Assembly (NCBI RefSeq): GCF_003390885.1
Contig: NZ_QMEL01000001.1
Location: forward strand, 434,001 to 498,000
Reading direction: 5' to 3'
DNA length: 64,000 nt
Source: Pelagibacterium sediminicola
GTDB lineage: Bacteria; Pseudomonadota; Alphaproteobacteria; Rhizobiales; Devosiaceae
The notes under the pieces are model-generated. The model was not told the DNA's origin, did not search any database, and saw nothing but the letters and a program-made list of their open reading frames with translations. Of this stretch, positions 1 through 64,000 are shown in pieces. The stretch's first letter is position 1. Each line of letters starts with the position of its first letter. Position numbers and translations under genes: made by a program.

Positions 1-182
1 AGATCGTGCTGTTTCTCTATACGCTGACGCTGTTCCACCACATGGCGGGGGGCATCAAGCATTTCGTCTGGGATTTCATCCTGGGCTTCGAGGCCGGGCC
101 GCGCGAGGCGATCAGTATCGCCACCATCGTTTTCTCGGTCGGTCTGACGCTTGCCCTCTGGGCCGTCTTCGTCTGGTTCTGA
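1..182 (+). CDS. sdhC: Succinate dehydrogenase cytochrome b556 subunit, C-terminal part
   Basis: The 5' end lies outside the window; about 59 codons remain, read in frame 3 and ending in TGA at 180-182. The fragment contains HHMAGGIKHFVWDF, the conserved SdhC segment with the heme b ligand histidine, followed by a last hydrophobic helix. SdhC and SdhD form the membrane anchor of complex II, holding heme b and the quinone site. It lies 11 nt upstream of sdhD, at the head of sdhCDAB. Identification rests on the motif and on the neighbouring genes. Confidence 0.9.
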   Translation, partial: IVLFLYTLTLFHHMAGGIKHFVWDFILGFEAGPREAISIATIVFSVGLTLALWAVFVWF

Positions 183-193
183 GGGGGCAGGAA

Positions 194-541
194 ATGGCAC
201 AATCGAGCAACAAGGGCACTGCGACCTTCATCCGCCAGCGCGTGACCGGCGCGCTCAATATCCCGCTCATCGGGTTTTTCGTCTGGCTGATCGTTTCGCT
301 GCAGGGCGCGGATCGCGCGCAGATGGTGGCGACGTTCTCCAACCCGGTCGTGTGGCTGCTGATGCTTGCCTTGCTGGGCTCGGCGCTGGTTCACATGCGC
401 ATCGGGATGAACGAGATCATCGAGGACTATATCCACACCCCCGCGCTGCACAATCTGGCAAGGCTCGCCAACACCATCTTTACCGTCGCGGTCGGCGCCG
501 TCGCCGCCATTTCAGTTCTCGTTCTCGCCTTCGGAGGCTGA
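194..541 (+). CDS. sdhD: Succinate dehydrogenase hydrophobic membrane anchor subunit
   Basis: 115 aa, the usual SdhD length. Three hydrophobic segments are visible at about residues 22-38, 50-68 and 90-113. The stretch HMRIGMNEIIEDYIH (His67, Tyr79) matches the conserved SdhD block that carries the heme-facing His and the quinone-site Asp-Tyr. With SdhC it anchors the catalytic SdhAB subunits to the inner membrane and passes electrons to ubiquinone. The ATG at 194 follows a GGGGGCAGG ribosome-binding site. sdhA begins 6 nt after the stop, so the genes are clearly co-transcribed. Confidence 0.92.
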   Translation: MAQSSNKGTATFIRQRVTGALNIPLIGFFVWLIVSLQGADRAQMVATFSNPVVWLLMLALLGSALVHMRIGMNEIIEDYIHTPALHNLARLANTIFTVAVGAVAAISVLVLAFGG

Positions 542-547
542 CACATC

Positions 548-2347
548 ATGGCTTCGGCTTACAATATCATCGACCATGCCTATGACGTGGTTGTGGTCGG
601 CGCGGGTGGCGCGGGCTTGCGCGCAACGCTGGGCATGGCCGAGCAGGGCTTTTCGACTGCCTGCGTCACCAAGGTTTTCCCGACCCGCAGCCATACGGTG
701 GCAGCCCAAGGCGGGATCGCCGCGTCGCTCTCCAATATGGGGCCCGATAGCTGGCAGTGGCACATGTACGACACCGTCAAGGGGTCGGACTGGCTGGGCG
801 ATAATGACGCCATGGAATATCTGGCGCGCGAAGCCCCGCAGGCGGTTTATGAGCTGGAACATTACGGGGTGCCCTTTTCGCGCACCGAAGAGGGCAAGAT
901 CTACCAGCGCCCGTTTGGCGGGCACATGCAGAACTATGGCGATGGCCCCCCGGTGCAGCGCACCTGCGCCGCGGCCGACCGCACGGGCCATGCGATCCTG
1001 CACACGCTTTACGGCCAGTCGCTCAAGAACAATGCCGAGTTCTTCGTTGAATATTTCGCCATTGACCTGTTGATGAGCGATGACGGGCAATGCCAGGGCG
1101 TCATCGCCTGGAAGCTCGACGACGGCACGCTGCACCGGTTCCGCGCCAAGATGGTGGTGCTGGCGACCGGGGGCTATGGCCGGGCCTATTTCTCGGCGAC
1201 CAGCGCCCACACCTGCACCGGCGACGGCAACGGCATGGCGGCGCGGGCCGGGCTGCCCTTGCAGGACATGGAGTTTGTCCAGTTCCACCCCACGGGCATT
1301 TATGGTTCAGGGTGCCTCATCACCGAGGGCGCGCGCGGCGAGGGCGGCTATCTCGTCAACGCCGAGGGCGAGCGCTTCATGGAGCGCTATGCTCCCAACG
1401 CCAAGGACCTTGCCAGCCGCGACGTCGTCTCGCGCTGCATGACGCTCGAAATCCGCGAGGGGCGGGGCGTCGGCCCCAAGAAGGATCACATCTTCCTTCA
1501 TCTCGACCATCTTGACCCGGCGGTCCTGCACGAACGCCTGCCGGGGATTTCCGAGAGCGCGAAAATCTTTGCCGGGGTCGATCTCACCCGCGACCCCATC
1601 CCGGTCATCCCCACCGTCCACTACAATATGGGCGGGGTGCCCACGACCTATTGGGGCGAGGCGATCGACCCGCGCAATGGCGGGCCGGACGCAACGGTTC
1701 CCGGCCTGATGGCGGTGGGCGAGGCGGGCTGCGCCTCGGTCCACGGCGCCAACCGGCTGGGCTCGAACTCGCTGATCGACCTCGTGGTCTTCGGACGCGC
1801 CGCCGCGATCCGGGCGGGTGAAATCGTCGACCGCAACGCGGCGATCCCCGAAACCAGCCGCGCCGCCGAAGACAAGATCCTGGCGCGGTTCGACAGGCTG
1901 CGCCACGCCAGCGGGTCGACCCCGACCGCCCAGTTCCGCGAAAAGATGCAGCGTGCCATGCAGGAGGACGCCGCCGTCTTCCGCACCCAGGAAACGCTCG
2001 AGGAAGGGTGCCGCCGGATTTCGGCGATCTGGGACGAGCTGCCCGACATCAAGGTCACCGACCGCTCGATGATCTGGAACTCGGACCTCGTGGAAACGCT
2101 CGAGCTTGAAAACCTCATGGTCAACGCCATCACCACGGTCTATTCGGCCGAGGCGAGGAAGGAAAGCCGGGGCGCCCATGCGCGCGAGGATTTCACCGAG
2201 CGTGACGACGCCAACTGGCGCAAGCACACGCTTTCGTTCCTCGACGAAGCGGGCAAGGTGACGCTCGATTACCGGCCCGTCCATGTCGATCCGCTCACCG
2301 ACGGGATCGATCTCGACAAGATCGCGCCCAAGGCGCGCGTTTACTAA
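548..2347 (+). CDS. sdhA: Succinate dehydrogenase flavoprotein subunit
   Basis: 599 aa, full length. The FAD dinucleotide-binding motif GAGGAGLRA is at residues 18-26, and [10 protein letters not shown] contains His49, the expected site of covalent FAD attachment. [11 protein letters not shown], holding the active-site region Arg, is near residue 400. The enzyme oxidises succinate to fumarate on the cytoplasmic face of complex II and delivers electrons through SdhB to ubiquinone. It sits 6 nt after sdhD and 14 nt before sdhB. Nothing is unusual for the family. Confidence 0.97.
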
Positions 2348-2361
2348 GGAGGCAGGAGCAG

Positions 2362-3147
2362 ATGGCTGAACTCATTCTCGATAAGCGCTCCCGCCCCAAA
2401 AAGGGCAAGGTGTGGCCCCGCCCCGAGGGCGCGACCAATGTGCGCGAATACCAGGTCTACCGCTACGACCCGGACACGCAGGAAAACCCGCGCATCGACA
2501 CCTATTTCGTCGATCTCGACGATTGCGGGCCGATGATTCTGGACGCGCTGTTGTGGATCAAGAACAATGTCGATCCAACCCTGACGCTCCGCCGCTCGTG
2601 CCGCGAGGGCATTTGCGGGTCGTGCGCGATGAATATCGATGGCGCCAATACGCTGGCCTGCACGCGCGGGATGGACGAGGTCAGCGCCGGTCCGGTCAAG
2701 GTCTATCCCCTGCCGCACATGCCGGTGGTCAAGGATCTGGTGCCCGATCTCTCGACCTTTTACGAGCAGCACAAATCGATCGAGCCGTGGCTGCAGACCA
2801 AATCCCCGACGCCGGACACCGAATGGCTGCAAAGCCGCGAGGACCGAGCCAAGCTCGACGGGCTCTATGAGTGCATCCTTTGCGCGTGCTGTTCGACCTC
2901 GTGCCCGTCCTACTGGTGGAACGGGGAAAAATATCTCGGCCCCGCCGTGCTGCTGCAGGCCTATCGCTGGCTGATCGACAGCCGCGACGAGGCGACCTCG
3001 GAGCGGCTCGACAATCTCGAAGACACCTTCAAGCTCTATCGCTGCCACACGATCATGAACTGCACCAAGGTGTGCCCCAAGGGACTGAACCCGGCCAAGG
3101 CGATCGCCGAGATCAAGAAGATGATGGTCGAGCGCAAGGTGGCGTGA
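2362..3147 (+). CDS. sdhB: Succinate dehydrogenase iron-sulfur subunit
   Basis: 261 aa. All three cluster sites are visible: [16 protein letters not shown] plus a later Cys for [2Fe-2S] in the N-terminal ferredoxin domain, [16 protein letters not shown] for [4Fe-4S], and [14 protein letters not shown] for the [3Fe-4S] and shared ligands. The protein carries electrons from SdhA FAD to the quinone site. AGGAGGCAGGAGCAG upstream is a strong ribosome-binding site. This is the last gene of sdhCDAB; a paired palindromic repeat follows at 3183 and may act as the operon's 3' end. Confidence 0.97.
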
Positions 3148-3182
3148 GGCGGGGATAGCCGGGCGCAGGACGTGAGATCGCG

Positions 3183-3275
3183 CTGGATTCCGGGAACAAG
3201 TCCCGGAATGACAACGGTTTTTTAGCAGGATCGTGCCTCGCCTCCGATGTCACCCCGGGATTATTCCCGGGGTCC
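3183..3275. repeat. Bipartite REP pair, locus A
   Basis: Two palindromic units in opposite orientation. The first, CTGGATTCCGGG..CCCGGAATGAC, is at 3183-3212; the second, GTCACCCCGGGA..CCGGGGTCC, is at 3249-3275. Each folds into a hairpin, and the two can also pair with each other because they share TGGA-Y-CCGG..CCGG-R-TGAC ends. Related pairs lie at 15267, 31146 and 50564. The position just after sdhB is compatible with mRNA 3'-end protection or termination. Confidence 0.85.
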
Positions 3276-3345
3276 GGGCAATGTCGGCGCAAAGCGCAGG
3301 CGTGCCAAGCCGATTCCTTCAAAGCATGAAACCGTGTAGGGTCGC

Positions 3346-3576
3346 ATGATGACCGATTACGAGACCATCATCCATGTGAGGAGCGAAGCGCGGGCGCGGG
3401 TGCTGATCGCGGCCTTGCGGGCGCACGGGTTTTCGCCCCGCGAGATCGCCGATGGCGGCTTGCCCGGCGTGGGCGGGGCGTTGTCGGGCACCGGGGTTCC
3501 GGTCGCCGTGCCCGAAAACGAGGCCGGCGATGCGCGCCCGCTCGCCGAGGCGCTTTTAAGGGACATGGAGGGCTGA
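3346..3576 (+). CDS. Small DUF2007-like protein
   Basis: 76 aa, soluble, no signal peptide. It begins MTDYETIIHVRSEARARVLIA, and VRSEARARVLIAALRAHG followed by VAVPENEAGDARPLAEALL resembles the putative signal-transducing domain DUF2007 (an alpha-beta fold; the pattern is residue-sharing ends with a Gly-rich middle). The middle (GGLPGVGGALSGTG) is unusually Gly-rich. Two adjacent ATGs (3346, 3349) are possible starts after TAGGG. It stands alone between the sdh repeat and the lipoprotein gene. The family assignment is tentative and the function is unknown. Confidence 0.6.
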   Translation: MMTDYETIIHVRSEARARVLIAALRAHGFSPREIADGGLPGVGGALSGTGVPVAVPENEAGDARPLAEALLRDMEG

Positions 3577-3717
3577 ACGGGGTCCCGGTTCAGCCTATAA
3601 TCGCCACATTGTGGCGCATAGGGTTCCCCTACAGGCGCCGTGGGGCTTGTTTGCGGCCCCCGAGGATTGCATAACCATCGGCGAGCCGATCGAGCACGAG
3701 CCGGACTGGAGCACATC

Positions 3718-4332
3718 ATGACCATTTCCATTGCGCGCAGCCTCACCCTTGGCGCCGGGCTGATGGCCGCCGCGGCGCTGGCGGCCTGTTCACCATCGGT
3801 GGGGAACCGTCCCAATCCCTTCGTTACCCCCCAGCCCTCGACGCCGGTGTCGACCGGGGTGGTGCAGACCAGCGATCTGCCCCCGATCGGCGGGCAACCG
3901 GCGGCAACCACCGGCACCGGGCAGGTTCCCGCCAATACGACCGGGCTTTACGATCCCCTGACCCAGACGGCTTCCACCGAAGGGTTCGTTTCGCTCGATG
4001 GCATGGGCCAGCCGGGCAACACCACGGGCGGGCGCGATCTTTCCGGACCGCTGACCATGGAAAAGCTGCTCGGGGGATGGACGATCATTTCGGGCGCCGA
4101 GCAATGCCGGCTCAACCTCACCTATACCGCCAAGGGTTCGACCGGGCGCTACCGCGCCTCGACGCCGACCTGCGCGCAGCCGGTGCTCACCACCGTCACC
4201 TCCTGGCAGCTTCTGGGCAACCAGATTCAGCTCTATAACGAGGCCGACGAACTGGTCGGCACGCTGTTAAAGAGCGGGGACCGGTTCGTGGGCACGCTGG
4301 CCGGAGGCCAGGCCGTTTCCATGGCGGGCTGA
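3718..4332 (+). CDS. Lipoprotein with AprI/Inh-type protease inhibitor domain
   Basis: 204 aa from the ATG at 3718, chosen because it gives a clean lipoprotein signal: basic start, hydrophobic core, then lipobox LAAC near residue 23. A Pro/Thr-rich linker follows (about 25-100). The C-terminal segment (about 107-204) starts LSGPLTMEKLLGGWTIISG, contains two Cys spaced as in the family (EQCRLNL, TPTCAQP) and ends with the strand FVGTLAGGQAVSMAG; this is the pattern of the AprI/Inh metalloprotease inhibitor beta-barrel. It is probably lipid-anchored and faces the periplasm. Its TGA is only 2 nt before the zapE start. No partner protease lies in the window. Confidence 0.75.
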   Translation: MTISIARSLTLGAGLMAAAALAACSPSVGNRPNPFVTPQPSTPVSTGVVQTSDLPPIGGQPAATTGTGQVPANTTGLYDPLTQTASTEGFVSLDGMGQPGNTTGGRDLSGPLTMEKLLGGWTIISGAEQCRLNLTYTAKGSTGRYRASTPTCAQPVLTTVTSWQLLGNQIQLYNEADELVGTLLKSGDRFVGTLAGGQAVSMAG

Positions 4333-4334
4333 TC

Positions 4335-5540
4335 TTGGATCACGACGCCGGGCAGGCGGACGCCTCGGTCCTCGACCGCTATGCCGAGTTGACCGTCTCG
4401 GGACAGGTGCGGCCCGATGCGGCGCAAAAGGCGGCGGCTGAAAAGCTCGGCGCGCTGGCCGAACAGCTTTCCGTGCTCGAAGCGGGGGAGGGTTCGGTCC
4501 TTTCCCGGCTGTTCAAAAAAAAGCGCGGCACGCCAAAGGGGCTCTATATCTGGGGCGATGTGGGGCGGGGCAAGACCATGCTCATGGACCTGTTTTTCGC
4601 CTCGGTCCCGCTGACCGCCAAGCGGCGGGTGCATTTCCACGAATTCATGAACGAGATCCATGAGGGGATCGCCGCGTTCCGGGCGCAGAACGCAGGGACC
4701 AGGGGCGCGCGCGATCCGATCCCGGCGGTGGCGCGGCCGATCAGCCGGGCGGTGCGGCTGTTGTGTTTCGACGAGTTCTTCGTTTCCGACATCACCGATG
4801 CGATGCTGTTGAGCCGTCTGTTCGAGATCCTGTTCCGCGACGGGGTGGTGGTGGTCGCAACCTCCAACATCCCGCCCGAAAAGCTGTATTGGAATGGGCT
4901 CAATCGCCAGCTCTTCCTGCCCTTCATTGATCTGCTCAAGACCCATACAGAGGTGTTCAACCTCGATTCCGAGACCGACTACCGGCGCGAAAAGCTCAAC
5001 GCGCAGGATGTCTACCGGTTCGGCGAGGGGCCCGAGGTCCGCGCGCAGATGGACGCCTTGTTCGCCCATCTCACCGGTGGGGCGGCGGCGGGGCCGGGGC
5101 GGATCGAAAATCTGGGGCGGACCATCGCCGTGCCGGCGCAGGCGATGGGGGTGGCGCGGTTCGGCTTTGCCGATCTGTGCGAGGTGCCGCTGGGCGCGCG
5201 CGACTATCTCAGAATCGCCAACGCCTTTCACACCGTCGTCATCGACGGCGTGCCGGTGTTCTCGCACCTGAAATCGGACGCGGCCAAGCGGTTCATCCTC
5301 CTGATCGACACGCTTTACGACCGGGGGGTCAAGCTGGTGGCGAGCTTTGCCGCCCCGCTCGACCAACTGGCCCATAACGAGAAGACCCGGTTCGAGTTCG
5401 CCCGCTGCCTTTCCCGGCTCGAGGAGATGCGCTCGGCGGACTATATCGCCCAGCCCTTGCGGCAGGCGCGGGAGCAGGGCGTTTCCCAAGGCCTTTCTAA
5501 GACGAACGGTTCACTTGCGTCTGTTTGTCACAAGGCGTAA
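4335..5540 (+). CDS. zapE: Cell division protein ZapE (AFG1-like ATPase)
   Basis: 401 aa starting from TTG at 4335, 2 nt after the preceding stop; there is no in-frame ATG that keeps the conserved N-terminal VLDRYAELTVSGQVRPD block. Walker A is GDVGRGKT at residues 74-81, preceded by GLYIWG, and the Walker B region is LLCFDEFFVSDI. HFHEFMNEIHE near residue 100 is a ZapE/AFG1 signature. The family is a P-loop ATPase that acts at the Z-ring and, in mitochondria, in turnover of respiratory complexes. Its place next to sdh and mdh is common in alphaproteobacteria. The lipoprotein gene upstream may be translationally coupled to it. Confidence 0.93.
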   Translation: MDHDAGQADASVLDRYAELTVSGQVRPDAAQKAAAEKLGALAEQLSVLEAGEGSVLSRLFKKKRGTPKGLYIWGDVGRGKTMLMDLFFASVPLTAKRRVHFHEFMNEIHEGIAAFRAQNAGTRGARDPIPAVARPISRAVRLLCFDEFFVSDITDAMLLSRLFEILFRDGVVVVATSNIPPEKLYWNGLNRQLFLPFIDLLKTHTEVFNLDSETDYRREKLNAQDVYRFGEGPEVRAQMDALFAHLTGGAAAGPGRIENLGRTIAVPAQAMGVARFGFADLCEVPLGARDYLRIANAFHTVVIDGVPVFSHLKSDAAKRFILLIDTLYDRGVKLVASFAAPLDQLAHNEKTRFEFARCLSRLEEMRSADYIAQPLRQAREQGVSQGLSKTNGSLASVCHKA

Positions 5541-5574
5541 GAGGGGCCCGGGAAAACATCAACTTTACCTATAG

Positions 5575-6549
<975 letters not shown>

Positions 6550-6558
6550 GCCTTGCTG

Positions 6559-6587
6559 CCCCGGATGGTGTGCCGTCCGGGGTTTTT
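6559..6587 (+). terminator. Rho-independent terminator after mdh
   Basis: Stem CCCCGGA (6559-6565) pairs with TCCGGGG (6576-6582), followed by five T. It starts 9 nt after the mdh stop and is the likely end of the mdh transcript. Confidence 0.85.
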
Positions 6588-6645
6588 GTATATCATCGGC
6601 CCTGTCTTGCGGGGCGGCGGCATCCTTTAAAGGGATAAATCCATA

Positions 6646-7842
6646 ATGAACATCCACGAATACCAGGCCAAGGAACTGCTCAAATCCTATGGCGCGCCGG
6701 TGGCGCAGGGCGTTGCGATCCATTCGGCCAGCGAGGCGGAAGCCGCAGCGAAATCGCTGCCCGGACCGCTTTATGTGGTCAAGTCGCAGATCCACGCCGG
6801 CGGGCGCGGCAAGGGCAAGTTCAGGGAACTCGGCCCCGACGCCAAGGGCGGGGTGCGGCTGGCCAGATCGGTCGACGAGGTTGTTGCCAACGTCAACGAG
6901 ATGCTGGGCAATACGCTCGTGACCGCGCAGACCGGGGATGCGGGCAAGCAGGTCAACCGCCTTTATATCGAGGATGGCGCGGACATCGCGCGCGAGCTTT
7001 ATCTCTCGCTGCTGGTCGATAGATCGAGCGGCAAGGTGGCGTTCGTTGCCTCGACCGAGGGCGGCATGGACATCGAGGCCGTCGCCGAGGAAACGCCTGA
7101 AAAGATTTTGACGCTGCCCATCGACCCGGATGCCGGGGTGACCGATGCGGACGCCGACAGGCTTGCCGCCGCGCTGGCCCTCGAAGGCAAGACCGCCGAG
7201 CAGGCCAAAAACGTCTTCAAGCTGGTTTACAAGGCCTTTGTCGAAAAGGACATGAGCCTTCTGGAGATCAACCCCTTCATCGTCATGGAAAATGGCGATG
7301 TGCGGGTGCTCGATGCCAAGGTCTCGTTCGACGGCAATGCGCTGTTCCGCCATCCCGACATCGTCGAGCTGCGGGACCTCTCCGAAGAGGACGAAAAGGA
7401 GATCGAGGCCTCCAAGTGGGACCTTGCCTATGTGGCGCTCGATGGCAATATCGGGTGCATGGTCAATGGCGCGGGGCTGGCGATGGCCACCATGGACATC
7501 ATCAAGCTCTATGGCGCCGAGCCCGCCAACTTCCTCGACGTCGGGGGCGGAGCCTCCAAGGAGAAGGTGACGGCGGCCTTCAAGATCATCACCGCCGACC
7601 CCAGCGTCAAGGGCATCCTCGTCAACATCTTCGGCGGGATCATGCGGTGCGACGTCATCGCCGAGGGCGTGATCGCGGCGGTCAGGGATGTGGGGCTCAA
7701 CGTGCCCCTCGTCGTGCGGCTCGAGGGCACGCGCGTTGCCGAGGGCAAGAAGATCATCGATGAGAGCGGGCTGAACGTCATTTCAGCCGACGATCTCGAC
7801 GACGCGGCGCAAAAGATCGTCGCCGCCGTGGGCGGCAAGTAA
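6646..7842 (+). CDS. sucC: Succinyl-CoA synthetase beta subunit (ADP-forming)
   Basis: 398 aa. It starts [16 protein letters not shown], the standard SucC N-terminus, followed by an ATP-grasp domain ([13 protein letters not shown]). The C-terminal CoA-ligase domain has [10 protein letters not shown] and [11 protein letters not shown]. It makes ATP (or GTP) from succinyl-CoA in the TCA cycle as a heterodimer with SucD. The ribosome-binding site is AAAGGGATAA upstream. sucD begins 46 nt downstream. Normal length and motifs. Confidence 0.97.
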
Positions 7843-7888
7843 GCCCAGCCCGTCCGCCCCAAGAACATTCCGGAGCATCCGCAAGACA

Positions 7889-8794
7889 ATGTCCATTCTG
7901 GTCAACAAAGACACCAAGGTCCTCGTCCAGGGCCTCACCGGCAAGACCGGCACCTTCCACACCGAGCAGGCACTGGCCTATTACGGCACCAAGATGGTGG
8001 GCGGCATCCACCCCAAAAAGGGCGGCGAGAGCTGGACCTCGGGGGTCGATGGCACCGCGCTTCCCGTTTTCGCCAGCGTTGCCGAGGGCCGGGAGCGGAC
8101 CGGGGCCAACGCCTCGGTCATCTATGTGCCGCCCGCAGGGGCCGCCGCTGCCATCATCGAGGCGATCGATGCCGGGATCGAGCTGATCGTCGCGATCACC
8201 GAGGGCGTGCCGGTGCTCGATATGGTCAAGGTCAAGGCAAGGCTGGAAAAGTCCAATTCGCGGCTGATCGGGCCGAACTGCCCCGGCGTCCTGACCCCCG
8301 AAGAGTGCAAGATCGGCATCATGCCCGGCAGCATCTTTTCCAAGGGCTCGGTGGGCATCGTGTCGCGCTCGGGAACCCTCACCTACGAGGCCGTGTTCCA
8401 GACCACCAATGAAGGGCTGGGGCAGACGACCGCCGTCGGCATCGGGGGCGACCCGGTCAAGGGCACCGAATTCATCGACGTGCTCGAGATGTTCCTTGCG
8501 GATGATGAAACCAAGTCGATCATCATGATCGGGGAGATCGGCGGCTCGGCCGAGGAAGAGGCCGCCCAGTTCCTGATCGACGAGGCCAAGAAAGGCCGCA
8601 AGAAGCCCATGGCGGGGTTCATTGCGGGGCTGACCGCGCCCGCGGGCCGCACCATGGGCCACGCCGGGGCGGTGATCTCGGGCGGCAAGGGCGGCGCCGA
8701 GGACAAGATCGCGGCCATGGAAGCGGCGGGGATCAGGGTCTCCAAATCCCCCGCCCAGATCGGCAGGACGCTGGTCGAGGTCCTCAAGGGGTAG
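7889..8794 (+). CDS. sucD: Succinyl-CoA synthetase alpha subunit
   Basis: 301 aa. It begins [21 protein letters not shown], with the CoA-binding Rossmann fold. [10 protein letters not shown] and [12 protein letters not shown] are the family blocks, and the phosphorylated His lies in [10 protein letters not shown] near residue 250. It pairs with SucC. The gap to sucA (121 nt) holds a hairpin with a T run, so expression of sucA may be uncoupled from sucCD. Confidence 0.97.
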
Positions 8795-8840
8795 GGGGCC
8801 TTACCGGTTAACCGAAACGAGATATCGGACGGTCATAGTT

Positions 8841-8884
8841 CCAACCCAATTGGCATTCCCTTAGGGGAAAAGGTTGGTTTTTTT
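8841..8884 (+). terminator. Hairpin with T run between sucD and sucA (terminator or attenuator)
   Basis: The outer stem CCAACC (8841-8846) pairs with GGTTGG (8872-8877); an inner stem TTCCC/GGGGAA is nested in it; T7 follows (8878-8884). It ends 31 nt before the sucA ATG, so it can act as a terminator of sucCD mRNA or as an attenuator that lowers read-through into sucAB. Confidence 0.65.
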
Positions 8885-8915
8885 AAGGGGGATCGGGACC
8901 CCCATAGAGAGTGAA

Positions 8916-11906
8916 ATGACACGACAGGATCAGAACGAAGCGTTCCTCCTCACCTCATTCCTTTATGGCGGCAATGCCGACTATATCGATGCGCTCTATG
9001 CGCGCTACAAATCCGATCCCCAGAGTGTCGAGCCGAGCTGGGCCGAGTTCTTCTCGGGACTTTCCGATTCCATCGAGGACGTGAAAAAGAACGCCGAGGG
9101 GCCGTCCTGGCAGCGCAAGGACTGGCCGCGCCCGCGCAATGGCGACCTGGTCTCCGCGTTCGACGGGGACTGGGGCGAGGTCGCCGTCAAGGTGCAAAAG
9201 GCGGTGGCCGAGAAGGCCAAGGCTGAGGAAAAACCGGTTTCCGACGTCGACGTGATGCAGGCGACGCGGGATTCCATCCATGCGATCATGATGATCCGCG
9301 CCTACCGTATGCGCGGGCATCTGCACGCCAATCTCGATCCGCTGGGCCTCGAGGTCCAGGAAGAGGCGCCCGAGCTCGATCCGGCCGCCTATGGTTTTAC
9401 CGAGGCCGATTTCACGCGCGAAATCTATATCGACAACTATCTGGGGCTCGAGTTCGCGACCGTGCCCCAGATGCTCGAAATATTGAAGCGCACCTATTGC
9501 GGGACGATGGGCATCGAGTTCATGCACATCTCGGACCCCGAGGCCAAGGCCTGGATCCAGGAACGCATCGAGGGCCCGGACAAGGAAATCACCTTCACGC
9601 GCGAAGGCAAGCGCGCCATCCTTTCAAAGCTGGCCGAGGCCGAAGGGTTCGAGAAGTTCCTCGACGTCAAATACACCGGCACCAAGCGGTTCGGGCTCGA
9701 TGGCGGGGAATCGCTGATCCCGGCGCTCGAGCAGATCATCAAGCGCGGCGGGGCGCTGGGGGTCGAGGATATCGTCCTGGGCATGGCCCATCGCGGACGG
9801 CTCAACGTTCTGACCCAGGTGATGGGCAAGCCGCACCGGGCGCTGTTCCACGAATTCAAGGGCGGGGCGTTCTATCCCGACGACGTGGAAGGGTCGGGCG
9901 ACGTCAAATACCATCTGGGCGCCTCCTCTGACCGCGAGTTCGACGGCAATCAGGTGCACCTCTCGCTCACCGCCAACCCCTCGCATCTGGAGATCGTCAA
10001 CCCGGTGGTGCTGGGCAAGGCGCGCGCCAAGCAGGACCAGCTTTCCGCGCTCGAGGAGGGCCGGTTCGTCTTCGATACGCGCGAGACGGACCGCTCCAAG
10101 GTGCTGCCGCTGCTGCTGCATGGCGATGCGGCGTTCGCGGGCCAGGGCGTGGTTGCCGAATGTTTCGGGCTTTCGGGTTTGAAGGGCCACCGCACGGGCG
10201 GGTCGATCCATTTCGTCATCAACAACCAGATCGGGTTCACGACCTCTCCGCATTTCTCGCGGTCCTCGCCCTACCCCACCGATGTCGCCAAGATGATCGA
10301 GGCGCCGGTGTTCCACGTCAATGGCGACGATCCCGAAGCGGTGGTCTATGCGGCCAAGATCGCCATCGAATACCGCCAGAAGTTCGGGCGTCCGGTGGTT
10401 ATCGACATGTTCTGTTATCGCCGGTTCGGCCATAACGAGGGCGACGAGCCGAGCTTCACCCAGCCGCTGATGTACAAGGCGATCCGGGGCCACGAGACGA
10501 CCTTCGAGCTTTACGGCCAGCGCCTCGCCGACGAGGGCGTCGTGACGGGCGAGGAAATCGCCGAGATCAAGGCCGCCTGGCGCAGCCATCTCGAAACCGA
10601 ATTCGAGGCGGGGCAGGACTATCGCCCCAACAAGGCCGACTGGCTCGATGGCGCCTGGAAGAACATCAAGCTCGCCGAAGCCGATGGACCGCGCCGCGGG
10701 GTCACCGGGGTTGCCGTCGAAAAGCTCAAGGCGCTGGGCGAGAAGATGACCGAGGTGCCCGGAGACTTCAGCGTCCACCGCACGGTGCAGCGCTTTCTCG
10801 ACAACCGCAAGAAGGCGGTCGCCGAGGGCGAGGGCATCGACTGGGCGACCGCCGAGGCGCTGGCCTTTTCCTCGCTGCTCGCCGAGGGCCATCCGGTGCG
10901 GCTCTCGGGGCAGGACGTCGAGCGCGGCACGTTCTCTCAGCGCCATACGGTGCTCTACGACCAGGAGGTCGAGGCGACCTATACGCCCTTCAACCATCTC
11001 GATGAGGGGCAGGCGCGCTACGAGGTCATCAACTCGATGCTTTCGGAAGAGGCGGTGCTGGGGTTTGAGTACGGCTATTCGCTGGCCGAGCCCAATGCGC
11101 TCACCATCTGGGAAGCCCAGTTCGGCGATTTCGTCAACGGCGCCCAGGTGGTGATCGACCAGTTCATCTCTTCGGGCGAGCGCAAATGGCTGCGCATGTC
11201 CGGGCTCGTGATGCTGTTGCCGCACGGCTATGAAGGGCAGGGCCCCGAGCACTCCTCGGCCCGCCCCGAGCGGTTCCTGCAATTGTGCGCCGAGGACAAC
11301 ATGCAGGTGCTCAACTGCACGACCCCGGCCAACTATTTCCACGCGCTGCGCCGGCAATTGAAGCGCGATTTCCGCAAGCCCCTCGTGATCTTCACGCCCA
11401 AATCGCTGCTGCGCCACAAGCGGGCGGTGTCGGGGCTCAACGAAATGGGCGCGGGCAGCTTTTTCCATCGCCTGTTGTGGGACGACGCGGAAGCGCCGGG
11501 CCTGCCCAAGACCGATGTGAGCCTGCAGCCGGACGACAAGATCCGGCGGGTGGTGATCTGCACCGGCAAGGTCTATTACGACCTGCTCGAAGACCGCGAG
11601 AAGCGCGGCATCAACGATGTCTATCTGATGCGTCTCGAACAGCTCTATCCGTTCCCCGCCAAGGCGCTGATCGACGAGTTGTCCCGCTTCCAGCACGCCG
11701 ATGTCGTCTGGTGCCAGGAAGAGCCCAAGAACATGGGCGCCTGGGCGTTCGTGCAGCCCTATATCGAATGGGTGCTCGAACAGATGGGCCGTCCGGGCGA
11801 CCGGCCGCGCTATGTGGGCCGCCCGGCTTCGGCGTCCACGGCCACGGGCCTGATGCGCACCCATGTGGCGCAGTTGCAGGCCTTTCTTGACGAAGCGTTC
11901 GAGTGA
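8916..11906 (+). CDS. sucA: 2-oxoglutarate dehydrogenase E1 component
   Basis: 996 aa from the ATG at 8916. This start follows AGAGAGTGAA and gives MTRQDQNEAFLLTSFLYGGN; an upstream start would put 14 residues inside the leader hairpin. The N-terminal LYGGNADYIDALYARYK is the E1o-specific helix that contacts E2/E3. The thiamine diphosphate domain has MAHRGRLNVLTQV, and the C-terminal transketolase-type domains follow. It decarboxylates 2-oxoglutarate and succinylates the SucB lipoyl group. Full length for the family. Confidence 0.97.
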   Translation: MTRQDQNEAFLLTSFLYGGNADYIDALYARYKSDPQSVEPSWAEFFSGLSDSIEDVKKNAEGPSWQRKDWPRPRNGDLVSAFDGDWGEVAVKVQKAVAEKAKAEEKPVSDVDVMQATRDSIHAIMMIRAYRMRGHLHANLDPLGLEVQEEAPELDPAAYGFTEADFTREIYIDNYLGLEFATVPQMLEILKRTYCGTMGIEFMHISDPEAKAWIQERIEGPDKEITFTREGKRAILSKLAEAEGFEKFLDVKYTGTKRFGLDGGESLIPALEQIIKRGGALGVEDIVLGMAHRGRLNVLTQVMGKPHRALFHEFKGGAFYPDDVEGSGDVKYHLGASSDREFDGNQVHLSLTANPSHLEIVNPVVLGKARAKQDQLSALEEGRFVFDTRETDRSKVLPLLLHGDAAFAGQGVVAECFGLSGLKGHRTGGSIHFVINNQIGFTTSPHFSRSSPYPTDVAKMIEAPVFHVNGDDPEAVVYAAKIAIEYRQKFGRPVVIDMFCYRRFGHNEGDEPSFTQPLMYKAIRGHETTFELYGQRLADEGVVTGEEIAEIKAAWRSHLETEFEAGQDYRPNKADWLDGAWKNIKLAEADGPRRGVTGVAVEKLKALGEKMTEVPGDFSVHRTVQRFLDNRKKAVAEGEGIDWATAEALAFSSLLAEGHPVRLSGQDVERGTFSQRHTVLYDQEVEATYTPFNHLDEGQARYEVINSMLSEEAVLGFEYGYSLAEPNALTIWEAQFGDFVNGAQVVIDQFISSGERKWLRMSGLVMLLPHGYEGQGPEHSSARPERFLQLCAEDNMQVLNCTTPANYFHALRRQLKRDFRKPLVIFTPKSLLRHKRAVSGLNEMGAGSFFHRLLWDDAEAPGLPKTDVSLQPDDKIRRVVICTGKVYYDLLEDREKRGINDVYLMRLEQLYPFPAKALIDELSRFQHADVVWCQEEPKNMGAWAFVQPYIEWVLEQMGRPGDRPRYVGRPASASTATGLMRTHVAQLQAFLDEAFE

Positions 11907-11984
11907 CCCCCTAACTGGAGAAAGGGCGCGGCCCCTCACGATCGCGCCGCCCCGCCCACAAGAGAGACAAAAGGAACCTTAGAG

Positions 11985-13217
11985 ATGTCCACCGAAGTCC
12001 GCGTTCCGACCCTGGGGGAAAGCGTTACCGAAGCCACGATCGGGCAATGGTTCAAGAAGGTGGGCGACGCGGTCGCCGCCGACGAGCCGATTGTCGAGCT
12101 TGAGACCGATAAGGTGACCATCGAGGTTCCCGCACCCGTCTCGGGCACGCTGGAGGCCATTTCGGTCAATGAGGGCGACACCGTTGAGGTCGGCGCGCTG
12201 ATCGCGGCGATCGCCGCGGGGGCCGCGCCCGCCAAGACGGCGGAAAAGCCCGCCGAAGCGCCCAAGGCTGAAGAAGCCCCCAAACCAGCGCCCGCCGCTG
12301 CCGCCCCGGCCCCCGCGAGGACCGAAATGCCCCCCGCACCCTCGGCCGCCAAGCTCGCCGCGGAAAAGAGCATCGATGCCGCCGAGGTCGCGGGCTCGGG
12401 CAAGCGCGGGCAAGTGCTCAAGGAAGATGTGCTCAAGGCGCTCGACAGGACGCCATCGGCACCCGCCGCCGCCCCGGCCCCTGCCGCGGCGCGCGCGCCC
12501 TCGCCGGGCGATGATGCGGGACGCGAGGAGCGGGTCAAGATGACCCGGCTGCGCCAGACGATCGCCAGGCGCCTGAAGGACGCCCAGAACACCGCCGCCA
12601 TGCTCACCACCTTCAACGAGGTGGACATGAAGCCGGTGATGGACCTGCGGGCCTCCTACAAGGAGCTGTTCGAAAAAAAGCACGGGGTCAAGCTGGGCTT
12701 CATGGGCTTTTTCACAAAAGCCATCGTCCATGCGCTCAAGGAAATCCCGGCGGTCAACGCCGAGATCGACGGCACCGACATCATCTACAAGAATTTCGCC
12801 CATATCGGGGTGGCGGTGGGGACCGACAAGGGCCTCGTCGTGCCGGTGGTGCGCGATGCCGACCAGATGACCATCGCCGAGATCGAAAAGGAAGTCGCCC
12901 GGCTCGGACGCGCGGCGCGCGACGGCCAGCTTTCGATGGCCGACATGGCGGGCGGCACCTTCACCATCTCCAATGGCGGGGTCTATGGCTCGCTGATGTC
13001 GACCCCGATCCTCAACGCGCCGCAATCGGGCATTCTGGGGATGCACAAGATCCAGGAGCGGCCCGTGGTCGTCGACGGGCAGATCGCTATCCGTCCCATG
13101 ATGTATCTGGCGCTCTCCTACGACCACCGGATCGTCGACGGCAAGGAAGCGGTGACGTTCCTCGTGCGCGTCAAGGAGAGTCTTGAAGATCCGCAGCGGC
13201 TGGTGCTCGATCTTTAG
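11985..13217 (+). CDS. sucB: 2-oxoglutarate dehydrogenase E2 (dihydrolipoyl succinyltransferase)
   Basis: 410 aa with one lipoyl domain (1-78; lipoylated Lys43 in [12 protein letters not shown]), an Ala/Pro-rich linker, a peripheral-subunit-binding domain at about 118-160, a second linker, and a catalytic domain ending with [13 protein letters not shown] (active-site His). It transfers succinyl from lipoamide to CoA. Starts AUG after AAAAGGAACC. It lies 78 nt after sucA and 11 nt before the MAPEG gene, so sucAB, the MAPEG gene and lpdA look like one unit. Confidence 0.97.
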
Positions 13218-13228
13218 GGAGCCGGGCA

Positions 13229-13621
13229 ATGGCGTTGGAGCTGTCGCTGCTGGTCTGGTCGGTGGTCCTGCTGTTCGTCCATATCGGATCGCAGGGCGTC
13301 CTTTTGACCCGCGAGCACGGCAGCCGGTACAATGCCGGCCCGCGTGACGAGGAGCGCGCGCCGGGCATGTTTGGCGGCAGGGCCGAGCGGGCGCTGCGCA
13401 ACTTCCTTGAAACCTGGCCCGCCTTTATCGCGCTGGCGCTCGTGTGCGGGGTGACCGGCACGTCCAACGGTCTTACCCAGACGGGCGCCGCGCTCTATCT
13501 GGGGTTCCGTCTCGTTTATCTTCCGCTCTACATTTTCGGGGTCACCAACATCCGCTCGCTCGCCTTTGTGGGCGCATGCCTTGGACTGGCGCTGATGGCA
13601 GCGGGATTGTTGCTCTTTTAA
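13229..13621 (+). CDS. MAPEG-family membrane protein
   Basis: 130 aa, four predicted hydrophobic helices (about 3-22, 60-80, 82-105, 110-130). The sequence GPRDEERAPGMFGGRAERALRNFLETWPAFIAL matches the MAPEG family (eicosanoid and glutathione metabolism-type integral membrane proteins), in particular the conserved N-x-x-E-x-x-P helix. The bacterial substrate is unknown. It lies between sucB (11 nt) and lpdA (15 nt), so it is co-transcribed with 2-oxoglutarate dehydrogenase genes; this placement suggests no specific reaction but is worth noting. Confidence 0.8.
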   Translation: MALELSLLVWSVVLLFVHIGSQGVLLTREHGSRYNAGPRDEERAPGMFGGRAERALRNFLETWPAFIALALVCGVTGTSNGLTQTGAALYLGFRLVYLPLYIFGVTNIRSLAFVGACLGLALMAAGLLLF

Positions 13622-13636
13622 AAAGGATACAGCCCA

Positions 13637-15043
13637 ATGGCCGACACATTCGATCTCACCATCATCGGTTCCGGACCGGGGGGCTATGTGTGCGCGGTGC
13701 GCGCGGCCCAGCTCGGGATGAAGGTCGCCATCGTCGAGAAGTGGCCCAATTTCGGGGGCACGTGCCTCAATATCGGCTGCATCCCCTCCAAGGCGCTGCT
13801 GCACGTTTCAGAGCTTTACGAGGAAGCGGGACACAGTTTCCCCCAGCTCGGCATCGATGTGGGCACGCCGAGGATCAATCTTGAGGGCATGATGGCCCAC
13901 AAGGACGATGTGGTGAAGTCCAACACCTCCGGGATCGAATATCTTTTCAAGAAGAACAAGGTCACGGCGTTTCGCGGCACGGGCACGATCTCCGCGCCCG
14001 GCAAGGTCACGGTGACCGCCGAGGATGGCGGGGTGACCGAGATCGCAACCAAAAACATCGTCATTGCGACGGGATCGGTATCGGCCAACCTGCCGGGCAT
14101 CGAGATCGACGAGGAACGCATCGTCACCTCGACCGGCGCGCTCGAGCTTTCAAAGGTGCCCGGCCATCTGCTGGTGATCGGGGCCGGGGTGATCGGGCTC
14201 GAACTCGGGTCGGTCTGGGCGCGGCTGGGCGCAAAGGTGACGGTGGTTGAATATCTCGATCGCATCCTGCCGGGCATGGACGGGGAGGTGGCCAAGCAGT
14301 TCCAGCGCATGCTCACCAAGCAGGGCTTCGCGTTCAGGCTCGCCACCAAGGTTTCGGGCATCGAAAAGTCCGGCGAAGGCATTGTGGCAACGATCGAGCC
14401 GGCTGCTGGCGGCGATGCCGCGCAGATCGAGGCCGACGTGGCGCTCGTTGCGATCGGGCGCCTGCCCTATACGCAAGGGCTGGGGCTCGAGAGCGTGGGG
14501 GTCGAACTGGACAAGCGCGGGCGCGTCGTCACCGACAACCGCTACAGCACCAATGTCGAGGGCATCTACGCCATTGGCGACGTCATCGCCGGGCCGATGC
14601 TGGCGCACAAGGCCGAGGACGAGGGGATCGCGGTTGCCGAACTGCTGGCCGGGCAGGCCGGGCACGTCAATTACGGCGTCATTCCCGGCGTGGTCTATAC
14701 CTCGCCCGAGGTCGCCTCGGTCGGCAGGACCGAAGACGAGCTCAAGGCCGAAGGGATCGCCTACAAGGCCGCCAAGTTCCCCTTCACCGCCAATGGCCGC
14801 GCCAAGGCGATGCTGGCGACGGACGGCTTCGTCAAGATCCTTGCCGACAAGGCGACCGACCGGGTGCTGGGCTGCCATATCGTGGGCAAGGGCGCGGGCG
14901 AGATGATCCACGAGGCCGCCGTGCTGATGGAATTCGGCGGGTCCGCCGAGGATCTGGCGCGCACCTGCCACGCCCACCCCACAATGAGCGAGGCGGTGCG
15001 CGAGGCCGCGATGGGGCTCGGGGACGGCTCGATTCATATTTGA
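13637..15043 (+). CDS. lpdA: Dihydrolipoyl dehydrogenase (E3)
   Basis: 468 aa. The FAD motif GSGPGG is at residues 11-16, the redox-active disulfide GGTCLNIGC is at Cys43 and Cys48, and the NAD-binding [10 protein letters not shown] is in the middle. The C-terminal dimerisation domain has the catalytic His-Glu in [14 protein letters not shown]. It reoxidises dihydrolipoamide on SucB, and possibly on other 2-oxoacid dehydrogenases. Last gene of the sucAB-MAPEG-lpdA unit. A diverged copy of its last codons and 3' flank recurs at 15159. Confidence 0.97.
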
Positions 15044-15200
15044 TCTCACGGCGCGCACCGCTGCGGGCATGACGGCGCTAAAGCCGCGCCTATGCCCTCC
15101 GCTGCACCTGCGATGGCGCGCGCGAGACGTCGCGCGGGGTCCTCGGCTTTGCCTCGTCCATATTGATCTTACGGCGTGCACTGCTGCGGGCATGACGCGC
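15035..15200. repeat. Imperfect direct repeat at the 3' end of lpdA
   Basis: About 42 nt starting CATATTTGATCTCACGGCG at 15035 (it includes the lpdA stop) recur at 15159-15200 as CATATTGATCTTACGGCG, with few differences and both continuing GCTGCGGGCATGAC. The segment between is GC-rich and without a gene. Together with the REP pair at 15267 and the terminator at 15474 it fills the 485-nt gap 15044-15528. I see no coding potential in that gap. Confidence 0.7.
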
Positions 15201-15266
15201 GAGGCGCTTGAGCAGATCAGTATTTGACGGAATCGTCGGGGTTCCCGCGGTTGCGGCGGGTTTGGT

Positions 15267-15362
15267 CTGGACCCCGGGAATAAATCCCGGGGTGACATGG
15301 GAGATGGGATGATCCTGCGCGAAACACCATTGTCATTCCGGGACTTGTTCCCGGCAATCCAG
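15267..15362. repeat. Bipartite REP pair, locus B
   Basis: The forward unit CTGGACCCCGGG..CCGGGGTGAC (15267-15296) and the reverse unit GTCATTCCGGG..CCGGCAATCCAG (15332-15362) are about 35 nt apart. It is the same architecture as locus A, with the two unit types in swapped order. Confidence 0.85.
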
Positions 15363-15473
15363 TGCGGTCCAACCCCAACCGCCCGGCAGGCCGTTTCCAT
15401 GTTGAATGCTGCACCTCCGCTGGGGCGCGCAAGCGCGGGGGCCTCGCTGTGCTCGTCCGGACTGCAGCTCAAG

Positions 15474-15507
15474 AAAAAAAGGCCGCATCGGTGGATGCGG
15501 CCTTTTT
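15474..15507. terminator. Bidirectional Rho-independent terminator
   Basis: A7 (15474-15480), stem GGCCGCATC (15481-15489), loop GGTG, GATGCGGCC (15494-15502), then T5. It can end transcripts from both sides: the lpdA side on the plus strand and the seven-repeat protein gene (stop at 15529) on the minus strand. Confidence 0.85.
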
Positions 15508-15528
15508 CGTTGGGTTCGTGTTTGGCGC

Positions 15529-16920
15529 TCAGGGGGCGTAGGTCACGGTGCCGGCTTCATAGGCCGCGCGGCAGTCGGTTGCGTCGCCCAGAAGGTTGTC
15601 GTCGAACAGCTCGAAGGCTCCGCCTCGCCCCTGGAACCGGGGGTCGTCGCACTCGCCGTCATGGGGGTGGCTGCCCGAATCATCGCCGAAATTGATGCGG
15701 AAACCATCCGTGGACGCCCCGCTGTCCGCCGTGCTGCCGACCCCGGCGAGATAGACCTCGCCGCTTTCAAACAGCGCGCGGCAATCGGAGGCGTCATGGC
15801 CGAGATCGCTATGGATGAGGATCGAATCGGTGCCCGGCCCGGCAAAGCGCGGGTCATCGCACCTGTCGTCATTGGCGTAGTCCGATGCATCGTCTCCAAA
15901 ATCGATCCCGGTTATGCCCGCAAGGGCCGGGTCGCCATCGACGCCGTTAAAATGGATCTGCCCCTGGGCATAAAGCGCCCGGCAGTCATCGGCGTCGGCC
16001 ATGCGGTCGGCAAACAGCAGCGTGGTATCGGTGCCCGGGCCGGTAAAACGCGGATCGTCGCACTCCCCGTTATTGGCGTAGTCGCTGGAGTTGTCGCCGA
16101 AATCGATGCTGCCGATAAAGGCGGAATCATCGCGCATGGCCGTGGCTTCGTTCTCGCCCGCATAGATCGAGGGGTCGGCTTCATACGCCTCGCGGCAGTC
16201 GGTGGCATCGGCATGGGCGTGGTTCTGGAGCGCGCCGCCAAAACGCGGATCGTCGCATTCGCCGTCATTGGCCCAATGGCCCGAATCGTCGCCGAAATCG
16301 ATATCGCCGGACAGAGCGCTACCGCCATCATCGCCGCTCTCGCTCGTATAGATCGAGGGATCGGCCTCGTAAGCGGCGCGGCAGTCGGTGGCGTCGGCAT
16401 ATTCATGGCTCGTGAGCGCCCCCCCGAAGCGGGGATCGTCGCATTCGCCGTCATTGGCCCAGGAACCGGTATCCGCGCCAAAATCGATGCTGGCCGAGGG
16501 GGCGGAGCCGAGATATTCGACGCGCCCGCCCTCATATGCCTCGCGGCAATCGGTGGCGTCGGCAAGAACGTGGCTTTCGAGCGAACCGCCGAAACGCGGG
16601 TCGTCGCATTCTCCGTCATTGGCCCAATTGCCCGAATCGTCGCCGAAATCGATCTCGGAACTGGGCTGGACGGCGCCGCTGATGGTGATCGCGCCGTCGA
16701 AGATGACCTCGCCGGCCTCGTAGGCGGTGCGGCAGTCGGTAGCGTCGGCCATGCGGTGGCTGTCGACCGTGCCGCCGAAGCGCGGATCGTCGCACTCCCC
16801 GTCATTGGCCCACCGGCCTGAATCATCGCCGAAATCGATATCCTGGGCCAGTGCCGGGAAGGATAAAAGGAGCGAAAGCGCCATGGTGGCGCTGCCAAGA
16901 ATTGCACCCGTCTTTTTCAT
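15529..16920 (-). CDS. Secreted acidic protein of seven Cys/Asp-rich repeats
   Basis: 463 aa from the ATG at 16920 (MKKTGAILGSATMALSLLL), which gives a clear signal peptide ending at about ALAQ. The mature part is seven repeats of 55-70 residues. Each opens with IDFGDDSG-x-WANDGECDD, continues PRFGG and closes with ADATDCR-x-AYEAG, so each has two Cys (GEC and DCR) that could form one disulfide. Repeats 1-4 are most alike; 5-6 carry a GPGTD insertion and 7 is the most diverged. The dense Asp suggests metal (Ca2+) binding, which is inference. No enzyme domain is visible. It lies 10 nt after the EamA gene, with GAGGGAA as the ribosome-binding site. The exported location is likely; the role is unknown. 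Confidence 0.85.
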   Translation of the reverse strand: MKKTGAILGSATMALSLLLSFPALAQDIDFGDDSGRWANDGECDDPRFGGTVDSHRMADATDCRTAYEAGEVIFDGAITISGAVQPSSEIDFGDDSGNWANDGECDDPRFGGSLESHVLADATDCREAYEGGRVEYLGSAPSASIDFGADTGSWANDGECDDPRFGGALTSHEYADATDCRAAYEADPSIYTSESGDDGGSALSGDIDFGDDSGHWANDGECDDPRFGGALQNHAHADATDCREAYEADPSIYAGENEATAMRDDSAFIGSIDFGDNSSDYANNGECDDPRFTGPGTDTTLLFADRMADADDCRALYAQGQIHFNGVDGDPALAGITGIDFGDDASDYANDDRCDDPRFAGPGTDSILIHSDLGHDASDCRALFESGEVYLAGVGSTADSGASTDGFRINFGDDSGSHPHDGECDDPRFQGRGGAFELFDDNLLGDATDCRAAYEAGTVTYAP

Positions 16921-16930
16921 TGTGGTTCCC

Positions 16931-17905
16931 TCACGCTGCGGGGTTCTGGGCAACCGCCCGGTGCCGCGTGAGACGAGTGAACAGCAAAATTCCGCAGATT
17001 ACCAGTACCGTTCCAACGCCATGATAGGGGGTGAAGGGCTCGTTGAGAATGACGACCGCCAGAACGATGGTGAGGATGGGGGAGATATTGCCGAAAATGG
17101 CGGTGCGCTCGGGCCCGATGCGGCCGATGGCGGCGGCGATCATCAGGACGGGCAACACAGTCGCGATGGCGGCAAGGCCGATCAGCATCAAAAGGGTCGC
17201 CGGCTCGATGGCCAGCGCGGTGAGGGGGTGGGTGAAAAGGAAATGGGCAAAGATCGTGCCCCCCGCCGCCGTCATGGCGATGCCGGTGAAAAGCGCCGAG
17301 CCGAGCGCATCGATCGCCGATTTGGCAAAGAGCTGATAGAGCGCATAGGCGAGCGCCGCCCCAAGCACCAGCAGCGTGCCGGTCAGGACGTTATCGCCTT
17401 CGATCGTCAAATCATGGGCAAAGATAATGGCGATGCCCGCATAAGCCAGAAGCGCGGCGGCCACAGCGCCAGCGGAGAGCCTGCGCCCGAACAGCACGGC
17501 GCCCAGAATCAACACCATGAAGGGGTAGGTGAGCAGCGCCAGGCGGTTGAGCTGGGCGGAAATGAAAGAGAGGGCGGCGAAATCGAGATAGCTCGCGCCA
17601 TAATAGCCGACGATGCCGACCCCGATGGCGACCAGGACGGCGCGTACCGGCACCGGCGTGCCGCCATGTTTTCCCCGGCCCCGCCTCCGGGCGGCAAGGC
17701 CCGACCAGCCCAGCACCATGAAGGCGGGGGTTGCAAGGACCATGCGCCAGGTGAGGATGGTGAGGGCGTCGAGCCCGTCGGCGAGCACCAGTTTGACGAA
17801 AATGCCCTTGGTCGCGAAAAAGCCGGCGCCGAGCGCGGCAAGAACGAGACCGATGGTTTCGTTGCGGGACGTGGCGGCAAAGGGGGAAGCGATGGGGGCG
17901 GTCAT
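16931..17905 (-). CDS. DMT-superfamily transporter (EamA)
   Basis: 324 aa with ten hydrophobic helices arranged as two EamA repeats (about 15-150 and 165-305). The first is typified by LVLAALGAGFFATKGIFVKL and the second by [19 protein letters not shown]. The family exports or imports small metabolites such as amino acids or nucleosides; the substrate cannot be told. It is 48 nt downstream of xerC and 10 nt upstream of the repeat-protein gene on the same strand, so the three may be one transcript. Confidence 0.88.
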   Translation of the reverse strand: MTAPIASPFAATSRNETIGLVLAALGAGFFATKGIFVKLVLADGLDALTILTWRMVLATPAFMVLGWSGLAARRRGRGKHGGTPVPVRAVLVAIGVGIVGYYGASYLDFAALSFISAQLNRLALLTYPFMVLILGAVLFGRRLSAGAVAAALLAYAGIAIIFAHDLTIEGDNVLTGTLLVLGAALAYALYQLFAKSAIDALGSALFTGIAMTAAGGTIFAHFLFTHPLTALAIEPATLLMLIGLAAIATVLPVLMIAAAIGRIGPERTAIFGNISPILTIVLAVVILNEPFTPYHGVGTVLVICGILLFTRLTRHRAVAQNPAA

Positions 17906-17953
17906 GGTGCGGCGGACCTTATACCCGCGCGGGTTGGGCCGCCATCGTCAATT

Positions 17954-18883
17954 TCAGCTTCGTGGGTGTGCCTTGGCGTAAGCCTCGAGCAGCCGTTCGG
18001 TGTCGACATGGGTGTAGATCTGGGTGGTCGAGAGCGAGGCGTGGCCCAAAAGCTCCTGGATGGCCCTGAGATCGCCGCCCCGGCCCAGCAGATGGGTGGC
18101 AAAGGAGTGGCGCAGGGCGTGGGGGGTGGCCGAGGCGGGAAGCCCGAGCGCGCTGCGCAGGGCTTGGAGCCGAATCTGGACGAGACGGGGCGAGAGAGGC
18201 CCGCCCTTGACGCCCCGGAACATGGGTTCGCTGGCCGAGAGTGCGAAGGGGCAGAGCTTCAGATATTGGGTGATCGCATCCCGTACCGCCGCAATGAGCG
18301 GGACGAGCCGGACGCGGCCGCCCTTGCCGACAACCCGCAGGCTTTGCCCGTCGAGATCGCGCCGGGTGAGCGCGAGCGCTTCGGAAATGCGCAGGCCCGC
18401 GCCGTAACAGAGCGCGATGACCGCCGTGTCGCGCGCGGCGACCCACGGGCGCTCTTCCAGATTATCGACCGTATCGATGGCTGATTTGGCTTCCGTGACG
18501 GTCAATGCCTTGGGGAGCGTCGCGGGGCGTTTGGGGGTGCGGATGACCGAGAGCGCTTCGAGGGCCATGACGCCGTTGCGTTCGAGATGGGCAAAGAACG
18601 ACTTGATGCCCGAAAGCCCGCGCGCCAGAGACGATGACCCAATCCCGTCCCGGCGGCGGGCGGCGAGAAAGGCGCGCAAATCGGCGGCGCGCAAATCCTT
18701 GAGATCGGAGAGATCGACGGTCCCGCCGATATGGCCGGACAGGAAGGCCATCAACTGGTCGAGATCGCGGGTATAGGCCTCGACGGTTTTGGGGGAGAGG
18801 CGGCGGATGGCGGACAGCTCGGCAAGCCAGCCGGCGCGCAGGCGTTTGAGCGTATCGGAAAGGGCGAAGCCGGTGTCGGTCAT
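17954..18883 (-). CDS. xerC: Tyrosine recombinase XerC
   Basis: 309 aa from the ATG at 18883 (MTDTGFALSDTLKRL). The N-terminal SAM-like core-binding domain covers about 10-105, with SPKTVEAYTRDLDQL. The catalytic domain has Arg in GAGLRISEAL, Lys in VGKGGRVRLVP, the HxxR box HALRHSFATHL, His in LLGHASLSTTQ and nucleophile Tyr in IYTHVD. With XerD it resolves chromosome dimers at dif. Its next-to-priA position is usual in this group, and nothing suggests a phage origin. Confidence 0.94.
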   Translation of the reverse strand: MTDTGFALSDTLKRLRAGWLAELSAIRRLSPKTVEAYTRDLDQLMAFLSGHIGGTVDLSDLKDLRAADLRAFLAARRRDGIGSSSLARGLSGIKSFFAHLERNGVMALEALSVIRTPKRPATLPKALTVTEAKSAIDTVDNLEERPWVAARDTAVIALCYGAGLRISEALALTRRDLDGQSLRVVGKGGRVRLVPLIAAVRDAITQYLKLCPFALSASEPMFRGVKGGPLSPRLVQIRLQALRSALGLPASATPHALRHSFATHLLGRGGDLRAIQELLGHASLSTTQIYTHVDTERLLEAYAKAHPRS

Positions 18884-18984
18884 GGGGCGAAGGATAGCGC
18901 GGAGGGGTTTAAAAAGCGACAATCGGCCCTGTGGCCTTGGGCGTAAGAAAGCGCGGAGCTTTTGGAAAGATCGCTGTACCCCTC

Positions 18985-19110
18985 ATCCGACCCGGCTTCG
19001 CCGGGCCACCTTCTCCCGCAAGGGGAGAAGGGGATTCCGTGGATATATCGGCTCTTGAGTTCCCCTTTCTCCCCCTTTGAGGAAGAGGTGTTGGGGGTGA
19101 CGGGTAATGC
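18985..19110. repeat. Intergenic hairpin repeats between xerC and priA
   Basis: The divergent gap 18884-19208 (325 nt) holds a repeat of a kind common in alphaproteobacteria: hairpin CCCGGCTTCGCCGGG (18991-19005), hairpin CCTTCTCC/GGGAGAAGG (19009-19031), and a degraded relative with CCCCTTTCTCCCCCTTTGAG around 19063-19082. No gene is visible. The promoters of xerC and priA must lie in or next to this stretch. Confidence 0.75.
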
Positions 19111-19208
19111 CGTGCTAGCCGGAAGCTTGAACGGCACCGGGTGACGAAAGGCTGGCCGAATCGCGATTGCGGTCTATTTTGTTGTTTTGGTCCTTCAGTG
19201 GATGTTGG

Positions 19209-21380
19209 ATGTTCGAGCCCGGTTCCATCGTTGCCGTCATGGTCGCCGTCGCGGTGGATGCGCCCTATTCCTATCGGGTGCCCGAGGGGATGGCGGTGAT
19301 GCGCGGATCGATCGTCGTCGTACCGCTCGGGCCGCGCCCCACGCTGGGGGTGGTTTGGGGGGCGCCCAAGGACAATTTTGCCCATAACCGATTGAAGGAT
19401 ATCGCGCATCGTTTCGATCTCCCCCCGCTCCCCGAGGAGCTTTTAAAGACCGTTGACTGGGTGGCGCGCTATACGCTGGCCCAGCCGGGAATGGTTTTGC
19501 GCGGGGCGCTGAGGAGCCGGGAGGCGCTCGATCCGCCGCGGCCGGTAATTGCGTTGCGGCGCACCGGGCACGTGCCCGAAAGGCTGACGGCTGCGCGGGC
19601 GCGGGTGCTCGACATGTTCGAGGGCGAGGACCGGCCATGGGCGAGGACGGCGCTGGTGGGCGCCTCGGGGGTCTCGCCGTCGGTGGTCGACGGGCTGGTC
19701 AAGGCTGGCGCCCTCGAGGCGGTGGAGCTGCCCGCCCCACCACCGGTCCTTGCGCCCGAGCCCGATTTCGCGCCCGCGACGCTTTCGGACGATCAGCAGA
19801 CGGGGCTCGATGCGATCAGGGCGCACGACAAGGGGGGGGTCTCGGTGGCGCTCATCGACGGGATCACCGGATCGGGCAAGACAGAAGTGTTCTTCGAGAG
19901 CGTTGCCGATGCGTTGCGCGCCGGAAAGCAGGTGGGGATCATCCTGCCCGAAATCGCGCTGACCCATACGTTTCTCGACCGCTTCGAGAAGCGCTTCGGG
20001 CACCGGGCCGCCGAATGGCATTCGGAAATGACCCCGGTGCAGCGCGCGCGCGTCTGGCGCGGGGTGCTGCTGGGGGAGGTGCGCGCGGTGATCGGCGCGC
20101 GCTCGGCGCTGTTCCTGCCGTTCCGGGAACTGGGGCTTTTGGTGCTCGATGAGGAGCATGACGGGGCCTTCAAGCAGGCCGACCGCGTCAACTATCACGG
20201 GCGCGACATGGCGGTGGTGCGGGCCTCGCTGGCCGATGCGCGGGTGATCCTTTCATCGGCCACCCCCTCGATCGAAAGCCGGTACAACGCCGATCAGGGT
20301 CGCTATGCCCATATAAGGCTCGAAAGCCGGTTTGCCGACGCGGCGCTCCCCGATGTCTCGGCAATCGACATGCGCGAGGAAGGCCCCGAAAAAGGCCAGT
20401 GGATCGCGCCGCGCCTCGCGCGTGCCGTCTTCGATGCGCTCGACAGGGGCGAGCAGGCGCTGCTGTTTCTCAACCGGCGCGGCTATGCGCCCCTGACGCT
20501 GTGCCGGGCGTGCGGGCACCAGTACCAGTGCCCTGAATGCTCGACATGGCTGGTCGAGCACCGGTTCCGTGGCGTCTTGATGTGCCACCATTGCGGCCAT
20601 GAGGAGCGGGCGCCCGAGGCGTGCGGGGCGTGCGGGGCCACCGATTCGCTGGTGGCGGTGGGGCCGGGGATCGAGCGGGTGGCCGAGGAGGTGGCCGAAC
20701 GGTTCCCCGGGGCGCGGGCGGTGGTGCTCTCCTCGGACATGGGCACGATGAGCCAGATCCGCGAGCGGTTCTCCGAGATCGCGCGTGGGGATTACGATAT
20801 CATCATCGGCACCCAGCTCGTTGCCAAGGGCCACCATTTCGAGAAACTTTCGCTCGTGGGCGTGGTCGATGCCGATCTGGGGCTGGCGCATGGCGATCCG
20901 CGCGCGGCGGAAAAGACCTTCCAGATCCTGACCCAAGTGACCGGGCGGGCCGGACGGGCGAGCCGCTCGGGCAAGGCGCTCTTGCAAACCTACCATCCCG
21001 AACACGCGGTGATGCGGGCGATGATCGCAGGCGACCGCGAGGGGTTCTACGCCCATGAGCTCAAGGTGCGCAAGGACGGTATGCTGCCCCCTTTCGGGCG
21101 GCTGGCGGCGCTGATCGTTTCGGGTAACGAGCACGGTGAAACCATGGGTTATGCGCGGGCGCTGATGGCGGCGGCCCCGCTCGCCGCGGAGGTGAGGCGC
21201 TTCGGGCCGGCCGATGCGCCCGTGGCCATGGTGAGGGGCCGGCACCGGGTGCGGATTCTCGTGCAGTCGCCCAAGGGGTTCGACCTTTCGGGCTATGTGC
21301 GTTTCTGGCTCGAAAACGCCAATCCGGCACGGGGGAATTTGCGGGTTCAGGTCGATATCGATCCGGTGAGCTTTTATTGA
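19209..21380 (+). CDS. priA: Primosomal protein N' (PriA helicase)
   Basis: 723 aa from the ATG at 19209 (MFEPGSIVAVMVAVAVDAP), chosen because it aligns with the PriA 3'-DNA-binding domain; an upstream ATG at 19167 adds 14 unlikely residues. Walker A is GITGSGKTEVF, the DEAH-like box is LDEEHDG, and the paired zinc sites are CRACGHQYQCPEC and CHHCGHEERAPEACGAC. The helicase C-terminal part has GTQLVAKGHHF. It restarts stalled replication forks by loading DnaB. Full length. Confidence 0.95.
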   Translation: MFEPGSIVAVMVAVAVDAPYSYRVPEGMAVMRGSIVVVPLGPRPTLGVVWGAPKDNFAHNRLKDIAHRFDLPPLPEELLKTVDWVARYTLAQPGMVLRGALRSREALDPPRPVIALRRTGHVPERLTAARARVLDMFEGEDRPWARTALVGASGVSPSVVDGLVKAGALEAVELPAPPPVLAPEPDFAPATLSDDQQTGLDAIRAHDKGGVSVALIDGITGSGKTEVFFESVADALRAGKQVGIILPEIALTHTFLDRFEKRFGHRAAEWHSEMTPVQRARVWRGVLLGEVRAVIGARSALFLPFRELGLLVLDEEHDGAFKQADRVNYHGRDMAVVRASLADARVILSSATPSIESRYNADQGRYAHIRLESRFADAALPDVSAIDMREEGPEKGQWIAPRLARAVFDALDRGEQALLFLNRRGYAPLTLCRACGHQYQCPECSTWLVEHRFRGVLMCHHCGHEERAPEACGACGATDSLVAVGPGIERVAEEVAERFPGARAVVLSSDMGTMSQIRERFSEIARGDYDIIIGTQLVAKGHHFEKLSLVGVVDADLGLAHGDPRAAEKTFQILTQVTGRAGRASRSGKALLQTYHPEHAVMRAMIAGDREGFYAHELKVRKDGMLPPFGRLAALIVSGNEHGETMGYARALMAAAPLAAEVRRFGPADAPVAMVRGRHRVRILVQSPKGFDLSGYVRFWLENANPARGNLRVQVDIDPVSFY

Positions 21381-21605
21381 GCGGGCCCAATGCGACATTT
21401 GCGCCGCCTCAATTTGGCCCTCTTGGGATTGCGTGGCCATTTTGGGCATGATAAGGCCAGCCCCGGATCGCAAGGCTGCATCCGGCTCGTGCCGCCGGCG
21501 AGGTTTTGGGTCAGCAAGAGTTGTTCGTGCCCGTCACGCATTCACCACCGGCCATCCGGTCCATTATGTTGAATGATGCGACGGCAAAAAGCGGGGTTTG
21601 AGGGC

Positions 21606-22166
21606 TTGAGCGCTACACAGTCTGTTCTGACCGGAATCGCACGCCCTTATGCGGCGGCGCTGTTCGAGCTGGCCAGCGACGCCAAGGCGGTCGAGGCGAC
21701 CGAAAAGAGCCTCGATGCCCTTTCGGGTCTGATCGCGTCATCGGACGATTTCAGCCGGTTCCTCAAGAGCCCCGCCATTTCGACCGAGGACAAGCGCGAC
21801 GCGCTCGAAGCCCTTCTCCAAAAGGCCGGTCTTGCCGATCTGGTGGCCAATACGCTCAGGCTGGTGGCAAGGAACGGACGGCTTTTCGTGCTGCCCGCGA
21901 TCATTTCCGCCTTCAAGGGGCTGGCCGCCGCGGCGCGCAACGAGGTTGCCGCCGATGTCGTTTCGGCGACCAGGCTGACGGCCGCCCAGGAAAAGGAGCT
22001 TGCCAAGGTCCTCAAGGCAAAGCTCGGCAAGGACGTGACGCTCAGGACACATGTCGATGAAAGTCTTATCGGGGGCCTTGTGGTCAAGGTCGGCTCGCAG
22101 ATGATCGACACTTCGCTCAAGACAAAACTTTCGGCCATGAAGATCGCCATGAAAGGGATCAGCTAA
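21606..22166 (+). CDS. atpH: ATP synthase F1 delta subunit
   Basis: 186 aa if started from TTG at 21606, giving [23 protein letters not shown], the usual start for this order. ATG starts at 21573 and 21576 would add 10-11 residues with no family support. Conserved features are [11 protein letters not shown] at the start and the C-terminal [21 protein letters not shown]. The delta subunit joins F1 to the peripheral stalk. First gene of atpHAGDC; the stop overlaps the atpA start by 1 nt (TAATG). The 225 nt upstream hold no gene and presumably the operon promoter. Confidence 0.9.
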
Positions 22167-23701
22167 TGGATATCAAGGCTGCGGAAATTTCCGCGATCCT
22201 CAAAGACCAGATCAAGGATTTCGGCAAGGAAGCACAGGTTTCCGAAGTCGGTCAGGTGCTTTCGGTCGGCGACGGTATCGCGCGCGTTTATGGGCTGGAC
22301 AACGTCCAGGCCGGTGAGCTTGTCGAATTCCCCGGCGGCATCAAGGGCATGGCGCTGAACCTTGAAACCGACAATGTCGGTATCGTCATCTTCGGCGCCG
22401 ACCGCGACATCAAGGAAGGCGATGTCGTCAAGCGCACCGGCGCGATCGTCGATACCCCGGTCGGCAAGGGCCTTCTGGGCCGCGTCGTCGACGGGCTGGG
22501 CAATCCGATCGACGGCAAGGGGCCGATCGAATATACCGAGCGCCGCCGCGTGGACGTCAAGGCGCCGGGCATCCTGCCGCGCAAGTCGGTGCACGAGCCG
22601 ATGTCGACGGGCCTCAAGGCCATCGACGCGCTGATCCCCATCGGGCGCGGCCAGCGCGAACTGGTGATCGGCGACCGCCAGACCGGCAAGACCGCGGTCA
22701 TTCTCGACACCTTTTTGAACCAGAAGCCCGCGCACCAGTCCGGTGCCTCGGAAAGCGACAAGCTCTACTGCATCTATGTGGCCGTGGGGCAGAAGCGCTC
22801 GACCGTCGCCCAGTTCGTCAAGATGCTCGAGGACAATGGCGCGCTCGAATATTCGATCGTGGTTGCCGCGACCGCTTCCGATCCCGCGCCCATGCAGTTT
22901 CTCGCCCCGTTCACCGGCTGCGCGATCGGCGAATATTTCCGCGACAACGGCATGCACGCCGTGATCGCCTATGACGACCTTTCCAAGCAGGCCGTGGCCT
23001 ATCGCCAGATGAGCCTCTTGCTGCGCCGCCCGCCCGGGCGCGAAGCCTATCCGGGCGACGTCTTTTATCTCCATTCGCGCCTGCTCGAACGGGCCGCAAA
23101 GCTCAATGAGGACCACGGGCTCGGGTCGCTGACCGCGTTGCCGGTCATCGAGACGCAGGCCAACGACGTCTCGGCCTATATTCCCACCAACGTGATCTCG
23201 ATCACCGACGGCCAGATCTTCCTTGAGACGAACCTGTTCTTCCAGGGCATCCGCCCGGCGGTGAACGTGGGTCTTTCGGTGTCGCGCGTGGGCGGTTCGG
23301 CCCAGATCAAGGCGATGAAGCAGGTGGCCGGTTCGATCAAGGGCGAGCTCAGCCAGTATCGCGAAATGGCGGCCTTCGCCCAGTTCGGCTCGGACCTCGA
23401 TGCGGCGACCCAGCGTCTGCTCAATCGCGGCGCGCGCCTCACTGAACTGCTGAAGCAGCCCCAGTTCTCGCCATTGAAGACCGAGGAACAGGTCGCGGTG
23501 ATCTTTGCGGGCGTGAACGGATATCTCGACGACCTGCCCGTGCGTGGCGTCGGCCCGTTCGAGAAGGCGCTTCTGGGCGTCCTGCGCTCCAAGCATGCCG
23601 ACCTTCTGGGCGACATCGCAAAGGAAAAGGCGATTTCCGACAGCATCAGGGAGCGGCTGGTGGCTGCGCTCGATGCGTTCAAGAAGACCTACGCGGCCTG
23701 A
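22166..23701 (+). CDS. atpA: ATP synthase F1 alpha subunit
   Basis: 511 aa. It starts [19 protein letters not shown]. The P-loop is [10 protein letters not shown] near residue 170, and the alpha signature region has [17 protein letters not shown]. It is the non-catalytic nucleotide-binding subunit of the F1 hexamer. Its ATG overlaps the atpH stop by 1 nt, so translation is probably coupled. Followed by atpG after 39 nt. Confidence 0.97.
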
Positions 23702-23740
23702 ACGGGTCGATCCACGTCCGACAAGGAGCATTGAGGCACG

Positions 23741-24619
23741 ATGCCCTCATTGAAAGACCTGAAAAACCGGATCGCCTCGGTCAAGTCGACCCAGAAGATC
23801 ACCAAGGCCATGCAGATGGTCGCGGCGGCCAAGCTCCGGCGGGCGCAGAACGCGGCGGAAGCCGCGCGCCCCTATGCCGAACGCATGGAAGGGGTGCTGG
23901 CCGGGCTGGCATCGGCCTATCAGGGCCGCGAAGGCGCCCCCGCGCTTCTGGCCGGGACCGGCAAGAGCGACACCCATCTTCTGGTGGTGGCGACCGGCGA
24001 GCGCGGGTTGGCCGGCGGGTTCAATTCCTCGATCGCAAGGCTGGCGCGCGAAACGGCGGCACGGCTGATTTCGGAAGGCAAGACGGTCAAGATCCTGAGC
24101 GTGGGCAAGAAGGGCGCCGATATTCTGAAGCGCTCGTTCGAAAAGAACATGCTCGATACGATCTCGCTGCGCGAGGTCAGGCAGATCGGCTATGGCACCG
24201 CCCAGGAGATCGGGGAAAAACTGCTTGCGATGTACGCGGCGGGTGAATTCGACGTCGCGACGCTCTTTTACGCCGAGTTCAAATCGGTGGTGTCCCAGGT
24301 GCCGACCGCCCAGCAGCTCATCCCTGCCCAGTTCAAGGCGGGTGAGGGGGAAGCCGGGCTTGCCAGGAACTACGAATACGAGCCGGACGAGGACGCGATT
24401 CTCACCGATCTGTTGCCGCGCAATGTGAGCGTCCAGATTTTCCGTGCGCTTCTGGAAAACAACGCCTCGTTCTTCGGCGCCCAGATGAGCGCCATGGACA
24501 ACGCAACGCGCAACGCCGGCGAGATGATCGACAAGCTGACGCTGTCCTACAATCGCCAGCGTCAGGCCCAGATCACCAAGGAACTGATCGAAATCATTTC
24601 GGGCGCCGAGGCGCTCTAA
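23741..24619 (+). CDS. atpG: ATP synthase F1 gamma subunit
   Basis: 292 aa. The N-terminal coiled-coil segment [20 protein letters not shown] and the C-terminal [17 protein letters not shown] with [16 protein letters not shown] form the rotating central shaft. [13 protein letters not shown] is the conserved Rossmann-like core. Normal length. A palindromic repeat separates it from atpD. Confidence 0.97.
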
Positions 24620-24629
24620 CGTATCGAGT

Positions 24630-24679
24630 TGTCGCGTTTCCAAGCCGAAAAAGTGAAACCCGCTTTTTGGAAACGCTCC
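24630..24679. repeat. GCGTTTCC-type palindromic repeat, copy 1
   Basis: Between atpG and atpD. Arm GCGTTTCC (24634-24641) with CCGAAAAAGT, then the return arm CTTTTT and GGAAACGC. The outer arms pair perfectly. Related copies are at 33909, 36858 and 37440. Within the atp operon it would sit in the mRNA between the gamma and beta genes and may tune their ratio; that role is inference. Confidence 0.75.
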
Positions 24680-24685
24680 AGATAA

Positions 24686-26137
<1,452 letters not shown>

Positions 26138-26153
26138 TTGAAGGATTGAGTTG

Positions 26154-26576
26154 ATGGCCGATGGCGTCAAAGTCGAAATCGTTTCGCCCGAAGCGCTGGT
26201 TCTGAGCGCCGAGGCCCGTTCGGTCACCGTACCGGGGGCCGAGGGCTACATGACGGTGCTGGGCGAGCATGCGCCGGTGATGACCGTGCTCCGGCCCGGG
26301 TTCGTTACCGTCACCGATGGCGCCGGGACGGCCACGCGGTATTTCGTGGCCGGCGGATTTGCCGACATTTCCGACGACGGCGTGGCGATCCTTGCCGAAG
26401 AGGCAAGGCCGGCCGACGCGTTCGGCCGCGCCGAGATCGAGGCGCGCATCAGCGCAGGACAGGCCGCGCTCGATGCTGCCTCGACCCCGGAAGAAAAGAT
26501 GGCGGCACAAACCGCGCTCGACACCTGGAAGAATCTTCTGCTCGAAGCCGGAACGGCGGGTGCGACGGCGCACTGA
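26154..26576 (+). CDS. atpC: ATP synthase F1 epsilon subunit
   Basis: 140 aa from the ATG at 26154 (MADGVKVEIVSPEALV), with AAGGA 8 nt upstream; a TTG at 26151 only adds one residue. The N-terminal beta-sandwich includes VTVPGAEGYMTVLGEHAP, followed by a C-terminal helical hairpin (AEIEARISAGQAALDAA). It is the rotor subunit and an inhibitor of hydrolysis. Last gene of the operon; a terminator follows 35 nt on. The a, b and c subunit genes are not in the window, as is usual for a split atp locus. Confidence 0.95.
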   Translation: MADGVKVEIVSPEALVLSAEARSVTVPGAEGYMTVLGEHAPVMTVLRPGFVTVTDGAGTATRYFVAGGFADISDDGVAILAEEARPADAFGRAEIEARISAGQAALDAASTPEEKMAAQTALDTWKNLLLEAGTAGATAH

Positions 26577-26611
26577 GCCCAAGCTCTCCGCGTTGCAATA
26601 TTGATGAAAGA

Positions 26612-26637
26612 GGGCGCTCGTGGCGGCGCCCTTTTTT
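26612..26637 (+). terminator. Rho-independent terminator after atpC
   Basis: Stem GGGCGC (26612-26617) with GCGCCC (26626-26631), followed by T6. Ends the atpHAGDC transcript. Confidence 0.85.
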
Positions 26638-26752
26638 ATTTGCCGGTTCTGGATAATGAAAAAACCGGCAACCTTCACTTAAACATATTTGCGTAGTGTG
26701 GCGGCAATCTCCTTGAGGGGGGCACGGCATTTTGTCGATAGGAGCTACACAA

Positions 26753-28819
26753 ATGCAGGGGCTTGCCAGCAAATTCTTTGGTCGCATCCGGATGACGACC
26801 ATGATCGCCGCGACGGTGGTCGCCGGCGTCGTTCTTTCGGTTGGAGCGGTCTGCGTGGCCGTTTACATCAACCTGTCGGCCAATTCGGACAATGTCGCGA
26901 TCGCGACCCAGAAATCCAATATCCGCACCGCCACGACCATTCTGGGCGGCATGGGCGGCATCCAGGTCGAATGGACCGAGGACGGGGATGTGGGCTCGAT
27001 CGGCACCTGGGTGATGCCACGGTTTTACAATCACGACCTCACCGATTCGATTGCCCGGGTGACGGGGGAGGTCGCCGCGGTGTTCGCCTGGAACCCGGAA
27101 ACCGAGGTTTTCGAGCAGGTAAGCGGTTCGATGACCGATGCCGAAGGCAACCGCGTGCTGTTCGATCCCATTGCGGGCGACAGTGAACTGGCGGCCCGGA
27201 TCAATGCCGAAGGCGCGATCTATACCAATACCCAGTTCGGCGGCGAACATTATTACTCGGTCTATCAGCCGATCTCCTATCTGTCGGGCAGCGACGTTCT
27301 GGGGATACTCTATGTGGGAGTAAGCCAGGACGCCATTACCGCGGTGGTGTCCAACACCATGAACCTTCTGCTTGTGGTGGGGGGCATCGCCATTGTCGTG
27401 ATCGGCGCGATGGCCATCCTTGCCTCGCGTGCGATTTCGCGTCCGATCCCTGCGTTGTCTGGTGTTATGGGGAAGATTGCGGGCAACGAGTTTGAGGTGG
27501 AGGTGCCCTATACCGGGTTTAGTAACGAGGTGGGGGAGATGGCGCGGGCCGTGGAGGTGTTCCGCCAGAACGGGCTGAAGGTGGCGCAGATGACCGAGGC
27601 GGAAGCGGCGCGGATCGTGGCCGACGAGGAAGCCCGGCGCAAGATGATGGCCGAGTTGCAGGAATCGTTCGGCGAGGTGGTCGATGCGGCGGTGGCGGGC
27701 GATTTCGGCAAAAGGGTCGAGGCCAGCTTCGCCGATGCCGAACTCAACGGGCTGGCCGGCTCGGTCAACGCGCTGGTCGAGACCGTGGATCGCGGGCTGG
27801 GCGAAACCGGAACGGTGCTGAGCGCTTTGGCCCAGACCGATCTCACCCGGCGGGTCGAGGGCCATTACGAGGGGGCGTTTGCCCGATTGAAGCACGACAC
27901 CAACGCGGTGGCCGAAAAGCTCTCCGATATCGTGATGGAGCTGCGCGGCACCTCGGGGGCGCTCAAGACGGCGACGGGGGAGATTCTTTCGGGCGCCAAC
28001 GATCTGAGTGAACGCACCACGCGCCAGGCGGCAACCATCGAGGAGACCTCGGCGGCCATGGAGCAGTTGGCGGCAACGGTGATGGAGAACGCCAAGCGGG
28101 CCCAGGACGCCAGCCAGACGGCGGTGACGGTGACCAGCGCGGCCGAAGAGGGCGGGCAGGTGATGGACGAGGCGACCTCGGCCATGGAGCGGATCACGAC
28201 GTCTTCGGCCAAGGTGTCCGACATCATCAAGATGATCGACGACATCGCGTTCCAGACCAACCTTCTGGCGCTCAACGCTTCGGTGGAAGCGGCGCGGGCC
28301 GGGGAGGCGGGCAAGGGGTTCGCGGTGGTCGCGGTCGAGGTGCGGCGGCTGGCGCAATCGGCGGCGGAAGCCTCTTCGGAGGTCAAGGCGCTGATCGAGC
28401 AGTCCTCGCACGAGGTGGATGGCGGGTCACGGCTTGTGGCGCAGGCGGCTGAAAAGCTTGTGGCCATGCTCGAGGCGGCGCGGGCCAACACCGCGCAGAT
28501 GGAAGAGATCGCGCGCCAGAGCCGCGAGCAGGCGTCCTCGATCGAGGAGGTCAACACCGCGGTGCGGCAGATGGACGAGATGACCCAGCACAACGCGGCG
28601 CTGGTTGAAGAGACCAACGCGGCGATCGCCCAGACCGAGGAGCAGGCCAGCGCGCTCGACCGGATTGTGGAGGTCTTCCGGCTCGACGGCCCCGGCACCG
28701 CACCCCAGCAGCGGCCCGACCCCGCCCCCTCATCCACCCAGCCAAAGGTCAGGCAGGCCCAGGCCGCCTATCTCAGCCATGGCAGCGCCGCAATCGATGC
28801 CGACTGGAGCGAGTTCTGA
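26753..28819 (+). CDS. Methyl-accepting chemotaxis protein (MCP-1)
   Basis: 688 aa from the ATG at 26753, with GGAG 8 nt upstream. TM1 is at about 14-37, the periplasmic Cache-like sensor domain spans about 38-200 (with [15 protein letters not shown] and YYSVYQPIS, the pattern of a Cache3/Cache2 fusion), and TM2 is at about 205-228. HAMP-type repeats follow, then the cytoplasmic signalling coiled coil with tip [20 protein letters not shown]. The C-terminal tail ends DADWSEF, which resembles the CheR/CheB tether pentapeptide. From about residue 223 to the tail it is identical to the receptor at 50718, while the sensor is clearly diverged. Ligand unknown; no che genes in the window. Confidence 0.93.
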
Positions 28820-28854
28820 CCTTTCTCCAAAAGGAGAAAAGCCAACGTACAGTC

Positions 28855-28884
28855 AAGGCCGCCCCCCCCCCGGGGCGGCCTTTT
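28855..28884 (+). terminator. Terminator after MCP-1 containing a C10 tract
   Basis: AAGGCCGCC..GGGGCGGCCTT with T4 and a run of ten C (28862-28871) forming one side of the stem and loop. It ends the MCP-1 transcript. The homopolymer is a likely place for length variation. Confidence 0.75.
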
Positions 28885-29097
28885 CTCTTGGGCGTGTGCC
28901 GGGCGAAGCATGGTTGACGATTTAATAAGTCTTGGCGCGGTAAATTGCGGACAACTCGGTATGTCGCAGGGGATGGCGGCGCGCTGGTTTGGGGCACGGG
29001 ATGCAGCCGGCGCGGGCCGCTCCCTTTCATCGGAACCCAACGAGCCGACCGGGCGTCGAAGTGGATCGATAACGGGTTTGATGGGTTTTTTTGTCTC

Positions 29098-31092
29098 ATG
29101 TTCTCAAAGTTAAGCATTGCCGCACGGGTTTATGGGGCCTTTGGCGGGTTGATTGTCTTGTTGTGCCTGGCCGGGCTGGCCGGGGGCTATGGCGTGCAGC
29201 ACCTTTCCGGGCTCTTTAACGAATACAGGGCCGCGGCGCGCCAGTCGCTCGAGATCAACGATTACAATCGCGACCTTGCCGCCGCCCAGCGGCTGTCGCT
29301 GCAATACCAGCTTACCACCGACGCCGCGGTCGCCGACGAGCTGCTGGTGATGATCGACGACGTTGCGACCTATGACGCGGACGGACTGGCCATGTTCGAG
29401 AGCGACCCGGCAATGCTCGAAGGGCTCGACCGCGCGCAGACGGTATCGCTCACCTATCTCGATCTTGCCCGCCAGCTCATTGCCGCCATCGAAACCAACA
29501 ATGTCATGGTGCGCGTATCGGTCGCCCGCGACATGGACGCGGTGGGCAACGAGCTTCAGGCGATCTATGACGAACTGATGGACCGGGCCAAGGACAACCA
29601 GAATGTGATCGGGCCGGTCGCGGCAGCCGATGCCCGGGTCAGCACCATCGCCGTCATCGCCATATCGGGGATCGCGGTGCTGCTCGGGGGGGCGGTGGCG
29701 TTCCTGATGGGACGGTGGCTCTCGGGCGCGATCGCGGGGATGACCGCGCTGATGCGGCGGCTGGCTTCGGGCGAGTTCGGTGTCGAGATCGAGGGCACGG
29801 ACCGCGATCACGAACTGGGACAGATGGCCAAGGCCCTGCAGGTGTTCCGCTCGAACGGCGAGGCCATGGAAGCGGCGGAAGCCGAGCGGCGGATCAATGC
29901 CGAAAGGGACGCAAGGCGCGCCGAGATGATGGCGCGATTCCAGACGGCCTTTGATGAGGTGATCGCGGCTTGCGTTGCCGGCGATTTCTCGCGCCGTATC
30001 CACGAGGAATTCGGGGATGCCGATATCGACCGGGTGGTCGCCAATTTCAACGCCATGCTTGATACCGTCAATGCCGGTCTTGCCGAAGCGGGGCAGGTGC
30101 TGTCGGCGCTGGCGCGGACCGATCTCACCCAGCGCATGGAAGGCGTTTATCAGGGCGCATTCGCCGCCTTGCGGGACGACACCAATCTGGTGGCCGAACG
30201 GCTTGGAGAGGTGGTGCGCAAGCTGCAATCGACCTCGCGCGGGTTGAAGACCGCGACGGGGGAGATCCTTGCCGGGGCGAACGATCTTTCCGAGCGCACG
30301 ACACGCCAGGCGGCGACCATCGAGGAAACCTCGGCGGCCATGGAGCAGCTCGCCTCGACGGTGATGGAAAACGCCAAGCGCGCGCAGGAAGCCAGCCGGA
30401 CCGCGCTCGCGCTCACCACAGCCGCCGAAGAGGGCGGGCAGGTGATGGACGAGACGACTTCGGCCATGGAGCGGATCACGACGTCTTCGGCAAAAGTGTC
30501 CGATATCATCAAGCTGATCGACGATATCGCGTTCCAGACCAACCTTCTGGCGCTCAATGCTTCGGTGGAAGCGGCGCGGGCCGGGGAGGCGGGCAAGGGG
30601 TTCGCGGTGGTTGCGGTCGAGGTGCGGCGGCTGGCGCAATCGGCGGCGGAAGCCTCCTCGGAGGTCAAGACATTGATCGAGCAGAGCGCTTCGGAAGTCG
30701 ATGCGGGCTCGACGCTCGTCGCGCAGGCCGCCGAAAAGCTGGTCACCATGCTCGGTGCGGCTCGGGACAATATGGGGCTGATGGAGGGCATCGCGCGCGA
30801 AAGCCACGAGCAGGCCTCGGCGATCGAGGAGGTCAACACCGCGGTGCGCCAGATGGACGAGACGACCCAGCACAACGCGGCGCTGGTCGAAGAGACCAAC
30901 GCGGCGATCGAGCAGACCGAGGCCGAAGCAAGCCGGCTCGATGCGATCGTTGAAATCTTCAAGCTCGACGCCGGGGCCGTGGCGGCGCAGGCGGTGGCTG
31001 AAAAGCCTGCACAGGCAGCGCCCCGGAATGCGCGCAAGGCGTATCTTGCGCATGGCAATGCGGCCGTCGAGGCGGACTGGAGCGAATTTTAG
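29098..31092 (+). CDS. Methyl-accepting chemotaxis protein (MCP-2)
   Basis: 664 aa from the ATG at 29098 ([21 protein letters not shown]), the start that places TM1 at about 12-32. The periplasmic part (about 33-182) is helical with no Cache pattern and may be a four-helix bundle; TM2 is at about 183-203. Two HAMP-like segments follow, then the signalling domain with [20 protein letters not shown] and tail EADWSEF. The signalling domain is related to MCP-1 but has clear differences (for example [18 protein letters not shown]), so it did not take part in the recent homogenisation. The ribosome-binding site is weak. Ligand unknown. A REP pair follows the stop. Confidence 0.92.
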
Positions 31093-31135
31093 ATTGCGTC
31101 AGTTTTTGATGGAAGTGGCACATTCCACCAATTGT

Positions 31136-31302
31136 GAAAGGACCGCTCTGGATTGCCGGCAATAAATACCGGAATGACACTGGTGATTTTGGCAAGCTGT
31201 TGCCCAAAACTCCACCGTCACCCCGGTACTTGTTACCGGGGTCCAGAGCACGGTTTCCACAAAGCGTATAGCCTCGGTGCTTCCGTCAAGACCTGAACTG
31301 CT
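31136..31302. repeat. Long repeat containing REP pair, locus C
   Basis: About 165 nt almost identical to 50556-50718. The inner REP units are CTCTGGATTGCCGG..CCGGAATGAC (31146-31178) and GTCACCCCGGTA..CCGGGGTCCAGAG (31217-31248). The shared flank continues to ACCTGAACTGCTC at about 31300. It fills most of the gap between the stop of MCP-2 and the end of the convergent racemase gene and may act as a transcript end for both. Confidence 0.88.
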
Positions 31303-31311
31303 CCAGGGGCG

Positions 31312-31998
31312 TTACGCCAGCGCGGCTGTCACGGCGGCCCTGGCGTGCAGTTCGGTGGTGTCGTAGACCGGCAGGGGGCTGTTGGTCTCGTCGATCAGCA
31401 TGTTGAGTTCGGTGCAGCCCAGAATGACGGCCTGGGCGCCGTTGGCGCCCAGCCTTTCGATGGCCGACACATAGGTGGCGCGCGAGGGCTCGGTCACGAT
31501 CCCGCGGCACAATTGCTCGAAGATGATGGCGTCGAGATCGGTGTGGCCGATTTCGGGGACCAGCGGGGTCAGCCCCCGGGCGCGCAAGCGGTCCTTCAAA
31601 AAATCCATTTCCATCGTAAAGCGCGTGCCGAGCAGGCCCACCGTTTGCGCGCCATCGGCCAGAAGCGCGTCGGCGACGGGGTCGGCGATGTGGATGAAGC
31701 GGCCGGGGACCGCGGCTTCGATCGCCCCGGCGGCGATGTGCATGGTGTTGGTGGCAAGGATGACGATCCCGGCACCTGCCGCCGCAAGGTTTTTGGCGCT
31801 CTCAACGAGGATCGTTTCCGCCTTTTCCCATGCGCCCGCCGCCTGCATGGCGGCGATGGGGGCGAAATCGAGCGAATGGATGAGCATGGGCGCCGAATGG
31901 AGCCCGCCGCACAGGCGGGCGGTCTCGCGGTTGATGAGGGCGTAATAGCGGGCCGTCGATTCCCAGCTCATCCCGCCGATAAGGCCGATGGTCTTCAT
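31312..31998 (-). CDS. YgeA-type aspartate/glutamate racemase family protein
   Basis: 228 aa from the ATG at 31998 (MKTIGLIGGMSWESTARYY), the family start; the ATG overlaps the rppH stop (ATGA), so translation is coupled. The two catalytic positions are visible: N-terminal LATNTMH, with Thr where many racemases have Cys, and C-terminal VILGCTELN with Cys. A Thr/Cys pair is, as I recall, what E. coli YgeA uses, so this is probably an amino-acid racemase of that branch rather than a strict Cys/Cys aspartate racemase. Substrate not certain. Confidence 0.88.
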   Translation of the reverse strand: MKTIGLIGGMSWESTARYYALINRETARLCGGLHSAPMLIHSLDFAPIAAMQAAGAWEKAETILVESAKNLAAAGAGIVILATNTMHIAAGAIEAAVPGRFIHIADPVADALLADGAQTVGLLGTRFTMEMDFLKDRLRARGLTPLVPEIGHTDLDAIIFEQLCRGIVTEPSRATYVSAIERLGANGAQAVILGCTELNMLIDETNSPLPVYDTTELHARAAVTAALA

Positions 31999-32543
31999 GG
32001 ACGTTCTCCCGCTGCGAGCCGGGCCGGGATATGGCCGAACCCCTTTTGCACCGCGAGATAGGCGGGGCGCTTGAAGGGGACGATGATGTCGTGGACGGTG
32101 GAAAAATCGGCCCAGCGCCAGGCATCGAACTCGGGATCGATGGGGCCGGAGCCGGGGGCCTCGAGATCGATCTCGGTTTCCGCCCCGGTCAGGAGAAAGG
32201 CGAACCATTTTTGCTGCTGGCCGCGATACCGGCCTTTGAGGGCAAGCCCGAGCGCCTCATCGGGCAAGTCGTAAAAGATCCAGTCATCGATCGCCCCGAG
32301 CAGGGAGACCGAGCGCACCGAGGTTTCCTCATAAAGCTCGCGATGGGCGGCGGCGAGCGGATCTTCCCCCGGATCGATGCCGCCTTGCGGCATCTGCCAG
32401 GGCTGGTCGACTTCGGACGTATCGGGCCCGGGGGTGAAGATGCGGCGGGCGATGAACACCTCGCCCCCTGGATTGAAGAGCGCAATGCCCACGCAATCGC
32501 GATAGGGCAGGGCGTTGCGGAGGGCTTTCTTGTCGGTGCTCAT
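31995..32543 (-). CDS. rppH: RNA pyrophosphohydrolase
   Basis: 182 aa. The Nudix box GGIDPGEDPLAAAHRELYEETSV is complete, and the N-terminal RNALPYRDCVGIALFNPGGEV plus WQMPQGGIDPGED are RppH (IalA/NudH) features. It removes pyrophosphate from mRNA 5' ends and so starts decay. The ATG at 32543 has no purine-rich ribosome-binding site: the mRNA upstream is a pyrimidine tract made of five TTTTCC units. Overlaps the racemase by 4 nt and follows the deacetylase gene by 52 nt. Confidence 0.93.
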   Translation of the reverse strand: MSTDKKALRNALPYRDCVGIALFNPGGEVFIARRIFTPGPDTSEVDQPWQMPQGGIDPGEDPLAAAHRELYEETSVRSVSLLGAIDDWIFYDLPDEALGLALKGRYRGQQQKWFAFLLTGAETEIDLEAPGSGPIDPEFDAWRWADFSTVHDIIVPFKRPAYLAVQKGFGHIPARLAAGERP

Positions 32544-32559
32544 GGCTGGGATCGGGTTA

Positions 32560-32589
32560 GGAAAAGGAAAAGGAAAAGGAAAAGGAAAA
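32560..32589. repeat. Hexanucleotide tandem repeat (GGAAAA)x5
   Basis: Five perfect copies of GGAAAA on the plus strand (TTTTCC on the mRNA strand), 6 nt past the deacetylase stop and 17 nt before the rppH start codon. A short array of this kind can gain or lose units by slippage. Confidence 0.9.
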
Positions 32590-32595
32590 GGCGGT

Positions 32596-33762
32596 TTATT
32601 GGGCCTGGGCGAGCCGGTCGGTCAGGAGCGCGCTTAGTGGCACGAGAAGATAGGCGTTCTCGTCGAGCCCGGCGCTCCATTCGGAAAGGGTGCGGATCGA
32701 AACGGGAAGCGCAGAAAGCGTGCCGATGGCCCAGCCGCGTTCGCTCGCCCGGGTTTCGAGCCCGTCAAGCGCTTCGAGAATGGCGCTGCGGGCCGGGTTG
32801 GTGTCGAGCGCGGCATCGGCGCGGGCAAAGGGGACGTTGTTGGCGCGGGCCAGTTGCGGGGCAACCGAGCGGTTCGATGTCCCGTCGTCGAGATAGGCAA
32901 GCCCGCGGATGCCGAGTTCTTCCATGACGGGAGAAAAATCGGCGGCCGAAGCGGTAAAGCGCGCGCCCATGTGGTTGAGAACGCCCGTATAGCCGCCCAT
33001 ACGGGCCAGGAGCCAGTAGAGCTTTTCAAGATTGTCGCGCGCCGGCTGGTCGGCCAGAAGCGTATGGGGGCCGGGATCGTTCTGGGGATAGTCGAAGGGC
33101 TCGAGCGGCAATTCGAGCATGATCTCGTGGCCGCGCCCACGCGCGGCGCCTGCCGTTTCCAACAGCCCGTTGCCATAGGGGGCGAACGCCAGCGTTACGG
33201 CGCCCGGGAGGCTATCGATGGCTTCGCGGGTCGTGGTCGCATTGAGCCCGAGCCCGGTGACCACGATGGCGATCAGCTTGCGTCCGCCCGCCGTCTCGGG
33301 GGTGATGGCGGGGCGCGCATAGGCCTCGTGGGGCTTGAGACCGTCCGCGCCGATGCGCGGCAGGGGGCCATGCTGGGTCTCCTCGACGAGCTGGGGCAGG
33401 GCGCCATGGGTCTCGATGGCGGCGATGTTGCGCTCGATGCGGGTGACCTCGCTGTCGAGCGTGATGAAGGACGGACCTGCCCCGGTCGCGGGGATATCGA
33501 TTTCCCCGGCGGGAATCTCGCGTCCGACCTCGATGGCGACGGCATTGGGCGAGGCCGTCATGGTGATGGGGGCTTCGGCCACCGGCCGGCCGCCGGTGGG
33601 ATCGTCGACCAGCGCGATCCAGGCGACTATGCCGGCGGCGGCCAGAACGAACGCGCCAAGCCCGATCCGGCCCCACGGCCACTGGTTCAGTTCCAGCCCG
33701 CGCCCTGAGGGGCGGCGCTTGCGCCGCTTCCTGCCAAGGGGGGCGTCCAACTCGTCGGTCAT
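32596..33762 (-). CDS. Divergent polysaccharide deacetylase family protein
   Basis: 388 aa. A basic N-terminus (GRKRRKRRPSGRG) is followed by one TM segment at about 33-51 (GLGAFVLAAAGIVAWIALV), so the rest is periplasmic. The C-terminal about 240 residues, starting KLIAIVVTGLGLNATTTREAI and including LPLEPFDYPQNDPGPHTLL, GVLNHMGARFTA and LDDGTSN, match the divergent polysaccharide deacetylase family (YibQ/DUF610). Members often sit beside envC and ctpA, as here, and are thought to act on the cell wall; the reaction is unproven. A repeat-rich 285-nt gap separates it from ctpA. Confidence 0.85.
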   Translation of the reverse strand: MTDELDAPLGRKRRKRRPSGRGLELNQWPWGRIGLGAFVLAAAGIVAWIALVDDPTGGRPVAEAPITMTASPNAVAIEVGREIPAGEIDIPATGAGPSFITLDSEVTRIERNIAAIETHGALPQLVEETQHGPLPRIGADGLKPHEAYARPAITPETAGGRKLIAIVVTGLGLNATTTREAIDSLPGAVTLAFAPYGNGLLETAGAARGRGHEIMLELPLEPFDYPQNDPGPHTLLADQPARDNLEKLYWLLARMGGYTGVLNHMGARFTASAADFSPVMEELGIRGLAYLDDGTSNRSVAPQLARANNVPFARADAALDTNPARSAILEALDGLETRASERGWAIGTLSALPVSIRTLSEWSAGLDENAYLLVPLSALLTDRLAQAQ

Positions 33763-33853
33763 GCCGGTCCGGTCCGGTCCCCGCCCATTGCCGCACCGCG
33801 CCCGCCGGGCGGCAGGGACCGAATCACGCCCGGAACGCTTTCATGCAAAGCTA

Positions 33854-34012
33854 GAGCATTTCCTGTTTTGATGGAATCAAAACAGGAGCTCTAAGTCTTT
33901 GTTATATCGCGTTTCGCTTACGCGGCCCTTCGGGTCCGAACCGCATAAGTGGTATCCACTTATGCTGGAAACGCTCTTGGGCATTTCCCATCCCGATTGA
34001 ATCGGAATGGGC
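33854..34012. repeat. Three-hairpin composite repeat, with GCGTTTCC-type copy 2
   Basis: The ctpA-to-deacetylase gap holds hairpin CCTGTTTTGAT-GGA-ATCAAAACAGG (33862-33886), flanked by AGAGC and GAGCTCT. The GCGTTTC...GGAAACGCTC element (33909-33977) follows, with inner hairpin GCATAAGTGG-TAT-CCACTTATGC (33944-33966). A third hairpin is CCCAT-C-CCGATT/AATCGG-A-ATGGG at about 33988-34012. All are non-coding. They probably include the 3' end of the ctpA mRNA. Confidence 0.8.
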
Positions 34013-34047
34013 ATTTGGGCCTGTTTTGTCGCGCTCCGGTGCAGGGA

Positions 34048-35448
34048 TCAGTTCGCCTCGCCCTCGTCTCCGATCTCTGCCGCTTCGCGCGTATTGGCGA
34101 CGACGGAGGCGGGGTCGGGCGGGAAGGCATCGTCGGTTTCGACACCCAGAATGAGGTCGATGGCGTATTGCATCTGGTTGTCCTCACTGCGCTCGGCGGG
34201 CACATAGACCGAGGAGCCTGCCGTCGCTTCCTCTTGCTCGCCTGAAATATGCCCGGCCAGCCCGGCTTCGCCGATGATCTCGTCGCGGCCCTGGAATTCT
34301 TCGGGCACGTCCTGGAGGATCTGGATGTCGGGGGTGATGCCGAGGGCCTGGATCGAGCGGTTGGCGGGGGTGTAGTAGCGCGCCGTGGTGAGCCGCATGG
34401 CGCCGTCAAAGCCGAGCGGGATGATCGACTGGACCGAGCCCTTGCCGAACGAGCGGGTGCCCACGAGCGTCGCGCGCCCGTGATCCTGCAATGCCCCGGC
34501 AACGATCTCCGCGGCCGAGGCGGTGCCGCCATTGATGAGGACGATGACGGGAATATCGCCGATCAGAGCGTCGATGTCGTCGGCCCCCGCGTCATAGCGA
34601 GCGCTCTGGCTGGCGGCGCGTCCGCGCGTCAGGACGATCGAGCCGCGTTCGAGAAAGGCATCGGCGACGAACTGGGCCTGATCGACCAGCCCGCCCGGGT
34701 TGTTCCTCAGATCGAGGATGATGCCCGGCGGGGGGCCGCCTTCCTCGTCCATGATTTCGCGCAGGGCGCGCTCGAGGCCCGAATAAGCCTGAGCCGAAAA
34801 GCGCGAAAGGCGGATGACGGGAATGTCGCGTTCCGCGCTCCAGCGCACCGCCGCAATGGCGATGACGTCGCGGGTGAGGGTCAATTCGATCAGCCGGTCG
34901 GCGCCTTCGCGCGATATGACGATGTCGATGTCGGTACCGATCTCGCCGCGCATCATGTCGACCGCTTCATCGAGCGTCATGCCCATCACCTGCTGGCCGT
35001 CGATCTCGACCACGAGGTCGTTGGCAAGGATGCCGGCGCGCGAGGCGGGGCTGTCGTCGTAAGGGGTGACCACCTTGACCAGCCCGTCCTCCATGGTCAC
35101 CTCGATCCCGAGACCCCCGAATGTGCCCGAGGTGTCTTCGCGCACATCGGCAAAGCTTTCGGGGGACAGATAGGCCGAATGCGGGTCGAGCGAGGTCAGC
35201 ATGCCCTGGATGGCGGCGCGGACCAGTTCGGTTTCGTCGGGCGCCTCGATATATTCGGCGCGGATCTGGTCAAAGACGCGGCCGAACAGTTCGAGCTGAC
35301 GGTAAAGCTCCTCGTCGGAATTGGACTGGGCGCCCGCGCCCGCCGGCAGGCTGAGGGCGAGAACGGCGAGCCCGCCGAGCGCATGGCGCACGATGCGCGG
35401 CCAAAGCGTTGCGATCCGTCCGCGTCCGATTGTCAAATCTGCTGCCAT
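34048..35448 (-). CDS. ctpA: Carboxy-terminal processing peptidase (S41)
   Basis: 466 aa. A basic N-terminus and hydrophobic stretch (about 22-40, ending AGAGAQ) form an export signal. The N-terminal helical part includes DPHSAYLSPESF, the PDZ domain covers about 85-175 (GGLGIEVTMEDGLVKV), and the S41 catalytic domain has the Ser in NGGTASAAEIVAGAL and the Lys in RSFGKGSVQ. It is a periplasmic Ser/Lys protease that trims or degrades envelope proteins. Its ATG overlaps the envC stop by 1 nt (TGATG), a coupling kept widely in this order. Confidence 0.94.
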   Translation of the reverse strand: MAADLTIGRGRIATLWPRIVRHALGGLAVLALSLPAGAGAQSNSDEELYRQLELFGRVFDQIRAEYIEAPDETELVRAAIQGMLTSLDPHSAYLSPESFADVREDTSGTFGGLGIEVTMEDGLVKVVTPYDDSPASRAGILANDLVVEIDGQQVMGMTLDEAVDMMRGEIGTDIDIVISREGADRLIELTLTRDVIAIAAVRWSAERDIPVIRLSRFSAQAYSGLERALREIMDEEGGPPPGIILDLRNNPGGLVDQAQFVADAFLERGSIVLTRGRAASQSARYDAGADDIDALIGDIPVIVLINGGTASAAEIVAGALQDHGRATLVGTRSFGKGSVQSIIPLGFDGAMRLTTARYYTPANRSIQALGITPDIQILQDVPEEFQGRDEIIGEAGLAGHISGEQEEATAGSSVYVPAERSEDNQMQYAIDLILGVETDDAFPPDPASVVANTREAAEIGDEGEAN

Positions 35449-36821
35449 CAGCCTTGTTCACTTTCCTCGTTTTCGCTCCGGGCCGCCCACCAGCCCTGCG
35501 GGTTGATCGGGATACCGCCCTCACGCAGTTCAATATAAAGCGTGGGGCCTGCAACGCCAGCATTGCCTGCAAGCCTCAGGCCCTCGGCGCGCCCGCCCAT
35601 CGTGCCGACCGGAGTGCCCATGGTGACGAAATCTCCAAGCTCCACATCGACAACGCCCAATCCGGCCAGAACGATCATATAATCCTGCCCGGCATTGAGA
35701 ACGAGGATTTGGCCGTAATTGAGGAAGGGTCCGGCATAAGCCACCCAGCCATCGGCGGGGGCGAGAACCGGCGCGTCGGCGCGGGTGGCGAGCGTCAGCC
35801 CCTGCGCGGTGCCGCCAAAGCCGTCGGCGGCGCCAAAGCTCTGGACGGCGACGCCATTGGCGGGCCGGGTGAGAAATCCGCGCGCCGCCTCAAGCGGGAC
35901 GGCGGGCTCGGTGCGCGTCGCGTCGGCAAAGGCGATGGCAAGGGTTTCGGGGTCAAGCACCGGCACGTCGGACCCGCTTGATGCGGCGCTGCGCGCCTCG
36001 TCCGCCGCGGTCAGCGCCGCGATGCGGGTTTCGAGCCCGGCGATCAACTGTTCGAGCGAGGTCGCTCGGTCGGCGAGCGCCCGGGCCTCGGCCTCCTCGA
36101 CCAGCAGTTCCTCGCTCAGCCATTCGCGCCCCTGGTTGCGCGCCTCGATGACGGTGGCGATGCGCAGGCGCTCGGCGTGGAGGGTCTCGATATTGGCGTT
36201 GAGCCGGTCGGCTTCGGTAAGTGCCGTCTGTTTGAGTGCCAGCAGGGCGTTGAGGTCCTGGGTGACGGTCCGGGCCTTGTCCTGAAGCTCGGGGAGCACG
36301 GCGCTGAGCAACAGCGCGGCGCGGGCCGAGGCCAGGGCATCGGTGGGGTCGACGATCATGGCGGGGGGCGGGCTGGCCGAAATGCGCTGAAGGGAGGCGA
36401 GAAGGTTGGAGATCGAGCGGTCGTGCCCGTCGAGCCGGGAGCGGATGGCGCGTTCGGAGGCGAAAAGCTCTTCGAGCCGTTCCTCGATCAGCCGCACGTC
36501 CTCGCCGGCCAGATCGACGCGCTGGCCGGTGGCGACAAGCTCGGCGGCGAGTCGTGCGGTGTCGCCCTCGAGCGCCTCGATCTCGGCGCGTATCTGATTG
36601 ATGCGCTCCTCGGAAAGCCTGATCTCGCCGGTTATCGTTTCAAGATCGTCCCCGGCCTCGCGGGCCGTCGGTCCAAGTTCGGCATGGGGCAGGGATTCGA
36701 GATCGGGCGCGGTCTCCGCGTTCTCCTGGGCAGCGGACGGCGAGAGCCCGTAAAGGCCCGCCAACATCACAACCGGTAGCAGGAACAGGGGACGCGACAA
36801 TCTCAGGGCCTTCCGAATCAC
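35448..36821 (-). CDS. EnvC-like murein hydrolase activator (degenerate LytM)
   Basis: 457 aa. A signal peptide (about 1-31, ending SAAQ) precedes a long coiled coil (about 55-290) rich in Glu, Arg and Leu (for example RINQIRAEIEALEGDTARLAAEL), and a C-terminal M23/LytM domain (about 325-440). In the LytM domain the zinc ligands are missing: the first His site reads GGTAQGLTLATR and the HxH site reads YMIVLAGLG. It therefore should not cut peptidoglycan; EnvC-type proteins of this build activate amidases at the division site. Followed at once by ctpA. Confidence 0.88.
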   Translation of the reverse strand: MIRKALRLSRPLFLLPVVMLAGLYGLSPSAAQENAETAPDLESLPHAELGPTAREAGDDLETITGEIRLSEERINQIRAEIEALEGDTARLAAELVATGQRVDLAGEDVRLIEERLEELFASERAIRSRLDGHDRSISNLLASLQRISASPPPAMIVDPTDALASARAALLLSAVLPELQDKARTVTQDLNALLALKQTALTEADRLNANIETLHAERLRIATVIEARNQGREWLSEELLVEEAEARALADRATSLEQLIAGLETRIAALTAADEARSAASSGSDVPVLDPETLAIAFADATRTEPAVPLEAARGFLTRPANGVAVQSFGAADGFGGTAQGLTLATRADAPVLAPADGWVAYAGPFLNYGQILVLNAGQDYMIVLAGLGVVDVELGDFVTMGTPVGTMGGRAEGLRLAGNAGVAGPTLYIELREGGIPINPQGWWAARSENEESEQG

Positions 36822-36857
36822 GGACGCAACATATCAGGGAAGCTTTCTTTTTGTCGC

Positions 36858-36926
36858 GCTTGTGAACCGCAAAAGTGGCGCCCATCCCCGTTCAGGCCGG
36901 GGACAGGCTTTTGCTGGAAACGCTCC
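36858..36926. repeat. GCGTTTCC-type palindromic repeat, copy 3
   Basis: Lies between rlmH and envC. GAACCGCAAAAGT (from 36867) and the return CTTTTGCTGGAAACGCTCC (to about 36926) are separated by a GC hairpin CCCCGTTCAGGCCGGGG. The left GTTTC arm is degraded. Non-coding. Confidence 0.7.
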
Positions 36927-36932
36927 TGTTCT

Positions 36933-37418
36933 TCAATCGCCCCGGTGATAGGGGTGGCCCGATAAAATTGTGGTGGCGCGGTAGAGCTGTTCGGCGGCCA
37001 TGATGCGAACGATCTGGTGGGGCCAGGTCATGGGGGAAAAGGAAAGGACGAGGTCGGCGCGGGCGCGGACCGTCTCGTCCAGCCCGTCGGCCCCGCCGAT
37101 GACGAGGGCAAGGGCTGTGCGGTTCTCGTCGCGCCATTGGGAAATCCTGCCAGCAAACCCCTCGCTCGAAAGCGATTTTCCGCGTTCGTCGAGCGCAACC
37201 AGGACGGAATTTTCGGGGAGCTGGGCGAGGATGGCCCTGGCCTCCTCGCGTCTGCGGGCCTCGGCGCTGCGTTCGCGGCTTTCGGCTAGCTCGACGATTG
37301 CGGGGCCCGAAAGGCCGAGCGGCCTGCCCCCTGTGGCGGCGCGCCCGATGTAACGCGCAACGAGGGCCCTTTCGGGCCCATCCTTCATGCGCCCGAGGGC
37401 AATGATCACCAGCCGCAT
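36933..37418 (-). CDS. rlmH: 23S rRNA (pseudouridine1915-N3)-methyltransferase
   Basis: 161 aa, the usual length. It begins MRLVIIALGRMKDGPE. The SPOUT knot motifs are LVIGGADGLDETVRA and SFSPMTWPHQIVRIMAAEQLYRA, the latter being the RlmH signature. It methylates pseudouridine 1915 in helix 69 of 23S rRNA on 70S ribosomes. Its neighbour rsfS is the usual partner. The C-terminus matches the family (end GHPYHRGD). Confidence 0.96.
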   Translation of the reverse strand: MRLVIIALGRMKDGPERALVARYIGRAATGGRPLGLSGPAIVELAESRERSAEARRREEARAILAQLPENSVLVALDERGKSLSSEGFAGRISQWRDENRTALALVIGGADGLDETVRARADLVLSFSPMTWPHQIVRIMAAEQLYRATTILSGHPYHRGD

Positions 37419-37437
37419 CGATAGCCTCTATATTTTG

Positions 37438-37490
37438 GTCACGCAGTCGAACCGAAAAAGTCTCCAACTTTTTTCTGACTGCGCTCCTGA
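37438..37490. repeat. GCGTTTCC-type palindromic repeat, copy 4 (arm-swapped)
   Basis: Between rsfS and rlmH. GCAGTC-GAACC-GAAAAAGT and ACTTTTTT-CT-GACTGC-GCTCCTG. The centre is as in copy 1, but the outer arms GCAGTC/GACTGC replace GCGTTTCC/GGAAACGC on both sides, so pairing is kept. Confidence 0.75.
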
Positions 37491-37497
37491 AATACGA

Positions 37498-37890
37498 TCA
37501 GTGCGTGTCGGCGCTGAAATCGGCGGCCCACATCTTCTCTATATTGTAGAACTCGCGGACTTCGGGGCGGAAGATGTGGACGATCACATCGTTCGCGTCG
37601 ACCAGAACCCAATCGGCTGCAGGCAGGCCTTCGATCCTGGGTTTGCCATAGCCGTTCTCGCGCAGCGCCTTGACGAGCTGGTCGGCGATCGCCGAGACGT
37701 GACGATTGGAGCGGCCCGAGGTCACGACCATATGGTCGGTGAGGCTCGATTTGCCGGTTACGTCGATGGCGAGGGTGTCTTCGGCCTTGGCGTCCTCGAT
37801 TGCGGCGAGGATCAGATCAAGCACGGGCGGCTGCGGGGCGGCCTTGGGGCGGGCATCACGCGATGCGGTGTTGATGGGCGTCGGAGCCAT
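37498..37890 (-). CDS. rsfS: Ribosome silencing factor
   Basis: 130 aa from the ATG at 37890, preceded by GGAGGGCG; longer in-frame starts upstream read through non-conserved sequence. The core from VLDLILAAIEDAKAEDTLAIDV through MVVTSGRSNRHVSAIADQL to DWVLVDANDVIVHIF is the RsfS (Iojap) fold. It binds ribosomal protein L14 and blocks subunit joining in starvation. An N-terminal Ala/Pro-rich tail (about 22 residues) precedes the core. The 206 nt upstream, to nadD, hold nothing I can name. Confidence 0.94.
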   Translation of the reverse strand: MAPTPINTASRDARPKAAPQPPVLDLILAAIEDAKAEDTLAIDVTGKSSLTDHMVVTSGRSNRHVSAIADQLVKALRENGYGKPRIEGLPAADWVLVDANDVIVHIFRPEVREFYNIEKMWAADFSADTH

Positions 37891-38096
37891 TAAGCGGCGC
37901 CCTCCGCCTTGAGGATTTGTCTCTGGGTCATCAGATGAGAATCTGGTCCTTTCTCCTTGCAAACCGGCACCCGTTGCGGCCCGGCTGTCACCAATATGCG
38001 CGCGTGCCCCCCATTTGCCAAGGGCATGCGGCGTAACGAGCCCATCATGACTTGATGTCGTTAATGAGACGGTAACCATAAGTCAGGGGCAGCGCC

Positions 38097-38714
38097 CTAT
38101 CGGGAGCCACGCAACTGGGTCGAGGACAACGGGCTCATCAGCCCGTGCAGCAGCACCCAGGCAGGGGGGTGGAGCCCGGCCAGAAGGGGGGCGTCGGACT
38201 CTTCAATCCGCCCGTGCTCAAAGACCGTCGCGGCGCGCGAGGCGATGGCCTTGCGGGTCGAGCCGGGCCGCACATAGACCGCGACCGGCATCAGCGCGAA
38301 AATTTCCTGCCAGCGCTCCCAGTGGTGGAAGGTGGCGAGGCTGTCGGCGCCCATGATCCAGACGAACTTCCGGTCCGGCATGGTCTGGCGCAGGTGGGAG
38401 AGGGTCTGGTGGGTGTAGGTGAAGCCGCGCGCCGCCTCGAAACCGGTGACGCGCTCGCGCGGGCTTGAAACCAGCGCGCGGGCCGCCGCGACCCGCGCCT
38501 CCAGCGGGGCGAGGGCCGAATGGTCCTTTAACGGGTTGCCCGGCGTCACCAGCCACCACACGGCGTCCAGTTCGAGCCGCTTGAGGCATTCGCGCGACAC
38601 CAGCCGGTGGCCCTCATGGGCGGGATTGAAGCTGCCCCCGAACAGCCCGATCCGCATGCCCGGCGCCGAGGGCGGCAAGGCGGTGATGTCGCGGGGTAGG
38701 GCGGTTGTGCTCAA
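38097..38714 (-). CDS. nadD: Nicotinate-nucleotide adenylyltransferase
   Basis: 205 aa if started from TTG at 38714, which overlaps the proA stop as TTGA; the alternative ATG at 38657 gives 186 aa starting [17 protein letters not shown]. The nucleotidyl-transferase motifs are [11 protein letters not shown] and the C-terminal [20 protein letters not shown] is also conserved in NadD. It makes nicotinate adenine dinucleotide from NaMN and ATP in NAD synthesis. The 19 extra residues of the long form include [14 protein letters not shown], which I judge likely real given the overlap. Confidence 0.92.
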
Positions 38715-39991
38715 GGGCGGGTCTGCCCCGTGCCGCGCACGAGATATTTGAAGCTCGTCAACTGCTCGACGCCGACGGGGCCGCGCGCGTGCATCTTGCC
38801 GGTGGCGATGCCGATCTCGCCGCCGAACCCGAACTCCCCGCCATCGGCAAACTGGGTCGAGGCGTTGTGGAGGAGGATCGCGGAATCGAGACGGTTGAAG
38901 AAGGCTTCGACGACTGCCGGGTCCTCGGCGATCACCGCTTCGGTGTGGCTGGAGGAATAGCGCTGGATGTGATCGATCGCCCCTTCGATCCCTTCGACGA
39001 GCTTCACCGAGATGATGGCGTCGAGATATTCGGTGCGCCAATCGTCTTCGGTCGCCGGTTCCGCCTCGGCAATAGCGGCCTGGATTTCGGCGTCGCCCCT
39101 GATCCGGCAGCCCCGCGCGGCCAGCGCGTCGAGCACGGGCTTGAGGTGGGTTTCGACCGCCGCGCGGTCGACGAGCAGGGTTTCGGCGGCCCCGCAGACG
39201 CCGGGGCGGCGCATCTTGGCGTTGGCGATGATTTCGACGGCCATATTGAGAGCGGCGCTTTTGTCGAGATAGACGTGCACGATCCCTTCGAGGTGGGCAA
39301 AGACCGGCACGCGGGCTTCCTTTTCGACGCGCGCCACCAGCGCCTTGCCGCCGCGCGGGACGATGACGTCGATATTGCCATTGAGCCCGGCCAGCATTTC
39401 GCCGACCGCCGCGCGGTCGGTGGTGGGGACGATCTGGATGGATGTTTCGGGCAGGCCGGCGGCCTTCAGCCCCTCGACAAGCGCGCCGTGAATGGCGCGT
39501 GAGGAAAAAAAGCTGTCCGAGCCGCCGCGCAGGATCACCGCGTTCCCGGCCTTGAGACACAGCGCGCCGGCGTCGGCAGTAACGTTGGGGCGCGACTCGA
39601 AGATGACGCCGATGACGCCCAGCGGCGTGCGCACGCGGGCGATGTCGAGCCCGTTGGGGCGCTGCCAGCGGGCGATCTCGGTGCCCACGGGATCGGCAAG
39701 GCCGGCGACGTCGCGCAGGGCCGTGGCGATACCGGCGATGCGGGGGCCATCAAGGGTCAGCCGGTCGATGAAGGCTGCGGCGGCGCCGTTGGCTTTGGCG
39801 GCGTCGAGGTCCCTGGCATTGGCGGCAAGGATTGCGTCTTGTGCGGCGAGCAGGGCGTCGGCGGCGGCCAGCAGGGCCTTGTCCTTTCGGGCGCGCGGGG
39901 CGGTGGCCAGCACCCGTGCGGCGGCGCGCGCCTCACGGCCCATTTCGGCCATGATGGCGGCGACATCCCCGGTTTTCGCGATAGCGGCCAA
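38711..39991 (-). CDS. proA: Gamma-glutamyl phosphate reductase
   Basis: 426 aa. It is of the aldehyde dehydrogenase fold; the catalytic Cys lies in [16 protein letters not shown], and [14 protein letters not shown] and [11 protein letters not shown] are ProA blocks. It reduces gamma-glutamyl phosphate to the semialdehyde in proline synthesis. 11 nt after proB, and overlaps nadD by 4 nt. Confidence 0.96.
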
Positions 39992-40002
39992 TGGTCTTCT
40001 CC

Positions 40003-41142
40003 TTACGCCTTCAAGAGCACGAGATTGTCGCGGTGGACGAGTTCGGTGCGGGTGCTGACCCCCAGCATGTCCTTGATCGTCCCGCTCTTTTTCCCCATGA
40101 CCAGCCCGGCGGTCTGGTGATCCATCCCGGCAAGCCCACGCGCGATCTCGGTGCCTGCCAGATCGTGAATGGCGATGGTGTCTCCGGTCTCGAAATCCCC
40201 GCGCACGGCGACGACCCCGATGGGCAGCAGCGAGCGGCCCGATTTCAGCGCCCGCACCGCCCCGTCATCGATGGTGACGTGGCCGGACACCTCGAGCGTG
40301 CCCATGATCCAGCGCTTGCGGGCCGCCTTGGCGGTGGCGGTGGGCGCAAAAAGCGTGTGGACGCCGCCGTCCATCAGGGCCCCCAGTGGGTCCGCGCCAG
40401 TTCCCGGCGCGATGATCATGGCAGTGCCTGCGTGGGTCGCGATCCTGCCCGCCTCGATCTTGGTGGTCATCCCTCCGCGTGAAAGATGGCTCGCCGCGCC
40501 CCCGGCCATGGCTTCGATCTCGGGGGTGATTTCGGCAACGAAGGGAATGTGAGTCGCGGCGGGGTCGCGGGCGGGGGGGGCGGTATAAAGCCCGTCGATG
40601 TCCGAGAGCAGGACCAGCAGGTCCGCCTCGATCATCGAGGCGACGCGCGCCGAAAGCCGGTCGTTGTCGCCATAGCGGATCTCGAAGGTCGCCACCGAAT
40701 CGTTCTCGTTGATGATGGGAACCGCGCCAAGGCCCAGAAGCGTCTTGATCGTGGTGCGGGCATTGAGGAAATAGCGCCGCTCCTCGGTGATGTTGGGGGT
40801 GAGGAGAATCTGGCCCGTGACGATGCCGTGCCGCCCCAGATGGCTGGCCCAGGCCTGGGAGAGCGCGATCTGCCCGGCGCTGGCGGCGGCCTGGCTCTCA
40901 TCGAGCGGCAGCGTTCTGGCCGCCAGCCCCAGGATGCGGCGGCCCAGCGCGATGGCGCCGGACGAAACGATCACCACGTCCCTTCCCTCGGCCTTGAGCC
41001 GGGCGATCCCTGCGGCGAGCGCTGTCAGCCAGTCCTCGCGCGGCTTTCCCGCCGCCGCATCAACGAGGAGGGCCGAGCCGATCTTGATAACCAGTCTTCT
41101 GTAAGGCGCCAGCGCGTTCATTTCGGGTTGAGCGGTGGCCAT
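40003..41142 (-). CDS. proB: Glutamate 5-kinase
   Basis: 379 aa from the ATG at 41142, which overlaps the obgE stop as TGATG; an ATG at 41154 would lie within obgE and add four residues. The amino-acid kinase domain begins [13 protein letters not shown] and has [12 protein letters not shown] and [19 protein letters not shown]-terminal PUA domain (about 275-372) includes [21 protein letters not shown]. It catalyses the first step of proline synthesis and is normally feedback-inhibited by proline. Confidence 0.95.
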
Positions 41143-42185
41143 CAGGGGGTCCATTTTTCCGGCTGCCCGGCGCGTGAGGAGCGTGCCTCATTGTCCTTGT
41201 CGTGGTCGAGCGCCTCAAGGACGGCATAGAGCACCGCATCGAGGTTCTTGCCCGCTGCCGCGGAAATGGCGAGGACCGTGCCTCCCGACGCTTCTTCAAG
41301 CGCCGATTTACGCAGCTCAAGCGTTTCGGGGTCGAGGGCGTCGGTCTTGTTGAGGCACAGGATTTCCTCTTTTTCCGCCAGCCCCCCGCCATAGGCGGCC
41401 AGTTCGCCCCTGATGGTCCGGTACGCGTCCACGACGTTTTCCTCGGTGCCGTCGACGAGATGGATCAGCACAGCGCAGCGCTCGACATGGCCAAGGAAAC
41501 GGTCGCCCAGTCCCGCGCCGTCCGAGGCACCTTCGATGAGGCCCGGAATATCGGCAAGCACGAATTCGCGCGCGTCGATGCGCACGACGCCAAGGCCGGG
41601 ATGAAGGGTGGTGAAGGGATAATCGGCGATCTTGGGCTTTGCGGCGGTGACGGCGGAAAGAAATGTGGATTTGCCCGCATTGGGCAGGCCGACGAGCCCG
41701 GCGTCGGCGATGAGCTTCAGCCGCAGCCAGATCCATTTTTCCTCGCCCGGCAGGCCGGGATTGGCGCGGCGGGGGGCCTGATTGGTCGCCGATTTGAAAT
41801 GGGCGTTGCCGAACCCACCATTGCCGCCTTCGAGCAGTACCTCGCGCTGGCCGACTTCGGTGAAATCGGCGACCAGCGTCTCCCCGTCATCCTCGAAGAT
41901 CTGCGTGCCCTGCGGCACCTTCAGGACGATATCGGCCCCATCGGCGCCGGTGCGGTTCTGGCCCATGCCGTGGGTGCCCGTTCCGGCGCGGAAATGCTGC
42001 TGGTAGCGGTAGTCGATCAGCGTATTGAGTCCGTCGACGCATTCGGCGATCACATCGCCGCCGCGCCCGCCATTGCCGCCATTGGGCCCGCCGAACTCGA
42101 CGAACTTCTCGCGCCGGAAGGCGACCGCGCCGGCGCCGCCGGTGCCCGAGCGAATATAGACCTTGGCCTGGTCGAGAAATTTCAT
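41142..42185 (-). CDS. obgE: Obg-family GTPase
   Basis: 347 aa from the ATG at 42185 ([19 protein letters not shown]). The Gly-rich Obg domain is at 1-158 ([13 protein letters not shown]), and the GTPase domain has GLPNAGKST (G1), DIPGLIEGA (G3) and NKTD (G4). There is no long C-terminal OCT domain. It is a GTPase needed for 50S maturation and stress response. Start overlaps the GNAT stop (ATGA) and stop overlaps the proB start. Confidence 0.96.
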
Positions 42186-42748
42186 AGTGTCTCCAGCGCC
42201 TTGTAGAAGGCCTCGCGGCTCAGTTCGGTTTCGATATGGTCGATCTCGGCCTTTTGGGCAAGGCAGATACGCTTGCCGATGCGGGTTTGGGTAAAGCCGA
42301 ATTTCTTCTGGATGGCGAGCGATGCGGCGTTGAAGTGAAAGACCCCGGACACCAGCGTGTCGAGGTTCGATGAGGCGAAATACCACTCGATCACCGCGCG
42401 CACCGCCTCGCTCATATAGCCCTTGCCCCAATAGGGGCGGCCCAGCCAGTAGCCGATTTCGGGAATCCGGTCCTCGCGGTGGGTGCCGCAGAACCCGATG
42501 AGCCCTTCGCGTTTTTCGTAAATGGCGAAGGTTATCGAGCCGGGGCTCCACTCGCGCTTTTGCCGCACCAGCCAGTCGAACGCCATCTGCATGGTATAGG
42601 GGTACGGCACGCGGGCGAGGTTCTTGGTGACCTCGTAATCGTTGAGAAGGCTCGCGATACGCGGCGCGTCGCGCAGGCGCGGGCGGCGCAGGACGAGGCG
42701 CGTGGTTTCGATCTCGGGCTGGGGCGTGGCTTGGCGGGTCATGGCCAT
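42182..42748 (-). CDS. GNAT-family N-acetyltransferase (RimJ-like)
   Basis: 188 aa from the ATG at 42748 (a second ATG at 42742 is also possible). The pattern [48 protein letters not shown] and [13 protein letters not shown] is the RimJ/RimL acetyltransferase type that modifies N-termini or small amines. The substrate is not known. It lies directly upstream of obgE with a 4-nt overlap, a place where this gene is often found in this order. An rpmA terminator precedes it, so it may start a new transcript. Confidence 0.9.
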
Positions 42749-42763
42749 GGGCTGTCCAAACGC

Positions 42764-42794
42764 AAAAAAGGGGAGCCGGCGACCGGCTCCCCTT
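42764..42794 (-). terminator. Rho-independent terminator after rplU-rpmA
   Basis: On the minus strand: GGGGAGCCGG, loop TCG, CCGGCTCCCC, then T6. It begins 58 nt past the rpmA stop and ends the ribosomal-protein transcript. Confidence 0.88.
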
Positions 42795-42851
42795 ATTTCT
42801 AGCTGAGCGCGACGCCGGGGAGAAGGTCTCCGGCAGCGCCAAAGGCTGCCG

Positions 42852-43118
42852 TTATTCGGCGGCCTTGACTGGTTCGACGGAAACAAAGCTCTTGCCGCCC
42901 GCCTTGGTGGCAAAAGAGACGGTGCCGTCGACCAGCGCGAAGATGGTGTGGTCCTTGCCCAGCCCCACATTGGAGCCCGGATGCCACTTGGTGCCGCGCT
43001 GGCGCACGAGGATGTTTCCGGCGACGACGGTCTGGCCGCCGAACTTCTTGACGCCGAGACGGCGGCCGGCTGTGTCGCGACCGTTGCGGGATGAGCCGCC
43101 TGCTTTCTTATGGGCCAT
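42852..43118 (-). CDS. rpmA: 50S ribosomal protein L27
   Basis: 88 aa. It starts [20 protein letters not shown], the L27 signature, with [21 protein letters not shown] and a short C-terminal tail. L27's N-terminus reaches the peptidyl-transferase centre. No cleavable N-terminal leader of the Firmicutes type is present. 27 nt downstream of rplU. Confidence 0.97.
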
Positions 43119-43145
43119 GGTTCAAATCCTTGGTAACGGTTGGTT

Positions 43146-43841
43146 TTACTGGTCGGCCTTGGCGCGCGGGGGCTTGCCGGCGAGGAGTTCCTTGGCCTGC
43201 TCGACCCACTCTTCGCGCTCGATGCGGCCCTTGAAGTTCAGTTCCCCGTCGACCCGCTCGATGTCCTCGGCGGTCCAGGCGGCGATCTGGCTAAGGCTGG
43301 TGACGCCCAGCCCTGCGAGCTTTTTTTCAAGCGCGGGACCAACGCCGCCGATCAGCTTGACGTCGTCCTTGACGCCCTCGGCAGCGGCGGGCGCGGCCTT
43401 GGGGGCCTTTTCCTTGGCTTTGGGCGCGGTTTCCTCGGCCTTCTTTTCGGCGGGCTTGGCTTCGGCGGCCTTGGTGTCTGCAGTCTTGGCGGCAGTCTTT
43501 TTGGGCGCCGCGGCCTTCTTGCCCGAGGGCTTGGCGCCACCGGTCAGGATTTCGGTGATGCGCACCAGCGTCAGCTCCTGGCGGTGGCCGAGCGTGCGGC
43601 GATAGCCCTGGCGGCGCTTTTTCTTGAAGACGATGACCTTCTTGTCGCGGAACTGCTCGACGACCTCACCGGCCACCAGCGCGCCCTCGACGAGCGGGGT
43701 GCCGATGGCATCGCCGACCATCAGCACGTTGTCAAAGGTCACGACCTCACCGGCGTCCCCGGGGATCTTTTCGATGCGAACCAGATCGTTGGCGGCAACC
43801 TTGTATTGCTTGCCGCCGGTCTTGATGACTGCGAACATCAT
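43146..43841 (-). CDS. rplU: 50S ribosomal protein L21 with C-terminal helix-hairpin-helix extension
   Basis: 231 aa; usual L21 is about 100. Residues 1-100 are a complete L21 ([41 protein letters not shown]). A Lys/Ala-rich linker of about 50 residues follows. The last about 75 residues, [20 protein letters not shown] and on to [20 protein letters not shown], form a helix-hairpin-helix-type domain (DUF4332-like). The extension is known in several alphaproteobacteria and its role is not clear to me. Starts at 43841 or 43838. A candidate promoter is at 44041-44069. Confidence 0.95.
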
Positions 43842-44040
43842 TGTTTACGACCCGGACGTGAACTGTCCGGTTCCCTTGTTTTCGCGTCCTGTCGGCGCCG
43901 CGGCGTGGGCCCGTTTGTTCCGCGGTCTTTGTTTTTTGACGGCCTTGCGCATCGGGAGCGGGTCGTCGGGGCGGCCTGTGGCTGCGTGTTGAACAGACAA
44001 AACCGGCGAGAGGGCATGGCCCCGGCGCCGTTTGCCGGTG

Positions 44041-44069
44041 CTTATCGGTATAAATGCCCCAAGAGTCAA
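44041..44069 (-). promoter_or_regulatory. Candidate sigma-70-type promoter for rplU-rpmA
   Basis: On the minus strand TTGACT (44069-44064) and GATAAG (44046-44041) are 17 nt apart. It lies about 200 nt upstream of rplU, in a gap without genes, and points towards it. The -35 is near consensus and the -10 is fair. Confidence 0.5.
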
Positions 44070-44097
44070 GCGGTTTGGGCGGTCAAGCCATAGGCGG

Positions 44098-44799
44098 TCA
44101 GAGGTCGGGGTACCAGTTGCGCGCGCGGACTTCGGTTGCGCTGTCCTTGGGCATCAGCGCGATAAGCGCCTCGGGCTCGGTGCCGATCTTGTCGAAGGGA
44201 TAGCGGTAGTGGAATGGGTAGGCGACTTTCGGCCGTACCTTTTCGATCGCTGTGCGGACCTGTTCGGGCGTCATGGTGAAGGGCAGGTTCATGGGGAAAA
44301 AGGCGATATCGACCGGCCCCAGATCATCCATATGGGACGTCGGTTCGGTATCGGACGCGAGATAAACCCGGGTGCCCGCGAAATCGAAGAGATAGCCGTT
44401 GCCGACACCCTTTTCATGGTATTGGAGGCGCTCGGGGGTGGTGTTGTACATCGGGATGGCGCGAAGGCCGATGCCGTTGATGGTGGCCTCGTCGCCATTG
44501 GCCATCAGCCGGGTCTTGGCGGCCATGTCGGCGGGCATCTGATCGTAAACGATGCGGGGCGCGGCCAGAACGGTTTTTTCGCCGATCAAGGGGTCGAGCG
44601 TTTCAAAATCGAGATGGTCGCCATGGTGGTGGGTGAGGACGATGATGGTGGGCCGCGCGAGGCTCGCATACCGCTCGGCGCCCCCCACCGGATCGCAATA
44701 GATCACCTCGCCATCCCATTCGAGCACCAGCGAGGCGTGATGCACCGGAATGACCGCAAGCGTACCGCTCGCCGTTTCAAATTCGTCGCGCTCGAACAT
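44098..44799 (-). CDS. MBL-fold metal-dependent hydrolase (UlaG-like)
   Basis: 233 aa. The motif LTHHHGDHLDF is the HxHxDH metal-site box of the metallo-beta-lactamase fold. Other blocks are SLVLEWDGEVIYCDPVGGAERY at the start, YLASDTEPTSHMDDLG for the later Asp/His site, and AYPFHYRYP near the end. This pattern fits the UlaG/YtnP-like branch of hydrolases acting on lactones or phosphodiesters. Substrate unknown. It is set apart from neighbours: the rplU promoter follows, and a strong hairpin (44823) lies in its leader. Confidence 0.85.
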   Translation of the reverse strand: MFERDEFETASGTLAVIPVHHASLVLEWDGEVIYCDPVGGAERYASLARPTIIVLTHHHGDHLDFETLDPLIGEKTVLAAPRIVYDQMPADMAAKTRLMANGDEATINGIGLRAIPMYNTTPERLQYHEKGVGNGYLFDFAGTRVYLASDTEPTSHMDDLGPVDIAFFPMNLPFTMTPEQVRTAIEKVRPKVAYPFHYRYPFDKIGTEPEALIALMPKDSATEVRARNWYPDL

Positions 44800-44822
44800 T
44801 GTCTCTCCCTTCCATTGCTTGC

Positions 44823-44854
44823 GGCCCCTTGATCGCTTAACGCATCAAGGGGCC
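44823..44854. promoter_or_regulatory. Strong hairpin upstream of the MBL hydrolase gene
   Basis: GGCCCCTTGAT (44823-44833), 10-nt loop, ATCAAGGGGCC (44844-44854): an 11-bp perfect stem. TTTC follows only on the plus strand. For the minus-strand hydrolase gene it would be in the 5' leader 23 nt from the start codon and may be a transcript boundary or a leader structure. The rest of 44800-45015 shows no gene. Confidence 0.55.
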
Positions 44855-45015
44855 TTTCGATCCGCTTCCGGCGCGTCGATGACGGGCCCAGCCTAGCCGA
44901 ACTTGCCCGCGCTTCAAACAAGGTGTTGCGGGCACCGAACGGCTATGCCATATAGCGCCCACCCAAGCGACCCCAACGGGTTTTTCCCAATCGATGGGAA
45001 GGCGACAAACCAGAC

Positions 45016-45107
<92 letters not shown>

Positions 45108-45349
45108 TTCTACTTTGCGCCGTACCGCTTTGGTTTTATATCTCTTTTGGAAACCATTGCGGCGGTGCGGTGCCCCAAACGCGGCTGTTGGGAACGTGTT
45201 TCGACAATTGCGGCGCGGCTTCTGGGCGCCAGAACCCGGCCTGCTCCAGCATCGGCGGTCAGCCGGTCTTGGCTACCTCAATACGAGGGCTGACATGTGT
45301 TCGTCCCGTACGTTCTCCAGGGGGGCGAAAACAGGCCGTTTGAGCCGGT

Positions 45350-45688
45350 TCAATCGCCCTCGCCGGGGGCGGGGCTGAAATCCTTGAGTTTTCCGGGGAC
45401 GCCGTTGAGGGCGTCGGCGTCGGGCATGGGGTCTTTCTTGCGGGTGATGTTGGGCCACAGGTTGGCGTGGTCGAGGTTGAGTTCGAGCCAGTGGGGCTCG
45501 ACGGTGGGATCGGTGTCGGGAAAGATGGCCTCGGCCGGGCATTCGGGCACGCACACCCCGCAATCGATACACTCGTCGGGGTGGATCACCAGCATGTTCT
45601 CGCCTTCGTAAAAGCAGTCGACCGGGCACACTTCCACGCAGTCGGTGAATTTGCACTTGATGCAGTTGTCGGTCACCACAAAGGTCAT
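45350..45688 (-). CDS. fdxA: 7Fe ferredoxin FdxA
   Basis: 112 aa. The N-terminus [20 protein letters not shown] with CPVDCFYEG and then [12 protein letters not shown] is the FdxA (FdI) pattern that binds one [3Fe-4S] and one [4Fe-4S] cluster. The extra C-terminal part (about 55-112) is normal for the family. It is a low-potential electron carrier. It is divergent from the DUF2249 gene at 45896; the shared 207-nt region holds a dyad that resembles an NsrR site. Confidence 0.95.
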
Positions 45689-45801
45689 GACAGAACCCCC
45701 GGCGGGGTGGGCGTGGAGCGGTCGAAACGAGCCGTGAGGCGCATGGCGAATTCCGGGATGGCGAAAGGTGGGAAGGCGTTATGGGGAACGGTACGTCACA
45801 A

Positions 45802-45824
45802 AACATATATTGACAATATATCTT
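45802..45824. promoter_or_regulatory. Candidate NsrR operator 1, over a -35 box
   Basis: AACATATATTG-A-CAATATATCTT is an 11-1-11 dyad centred on 45813. The half sites read AACATATATTG and AAGATATATTG. The second agrees with the NsrR half-site AAGATGCATTT (from my memory of the enterobacterial consensus) at 8 of 11 positions. A perfect -35 hexamer TTGACA (45810-45815) lies inside it, as expected for a repressor site. It is 71 nt upstream of the first DUF2249 gene and 113 nt from divergent fdxA. Confidence 0.6.
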
Positions 45825-45895
45825 TTGACGCAGATGCTGGCTTTCGCTCTCTCCGAGCGCTGATCAAACGGTTCGAGAAACCCAAAGGAAGCCCC

Positions 45896-46144
45896 ATGAC
45901 CCAAGCGTCCGCATATGCCGAAACGATCGACGTCCGCACCATCATGCCGCGCGAGCGGCATCCGAAAATCTTTTCGCTGGTCGACGGGCTGGCACCGGGA
46001 ACGTCTTTGCTCCTGATCAACGATCACGATCCCAAGCCGCTCCACTATCAGCTCGAGGCTGAACATCCGGGGAAATATTCCTGGACCTATGTCGAGCAGG
46101 GGCCCGAGGTGTGGCGGGTCGAGATCGGCAAGCCGGCCGCCTGA
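45896..46144 (+). CDS. DUF2249 domain protein (single domain)
   Basis: 82 aa, soluble. IDVRTIMPRERHPKIFSLVDGLAPGTSLLLINDHDPKPLHYQLEAEHPGKYSW is a complete DUF2249 domain; the segment NDHDPKPLHYQL is its best-kept part. The ribosome-binding site AAAGGAAG is 5 nt upstream of the ATG. The family, which shares the TusA/SirA-like fold, recurs next to NO and denitrification genes; its biochemistry is not settled. First gene of the NsrR-linked set, downstream of operator 1. Confidence 0.88.
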   Translation: MTQASAYAETIDVRTIMPRERHPKIFSLVDGLAPGTSLLLINDHDPKPLHYQLEAEHPGKYSWTYVEQGPEVWRVEIGKPAA

Positions 46145-46202
46145 ACACGAACGTTCGTTCGCCGGCCCCCCCTCGGGTGGGTGGCGACTGCCGAGGGAAG
46201 CC

Positions 46203-47552
46203 ATGCACGGTGTCGCGCTTTCGCGCTGGACCATGTCCTACTTCGCTGCCGCACTTGCCGCACTGATGGCGGCGGAGGTGCTCATGGCGGCCGGGTATGG
46301 CTTTCCCTCGGCTCCCCTGCGGGCCCCCGAGACATTGCTGCTCGTCCATCTCGTCGCCATTGGCTGGCTGAGCCTCTTGCTGTGCGGTGCGCTGTTTCAG
46401 TTCGTGCCGGTACTGGTGGCGCGCCCGCTGTTCAGCAACATGCTGCCCCTGCCCACGCTGGTGCTGCTGCTTGCAGGGCTCGTTGCCCTTCTCATGGGAT
46501 TTCTCCAGCTTGGTGGCGCGCTGGGCGCCTGGCCCTGGCTGCTGCCCGTCGCAGCGAGCCTTCTGGCCGGCGGCTTCATGCTGGCGCTTTATAATCTTGG
46601 GCGCACCCTGTGGGCGGCGCGGCCCTTGCCGCTGCCGGCGCGGTTCGTAGCCGTTGCGCTTGTGTTTCTTGCCGCGACGATTGCCCTTGGAGCGCTCTTC
46701 AGTTCGGCCTTTGCCGGACTGGTTACGTCCGACGCGCTGCTCAGGATCGCAGGCGAAGGCGTCGGCCTTCACGCCGTTGCCGGGATCGGGGGCTGGCTGA
46801 CCTTTACCGCCATGGGGGTGAGCTACCGCCTTCTGGCCATGTTCATGCTCGCGCCTGAAACCGATGGCTCCCGCCCACGCGCGGTGTTCGGGCTCGGCAC
46901 GGCGGCGCTTGGCGTTGCCGTATTGGGCGGGGTGATCCTGGTTGTTTTCGATATGCCGTCGGGGCTGGCTTTGATTGCGGGCGGGGCGGCGGGCCTTGCG
47001 GGCATTGCCCTTTATGGTGCCGACATGGCGATGCTTTACCGTAAGCGCAAGCGCCGCGTGATCGAACTCAACAGCCAGATGGCGGCCTGGGCGCTCGCGT
47101 ATTTTTTCGCGTCCATTGCGCTGGCGCTGATCCTCATCGGGCTGGGGGTGTTTTACGATCACATCGGCGCGGTGGTGTTCTTGCTGGCCTTTGGCTGGCT
47201 GTCGGGACTGGGGCTGGCCAAGCTCTACAAGATCGTCGCCTTCATGACCTGGCTCGAATGCTACGGTCCGGTGCTGGGCCGGATGCCGACCCCGCGCGTA
47301 CAGGATCTTGTGGTGGAAGGTCCGGCCCGGAAATGGTTCGTCCTTTATTTCCTGTCGGTGCTGGCGGCGACGGCGGCGCTGCTCGGGCAACACATTTTGG
47401 GCTTCAGGCTGGCCGCCGGCCTTATGGTGGTTGCCACGGCCCTTATCGCCGCCCATCTGGTCCGTACGCGGCGGCTGGCCGGCATCGGGCTTGCCGGGGG
47501 CGTGCGGCGCCCGCACCTTTTCCTGCCCGGCCCCGAACCGGCGCAACCATGA
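46203..47552 (+). CDS. Polytopic membrane protein, heme-copper-oxidase subunit I-like
   Basis: 449 aa, about 12 hydrophobic helices, hardly any loop domains. Histidines in or at helices are His49 (LLLVHLVAIGWLS), His190 (GEGVGLHAVAGIGGWLTF), His320 and His397. LVHLVAIGW and GLHAVAGIGGW are like the heme-ligand helices of cbb3/NOR-type subunit I and NnrS-like proteins, and LYKIVAFMTWLECYG-x-VLGR is shared by relatives that lie next to DUF2249 genes. The classic CuB His cluster is not visible. Possibly a heme protein that handles NO; this is inference. Gene follows the small DUF2249 gene by 58 nt; its TGA overlaps an ATG of the next gene. Confidence 0.65.
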   Translation: MHGVALSRWTMSYFAAALAALMAAEVLMAAGYGFPSAPLRAPETLLLVHLVAIGWLSLLLCGALFQFVPVLVARPLFSNMLPLPTLVLLLAGLVALLMGFLQLGGALGAWPWLLPVAASLLAGGFMLALYNLGRTLWAARPLPLPARFVAVALVFLAATIALGALFSSAFAGLVTSDALLRIAGEGVGLHAVAGIGGWLTFTAMGVSYRLLAMFMLAPETDGSRPRAVFGLGTAALGVAVLGGVILVVFDMPSGLALIAGGAAGLAGIALYGADMAMLYRKRKRRVIELNSQMAAWALAYFFASIALALILIGLGVFYDHIGAVVFLLAFGWLSGLGLAKLYKIVAFMTWLECYGPVLGRMPTPRVQDLVVEGPARKWFVLYFLSVLAATAALLGQHILGFRLAAGLMVVATALIAAHLVRTRRLAGIGLAGGVRRPHLFLPGPEPAQP

Positions 47553-47566
47553 AAGAAGACCATGCC

Positions 47567-48085
47567 ATGACACAAACCTTTGTTGACCTCGATGTCCGGC
47601 CGATCCTGCTCAATGGGGGCGAGCCGTTCTCCAAGATCATGGAAGCCGTCGAGAGGCTCGCACCCGACGAGGGCCTGCGCCTGTACGCAACCTTCAAGCC
47701 GCTGCCCCTGTTCCAGGTGTTGGGCGCCAAAGGGTTCAGCCCCGAGGCCCGCGAGATCGAGGGAGGCGACTGGGAGGTTCTGTTCCACCGCACTGGCGAG
47801 CAGCCCCAGGCGCAAGAAGCCCCGGGCGAGGGTGCCGCCCACGATGATTCAGGCTGGCCCGAGCCCGTCCAGCTCCTGGACAACCGCGATCTCGATCCGC
47901 CCGAACCGATGGTGCGCATCCTTGCCGCGCTCGAAACCATGGCATCCGGCGCGGTGCTTTGCGCGCTGCTTGACCGCGAGCCGGTGTTCCTCTTCCCCGA
48001 GCTTGAAAAGCGGGGCCATGCCTGGCAATGCGGCCCCGATGCGGACGCGGGCACCTATCGGCTTCTGGTGCGCGTTGGGGGGTAG
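47567..48085 (+). CDS. Protein with two DUF2249 domains
   Basis: 172 aa from the ATG at 47567; a start at 47549, overlapping the upstream stop as ATGA, would add MKEDHA. Domain 1 is at about 3-75 (FVDLDVRPILLNGGEPFSKI..LRLYATFKPLPLFQVL), an acidic Gln/Pro/Ala linker follows, and domain 2 is at about 98-170 (LLDNRDLDPPEPMVRILAAL). Domain 2 looks shortened in its first strand. Likely partner of the membrane protein and of the Nfu-MIP18 gene 23 nt downstream. No enzymatic residue is evident. Confidence 0.8.
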   Translation: MTQTFVDLDVRPILLNGGEPFSKIMEAVERLAPDEGLRLYATFKPLPLFQVLGAKGFSPEAREIEGGDWEVLFHRTGEQPQAQEAPGEGAAHDDSGWPEPVQLLDNRDLDPPEPMVRILAALETMASGAVLCALLDREPVFLFPELEKRGHAWQCGPDADAGTYRLLVRVGG

Positions 48086-48108
48086 AACCATAGAAGGACA
48101 AAAGCGCC

Positions 48109-48720
48109 ATGTTCATCCAGACCCAGCCCATGAGCGACCCCGACAGCCTGCGCTTTCTGCCCGGCCAGCCGGTGCTGCCCGGTACGGTCATGAAGATGGC
48201 CGACAGGTCCGAGGCGGTGACATCGCCTCTCGCGACCGCGCTGTTCGACGTCGAGGGCGTCGCCTCGGTCACGCTGGGGCCCGACTATATCGTCGTGGGC
48301 AAGAAGGGGATGGCGTGGGATCACTTGAAGCCCATGCTGCTGGGGCTGATCACCGACCATTTCGTGAGGGGCGCGCCGGTGATCCGCAGTGGCTCGCCGG
48401 CAAGGGAACCGGAGACGGAAGACCCGCTGGCAACGGCGGTCAGACACGCGCTGGAAACCGTGATCGACCCGGAACTGGGCTACAATATCGTCGGGCTGGG
48501 CCTTGTCTATGCGGTTGCCATCGACAAGGACGGCACGGCCGCGATCACCATGACCACGACCACGCCGGGATGTCCGGCCACCAACTATCTGCGCAATGGC
48601 GCCTATCAGGCGGCGGTGGGGGTCGAGGGCATTGACGATGCCGAAGTGGTGCTTACCTACGATCCCCCGTGGGAGCCCGAGATGATGAGCCAGGAAGCGC
48701 GGGCATGGCTGGGGTTTTAG
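48109..48720 (+). CDS. Nfu_N-MIP18 (DUF59) fusion, Fe-S cluster assembly-type protein
   Basis: 203 aa. The N-terminal half (1-92), MFIQTQPMSDPDSLRFLPG..SPLATALFDVEGV..LGPDYIVVGK..WDHLKPMLLGLI, is an Nfu_N domain. The C-terminal half (about 106-195), AVRHALETVIDPELGYNIVGLGLVY..MTTTTPGCPATNYL, is a MIP18/DUF59 domain with its conserved Cys in PGCP. In usual Nfu proteins the second domain is a CxxC NifU_C domain; here it is replaced by the SufT/PaaD-type domain. The build predicts a scaffold or carrier role in Fe-S cluster work. The stop codon TAG uses the first base of the inverted-repeat element that follows. Confidence 0.85.
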   Translation: MFIQTQPMSDPDSLRFLPGQPVLPGTVMKMADRSEAVTSPLATALFDVEGVASVTLGPDYIVVGKKGMAWDHLKPMLLGLITDHFVRGAPVIRSGSPAREPETEDPLATAVRHALETVIDPELGYNIVGLGLVYAVAIDKDGTAAITMTTTTPGCPATNYLRNGAYQAAVGVEGIDDAEVVLTYDPPWEPEMMSQEARAWLGF

Positions 48721-48979
48721 AGTGCCTAACAAAACCAGAGACGGCCATGACGCGCGCAATTTGTCCAGCCCGCAAGGCGCCGCGTGCAGCCGATACCGAG
48801 GTATCGGCAAGCGCGGGAACGCAGCGGATGGACAAATTCCGCGCGCCGCAGGTGGGGTTTGGACGGCCGGCTGCCGTGTCCAGTCGCTTGGCGATACCCC
48901 CGGTATCGCCCGCGCGCCTGTCCTTGCATCCGACTCGTCCAAACCCCATCGTGGCCATCTCTGGTTTTGTTAGGCACTC
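48720..48979. mobile_element. Cloverleaf-shaped MITE-like inverted-repeat element
   Basis: The 260-bp element has terminal inverted repeats GAGTGCCTAACAAAACCAG.. (48720-48747 and 48952-48979; 27 of 28 match) and possible TTA direct repeats at 48717-48719 and 48980-48982. Inside are two long hairpin arms. Left: AATTTGTCCA (48758-48767) pairs with 48829-48838, with apex GCCGATACC-GA-GGTATCGGC (48789-48808). Right: GGGGTTTGGACG (48854-48865) pairs with 48936-48947, with apex GGCGATACC-CCC-GGTATCGCC (48890-48910). It fills most of the 342-nt gap 48721-49062 and has no credible ORF. Confidence 0.8.
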
Positions 48980-49009
48980 TTAGCCGTGATCGGCGATTAC
49001 CCTGCCCGA

Positions 49010-49032
49010 AAGATGCTGTAGGACTATATGTT
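49010..49032. promoter_or_regulatory. Candidate NsrR operator 2, upstream of nsrR
   Basis: AAGATGCTGTA-G-GACTATATGTT has the same 11-1-11 spacing as operator 1. The left half AAGATGCTGTA agrees with the NsrR half-site at 8 of 11; the right half (AACATATAGTC read inwards) agrees with the left half of operator 1 at 9 of 11. It ends 30 nt before the nsrR ATG, fitting autoregulation. Confidence 0.5.
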
Positions 49033-49062
49033 GTACGCACGCGGTCCCGAGGAGATAAGAGC

Positions 49063-49494
49063 ATGCGCCTGACGCAGTTTTCCGATTACGCCATGCGTCT
49101 ATTGATCTATGCGGCGGTCCATGGCGACCGGCTGGTGACGATCGAGGAGGTCGCCGGGGTCTATGCCATATCGCGGGGGCATCTGATGAAGGTCGCCAAC
49201 ACCCTGACGCGGAACGATATCCTGCGGTCGGTGCGGGGCCGGTCGGGCGGGCTTGCCCTTGCCCGGCCGCCCGTCAGCATCGGGCTGGGGGAAGTGTTGC
49301 GCCTCACCGAGCCCGATTTCGCCCTCGTCGAGTGCTTTGGCGAGGACAGCACGTGCCGCATCATGCCCAGTTGCCGCCTGCGCGGCATATTGAGCGGCGC
49401 GCTGGGCGCCTTCATGGCCGAAATCGACCGCTATACGCTTAAGGACCTGGTCCTCGATCCCGCTGCGTTCGGGCTCGACAGGCCGGCGGCCTGA
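49063..49494 (+). CDS. nsrR: Rrf2-family regulator, NsrR type
   Basis: 143 aa from the ATG at 49063, with GGAG 8 nt upstream. MRLTQFSDYAMRLLIYAA is the typical NsrR start; the winged helix follows (TIEEVAGVYAISRGHLMKVANTL, with wing RGRSGGLALARP). Three Cys in ECFGEDSTCRIMPSCRL have spacing C-x6-C-x5-C, close to that of NsrR, which binds an NO-sensitive [4Fe-4S] or [2Fe-2S] cluster. NsrR represses NO-detoxification genes and lets go when NO hits the cluster. Candidate operators are in front of this gene and of the DUF2249 gene. Confidence 0.85.
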   Translation: MRLTQFSDYAMRLLIYAAVHGDRLVTIEEVAGVYAISRGHLMKVANTLTRNDILRSVRGRSGGLALARPPVSIGLGEVLRLTEPDFALVECFGEDSTCRIMPSCRLRGILSGALGAFMAEIDRYTLKDLVLDPAAFGLDRPAA

Positions 49495-49496
49495 CC

Positions 49497-50153
49497 ATGG
49501 GGATCGTGCCGTTCCCGCAAAGCCAGGAGGAGGCTTTCCCGGCGTTTTTCGACGCGGTGCCGGTCGTGCGCATGCGCGATCCGCTCGCAGCGTTCCTTGG
49601 CACGGGCCATGGCGGGGTGATCACCTATCGCTATGCTGATGCGGTGCGCCTTGCCGGGCATTCCTGCCCGACGGTGGCGGGCGCGTGGCTGATGCTGGTC
49701 GAGGGGCTTGGCTGGCTTTATGACAGACAGGTGCCCGAGCGCGGCGCCATTGCGGTGCATATGCGCGGCGGGCGTGCCGAGGGGGCGACCGGCGTCATCG
49801 CCGCGGTTGCAACGCTCCTGACGGGGGCGGCGCCCGAGACGGGGTTTTACGGGATCGGGCCGGGCGGGCGTTTCGGGCGCCGGGGCCTGCTTATTTTCGA
49901 CGCACCCATCGCGGGCACCATCGGGCTCAGGCGCCGGGACACCGGCGCGGGCGTCATCGTCGATATCGACACGGGCGCCGTTCCCCACGATCCGCGCATG
50001 GACGCGCTGATGCCGAAGGCCGTTTCGGGCCGGGCCGACGCGGGGGAGCTCGAACGGTTCGGGACGCTCTGGCAGGACCGCGTGCGCCGGATGCTGATCG
50101 AGCACGCCGACGATCCCAAGCTGATCCATGTTTATGACTGGCCGGAGCCATAG
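49497..50153 (+). CDS. FmdE-like protein of unknown function
   Basis: 218 aa, soluble, no signal peptide. It starts 2 nt after the nsrR stop, so it is surely co-transcribed. YADAVRLAGHSCPTVAGAWLM resembles the GH-x-CP motif that opens FmdE-type domains (found near molybdenum formylmethanofuran dehydrogenase genes and in other metal-related proteins). GGRAEGATGVIAAVATLLTG and FYGIGPGGRFGRRGLLIF are further Gly-rich blocks. Only one Cys (in HSCP) is present, and it could bind a metal together with nearby His. Function unknown; the neighbourhood suggests a role in the NO response. Confidence 0.5.
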   Translation: MGIVPFPQSQEEAFPAFFDAVPVVRMRDPLAAFLGTGHGGVITYRYADAVRLAGHSCPTVAGAWLMLVEGLGWLYDRQVPERGAIAVHMRGGRAEGATGVIAAVATLLTGAAPETGFYGIGPGGRFGRRGLLIFDAPIAGTIGLRRRDTGAGVIVDIDTGAVPHDPRMDALMPKAVSGRADAGELERFGTLWQDRVRRMLIEHADDPKLIHVYDWPEP

Positions 50154-50169
50154 GAGGTCGAGAGGCGAG

Positions 50170-50454
50170 ATGACGAAAAATGGCGAGGACCGTATCGTTT
50201 TTTACGGCAATGGGCTTGGGCAGGCGATAGGGCCGGACGATCCGGAACTGCGCGCCCAGTACGAGGCCCTCATCGGCGCCGATTACGAGCGCTGCAACCC
50301 CGGTGATTCATTTGCGGCCCTCAAGCACCGGGCGCGGTTCTCCAAGGAGGACCGGGGGCTGTTGCGCGACTGGATGCATGTCGCTGAAAAGCTGGCGCGG
50401 CAGGACATACCCACCAGCCACACCCGCCTTCAAGGCGTGATCCGCCGGGCGTAA
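50170..50454 (+). CDS. Hypothetical protein, 94 aa
   Basis: 94 aa from the ATG at 50170, 16 nt after the FmdE-like gene, preceded by GGAGG and GAGAGG. It is soluble and charged: MTKNGEDRIVFYGNGLGQAIG, then EALIGADYERCNPGDSFAALKHRARFSKEDRGLLRDWM and a basic C-terminus. I do not recognise the family. Last gene of the nsrR transcript; the 263 nt after it hold repeats only. Confidence 0.6.
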   Translation: MTKNGEDRIVFYGNGLGQAIGPDDPELRAQYEALIGADYERCNPGDSFAALKHRARFSKEDRGLLRDWMHVAEKLARQDIPTSHTRLQGVIRRA

Positions 50455-50501
50455 CGCTTTTCCTCCGTCACCGCCCGGATCAACCGGGTGAAGTCGGGGT
50501 A

Positions 50502-50718
50502 CTCTAGGATCATTCCACGTTTTGATTGAACCGGCACAGAGCGGCGCGTTTTGAAAGATTGCGCTGGATTGCCGGTAATGAATACCGGAATGACACTGGT
50601 GCTTTTGGCAAGCTGTTGCCTAAAACTCCACCGTCACCCCGGTACTTGTTACCGGGGTCCAGAGCACGGTTTCCACATGCGTATAGCCTCGGTGATTCCG
50701 TCAAGACCTGAACTGCTC
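50502..50718. repeat. Long repeat containing REP pair, locus D
   Basis: 50556-50718 is almost identical to 31136-31302. REP units: GCGCTGGATTGCCGG..CCGGAATGAC (50562-50594) and GTCACCCCGGTA..CCGGGGTCCAGAG (50633-50664). The left flank (50502-50545, CTCTAGGATCATTCCACG and GTTTTGATTGAACC) resembles the GTTTTGAT hairpin at 33862. The right end supplies the stop codon of MCP-3. Confidence 0.88.
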
Positions 50719-52787
50719 TAAACCTCATTCCAATCGGCATCGATTGCGGCGCTGCCATGGCTGAGATAGGCGGCCTGGGCCTGCCTGACCTTTGGCTGGG
50801 TGGATGAGGGGGTGGGGTCGGGCCGCTGCTGGGATGCGGTGCCGGGCCCGTCGAGCCGGAAGACCTCCACAATCCGGTCGAGCGCGCTCGCCTGCTCCTC
50901 GGTCTGGGCGATCGCCGCGTTGGTCTCTTCAACCAGCGCCGCGTTGTGCTGGGTCATCTCGTCCATCTGCCGCACCGCGGTGTTGACCTCCTCGATCGAG
51001 GACGCCTGCTCGCGGCTCTGGCGCGCGATCTCTTCCATCTGCGCGGTGTTGGCCCGCGCCGCCTCGAGCATGGCCACAAGCTTTTCAGCCGCCTGCGCCA
51101 CAAGCCGTGACCCGCCATCCACCTCGTGCGAGGACTGCTCGATCAGCGCCTTGACCTCAGAAGAGGCTTCCGCCGCCGATTGCGCCAGCCGCCGCACCTC
51201 GACCGCAACCACCGCGAACCCCTTGCCCGCCTCCCCGGCCCGCGCCGCTTCCACCGAAGCGTTGAGCGCCAGAAGGTTGGTCTGGAACGCGATGTCGTCG
51301 ATCATCTTGATGATGTCGGACACCTTGGCCGAAGACGTCGTGATCCGCTCCATGGCCGAGGTCGCCTCGTCCATCACCTGCCCGCCCTCTTCGGCCGCGC
51401 TGGTCACCGTCACCGCCGTCTGGCTGGCGTCCTGGGCCCGCTTGGCGTTCTCCATCACCGTTGCCGCCAACTGCTCCATGGCCGCCGAGGTCTCCTCAAT
51501 GGTTGCCGCCTGGCGCGTGGTGCGTTCACTCAGATCGTTGGCGCCCGAAAGAATCTCCCCCGTCGCCGTCTTGAGCGCCCCCGAGGTGCCGCGCAGCTCC
51601 ATCACGATATCGGAGAGCTTTTCGGCCACCGCGTTGGTGTCGTGCTTGAGCCGTGCGAACGCCCCCTCGTAATGGCCCTCGACCCGCCGGGTGAGATCGG
51701 TCTGGGCCAAAGCGCTCAGCACCGTTCCGGTTTCGCCCAGCCCGCGATCCACGGTCTCGACCAGCGCGTTGACCGAGCCGGCCAGCCCGTTGAGTTCGGC
51801 ATCGGCAAAGCTGGCCTCGACCCTTTTGCCGAAATCGCCCGCCACTGCCGCATCGACCACCTCGCCGAACGATTCCTGCAACTCGGCCATCATCTTGCGC
51901 CGGGCTTCCTCGTCGGCCACGATCCGCGCCGCTTCCGCCTCGGTCATCTGCGCCACCTTCAGCCCGTTCTGGCGGAACACCTCGACGGCCCGGGCCATCT
52001 CCCCTACCTCGTTACTAAACCCCGTATAGGGCACCTCGACCTCAAACTCGTTGCCCGCAATCTTCCCCATAACACCAGACAACGCAGGGATCGGACGCGA
52101 AATCGCACGCGAGGCAAGAAGCGCAACGACGATGCCGCAGACCAGCGTGATCGCGGAGACCATGAGCATGAGATTGAACGTCTCGACAACGAGACCCCCA
52201 ATGGCCGCCGCCGATATGGCGACGAGGAATACGCCGAGCACGCCCTCCTCGGTCATGGTCGCGATGGGCTGGTAAACGACGTAATAGGCCTCGCCATCGA
52301 GCTCGATCTCGTCATAGACGGCGGTGCGCGACATCATCGCCCCGAACAGCTCGCTATCGGAGGCGATATCGGGGTGGACGACCCGGGTGCCTTCGGCGTC
52401 CTGCAGCGAGGTGGTGATCTGGGTGAAGGCCGAGCCGTCATTTTTGAGATTGAAGAGCGCGGCGGAATGGCCCGTGACGCGCGCGATCGAATCCATGATG
52501 ACGTAATCATAGCTCATGGGCGGGATCGCCCAGGTTCCCACGCGGTCCAGTTCCCCGTCCTCTGTCCAGAAGACCTTCGATCCGGCGAGCTGGCCCACCA
52601 GAATGGTCGAGGCGGTTCTGACCGTATCGTTCTGGGTGTCGCGCGCCAGCCGGTCGGTGCCCGCCGTGAGGTTAAGATAAACCGCCAGAACGATGGCGAC
52701 GACGACGGCGATCATCCCCCCGATGACCGTGCCCGCGATCATCGTCGACATTTTGATATTGCCCAATCTGGCCAATAATGACGTCAT
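50718..52787 (-). CDS. Methyl-accepting chemotaxis protein (MCP-3)
   Basis: 689 aa from the ATG at 52787, with GGAGGGGG upstream. TM1 is at about 17-38; the Cache-like sensor is at about 39-205 and includes [17 protein letters not shown] and [13 protein letters not shown]2 is at about 206-228. HAMP segments and the signalling coiled coil follow. From [15 protein letters not shown] to [11 protein letters not shown] the protein is identical to MCP-1, and the DNA differs in only a few bases, while the sensors are homologous but diverged. The tail ends DADWNEV where MCP-1 has DADWSEF; the change coincides with the border of repeat D. Ligand unknown. Confidence 0.93.
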
Positions 52788-52960
52788 GGCATCCCCCTCC
52801 CACGCAATCGCCATTGGTATCGGGTAAGAATACGGACAAGACAATTAAGTATAGGTTGCGAAATGCCTGGGGGTGTCCAAAAATGTAATCGATTGCAATT
52901 GTTGAGGCATTTCAAGGGGATATGGAAGGCGCTTTTTTCACGCCATCGATGATTGCAACG

Positions 52961-52987
52961 AAAAAGGCCGCTCCGGGGAGCGGCCTT
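52961..52987 (-). terminator. Rho-independent terminator after the acetoacetyl-CoA synthetase gene
   Basis: On the minus strand: AAGGCCGCTCC-CC-GGAGCGGCC followed by T5 (52965-52961). It starts 20 nt after the stop at 53007. Confidence 0.85.
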
Positions 52988-53006
52988 GCGGCATGGACGG
53001 GCGCGT

Positions 53007-54938
<1,932 letters not shown>

Positions 54939-54955
54939 CCTTCCTCCCGGCCTTT

Positions 54956-56134
54956 TTAGCGTTCTACGCACAGGGCAATGCCCATGCCGCCGCCGATGCA
55001 CAGCGTTGCCACGCCCTTGCGGGCATCGCGCCGCGCCATTTCGTAGAGCAAGGTCACCAGCACCCGGGCGCCCGACGCGCCGATCGGGTGCCCCAGCGCG
55101 ATCGCGCCGCCATTGACGTTGACCTTTTCCGCATCGATCCCCAATTCGCCCACCACCGCAAGGCTCTGGGCCGCAAAGGCCTCGTTGGCTTCCCAGAGAT
55201 CGACATCGGCGACCGACCAGCCGGCCTTTTCGAGCGCTTTTCTTGCGGCGGGGATCGGCCCCAGCCCCATGACCTGCGGATCGAGCCCGCTGGTTGCCCA
55301 GGAGACGATGCGGGCCAGAGGTTGCGCGTCATGGGCGGCGAGTGCCGCCCCGCCCATCAGGACGAGCGCGGCGGCTCCATCATTGATGCCGGACGAATTG
55401 GCTGCCGTCACCGTGCCGTCCTTTTCAAAGGCGGGGCGCAGGTTGGCGATGGCGTCGAGCGTTGCGTCGTGCCGTATGAATTCGTCGTCCGACACAAGGG
55501 TGTCGCCCTTACGGCCCGGAATGCTGACCGGCACGATTTCGTCGGCGAACCGCCCTTCCTTTGCCGCCGCCGAGGCGCGCTGCTGGGAGCGCAGCGCAAA
55601 GGTGTCCTGATTTTCGCGCGTCAGCCCGCATTGGCGCACGATATTTTCCGCCGTTATCCCCATGGGGTAGCCATAAAAGGCGTCCGAGAGCCCGTCGCGC
55701 ATGACGGTATCGACCATCTCGAGATTGCCGAGCTTTTTTCCGGTGCGCAGCTGGGCGACATGGGGGGCAAGGCTCATCGATTCCTGCCCGCCCGCTACGA
55801 CCACCTGCGCGTCGCCCGTCATGATCTGCTGGTAGCCCAGCGCCACCGCGCGCAGCCCCGAGCCGCACACCTGATTGACGAGAAACGCGGTGGAGGTATC
55901 GGGCAGTCCCGCGCCGCGCGCCGCCTGCCGGGCCGGGTTCATGCCCGCGCCGCCGGACAGCACCTGCCCCATGATCGCTTCATCGACCGCATCGGGCGCG
56001 ATCCCTGCCGCGTCCAACGCTGCGCTGATCGCCACCGCGCCCAGTTGGTGCGCGGCCACGCTCGACAGCGCGCCGTTCAGCATCCCGATCGGGGTGCGCT
56101 TGCCCGCAATGATAAAGACGCCGTCGGTCGCCAT
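54956..56134 (-). CDS. Acetyl-CoA acetyltransferase (thiolase)
   Basis: 392 aa. Nucleophile Cys in NQVCGSGLRAVALG near residue 89, then NGGAIALGHPIGASGARVL with the His, and CIGGGMGIAL with the second Cys. A biosynthetic/degradative-type thiolase (PhaA/AtoB). Together with the following synthetase it forms a two-gene acetoacetate use pathway, perhaps for turnover of poly-hydroxybutyrate. Divergent from a PAS-LuxR regulator 67 nt away, which is its likely controller. Confidence 0.94.
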   Translation of the reverse strand: MATDGVFIIAGKRTPIGMLNGALSSVAAHQLGAVAISAALDAAGIAPDAVDEAIMGQVLSGGAGMNPARQAARGAGLPDTSTAFLVNQVCGSGLRAVALGYQQIMTGDAQVVVAGGQESMSLAPHVAQLRTGKKLGNLEMVDTVMRDGLSDAFYGYPMGITAENIVRQCGLTRENQDTFALRSQQRASAAAKEGRFADEIVPVSIPGRKGDTLVSDDEFIRHDATLDAIANLRPAFEKDGTVTAANSSGINDGAAALVLMGGAALAAHDAQPLARIVSWATSGLDPQVMGLGPIPAARKALEKAGWSVADVDLWEANEAFAAQSLAVVGELGIDAEKVNVNGGAIALGHPIGASGARVLVTLLYEMARRDARKGVATLCIGGGMGIALCVER

Positions 56135-56185
56135 GGCAATTCCTCCTGTTCTCCGTGTCTAGCGCTTGCCACGCGCTGCCGGGTA

Positions 56186-56201
56186 GACGTATTTATACGT
56201 C
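56186..56201. promoter_or_regulatory. Perfect palindrome touching the regulator start codon
   Basis: GACGTAT-TT-ATACGTC, a perfect 16-nt palindrome that ends directly before the ATG at 56202. There is no ribosome-binding site between it and the ATG. It may be an operator for the LuxR-type protein and include a -10-like ATTTAT; the transcript may then be leaderless. Confidence 0.55.
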
Positions 56202-56756
56202 ATGGAGCCGCATGATCCCGCCCGCCATTTCCCGCTCGAAGCCCTGCCGGTGCCGCTGGTTTTTGCAACCTATCGCATCATCCGCGACGCCAATACCGCG
56301 TTCGGGGCGCTTTTCGGCTATGAGGTGGAGGAATTGCGCGGCCAGAGCTTTTCCATGCTCTATCCCAGCGTTGACGATTTCGTTATGGTGGGCGATCTGT
56401 GGCAGGCCAATTTCTCGGGCGGGCGCTCTTATACCGACGAGCGGATCATGCGCAGGCGGGACGGCACGCGCTTCTGGTGCCATGTGCGTGGTCGCTCCAT
56501 GGTGGGGGCCGATCCCTTCTCGGAAGCGATCTACTGCTTTGATGCCATGGCGCGGCCCGCCCATCACGGTCGGTCGGGGCTGACCGACCGCCAGCGCCAG
56601 ATCGTGACGCTGGTGGCCCAGGGCAAGACCAATGCCGCCATCGCCGCCGAACTGAGCCTTTCCCCCCGGACCGTCGAGACGCATCGCTACCGGCTGATCA
56701 GGCAGCTTGGGTTCAGGAACACCGCCGAACTGGTCACCTGGTTCACCTCGACGTAA
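56202..56756 (+). CDS. PAS domain LuxR-type transcriptional regulator
   Basis: 184 aa. The N-terminal PAS domain (about 15-112) has DANTAFGALFGYEVEELRGQSF and RRRDGTRFWCHVRGRSM. The C-terminal LuxR/FixJ helix-turn-helix (about 126-182) is LTDRQRQIVTLVAQGKTNAAIAAEL followed by SLSPRTVETHRYRLIRQLG. There is no receiver domain, so the signal is sensed by PAS, ligand not known. Divergent from the thiolase gene with a 67-nt gap that holds a perfect palindrome. It probably regulates acetoacetate use, itself, or the ABC transporter downstream. Confidence 0.88.
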   Translation: MEPHDPARHFPLEALPVPLVFATYRIIRDANTAFGALFGYEVEELRGQSFSMLYPSVDDFVMVGDLWQANFSGGRSYTDERIMRRRDGTRFWCHVRGRSMVGADPFSEAIYCFDAMARPAHHGRSGLTDRQRQIVTLVAQGKTNAAIAAELSLSPRTVETHRYRLIRQLGFRNTAELVTWFTST

Positions 56757-56891
56757 AAAAGCGGGTGTTGGGCAAATCTCTGGAAAACCACACGGACGAG
56801 GAGTTTACGCCCGGAACAAAGTACGGCATGGTCAGAGGATCGGACCACGCTTTAAAAAGAAAAGAGGCGGGCCGGTTCATTGGGAGGAAGT

Positions 56892-57905
56892 ATGACTATG
56901 CTCAAACGCGTGATTTTCGCTTCGGTGGCAAGCCTTGCGGTTGCCGGGCCCGGATTGGCTCAGACCGATATGCCATTTGCCCTCGACTGGCAGTTTGAAG
57001 GGCCCGCGGCCCCCTATTTCATGGCGATCGAGAATGGCCATTTCGCAGCCGAAGGTCTCGATGTCGAGATCACCGCCGGGCAGGGCTCGCTCGACGCGAT
57101 CCCCAAGGTCGCAACGGGCGCCTATCCGGTCGGGTTCGCCGATACGGCGAGCCTCGTCAAGTTCCTGGACCAGAACCCCGACGCGCCGGTAACCGGTGTC
57201 ATGATGTTCTATGACAAGCCCGCCTTTTCCATCGTCGGGCGAAAGAGCCTGGGGATCGAGGCGCCCAAGGATCTCGAAGGCCGCGTCCTCGGTGCGCCGC
57301 CGCCGGACGGGGCCTGGGCGCAGTTCCCCGTCTTTGCCGAGGCCAATGATATCGACGTCTCGCAGGTGACGGTCGAGCCGGTGGGTTTTCCCACCCGCGA
57401 GCCGATGCTGGCCGAGGGCCAGGTGGCGGCGGTGACGGGCTTTTCGTTCACCTCGTTCCTCAACACCACACGCCTTGGCGTGCCCGAAGACGACATGACC
57501 GTGCTCCTGATGGCCGATTACGGGCTCGATCTTTACGGCAACGTCATCATCGCCAACACCGATTTCGCGCGTGAAAACCCTGAGCAGCTCACAGGCTTCC
57601 TGCGCGCCATCGCCAAGGGCCTGCAGGATACGGTCAACGATCCCGAAGCGGGGGTCGATGCCATGGTGTCGCGCAATCCGGCCATGGACAAGGACCTCGA
57701 GGTGCGCCGGCTCGAGCTTGCGCTGCGCGACAACATCATGACCGACTGGGTGCGCGAGAACGGGCTGGGCGGGATCGACGAGGCGCGGTTCGCCAACTCG
57801 CTCGAACAGATCGCCGTGACCTATGATTTCGTCAACGAGCCCGATGCCAGCCGCTATTTCGACGGCTCGTATCTGCCCGATGACGGCAGCCTCATGGTCC
57901 AGTGA
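56892..57905 (+). CDS. ABC transporter substrate-binding protein, NMT1/THI5-like
   Basis: 337 aa from the ATG at 56892, preceded by GGGAGGAAG. Signal peptide MTMLKRVIFASVASLAVAGPGLAQ. The mature start PFALDWQFEGPAAPYFMAIENGHFAAEGLDVEI is the NMT1/THI5 (SsuA/TauA-like) pattern. Family members bind pyrimidines, sulfonates, nitrate and similar; no riboswitch or pathway neighbour points to one. No TPP riboswitch could be found in the 135-nt leader. Followed by an ATPase and a permease gene; a strong hairpin lies after it. Confidence 0.9.
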   Translation: MTMLKRVIFASVASLAVAGPGLAQTDMPFALDWQFEGPAAPYFMAIENGHFAAEGLDVEITAGQGSLDAIPKVATGAYPVGFADTASLVKFLDQNPDAPVTGVMMFYDKPAFSIVGRKSLGIEAPKDLEGRVLGAPPPDGAWAQFPVFAEANDIDVSQVTVEPVGFPTREPMLAEGQVAAVTGFSFTSFLNTTRLGVPEDDMTVLLMADYGLDLYGNVIIANTDFARENPEQLTGFLRAIAKGLQDTVNDPEAGVDAMVSRNPAMDKDLEVRRLELALRDNIMTDWVRENGLGGIDEARFANSLEQIAVTYDFVNEPDASRYFDGSYLPDDGSLMVQ

Positions 57906-57924
57906 CCTTCGCATGAAACCTCGT

Positions 57925-57949
57925 GCGCCGCGCCTACCGGGCGCGGCGC
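57925..57949 (+). promoter_or_regulatory. Intra-operon hairpin after the binding-protein gene
   Basis: GCGCCGCGCC-TACCG-GGCGCGGCGC is a 10-bp, all-GC stem 19 nt after the stop, followed by TTCTTG and no clean T run. Stem-loops here often stabilise the 5' part of ABC transporter mRNA so that more binding protein is made than membrane parts. Confidence 0.6.
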
Positions 57950-57985
57950 TTCTTGCATGGTCTGGCCGAGAGTGTTGAAGAGCGC

Positions 57986-58783
57986 ATGCGTAAACTCATC
58001 GAGATCGAAAACGTTACCCACGCCTATCGGACCGTCGCGGGTCCGCTTCCGGTGCTCGACAATCTCAATCTCTCGATCCCCCAGGGCAAGTTCTGCGCCG
58101 TCGTGGGCCCGTCGGGATGCGGGAAATCGACCCTGACGCGGCTGATCGCGGGGCTGATGTTTCCCGACAGCGGCGAAGTGCGGCTGCACGGCGAGAGGGT
58201 CAGATCCCCGCGCAAGACCGTGGGCATGGCGTTCCAGAACCCGGTGCTGCTCGAATGGCGCACGATCCTGCAAAACGTCATCCTGCCACTCGAGATCGTC
58301 GCCCCCACGATGGCCAAGGCACAAAAGGAGGCGCGCGCCCGCGAACTGCTCGCCATGGTCGGGCTGGAGGATTTCGAGGACAAGCGTCCGTCCGAGCTTT
58401 CGGGGGGCATGCGCCAGCGCGCTTCGCTCTGCCGCTCGCTGGTCCACAAGCCGGACATCCTGATCCTCGACGAGCCGTTCGGGGCGCTCGATGCCTTCAC
58501 GCGCGAGGACCTGTGGCAGCTCATGCACAAGCTGCGCGCCGAAGAGCCGTTCACCGCGCTGCTCATCACCCACGACCTGCGCGAGTCGGTCTACCTGGCC
58601 GATCAGGTGGTGGTGCTCTCGGGCCGCCCGGCCACCACCCAGTTCGTGCTCGATATCGACATGCCCGGTCCCCGCCCCATCGACATGCTCTATTCGACGC
58701 AATCGGTCGACTGGCTGGCGCAATTGCGCGACCAGATCGAAATCGCGCAAGGGCGCGGCGCCAAGACGGAGGGGGCGATATGA
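57986..58783 (+). CDS. ABC transporter ATP-binding protein
   Basis: 265 aa from the ATG at 57986 (MRKLIEIENVTHAYRTVAG). Walker A is GPSGCGKST, the signature is LSGGMRQRASLCRSL, Walker B is ILILDEPFGALD and the H-loop is LLITHDLRESV. Of the nitrate/sulfonate/taurine-type ATPases. Its stop overlaps the permease start as ATGA, so the two are translated together. Confidence 0.95.
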   Translation: MRKLIEIENVTHAYRTVAGPLPVLDNLNLSIPQGKFCAVVGPSGCGKSTLTRLIAGLMFPDSGEVRLHGERVRSPRKTVGMAFQNPVLLEWRTILQNVILPLEIVAPTMAKAQKEARARELLAMVGLEDFEDKRPSELSGGMRQRASLCRSLVHKPDILILDEPFGALDAFTREDLWQLMHKLRAEEPFTALLITHDLRESVYLADQVVVLSGRPATTQFVLDIDMPGPRPIDMLYSTQSVDWLAQLRDQIEIAQGRGAKTEGAI

Positions 58784-59550
58784 CCCGCGCGGAAATCCAG
58801 AAAATCGTCACCCCGATCCTTGCCATCATCATCGTCCTGGCGCTCTGGGAGTTCTGGGTCTGGTACATGGGCTGGCCCACCTACAAGATGGCGGCGCCGT
58901 CCGATCTCTGGCCCGCCTTCTGGCAGTATCGCGAGCTGTTCTTCATCAATGCCTGGCAGACGCTGTGGCGCACGGTGGTGGGGCTGGGGCTGGCGGTGGT
59001 CGTGGGCACCATCCTTGGCATGATCATGGGCCTGAGCCGGGTGATGAACGATGCGCTCTATCCCTTGCTGGTGGGGTTCAACGCCATCCCCAAGGCGACG
59101 GTCGTGCCGGTTGTCGCGCTGATCTTCATCGGCCAGCACGATTTCAACACCATCCTCGTTGCCTTCATGATCTCGTTCTTTCCCATCTCGGTCTCGATCG
59201 CCATCGGGCTTTCGACGCTGGAGCCGGAATATCGCGACATCCTGCGCTCGCTGGGCGCGTCGCGGTTCACGGTCTTTTGGAAGATCGCGCTGCCCAAGAC
59301 GCTGCCGGAGTTTTTCGGCGCGCTCAAGGTCGCGGTGACGCTGGCCTTCATCGGCACCAATCTCGTCGAGATCGTGACGCCCCACGGGCGGGGATTGGGG
59401 AGTCTGTTCGATTCCGGCCGTATCGCCTCGAACTATCCGCTGATGTTCGCCGTGCTCATTGCGCTCGCGATCCTCGGGATCGTTCTTTATTATTTTGTCG
59501 TGGCGCTGGAGCGGATCTTCGCGGGCTGGGCCGAACGCCGCCCGACCTGA
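58780..59550 (+). CDS. ABC transporter permease
   Basis: 256 aa, six hydrophobic helices. The EAA loop is DILRSLGASRFTVFWKIALPKTLPEFFGALKV, typical of the binding-protein-dependent transport inner membrane component. It overlaps the ATPase gene by 4 nt. It likely forms a homodimer in the importer. The gene is convergent with the 136-aa gene at 59555 (4 nt between the stops). Confidence 0.94.
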   Translation: MTRAEIQKIVTPILAIIIVLALWEFWVWYMGWPTYKMAAPSDLWPAFWQYRELFFINAWQTLWRTVVGLGLAVVVGTILGMIMGLSRVMNDALYPLLVGFNAIPKATVVPVVALIFIGQHDFNTILVAFMISFFPISVSIAIGLSTLEPEYRDILRSLGASRFTVFWKIALPKTLPEFFGALKVAVTLAFIGTNLVEIVTPHGRGLGSLFDSGRIASNYPLMFAVLIALAILGIVLYYFVVALERIFAGWAERRPT

Positions 59551-59554
59551 CGGG

Positions 59555-59965
59555 TTATTTCCCGCCCATCGCCTGCCCGTTGTGCACGATGGGGGCCGGG
59601 GGCGTGCAATGGGCGGTGTCTATCTTGCGGATGGCGGCGGCGCCCGATTGGCCGGCGCGGCCGATGTCCTCGAAGAGCATGGCGATTTCCTCGAACACCG
59701 TGGTGTCGGGTTCGTAAAAGCCGATCTCGTCGATCTCGCTCAAAAGTCCCAGAAGGGCGGCGATCACCTCGCGCTGATGTCGCGCATCGAGGACGGCCTG
59801 CCGCGTCTCGCGGACTTCCTCGAGCGCTGCGAAAGCGCGCAGCGCGGCGTCGAGCCGTTCGCGGCACGGGCAATCGAGATCGAGGCCCGAGATCACGGCG
59901 CGGATGCGGTTGATGGCGCGCGCCTGGCCGTATGAGGACGGTATCTCGTGGAGCTCAGGCCGCAT
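59555..59965 (-). CDS. Conserved-looking hypothetical gene in the ubiTUV operon
   Basis: 136 aa from the ATG at 59965 (MRPELHEIPSSYGQARAINRI). It overlaps the 3' end of ubiV by 11 nt, so it is translated from the same mRNA. The sequence is all-helical in appearance: VISGLDLDCPCRERLDAALRAF, then RQAVLDARHQREVIAALLGLLSEIDEI. Cys in DCPCRE are the notable residues. I do not know this family; because of its place I infer a role with UbiU/UbiV or in anaerobic respiration. Confidence 0.65.
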   Translation of the reverse strand: MRPELHEIPSSYGQARAINRIRAVISGLDLDCPCRERLDAALRAFAALEEVRETRQAVLDARHQREVIAALLGLLSEIDEIGFYEPDTTVFEEIAMLFEDIGRAGQSGAAAIRKIDTAHCTPPAPIVHNGQAMGGK

Positions 59966-60860
59966 CGATCCACTCCGCGCCCACCGCGCCATGGATGAAA
60001 CCGTTGGAGAATGGCACGCCGGGATAAACCTCGCGCAATCTTGCCAGTCCCTCGTCTGGGGCAAGCGTGCCGTCGAGCACGCCCCGGTAGATTTGTGCAA
60101 CCCCGACCATGTCGCAATGCTGCGGGGAAAGGCGGAACCGCCGGACCCCGTGGCGTTCCAGTGCTGCAAGCTCTTCCATAAGGACGTTGCAGGTGTGGGA
60201 GACGGTCTGCACCCCGTTGAGCGCAAGAAACGGCTGGCTGTCGAGCGTTTCCACCGGCAATCCGTCGGGGTCCTCGGCGCACACGAACTGGCAGTTGTCC
60301 TTTGTGTGCCCCTTGGCGCGCGCATGCGCGCAGCGCGCGGAGATGGCGAGCGGCACCTTGCCAAAGGCAGAGACCTCGAAGGAAACTTCGGGCGCGTCCT
60401 CCGCGATCCGGGCGATCGAAGTCATGGGAAGCTCGGGCGGCAGGCAGACGCTCTGGGCGCCGCGTGCCGCATAAAGGCGGGCCGTTGCCGCATTATAGGT
60501 GTTGACCAGTGGGCCGATGGTGTGCGGCCGGCCCTTGAGCTTGTGAAGGGCGGAAAGATCGGACACCTCGAACACGCGGTCTTCCCGCGCCAGCAGCTTG
60601 TCCTGGGCGCGGCGCTCCCTTTCGAGCGTGATCAGCGCCAGCGTTGCCAGATGCACGGTCTTGCCCGCCGCTTCGAGCCTTTCGAGCACCGCGTCGAAAT
60701 GGGGGTCGAAAAAGTGCAGGCGCTTGGAGCAGACGGTTTCGCCAAGGCTCACGACGTCGACCGGGGCTTCGTCGGCGATGCGGAAATAAAAGTCGCGCCA
60801 GGCCTCGCCTTCCCACAGATAGGGAACCGGGCCGAGGACAAGCGTCGAGGATCTGGACAT
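59955..60860 (-). CDS. ubiV: Oxygen-independent ubiquinone hydroxylation protein UbiV (U32 peptidase-like)
   Basis: 301 aa from the ATG at 60860; a GTG at 60872 would overlap ubiU. LGPVPYLWEGEAWRDFYFRIAD is the UbiV start. Cys candidates for the [4Fe-4S] cluster are in GETVCSKR, in SARCAHARAKGHTKDNCQFVC and in later positions. Together with UbiU it hydroxylates ubiquinone precursors without O2, using prephenate as oxygen donor in E. coli. Begins 2 nt after the ubiU stop. Confidence 0.92.
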   Translation of the reverse strand: MSRSSTLVLGPVPYLWEGEAWRDFYFRIADEAPVDVVSLGETVCSKRLHFFDPHFDAVLERLEAAGKTVHLATLALITLERERRAQDKLLAREDRVFEVSDLSALHKLKGRPHTIGPLVNTYNAATARLYAARGAQSVCLPPELPMTSIARIAEDAPEVSFEVSAFGKVPLAISARCAHARAKGHTKDNCQFVCAEDPDGLPVETLDSQPFLALNGVQTVSHTCNVLMEELAALERHGVRRFRLSPQHCDMVGVAQIYRGVLDGTLAPDEGLARLREVYPGVPFSNGFIHGAVGAEWIDAA

Positions 60861-60862
60861 CG

Positions 60863-61840
60863 CTATCGCCACCGTTTTTCGTAAGCGCCCGAGGTCGTCT
60901 TCTGGCCTTCGCTGAGATTACGCAGGCTGGCCACGAGTCCGGCGCGCTCTTGGGGTGGAGCGGCGAGCGCCTTGCGAATGGTCGAGACGACGGCGGCGAC
61001 GTAGGCCTTGCCGCGCTGGCGGCCCTCGATCTTGAGGGCCTTGACGCCCGCTGCGCGCAGCACGTCGATCTGGTCGAGGATGTCGAGGCTGACCGGGTCC
61101 TCAAAGGCATAGCCCTCGGCCTCGGCGATATGGAACCGGCCCTTGCAGAGCGTAGGGTATCCGGCGGCTTCTCCGGGCCCGAAGCGGTTGATGGTATAGG
61201 CGCCCAGTTCGGATACCAGCGTGTCGCCGTCATTGCGGTAGCGCACGTGGCTGGCGGGGGAGCAGACCCCGTCCATATTGGGCGATTTGCCGGTGGCATA
61301 GGAGGAAAGCGAGCAGCGGCCTTCGGCCATGACGCACAGCCCGCCGAAAACGAACACCTCGGTTTCGCAGGCGGACTTGCGGGTGAGGGCGGCAACCTCG
61401 TCGAGGGTCAGGACACGTGGCAGCACGACACGCTTGGCCCCGAACCCTTCGGCCAGAAAGGCGATGGCCTCGGGGTTGGAGGCGGCGGCCTGCACCGAGA
61501 CGTGCAGGCGCTGGGCGGGGTGTTTTTCAGCCGTATAGGCCATGAGCCCGGTATCGGCGAGGATGACCGCATCGGCGCCCAGCGCCACCGCGTCATCGAC
61601 CGCGTCGTACCAGATCCTTTCATCGCCCGCGCGCATGAAGGTGTTGATGGCGATGAACGAGCGGACGCCGCGCGCCCGTCCCAGCTCGATGGCCTGCGCC
61701 ATTTCCTTGCGCGAAAAATTGAGGCCCGGAAAATTGCGGGCGTTGGTCTCGTCGGCAAAGCCGCAATAGATGGCATCGGCGCCCGCTTCGAGGGCTTCGC
61801 GGTAGGCGGCGGGGGTGCCGGCGGGGCATATCAGTTCCAT
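60863..61840 (-). CDS. ubiU: Oxygen-independent ubiquinone hydroxylation protein UbiU (U32 peptidase-like)
   Basis: 325 aa from the ATG at 61840, which overlaps the ubiT stop as TGATG. MELICPAGTPAAYREALEAGADAIYCGF is the family start. FVFGGLCVMAEGRCSLSSYATG with VCSPASHVRY carries the Cys that would hold the [4Fe-4S] cluster. Forms a heterodimer with UbiV. UbiU/V need no O2, so the gene set marks growth at low oxygen. Confidence 0.93.
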   Translation of the reverse strand: MELICPAGTPAAYREALEAGADAIYCGFADETNARNFPGLNFSRKEMAQAIELGRARGVRSFIAINTFMRAGDERIWYDAVDDAVALGADAVILADTGLMAYTAEKHPAQRLHVSVQAAASNPEAIAFLAEGFGAKRVVLPRVLTLDEVAALTRKSACETEVFVFGGLCVMAEGRCSLSSYATGKSPNMDGVCSPASHVRYRNDGDTLVSELGAYTINRFGPGEAAGYPTLCKGRFHIAEAEGYAFEDPVSLDILDQIDVLRAAGVKALKIEGRQRGKAYVAAVVSTIRKALAAPPQERAGLVASLRNLSEGQKTTSGAYEKRWR

Positions 61841-62337
61841 CACCGCGTCTCCGGGGTGAGCACCCGCCGGCGGATGGCGCTGGCGCCGTGCCGGACGAGG
61901 GGGGCGAAGGGGCCCGCGTGGGCGGCCAGGTCGGTGGGCAGGTCGAGCGTGCTGTCGTCCATGGCGTTGCGCAGCGCCACGATGGCTTCGGTATCGCCGG
62001 CAACGGTGATCTGGCGCGAAAAGAACACCGCATCGCCATCGATCCGGCCTTCAAGCAGTGCCAGAAGCAGGAAAAACGGCCCCGAGATCTCGACATCGGC
62101 GCGGCGGGCGATGCCGCGGCGCTTGACCGACAGGCCGCGCCGGGCGGGGGTGACGACGAAGCTGAAGGGCAGATCGTCGGGCAAAAAGGCGAAGCGTTTT
62201 TCGCCGTGCGCGCCCAGCCGGTCGAGAAGGGCCGGGTGCCGGTCGAGAACGGCGCGAAGCGCCCAGCGGGCCGGACCCTCGACGGCGGCGAGGGGCAAAG
62301 GGGCGAGCAGCCGGAAGACGGCAGGGGAAAGGTCCAT
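61840..62337 (-). CDS. ubiT: Ubiquinone biosynthesis accessory factor UbiT (SCP2 domain)
   Basis: 165 aa. SCP2 sterol-carrier domain: FAFLPDDLPFSFVVTPAR, ADVEISGPFFLLLALLEGRIDGDAVFFSRQITVAGDTEAIVALRNAMDD. It is thought to hold the prenylated intermediate for the anaerobic route, in place of UbiJ. First gene of ubiT-ubiU-ubiV. The leader has an inverted repeat CTTCAC/GTGAAG (62351-62368) over the ribosome-binding site. Confidence 0.88.
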   Translation of the reverse strand: MDLSPAVFRLLAPLPLAAVEGPARWALRAVLDRHPALLDRLGAHGEKRFAFLPDDLPFSFVVTPARRGLSVKRRGIARRADVEISGPFFLLLALLEGRIDGDAVFFSRQITVAGDTEAIVALRNAMDDSTLDLPTDLAAHAGPFAPLVRHGASAIRRRVLTPETR

Positions 62338-62398
62338 GGCGGAACGGTTCCTTCACCAGTGAGTGAAGCCACAATAGGGCAGGGCAGGGGAAAGCTGT

Positions 62399-62412
62399 TT
62401 GCGCGGGCGCAA
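62399..62412. promoter_or_regulatory. Candidate CRP/FNR-family site between ubiT and ubiD-like gene
   Basis: TTGCG-CGGG-CGCAA is a perfect dyad with the TTG-N8-CAA frame of CRP/FNR-family regulators (FNR proper prefers TTGAT-N4-ATCAA). It lies 61 nt upstream of ubiT and 36 nt upstream of the UbiD-family gene, so it could control both in response to oxygen or NO. Confidence 0.5.
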
Positions 62413-62448
62413 AGACGTAACATTTGCCGCCGCGCACAAAACCAAGAC

Positions 62449-63984
62449 ATGAGCCAAGACAATCCTGTTCCCCGCCGTTCCGTGCCCGGCTGCGCCAACC
62501 TTGGGGCGTTTGTCGACCTTCTGGAGCGGCGGGGACGCCTGCGGCGCGTCACGGCGCCCGTCTCGGTGGTCCACGAGATTACCGAGATTCACAGGCGGGT
62601 GCTGGCCAGGGAGGGGCCAGCACTGCTATTCGAGCGGCCAGTCGATGCCGAGGGGCGGCCCTATGGCATGCCGCTCCTCGCCAATCTTTTCGGCACCGAG
62701 GAGCGCATCGCCTGGGGCATGGGGCTCGAACCGGCCGATCTTTCCCGGTTCGGCACGTTCCTTGCCGATCTCCGCCAGCCCAGCGTTCCGCGCTCACTAT
62801 CGCAGGCCATGGAAAAGGCGCCGCTTGTTGGCGCGGCGCTGACCATGCGCGCCAGCCGGATGCGCAACGCGCCCGTACACCAGCGCATCCTGATCGGCGA
62901 GGCGATCGATCTGGGGCTGCTGCCCGTCCAGTGGTGCTGGCCGGGCGAGCCGGCCCCGCTCATCACCTGGCCGCTGGTCATCACCCGCGCACCGGACGAT
63001 CCCGCCGACATTAATGTCGGGGTCTACAGGATGCAGGTGCTGGGGCGCGACCGGCTGATCGTGCGCTGGCTGGCCAACAGGGGCGGGGCGCGCCATTACC
63101 GGCTCTGGCAGGCGCGCGGTGAGGATATGCCCATCGCCATTGCCATCGGGGCGGACCCGGCGACCATCCTTGCGGCGGTGATGCCGCTGCCCGACGGGCT
63201 GAGCGAACTGGCATTTTCCGGCCTGTTGCGCGGGGCGCGCACGCCGCTCACGCGGGGGCGGACGGTCGATCTCCCGGTACCGGCGGAAGCCGAGATCGTG
63301 CTCGAAGGCCGCGTGTCGGCGACCGAGACGGCGCCCGAGGGGCCCTATGGCGATCATACGGGCTATTACAACAGCGTCGAACCGTTTCCGGTCGTGACCC
63401 TCGATGCGATCACCATGCGCAAAAATCCCGTCTATCTCTCGACATACACCGGGCGCCCGCCCGACGAGCCCTCGCGGCTGGGCGAGGCGCTCAACGCCCT
63501 GTTCGTGCCGCTCGTCCGGCGGCAGTTCCCCGAAATCGTCGACCTCTGGCTGCCGCCCGAGGCGTGCTCTTATCGCATGATGGTCGTTTCGATCGACAAG
63601 CGGTATCCGGGGCAGGCGCGGCGGGTGATGATGGGGCTTTGGTCGATGTTGCCCCAGTTCAGCTATTGCAAGCTGATCGTTGCGGTCGATCCCGATATTG
63701 ACGTGCGACAATGGCCCGATGTCATCTGGGCGCTTTCCACCCGCTTCGAGGCGCCGCGCGATCTTATCGTCATCGAGAATACGCCCATGGACTATCTCGA
63801 TTTCGCCTCGGCGGAAGCGGGGCTGGGCAGCAAGATGGGGCTGGACGCGACCACCAAGATCGGGCCGGAAACCAGCCGGGTCTGGGGAACGCCGCTCGCT
63901 ATGTCCGACGAGGTCACGGCCCGGGTCGATACGCTCTGGGCTGAACTGGGGCTCGAGGATGGAGAAGGGACGGAAAATGGATAA
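62449..63984 (+). CDS. UbiD-family decarboxylase
   Basis: 511 aa from the ATG at 62449. Features of the UbiD fold: LVITRAPDDPADINVGVYRMQV (the prenyl-FMN and metal site region), APEGPYGDHTGYYN with the conserved Glu-Gly-Pro-Tyr-Gly-Asp-His-Thr-Gly-Tyr-Tyr run, and LWLPPEACSYRMMVVSI. In ubiquinone synthesis UbiD decarboxylates 4-hydroxy-3-polyprenylbenzoate. The position beside ubiTUV supports that role, but other UbiD substrates cannot be ruled out. Its end overlaps the next start by 8 nt. Confidence 0.9.
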   Translation: MSQDNPVPRRSVPGCANLGAFVDLLERRGRLRRVTAPVSVVHEITEIHRRVLAREGPALLFERPVDAEGRPYGMPLLANLFGTEERIAWGMGLEPADLSRFGTFLADLRQPSVPRSLSQAMEKAPLVGAALTMRASRMRNAPVHQRILIGEAIDLGLLPVQWCWPGEPAPLITWPLVITRAPDDPADINVGVYRMQVLGRDRLIVRWLANRGGARHYRLWQARGEDMPIAIAIGADPATILAAVMPLPDGLSELAFSGLLRGARTPLTRGRTVDLPVPAEAEIVLEGRVSATETAPEGPYGDHTGYYNSVEPFPVVTLDAITMRKNPVYLSTYTGRPPDEPSRLGEALNALFVPLVRRQFPEIVDLWLPPEACSYRMMVVSIDKRYPGQARRVMMGLWSMLPQFSYCKLIVAVDPDIDVRQWPDVIWALSTRFEAPRDLIVIENTPMDYLDFASAEAGLGSKMGLDATTKIGPETSRVWGTPLAMSDEVTARVDTLWAELGLEDGEGTENG

Positions 63985-64000
63985 GCGATTCATGCGCCCG
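63977..64000 (+). CDS. Start of an unidentified gene, cut by the window edge
   Basis: ATG at 63977 overlaps the end of the UbiD-family gene by 8 nt and reads MDKRFMRP to the edge; GGAGAAGGGACGG upstream is a good ribosome-binding site. UbiD genes are often followed by ubiX, the prenyl-FMN synthase, but eight codons cannot identify it. Confidence 0.45.

Follow-up and report, generated by a model that had tools for sequence, protein, structure and literature searches.

The domain of unknown function DUF2249, which we take to be COG4309, still bears that name, although its proximity to NO genes was pointed out as early as 2005. It was predicted then to be a member of the NsrR regulon, beside norB (PMC1274295). 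The passages of that paper dealing with COG4309 place it in NsrR and NnrR regulons, describe it as frequently co-transcribed with norB or nor genes, and propose it to be important for NO reductase function (PMC1274295). In Haloferax, the excerpted account reports four DUF2249 genes that are upregulated in denitrifying conditions, one of them a fusion with an iron–sulfur carrier, and cites Pei et al. 2014 on the association of DUF2249 with heme–copper oxidases (HCOs) (PMC11218638). The DUF2249 protein DrpA of T. thermophilus is described, in the relevant passages, as a proposed nitrate sensor tied to nitrate respiration; without DrpA and DrpB, NarG is made but has little activity (PMC6282519). 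Finally, the corresponding section on Sphingopyxis granuli TFA gives the three-gene operon SGRAN_3394-3396, labelled protein transport and divergent from nsrR, as the most NO-induced, at 142- to 229-fold with DETA-NO (PMC6472365).

We compared these systems with a locus of Pelagibacterium sediminicola, contained in a window of 64,000 nt (GCF_003390885.1, NZ_QMEL01000001.1, forward strand, 434,001-498,000). Seven genes (P1–P7) at 45896-50454 all lie on the + strand (Table 1), as an earlier note on this DNA had stated. They consist of a conserved core, P1–P4 (DUF2249, membrane protein, double DUF2249 and MIP18), and a loose tail, P5–P7. P4 and P5 are separated by a 342 bp gap containing a stem-forming element, and the seven genes thus form no single tight block; relatives have gene 5 at the place that this element occupies here. 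The cluster of the ferredoxin-like gene on the other side is present in 13 of 85 loci, and in 10 of them at most 3 kb separate it from P2 (the duplicate pair L009/L094 counted twice); the ferredoxin-like domain was demonstrated on its member from L061. Judged from sequence and gene context, the P1–P4 set may be an NO-inducible accessory operon of denitrification for protection and repair, the reading that we tentatively favour.

Table 1. Features of the module and its flanks, in window coordinates
Feature	Coordinates	Strand	Remarks
Ferredoxin-like gene	45350..45688	-	divergent from the module; possible extended member
NsrR-type operator ATATATTGACAATATAT, 6-5-6 dyad	45805..45821	.	predicted; 74 nt upstream of P1; includes TTGACA hexamer
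P1, single DUF2249 domain, 82 aa	45896..46144	+	PF10006 104.5 bits
P2, 449 aa, membrane protein with 12 TM helices and predicted heme-copper-oxidase fold	46203..47552	+	H49, H190 invariant
P3, double DUF2249, 172 aa	47567..48085	+	PF10006 120.2 bits, two stretches
P4, Nfu_N-MIP18 fusion, 203 aa	48109..48720	+	PF08712 70.4, PF01883 65.3 bits
Stem-forming element, 262 bp, 32-nt terminal inverted repeats	48719..48980	.	between P4 and P5
P5, NsrR-like Rrf2 regulator, D8 + C91/C98/C104	49063..49494	+	PF02082 106 bits
P6, remote FmdE-like protein, GHSCPT motif	49497..50153	+	FmdE 17.4 bits
P7, 94 aa, conserved FSxEDxGLxRDW-like motif	50170..50454	+	ten relatives among module loci

The domain assignments proposed for P1, P3 and P4 stand. 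P1 and P3 both pass the gathering cut-off of PF10006 (29.5 bits), as a single and a double DUF2249 protein, and the three DUF2249 domains found in the genome are all in these two. The P1 residues H22, D43, H44, P46, W63 and W73 are kept in 5/5 aligned sequences, and the second half of P3 gives a TusA match barely above cut-off (30.6 versus 28.6 bits). P4 is the fusion that had been claimed; its MIP18 part exceeds the cut-off of FeS_assembly_P/MIP18 (23.5 bits), and it scores under the cut-offs of NCBIfam SufT and related models. No export signal was seen in P1, P3 or P4 on inspection by eye.

In the catalytic subunits of oxidases and NO reductases (NORs), six conserved His serve the low-spin heme, the high-spin heme and the copper, and helices 7 and 10 of oxidases carry the latter two. 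The earlier note had likened P2 to subunit I with about 12 TM helices, and the predicted model (12 long helices, pLDDT 94) bears this out, with the 12-TM oxidase fold of these catalytic subunits and Z values of 32.7 to CcoN and 32.0 to NorB. The start at 46203 was set by alignment to relatives, since the alternative ATG at 46089 would add 38 residues absent from the four relatives compared; with this start, the numbering given for His49 and His190 is correct. These residues, located in helices 2 and 6 of the model, are the sole His invariant in 77/77 aligned sequences, against six in the oxidase and NOR subunits, and helices 7 and 10 have no conserved His in the same alignment and model. With just two invariant His, P2 should bind at most one heme and lack a copper site. 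In spite of its predicted oxidase/NOR fold, we therefore reject P2 as a catalytically active oxidase or NOR on its His count and regard that role as extremely improbable. No Pfam family matched P2, PF05940 (NnrS) included, and hhalign profile comparisons are weak (CcoN 5.2%, NnrS 2.8%, NOR 0.3%), so that its kinship depends on the predicted fold. Two sequence matches in the PDB, to designed proteins (SAKe), were judged to be chance, and a fold search of a viral library gave nothing at E 0.001. Helices 8 and 9 are joined by a conserved basic loop, LYRxRKRRxIELN.

NsrR ligates its cluster through three Cys and Asp8. In P5, C91, C98 and C104 are invariant in 18/18 rows chosen from the 28 listed relatives, and D8 is present in all 16 rows that reach position 8. 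Among the nine NCBIfam models listed, the best are NsrR (118.8 bits, cut-off 182) and RirA (115.1 bits, cut-off 193); because P5 falls below the NsrR equivalog cut-off, we call it NsrR-like. P5 belongs to the Rrf2 family and has the three-Cys signature given in the earlier note. New in this analysis is a predicted NsrR-type operator ahead of the module. It matches the geometry of the consensus gATGyAT-(N5)-ATrCATc given in PMC1274295, the 17-mer deviating at the symmetric positions 3 (A for G) and 15 (T for C). Allowing up to three mismatches, the window contains no second site of this kind, and none is expected. The pattern derived from the window recurs up to 900 bp upstream of P2 in 41 of the best 80 loci of 473 relatives, with 12 matches elsewhere in 1.43 Mb; shuffled upstream regions reach 12/16 positions in 0.5%. 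The other 39 of these 80 loci have no operator within that distance, and NnrR-like genes are commoner among them (21/39 versus 6/41, p 0.0003). A sigma-70 scan gave no promoter-like match at the operator site, and NnrR boxes at up to one mismatch number three in the window (5 expected), with none around the module.

The best 80 loci out of 473 relatives were compared, a choice that weights the sample towards near kin. Their genes were called by a codon-model script that missed P2 in 5/85, and L009 and L094, an identical genome stretch, each count in the 85-locus totals. P2, P3 and P4 are adjacent in 71/80 called loci, with P1 immediately upstream as well in 47. Companions are less constant, with nsrR-like genes in 31 of the 85 loci, P7-like genes in 11 and FmdE-like genes in 3; of the seven families proposed for a co-occurrence search, the P1–P4 core is kept and the FmdE-like and P7-like genes are occasional. 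The earlier note knew of no description of this combination; its Nfu–MIP18 fusion is a variant that recurs in 14 of the 75 loci having P4. P6 lies under the gathering cut-off of FmdE (PF02663, 22.9 bits), which leaves the FmdE-like label a weak match; its two relatives (59% and 50%) are in module loci L075 and L065, and its predicted model was discarded (pLDDT 42). P7 matched nothing in Pfam, NCBIfam or PHROG, in agreement with its description as a gene of no recognised family. The loci carry alpha-, beta- and gammaproteobacterial titles, and the cultured genera include Nitratireductor, Mesorhizobium, Afipia, Bradyrhizobium and Devosia. In some loci NnrR-like, NnrS, nar, nir, nos and cco genes adjoin the module; each label stands for the best BLAST match within a small set of reference genes, and 'NnrR' accordingly denotes an NnrR-like CRP/FNR protein. 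None of the sought denitrification or regulator genes is present in 18 of the best 80 loci, several of which are short. The NO link claimed earlier is upheld by the NsrR-like gene in the cluster, the operator before P1 and the denitrification-gene neighbours. The regulator gene and the proposal of DrpA as a nitrate sensor (PMC6282519) might also suggest a signalling set, in which the DUF2249 proteins and P2, by analogy with DrpA/DrpB, would adjust expression in response to NO or other nitrogen oxides that they sense. We consider this improbable, since the NsrR-like protein would already be the NO sensor, MIP18/Nfu would be superfluous to pure signalling and P5-like genes occur in just 31 loci.

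The genome encodes two NirK over cut-off, which provide a source of NO, together with pseudoazurin, NnrU and three NnrS. Globin (Hmp), Hcp and NO reductase were not found in a genome-wide search, which extends the earlier statement that no Hmp, NorB or Hcp is encoded. Across the order, P2 is present in 20/397 genomes, so NirK carriers mostly manage without it. NirK is over cut-off in 16/20 module-positive and 69/377 module-negative genomes (p 1.3e-8, kinship ignored); four of the 20 have no NirK over cut-off, NirS being outside the search. NOR was sought with a profile from three sequences, a search that leaves aside other NOR types, cytochrome c-prime and flavodiiron NO reductase, and was not found in 13/22 module-positive genomes. 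Among NirK genomes the module is not enriched where NOR is lacking (NOR in 9/18 with the module versus 25/58 without, p 0.79, kinship ignored), NOR-less ones numbering 9/18 with the module and 33/58 without. In Devosiaceae, NOR was not found in the six module-positive genomes tested, nor in the four tested NirK-positive genomes without the module. The module is thus no mark of NOR-less genomes, and its role as a NOR substitute is unsupported.

These counts also bear on whether P1–P4 is an assembly or maturation factor for the metal centres of NOR, NosZ, NirK and CcoN, that is, of denitrification or cbb3 enzymes, with MIP18/Nfu as the cluster carrier and P2 as a membrane scaffold or heme handler. 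The cco, nos, nar and nir neighbours in some loci agree with such a role, as do the proposed relevance of COG4309 to NO reductase function (PMC1274295) and the nearly inactive NarG without DrpA and DrpB (PMC6282519), as far as these passages go. However, there is no constant partner enzyme, given the many module-positive genomes in which NOR was not found and the four with NirK below cut-off; the majority of NirK carriers lack the module, and an NsrR-type operator favours a stress response over routine assembly. We therefore judge the assembly role unlikely, though it deserves serious weight.

Under the protection and repair reading, periplasmic NO made by NirK would disable the repressor and derepress the operon. 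P2 would bind a single b-type heme between the first two four-helix units and close to the periplasmic face, a position deduced from helix ends of the predicted model, where this heme may encounter NO or transfer electrons. From the cytosol, the DUF2249 proteins could contact the basic loop of P2 and, with the MIP18/Nfu carrier, maintain or restore NO-damaged Fe–S and perhaps heme enzymes, a role distinct from that of an NO reductase. Since the putative heme is on the periplasmic side and P1, P3 and P4 have no visible export signal, direct hand-over is doubtful. It seems quite unlikely to us that the module is an NO-tolerance system spread by horizontal transfer, whose P2 has lost its catalytic site, holds one heme between helices 2 and 6 at a position empty in oxidases, and undoes NO damage with DUF2249 and MIP18/Nfu, helping NirK bacteria, NOR-less ones too, to survive the NO they produce. 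How NOR-less NirK bacteria withstand their own NO bears on NO and N2O release, and the module may be a candidate part of the answer. It recurs as a unit in denitrifying bacteria and is probably switched on by NO. Within it, DUF2249 shares a defined operon, preceded by a predicted operator, with an Fe–S carrier and a candidate heme protein of oxidase fold.

Proteins with HCO homology have reportedly been known since 2014. The three-unit HCOH proteins of Pei et al. are said to have 12 TM helices in three four-helix units, with two conserved His for one heme and a tie to denitrification. P2 resembles them in its predicted HCO fold and two conserved His; it has no Pfam family. With CcoN and NorB it shares the predicted fold, and it differs from them in having two invariant His in place of six. 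NnrS is likewise a membrane protein of NO regulons, and helix 2 of P2 (H49, GWL, VP) aligns weakly with the HxHE..GY..IP stretch of NnrS; however, P2 has no PF05940 match and the genome has its three NnrS separately. DrpA shares the DUF2249 domain with P1 and P3, whereas DrpB, as described, is a cytoplasmic, membrane-binding protein of 273 aa unlike P2, and the passages on the pair mention no MIP18 partner (PMC6282519). The arrangement reported for SGRAN_3394-3396 (PMC6472365) resembles that of Sphingobium L099, where an nsrR-like gene is divergent from P2-P3-P4; P2 is present in 2/397 genomes of the family of Sphingopyxis and Sphingobium, both selected beforehand. The ingredients are already known, DUF2249 having been predicted to be in the NsrR regulon in 2005, and P1 and P3 share the domain family and the kinds of regulator with COG4309 of the NsrR and NnrR regulons (PMC1274295). 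Whereas the passages of that paper on COG4309 associate it with nor genes, here it belongs to a P1–P4 operon that includes P2 and MIP18, also where NOR was not found.

The seven co-directional genes of the earlier note and their domains were confirmed as listed by gene calls, Pfam and NCBIfam, namely P1 (single DUF2249), P2 (12-helix membrane protein), P3 (double DUF2249), P4 (Nfu_N-MIP18 fusion), P5 (NsrR-like Rrf2 regulator), P6 (FmdE-like) and P7 (94 aa). This cluster is very probably real and linked to NO. We take DUF2249 to be the same family as COG4309; the three such domains found in a genome-wide search of the host (3.24 Mb in 46 contigs, rated 100% complete) all lie within the module. 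P2 was present in five of 61 genomes in the first relatives search, the host included, and the other four all carry P1, P2, P3 and P4 together, one of them with P3 interrupted by two transposase-like genes. A scan of the genome collection yielded 473 P2 relatives; the loci of the best 80 were compared together with the window and L009-L012, 85 in all. P2 was called in 80 loci, of which 71 have P2, P3 and P4 side by side and 47 also have P1 immediately upstream of the trio. P1-P4 form a recurrent core; outside it, the nsrR-like gene is present in 31/85 loci, P7 in 11/85 and P6 in 3/85.

Positions of module genes and of associated features
Feature	Position	Strand	Remarks
Ferredoxin-like gene	window 45350-45688	-	divergent from module
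17-bp dyad, ATATATTGACAATATAT	right end 74 nt upstream of P1		sole such site in window
P1	window 45896-46144	+	
P2	window, from 46203	+	most likely start, by comparison with relatives
262-bp element	window 48719-48980		stem-forming; 32-nt terminal inverted repeats (94%); nested stems
P7	window, to 50454	+	
UbiV- and UbiU-like genes and an NnrS	window 59955-61840; C25:498619-499689 (contig coordinates)		9 to 14 kb downstream of module; second part just beyond right end of window
Fifth module gene, example	L041 6680-6916		
Interrupted P3 of the congener (genome G009)	L010 10900-12053		two transposase-like genes, an IS3-type pair by eye

P4 occurs in 75 loci, as a short MIP18 protein in 61 and as the Nfu_N-MIP18 fusion in 14. 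One locus (L075) combines the short form with a separate Nfu_N-NifU protein, and in another (L078) the contig ends within the Nfu_N-like part. A fifth module gene encodes some 78 aa, shows conserved Cys and His and the motifs ACRlAG.A and LHR, and is found in 41 of the 85 loci; the one member scanned, from L041, has no Pfam match. A profile search gave no match to it in the window, where the 262-bp element occupies its place. As single-stranded DNA this element folds far better than its shuffles (z -13.5), and no further copy was found in the fetched stretches except in loci covering the same place. The cluster of the ferredoxin-like gene, whose domain is shown for the relative in L061, is present in 13 of 85 loci, in 10 of them within 3 kb of P2, and in Rhodanobacter-type loci the gene lies downstream of the module on the same strand; it may be an extended module member. 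Seven module loci (L051, L057, L059, L067, L069, L084 and L088) also encode a DUF1858-like protein, roughly 80 aa long, which in L069 scores 30.9 bits, below the cut-off of 32.2.

The identification of P5 as NsrR holds in part: D8 and three Cys, the cluster ligands of NsrR, are present, but the score is under the NCBIfam NsrR cut-off. The dyad upstream of P1 has the shape ATRYAT-TGACA-ATRYAT, the same as the NsrR motif gATGyAT-(N5)-ATrCATc as given in a passage of PMC1274295. With a pattern derived from the window itself and up to three mismatches allowed, 41 of the 80 loci carry the dyad in the 900 bp preceding P2 (three of the 80 had less than 600 bp of upstream sequence), against 12 matches over the remainder of the 1.43 Mb; 12 of the 16 dyad positions are attained in 0.5% of shuffled upstream regions. 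The nsrR-like genes are commoner in loci with the dyad (20/41 versus 9/39 without, p 0.02), and NnrR-like genes are rarer (6/41 versus 21/39, p 0.0003). A perfect TTGCG-N4-CGCAA box is found in five loci, all without the dyad. Hence, one and the same module may answer to either of two NO regulators. In the relevant part of PMC1274295 (2005), NsrR was not found in the alphaproteobacteria of that time, with one exception.

Genes assigned by domain or family matches or by eye to nar, nirK, nor or nos occur in the fetched stretches of 27 of 80 loci, a raw count; with accessory and regulator genes included the number is 62, leaving 18 with none. Among 397 sampled genomes of the order, 20 have P2 and 85 have NirK, the nitrite reductase, over the cut-off. 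NirK is present in 16 of the 20 P2 genomes and in 69 of the 377 without P2 (Fisher 1.3e-8, host counted and kinship ignored), as well as in both of two further P2 genomes outside this sample. A profile search found NO reductase (NOR) at similar rates with P2 (9/22) and in the NirK-positive genomes without P2 that were tested (25/58), so the module does not single out NOR-less genomes. The check for nitrite reductase in the host proposed earlier yielded two NirK (502 and 345 bits); pseudoazurin, NnrU and three NnrS are also encoded, as are, to judge by eye from the domains, NirV and NnrR. For the known NO enzymes named in the earlier note (Hmp, NorB and Hcp), searches of the host genome found neither globin nor Hcp, and none of the four COX1 proteins (one CcoN and one CtaD by NCBIfam, and one that reads as a fused subunit I/III) matches the NOR profile. 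The UbiV- and UbiU-like genes downstream were named by eye (Pfam U32 peptidase); UbiV and UbiU serve anaerobic ubiquinone synthesis. We slightly favour a role of the module in protection and repair over one in assembly, because the operator belongs to the NO-stress type and none of the enzymes accompanies the module everywhere.

P2 has no Pfam match, and 7 of 48 relatives touch COX1 with non-significant E-values (best 0.025). The AlphaFold model from 48 sequences (pLDDT 94.0, pTM 0.92) has 12 long helices, and its best matches in a structure search are the cbb3 subunit CcoN and NorB (3mk7, Foldseek E 1.4e-5, TM 0.64; 3mk7_A, VIA Z 32.7, 393 residues, 3.0 Å; 4xyd_A, VIA Z 32.0, 391 residues, 3.8 Å). 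H49 and H190, near the starts of helices 2 and 6, are invariant in all 77 aligned sequences, which contain no further invariant His. A GWL motif appears three times; a His stands ahead of it in VHLVAIGWL and LHAVAGIGGWL but not in the last copy, FLLAFGWL. Therefore, the heme-copper-oxidase (HCO) likeness proposed for P2 applies to the fold but not to the metal sites; we infer that P2 carries a single heme, held between helices 2 and 6. In the P2 tree (78 rows), the window falls in an eight-row clade (support 100/100) with Nitratireductor, Bauldia and Hyphomicrobiaceae, apart from the Devosiaceae rows, the congener included, some of which are long-branched. This placement and the patchy spread speak for horizontal transfer of the module.

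We found no prior description of the operon as such, its operator or the Nfu-MIP18 form in the open-licence papers searched. Passages of PMC1274295 assign COG4309 to the NsrR regulon in three betaproteobacteria and, in three rhizobia, locate it next to nor genes under NnrR control. A DUF2249 protein of Thermus is proposed as a nitrate sensor in an excerpt of PMC6282519. The DUF2249-HCO link is credited to Pei et al. (2014) in a section of PMC11218638, which also reports that denitrifying Haloferax mediterranei induces four DUF2249 genes, one of them an iron-sulfur carrier fusion.
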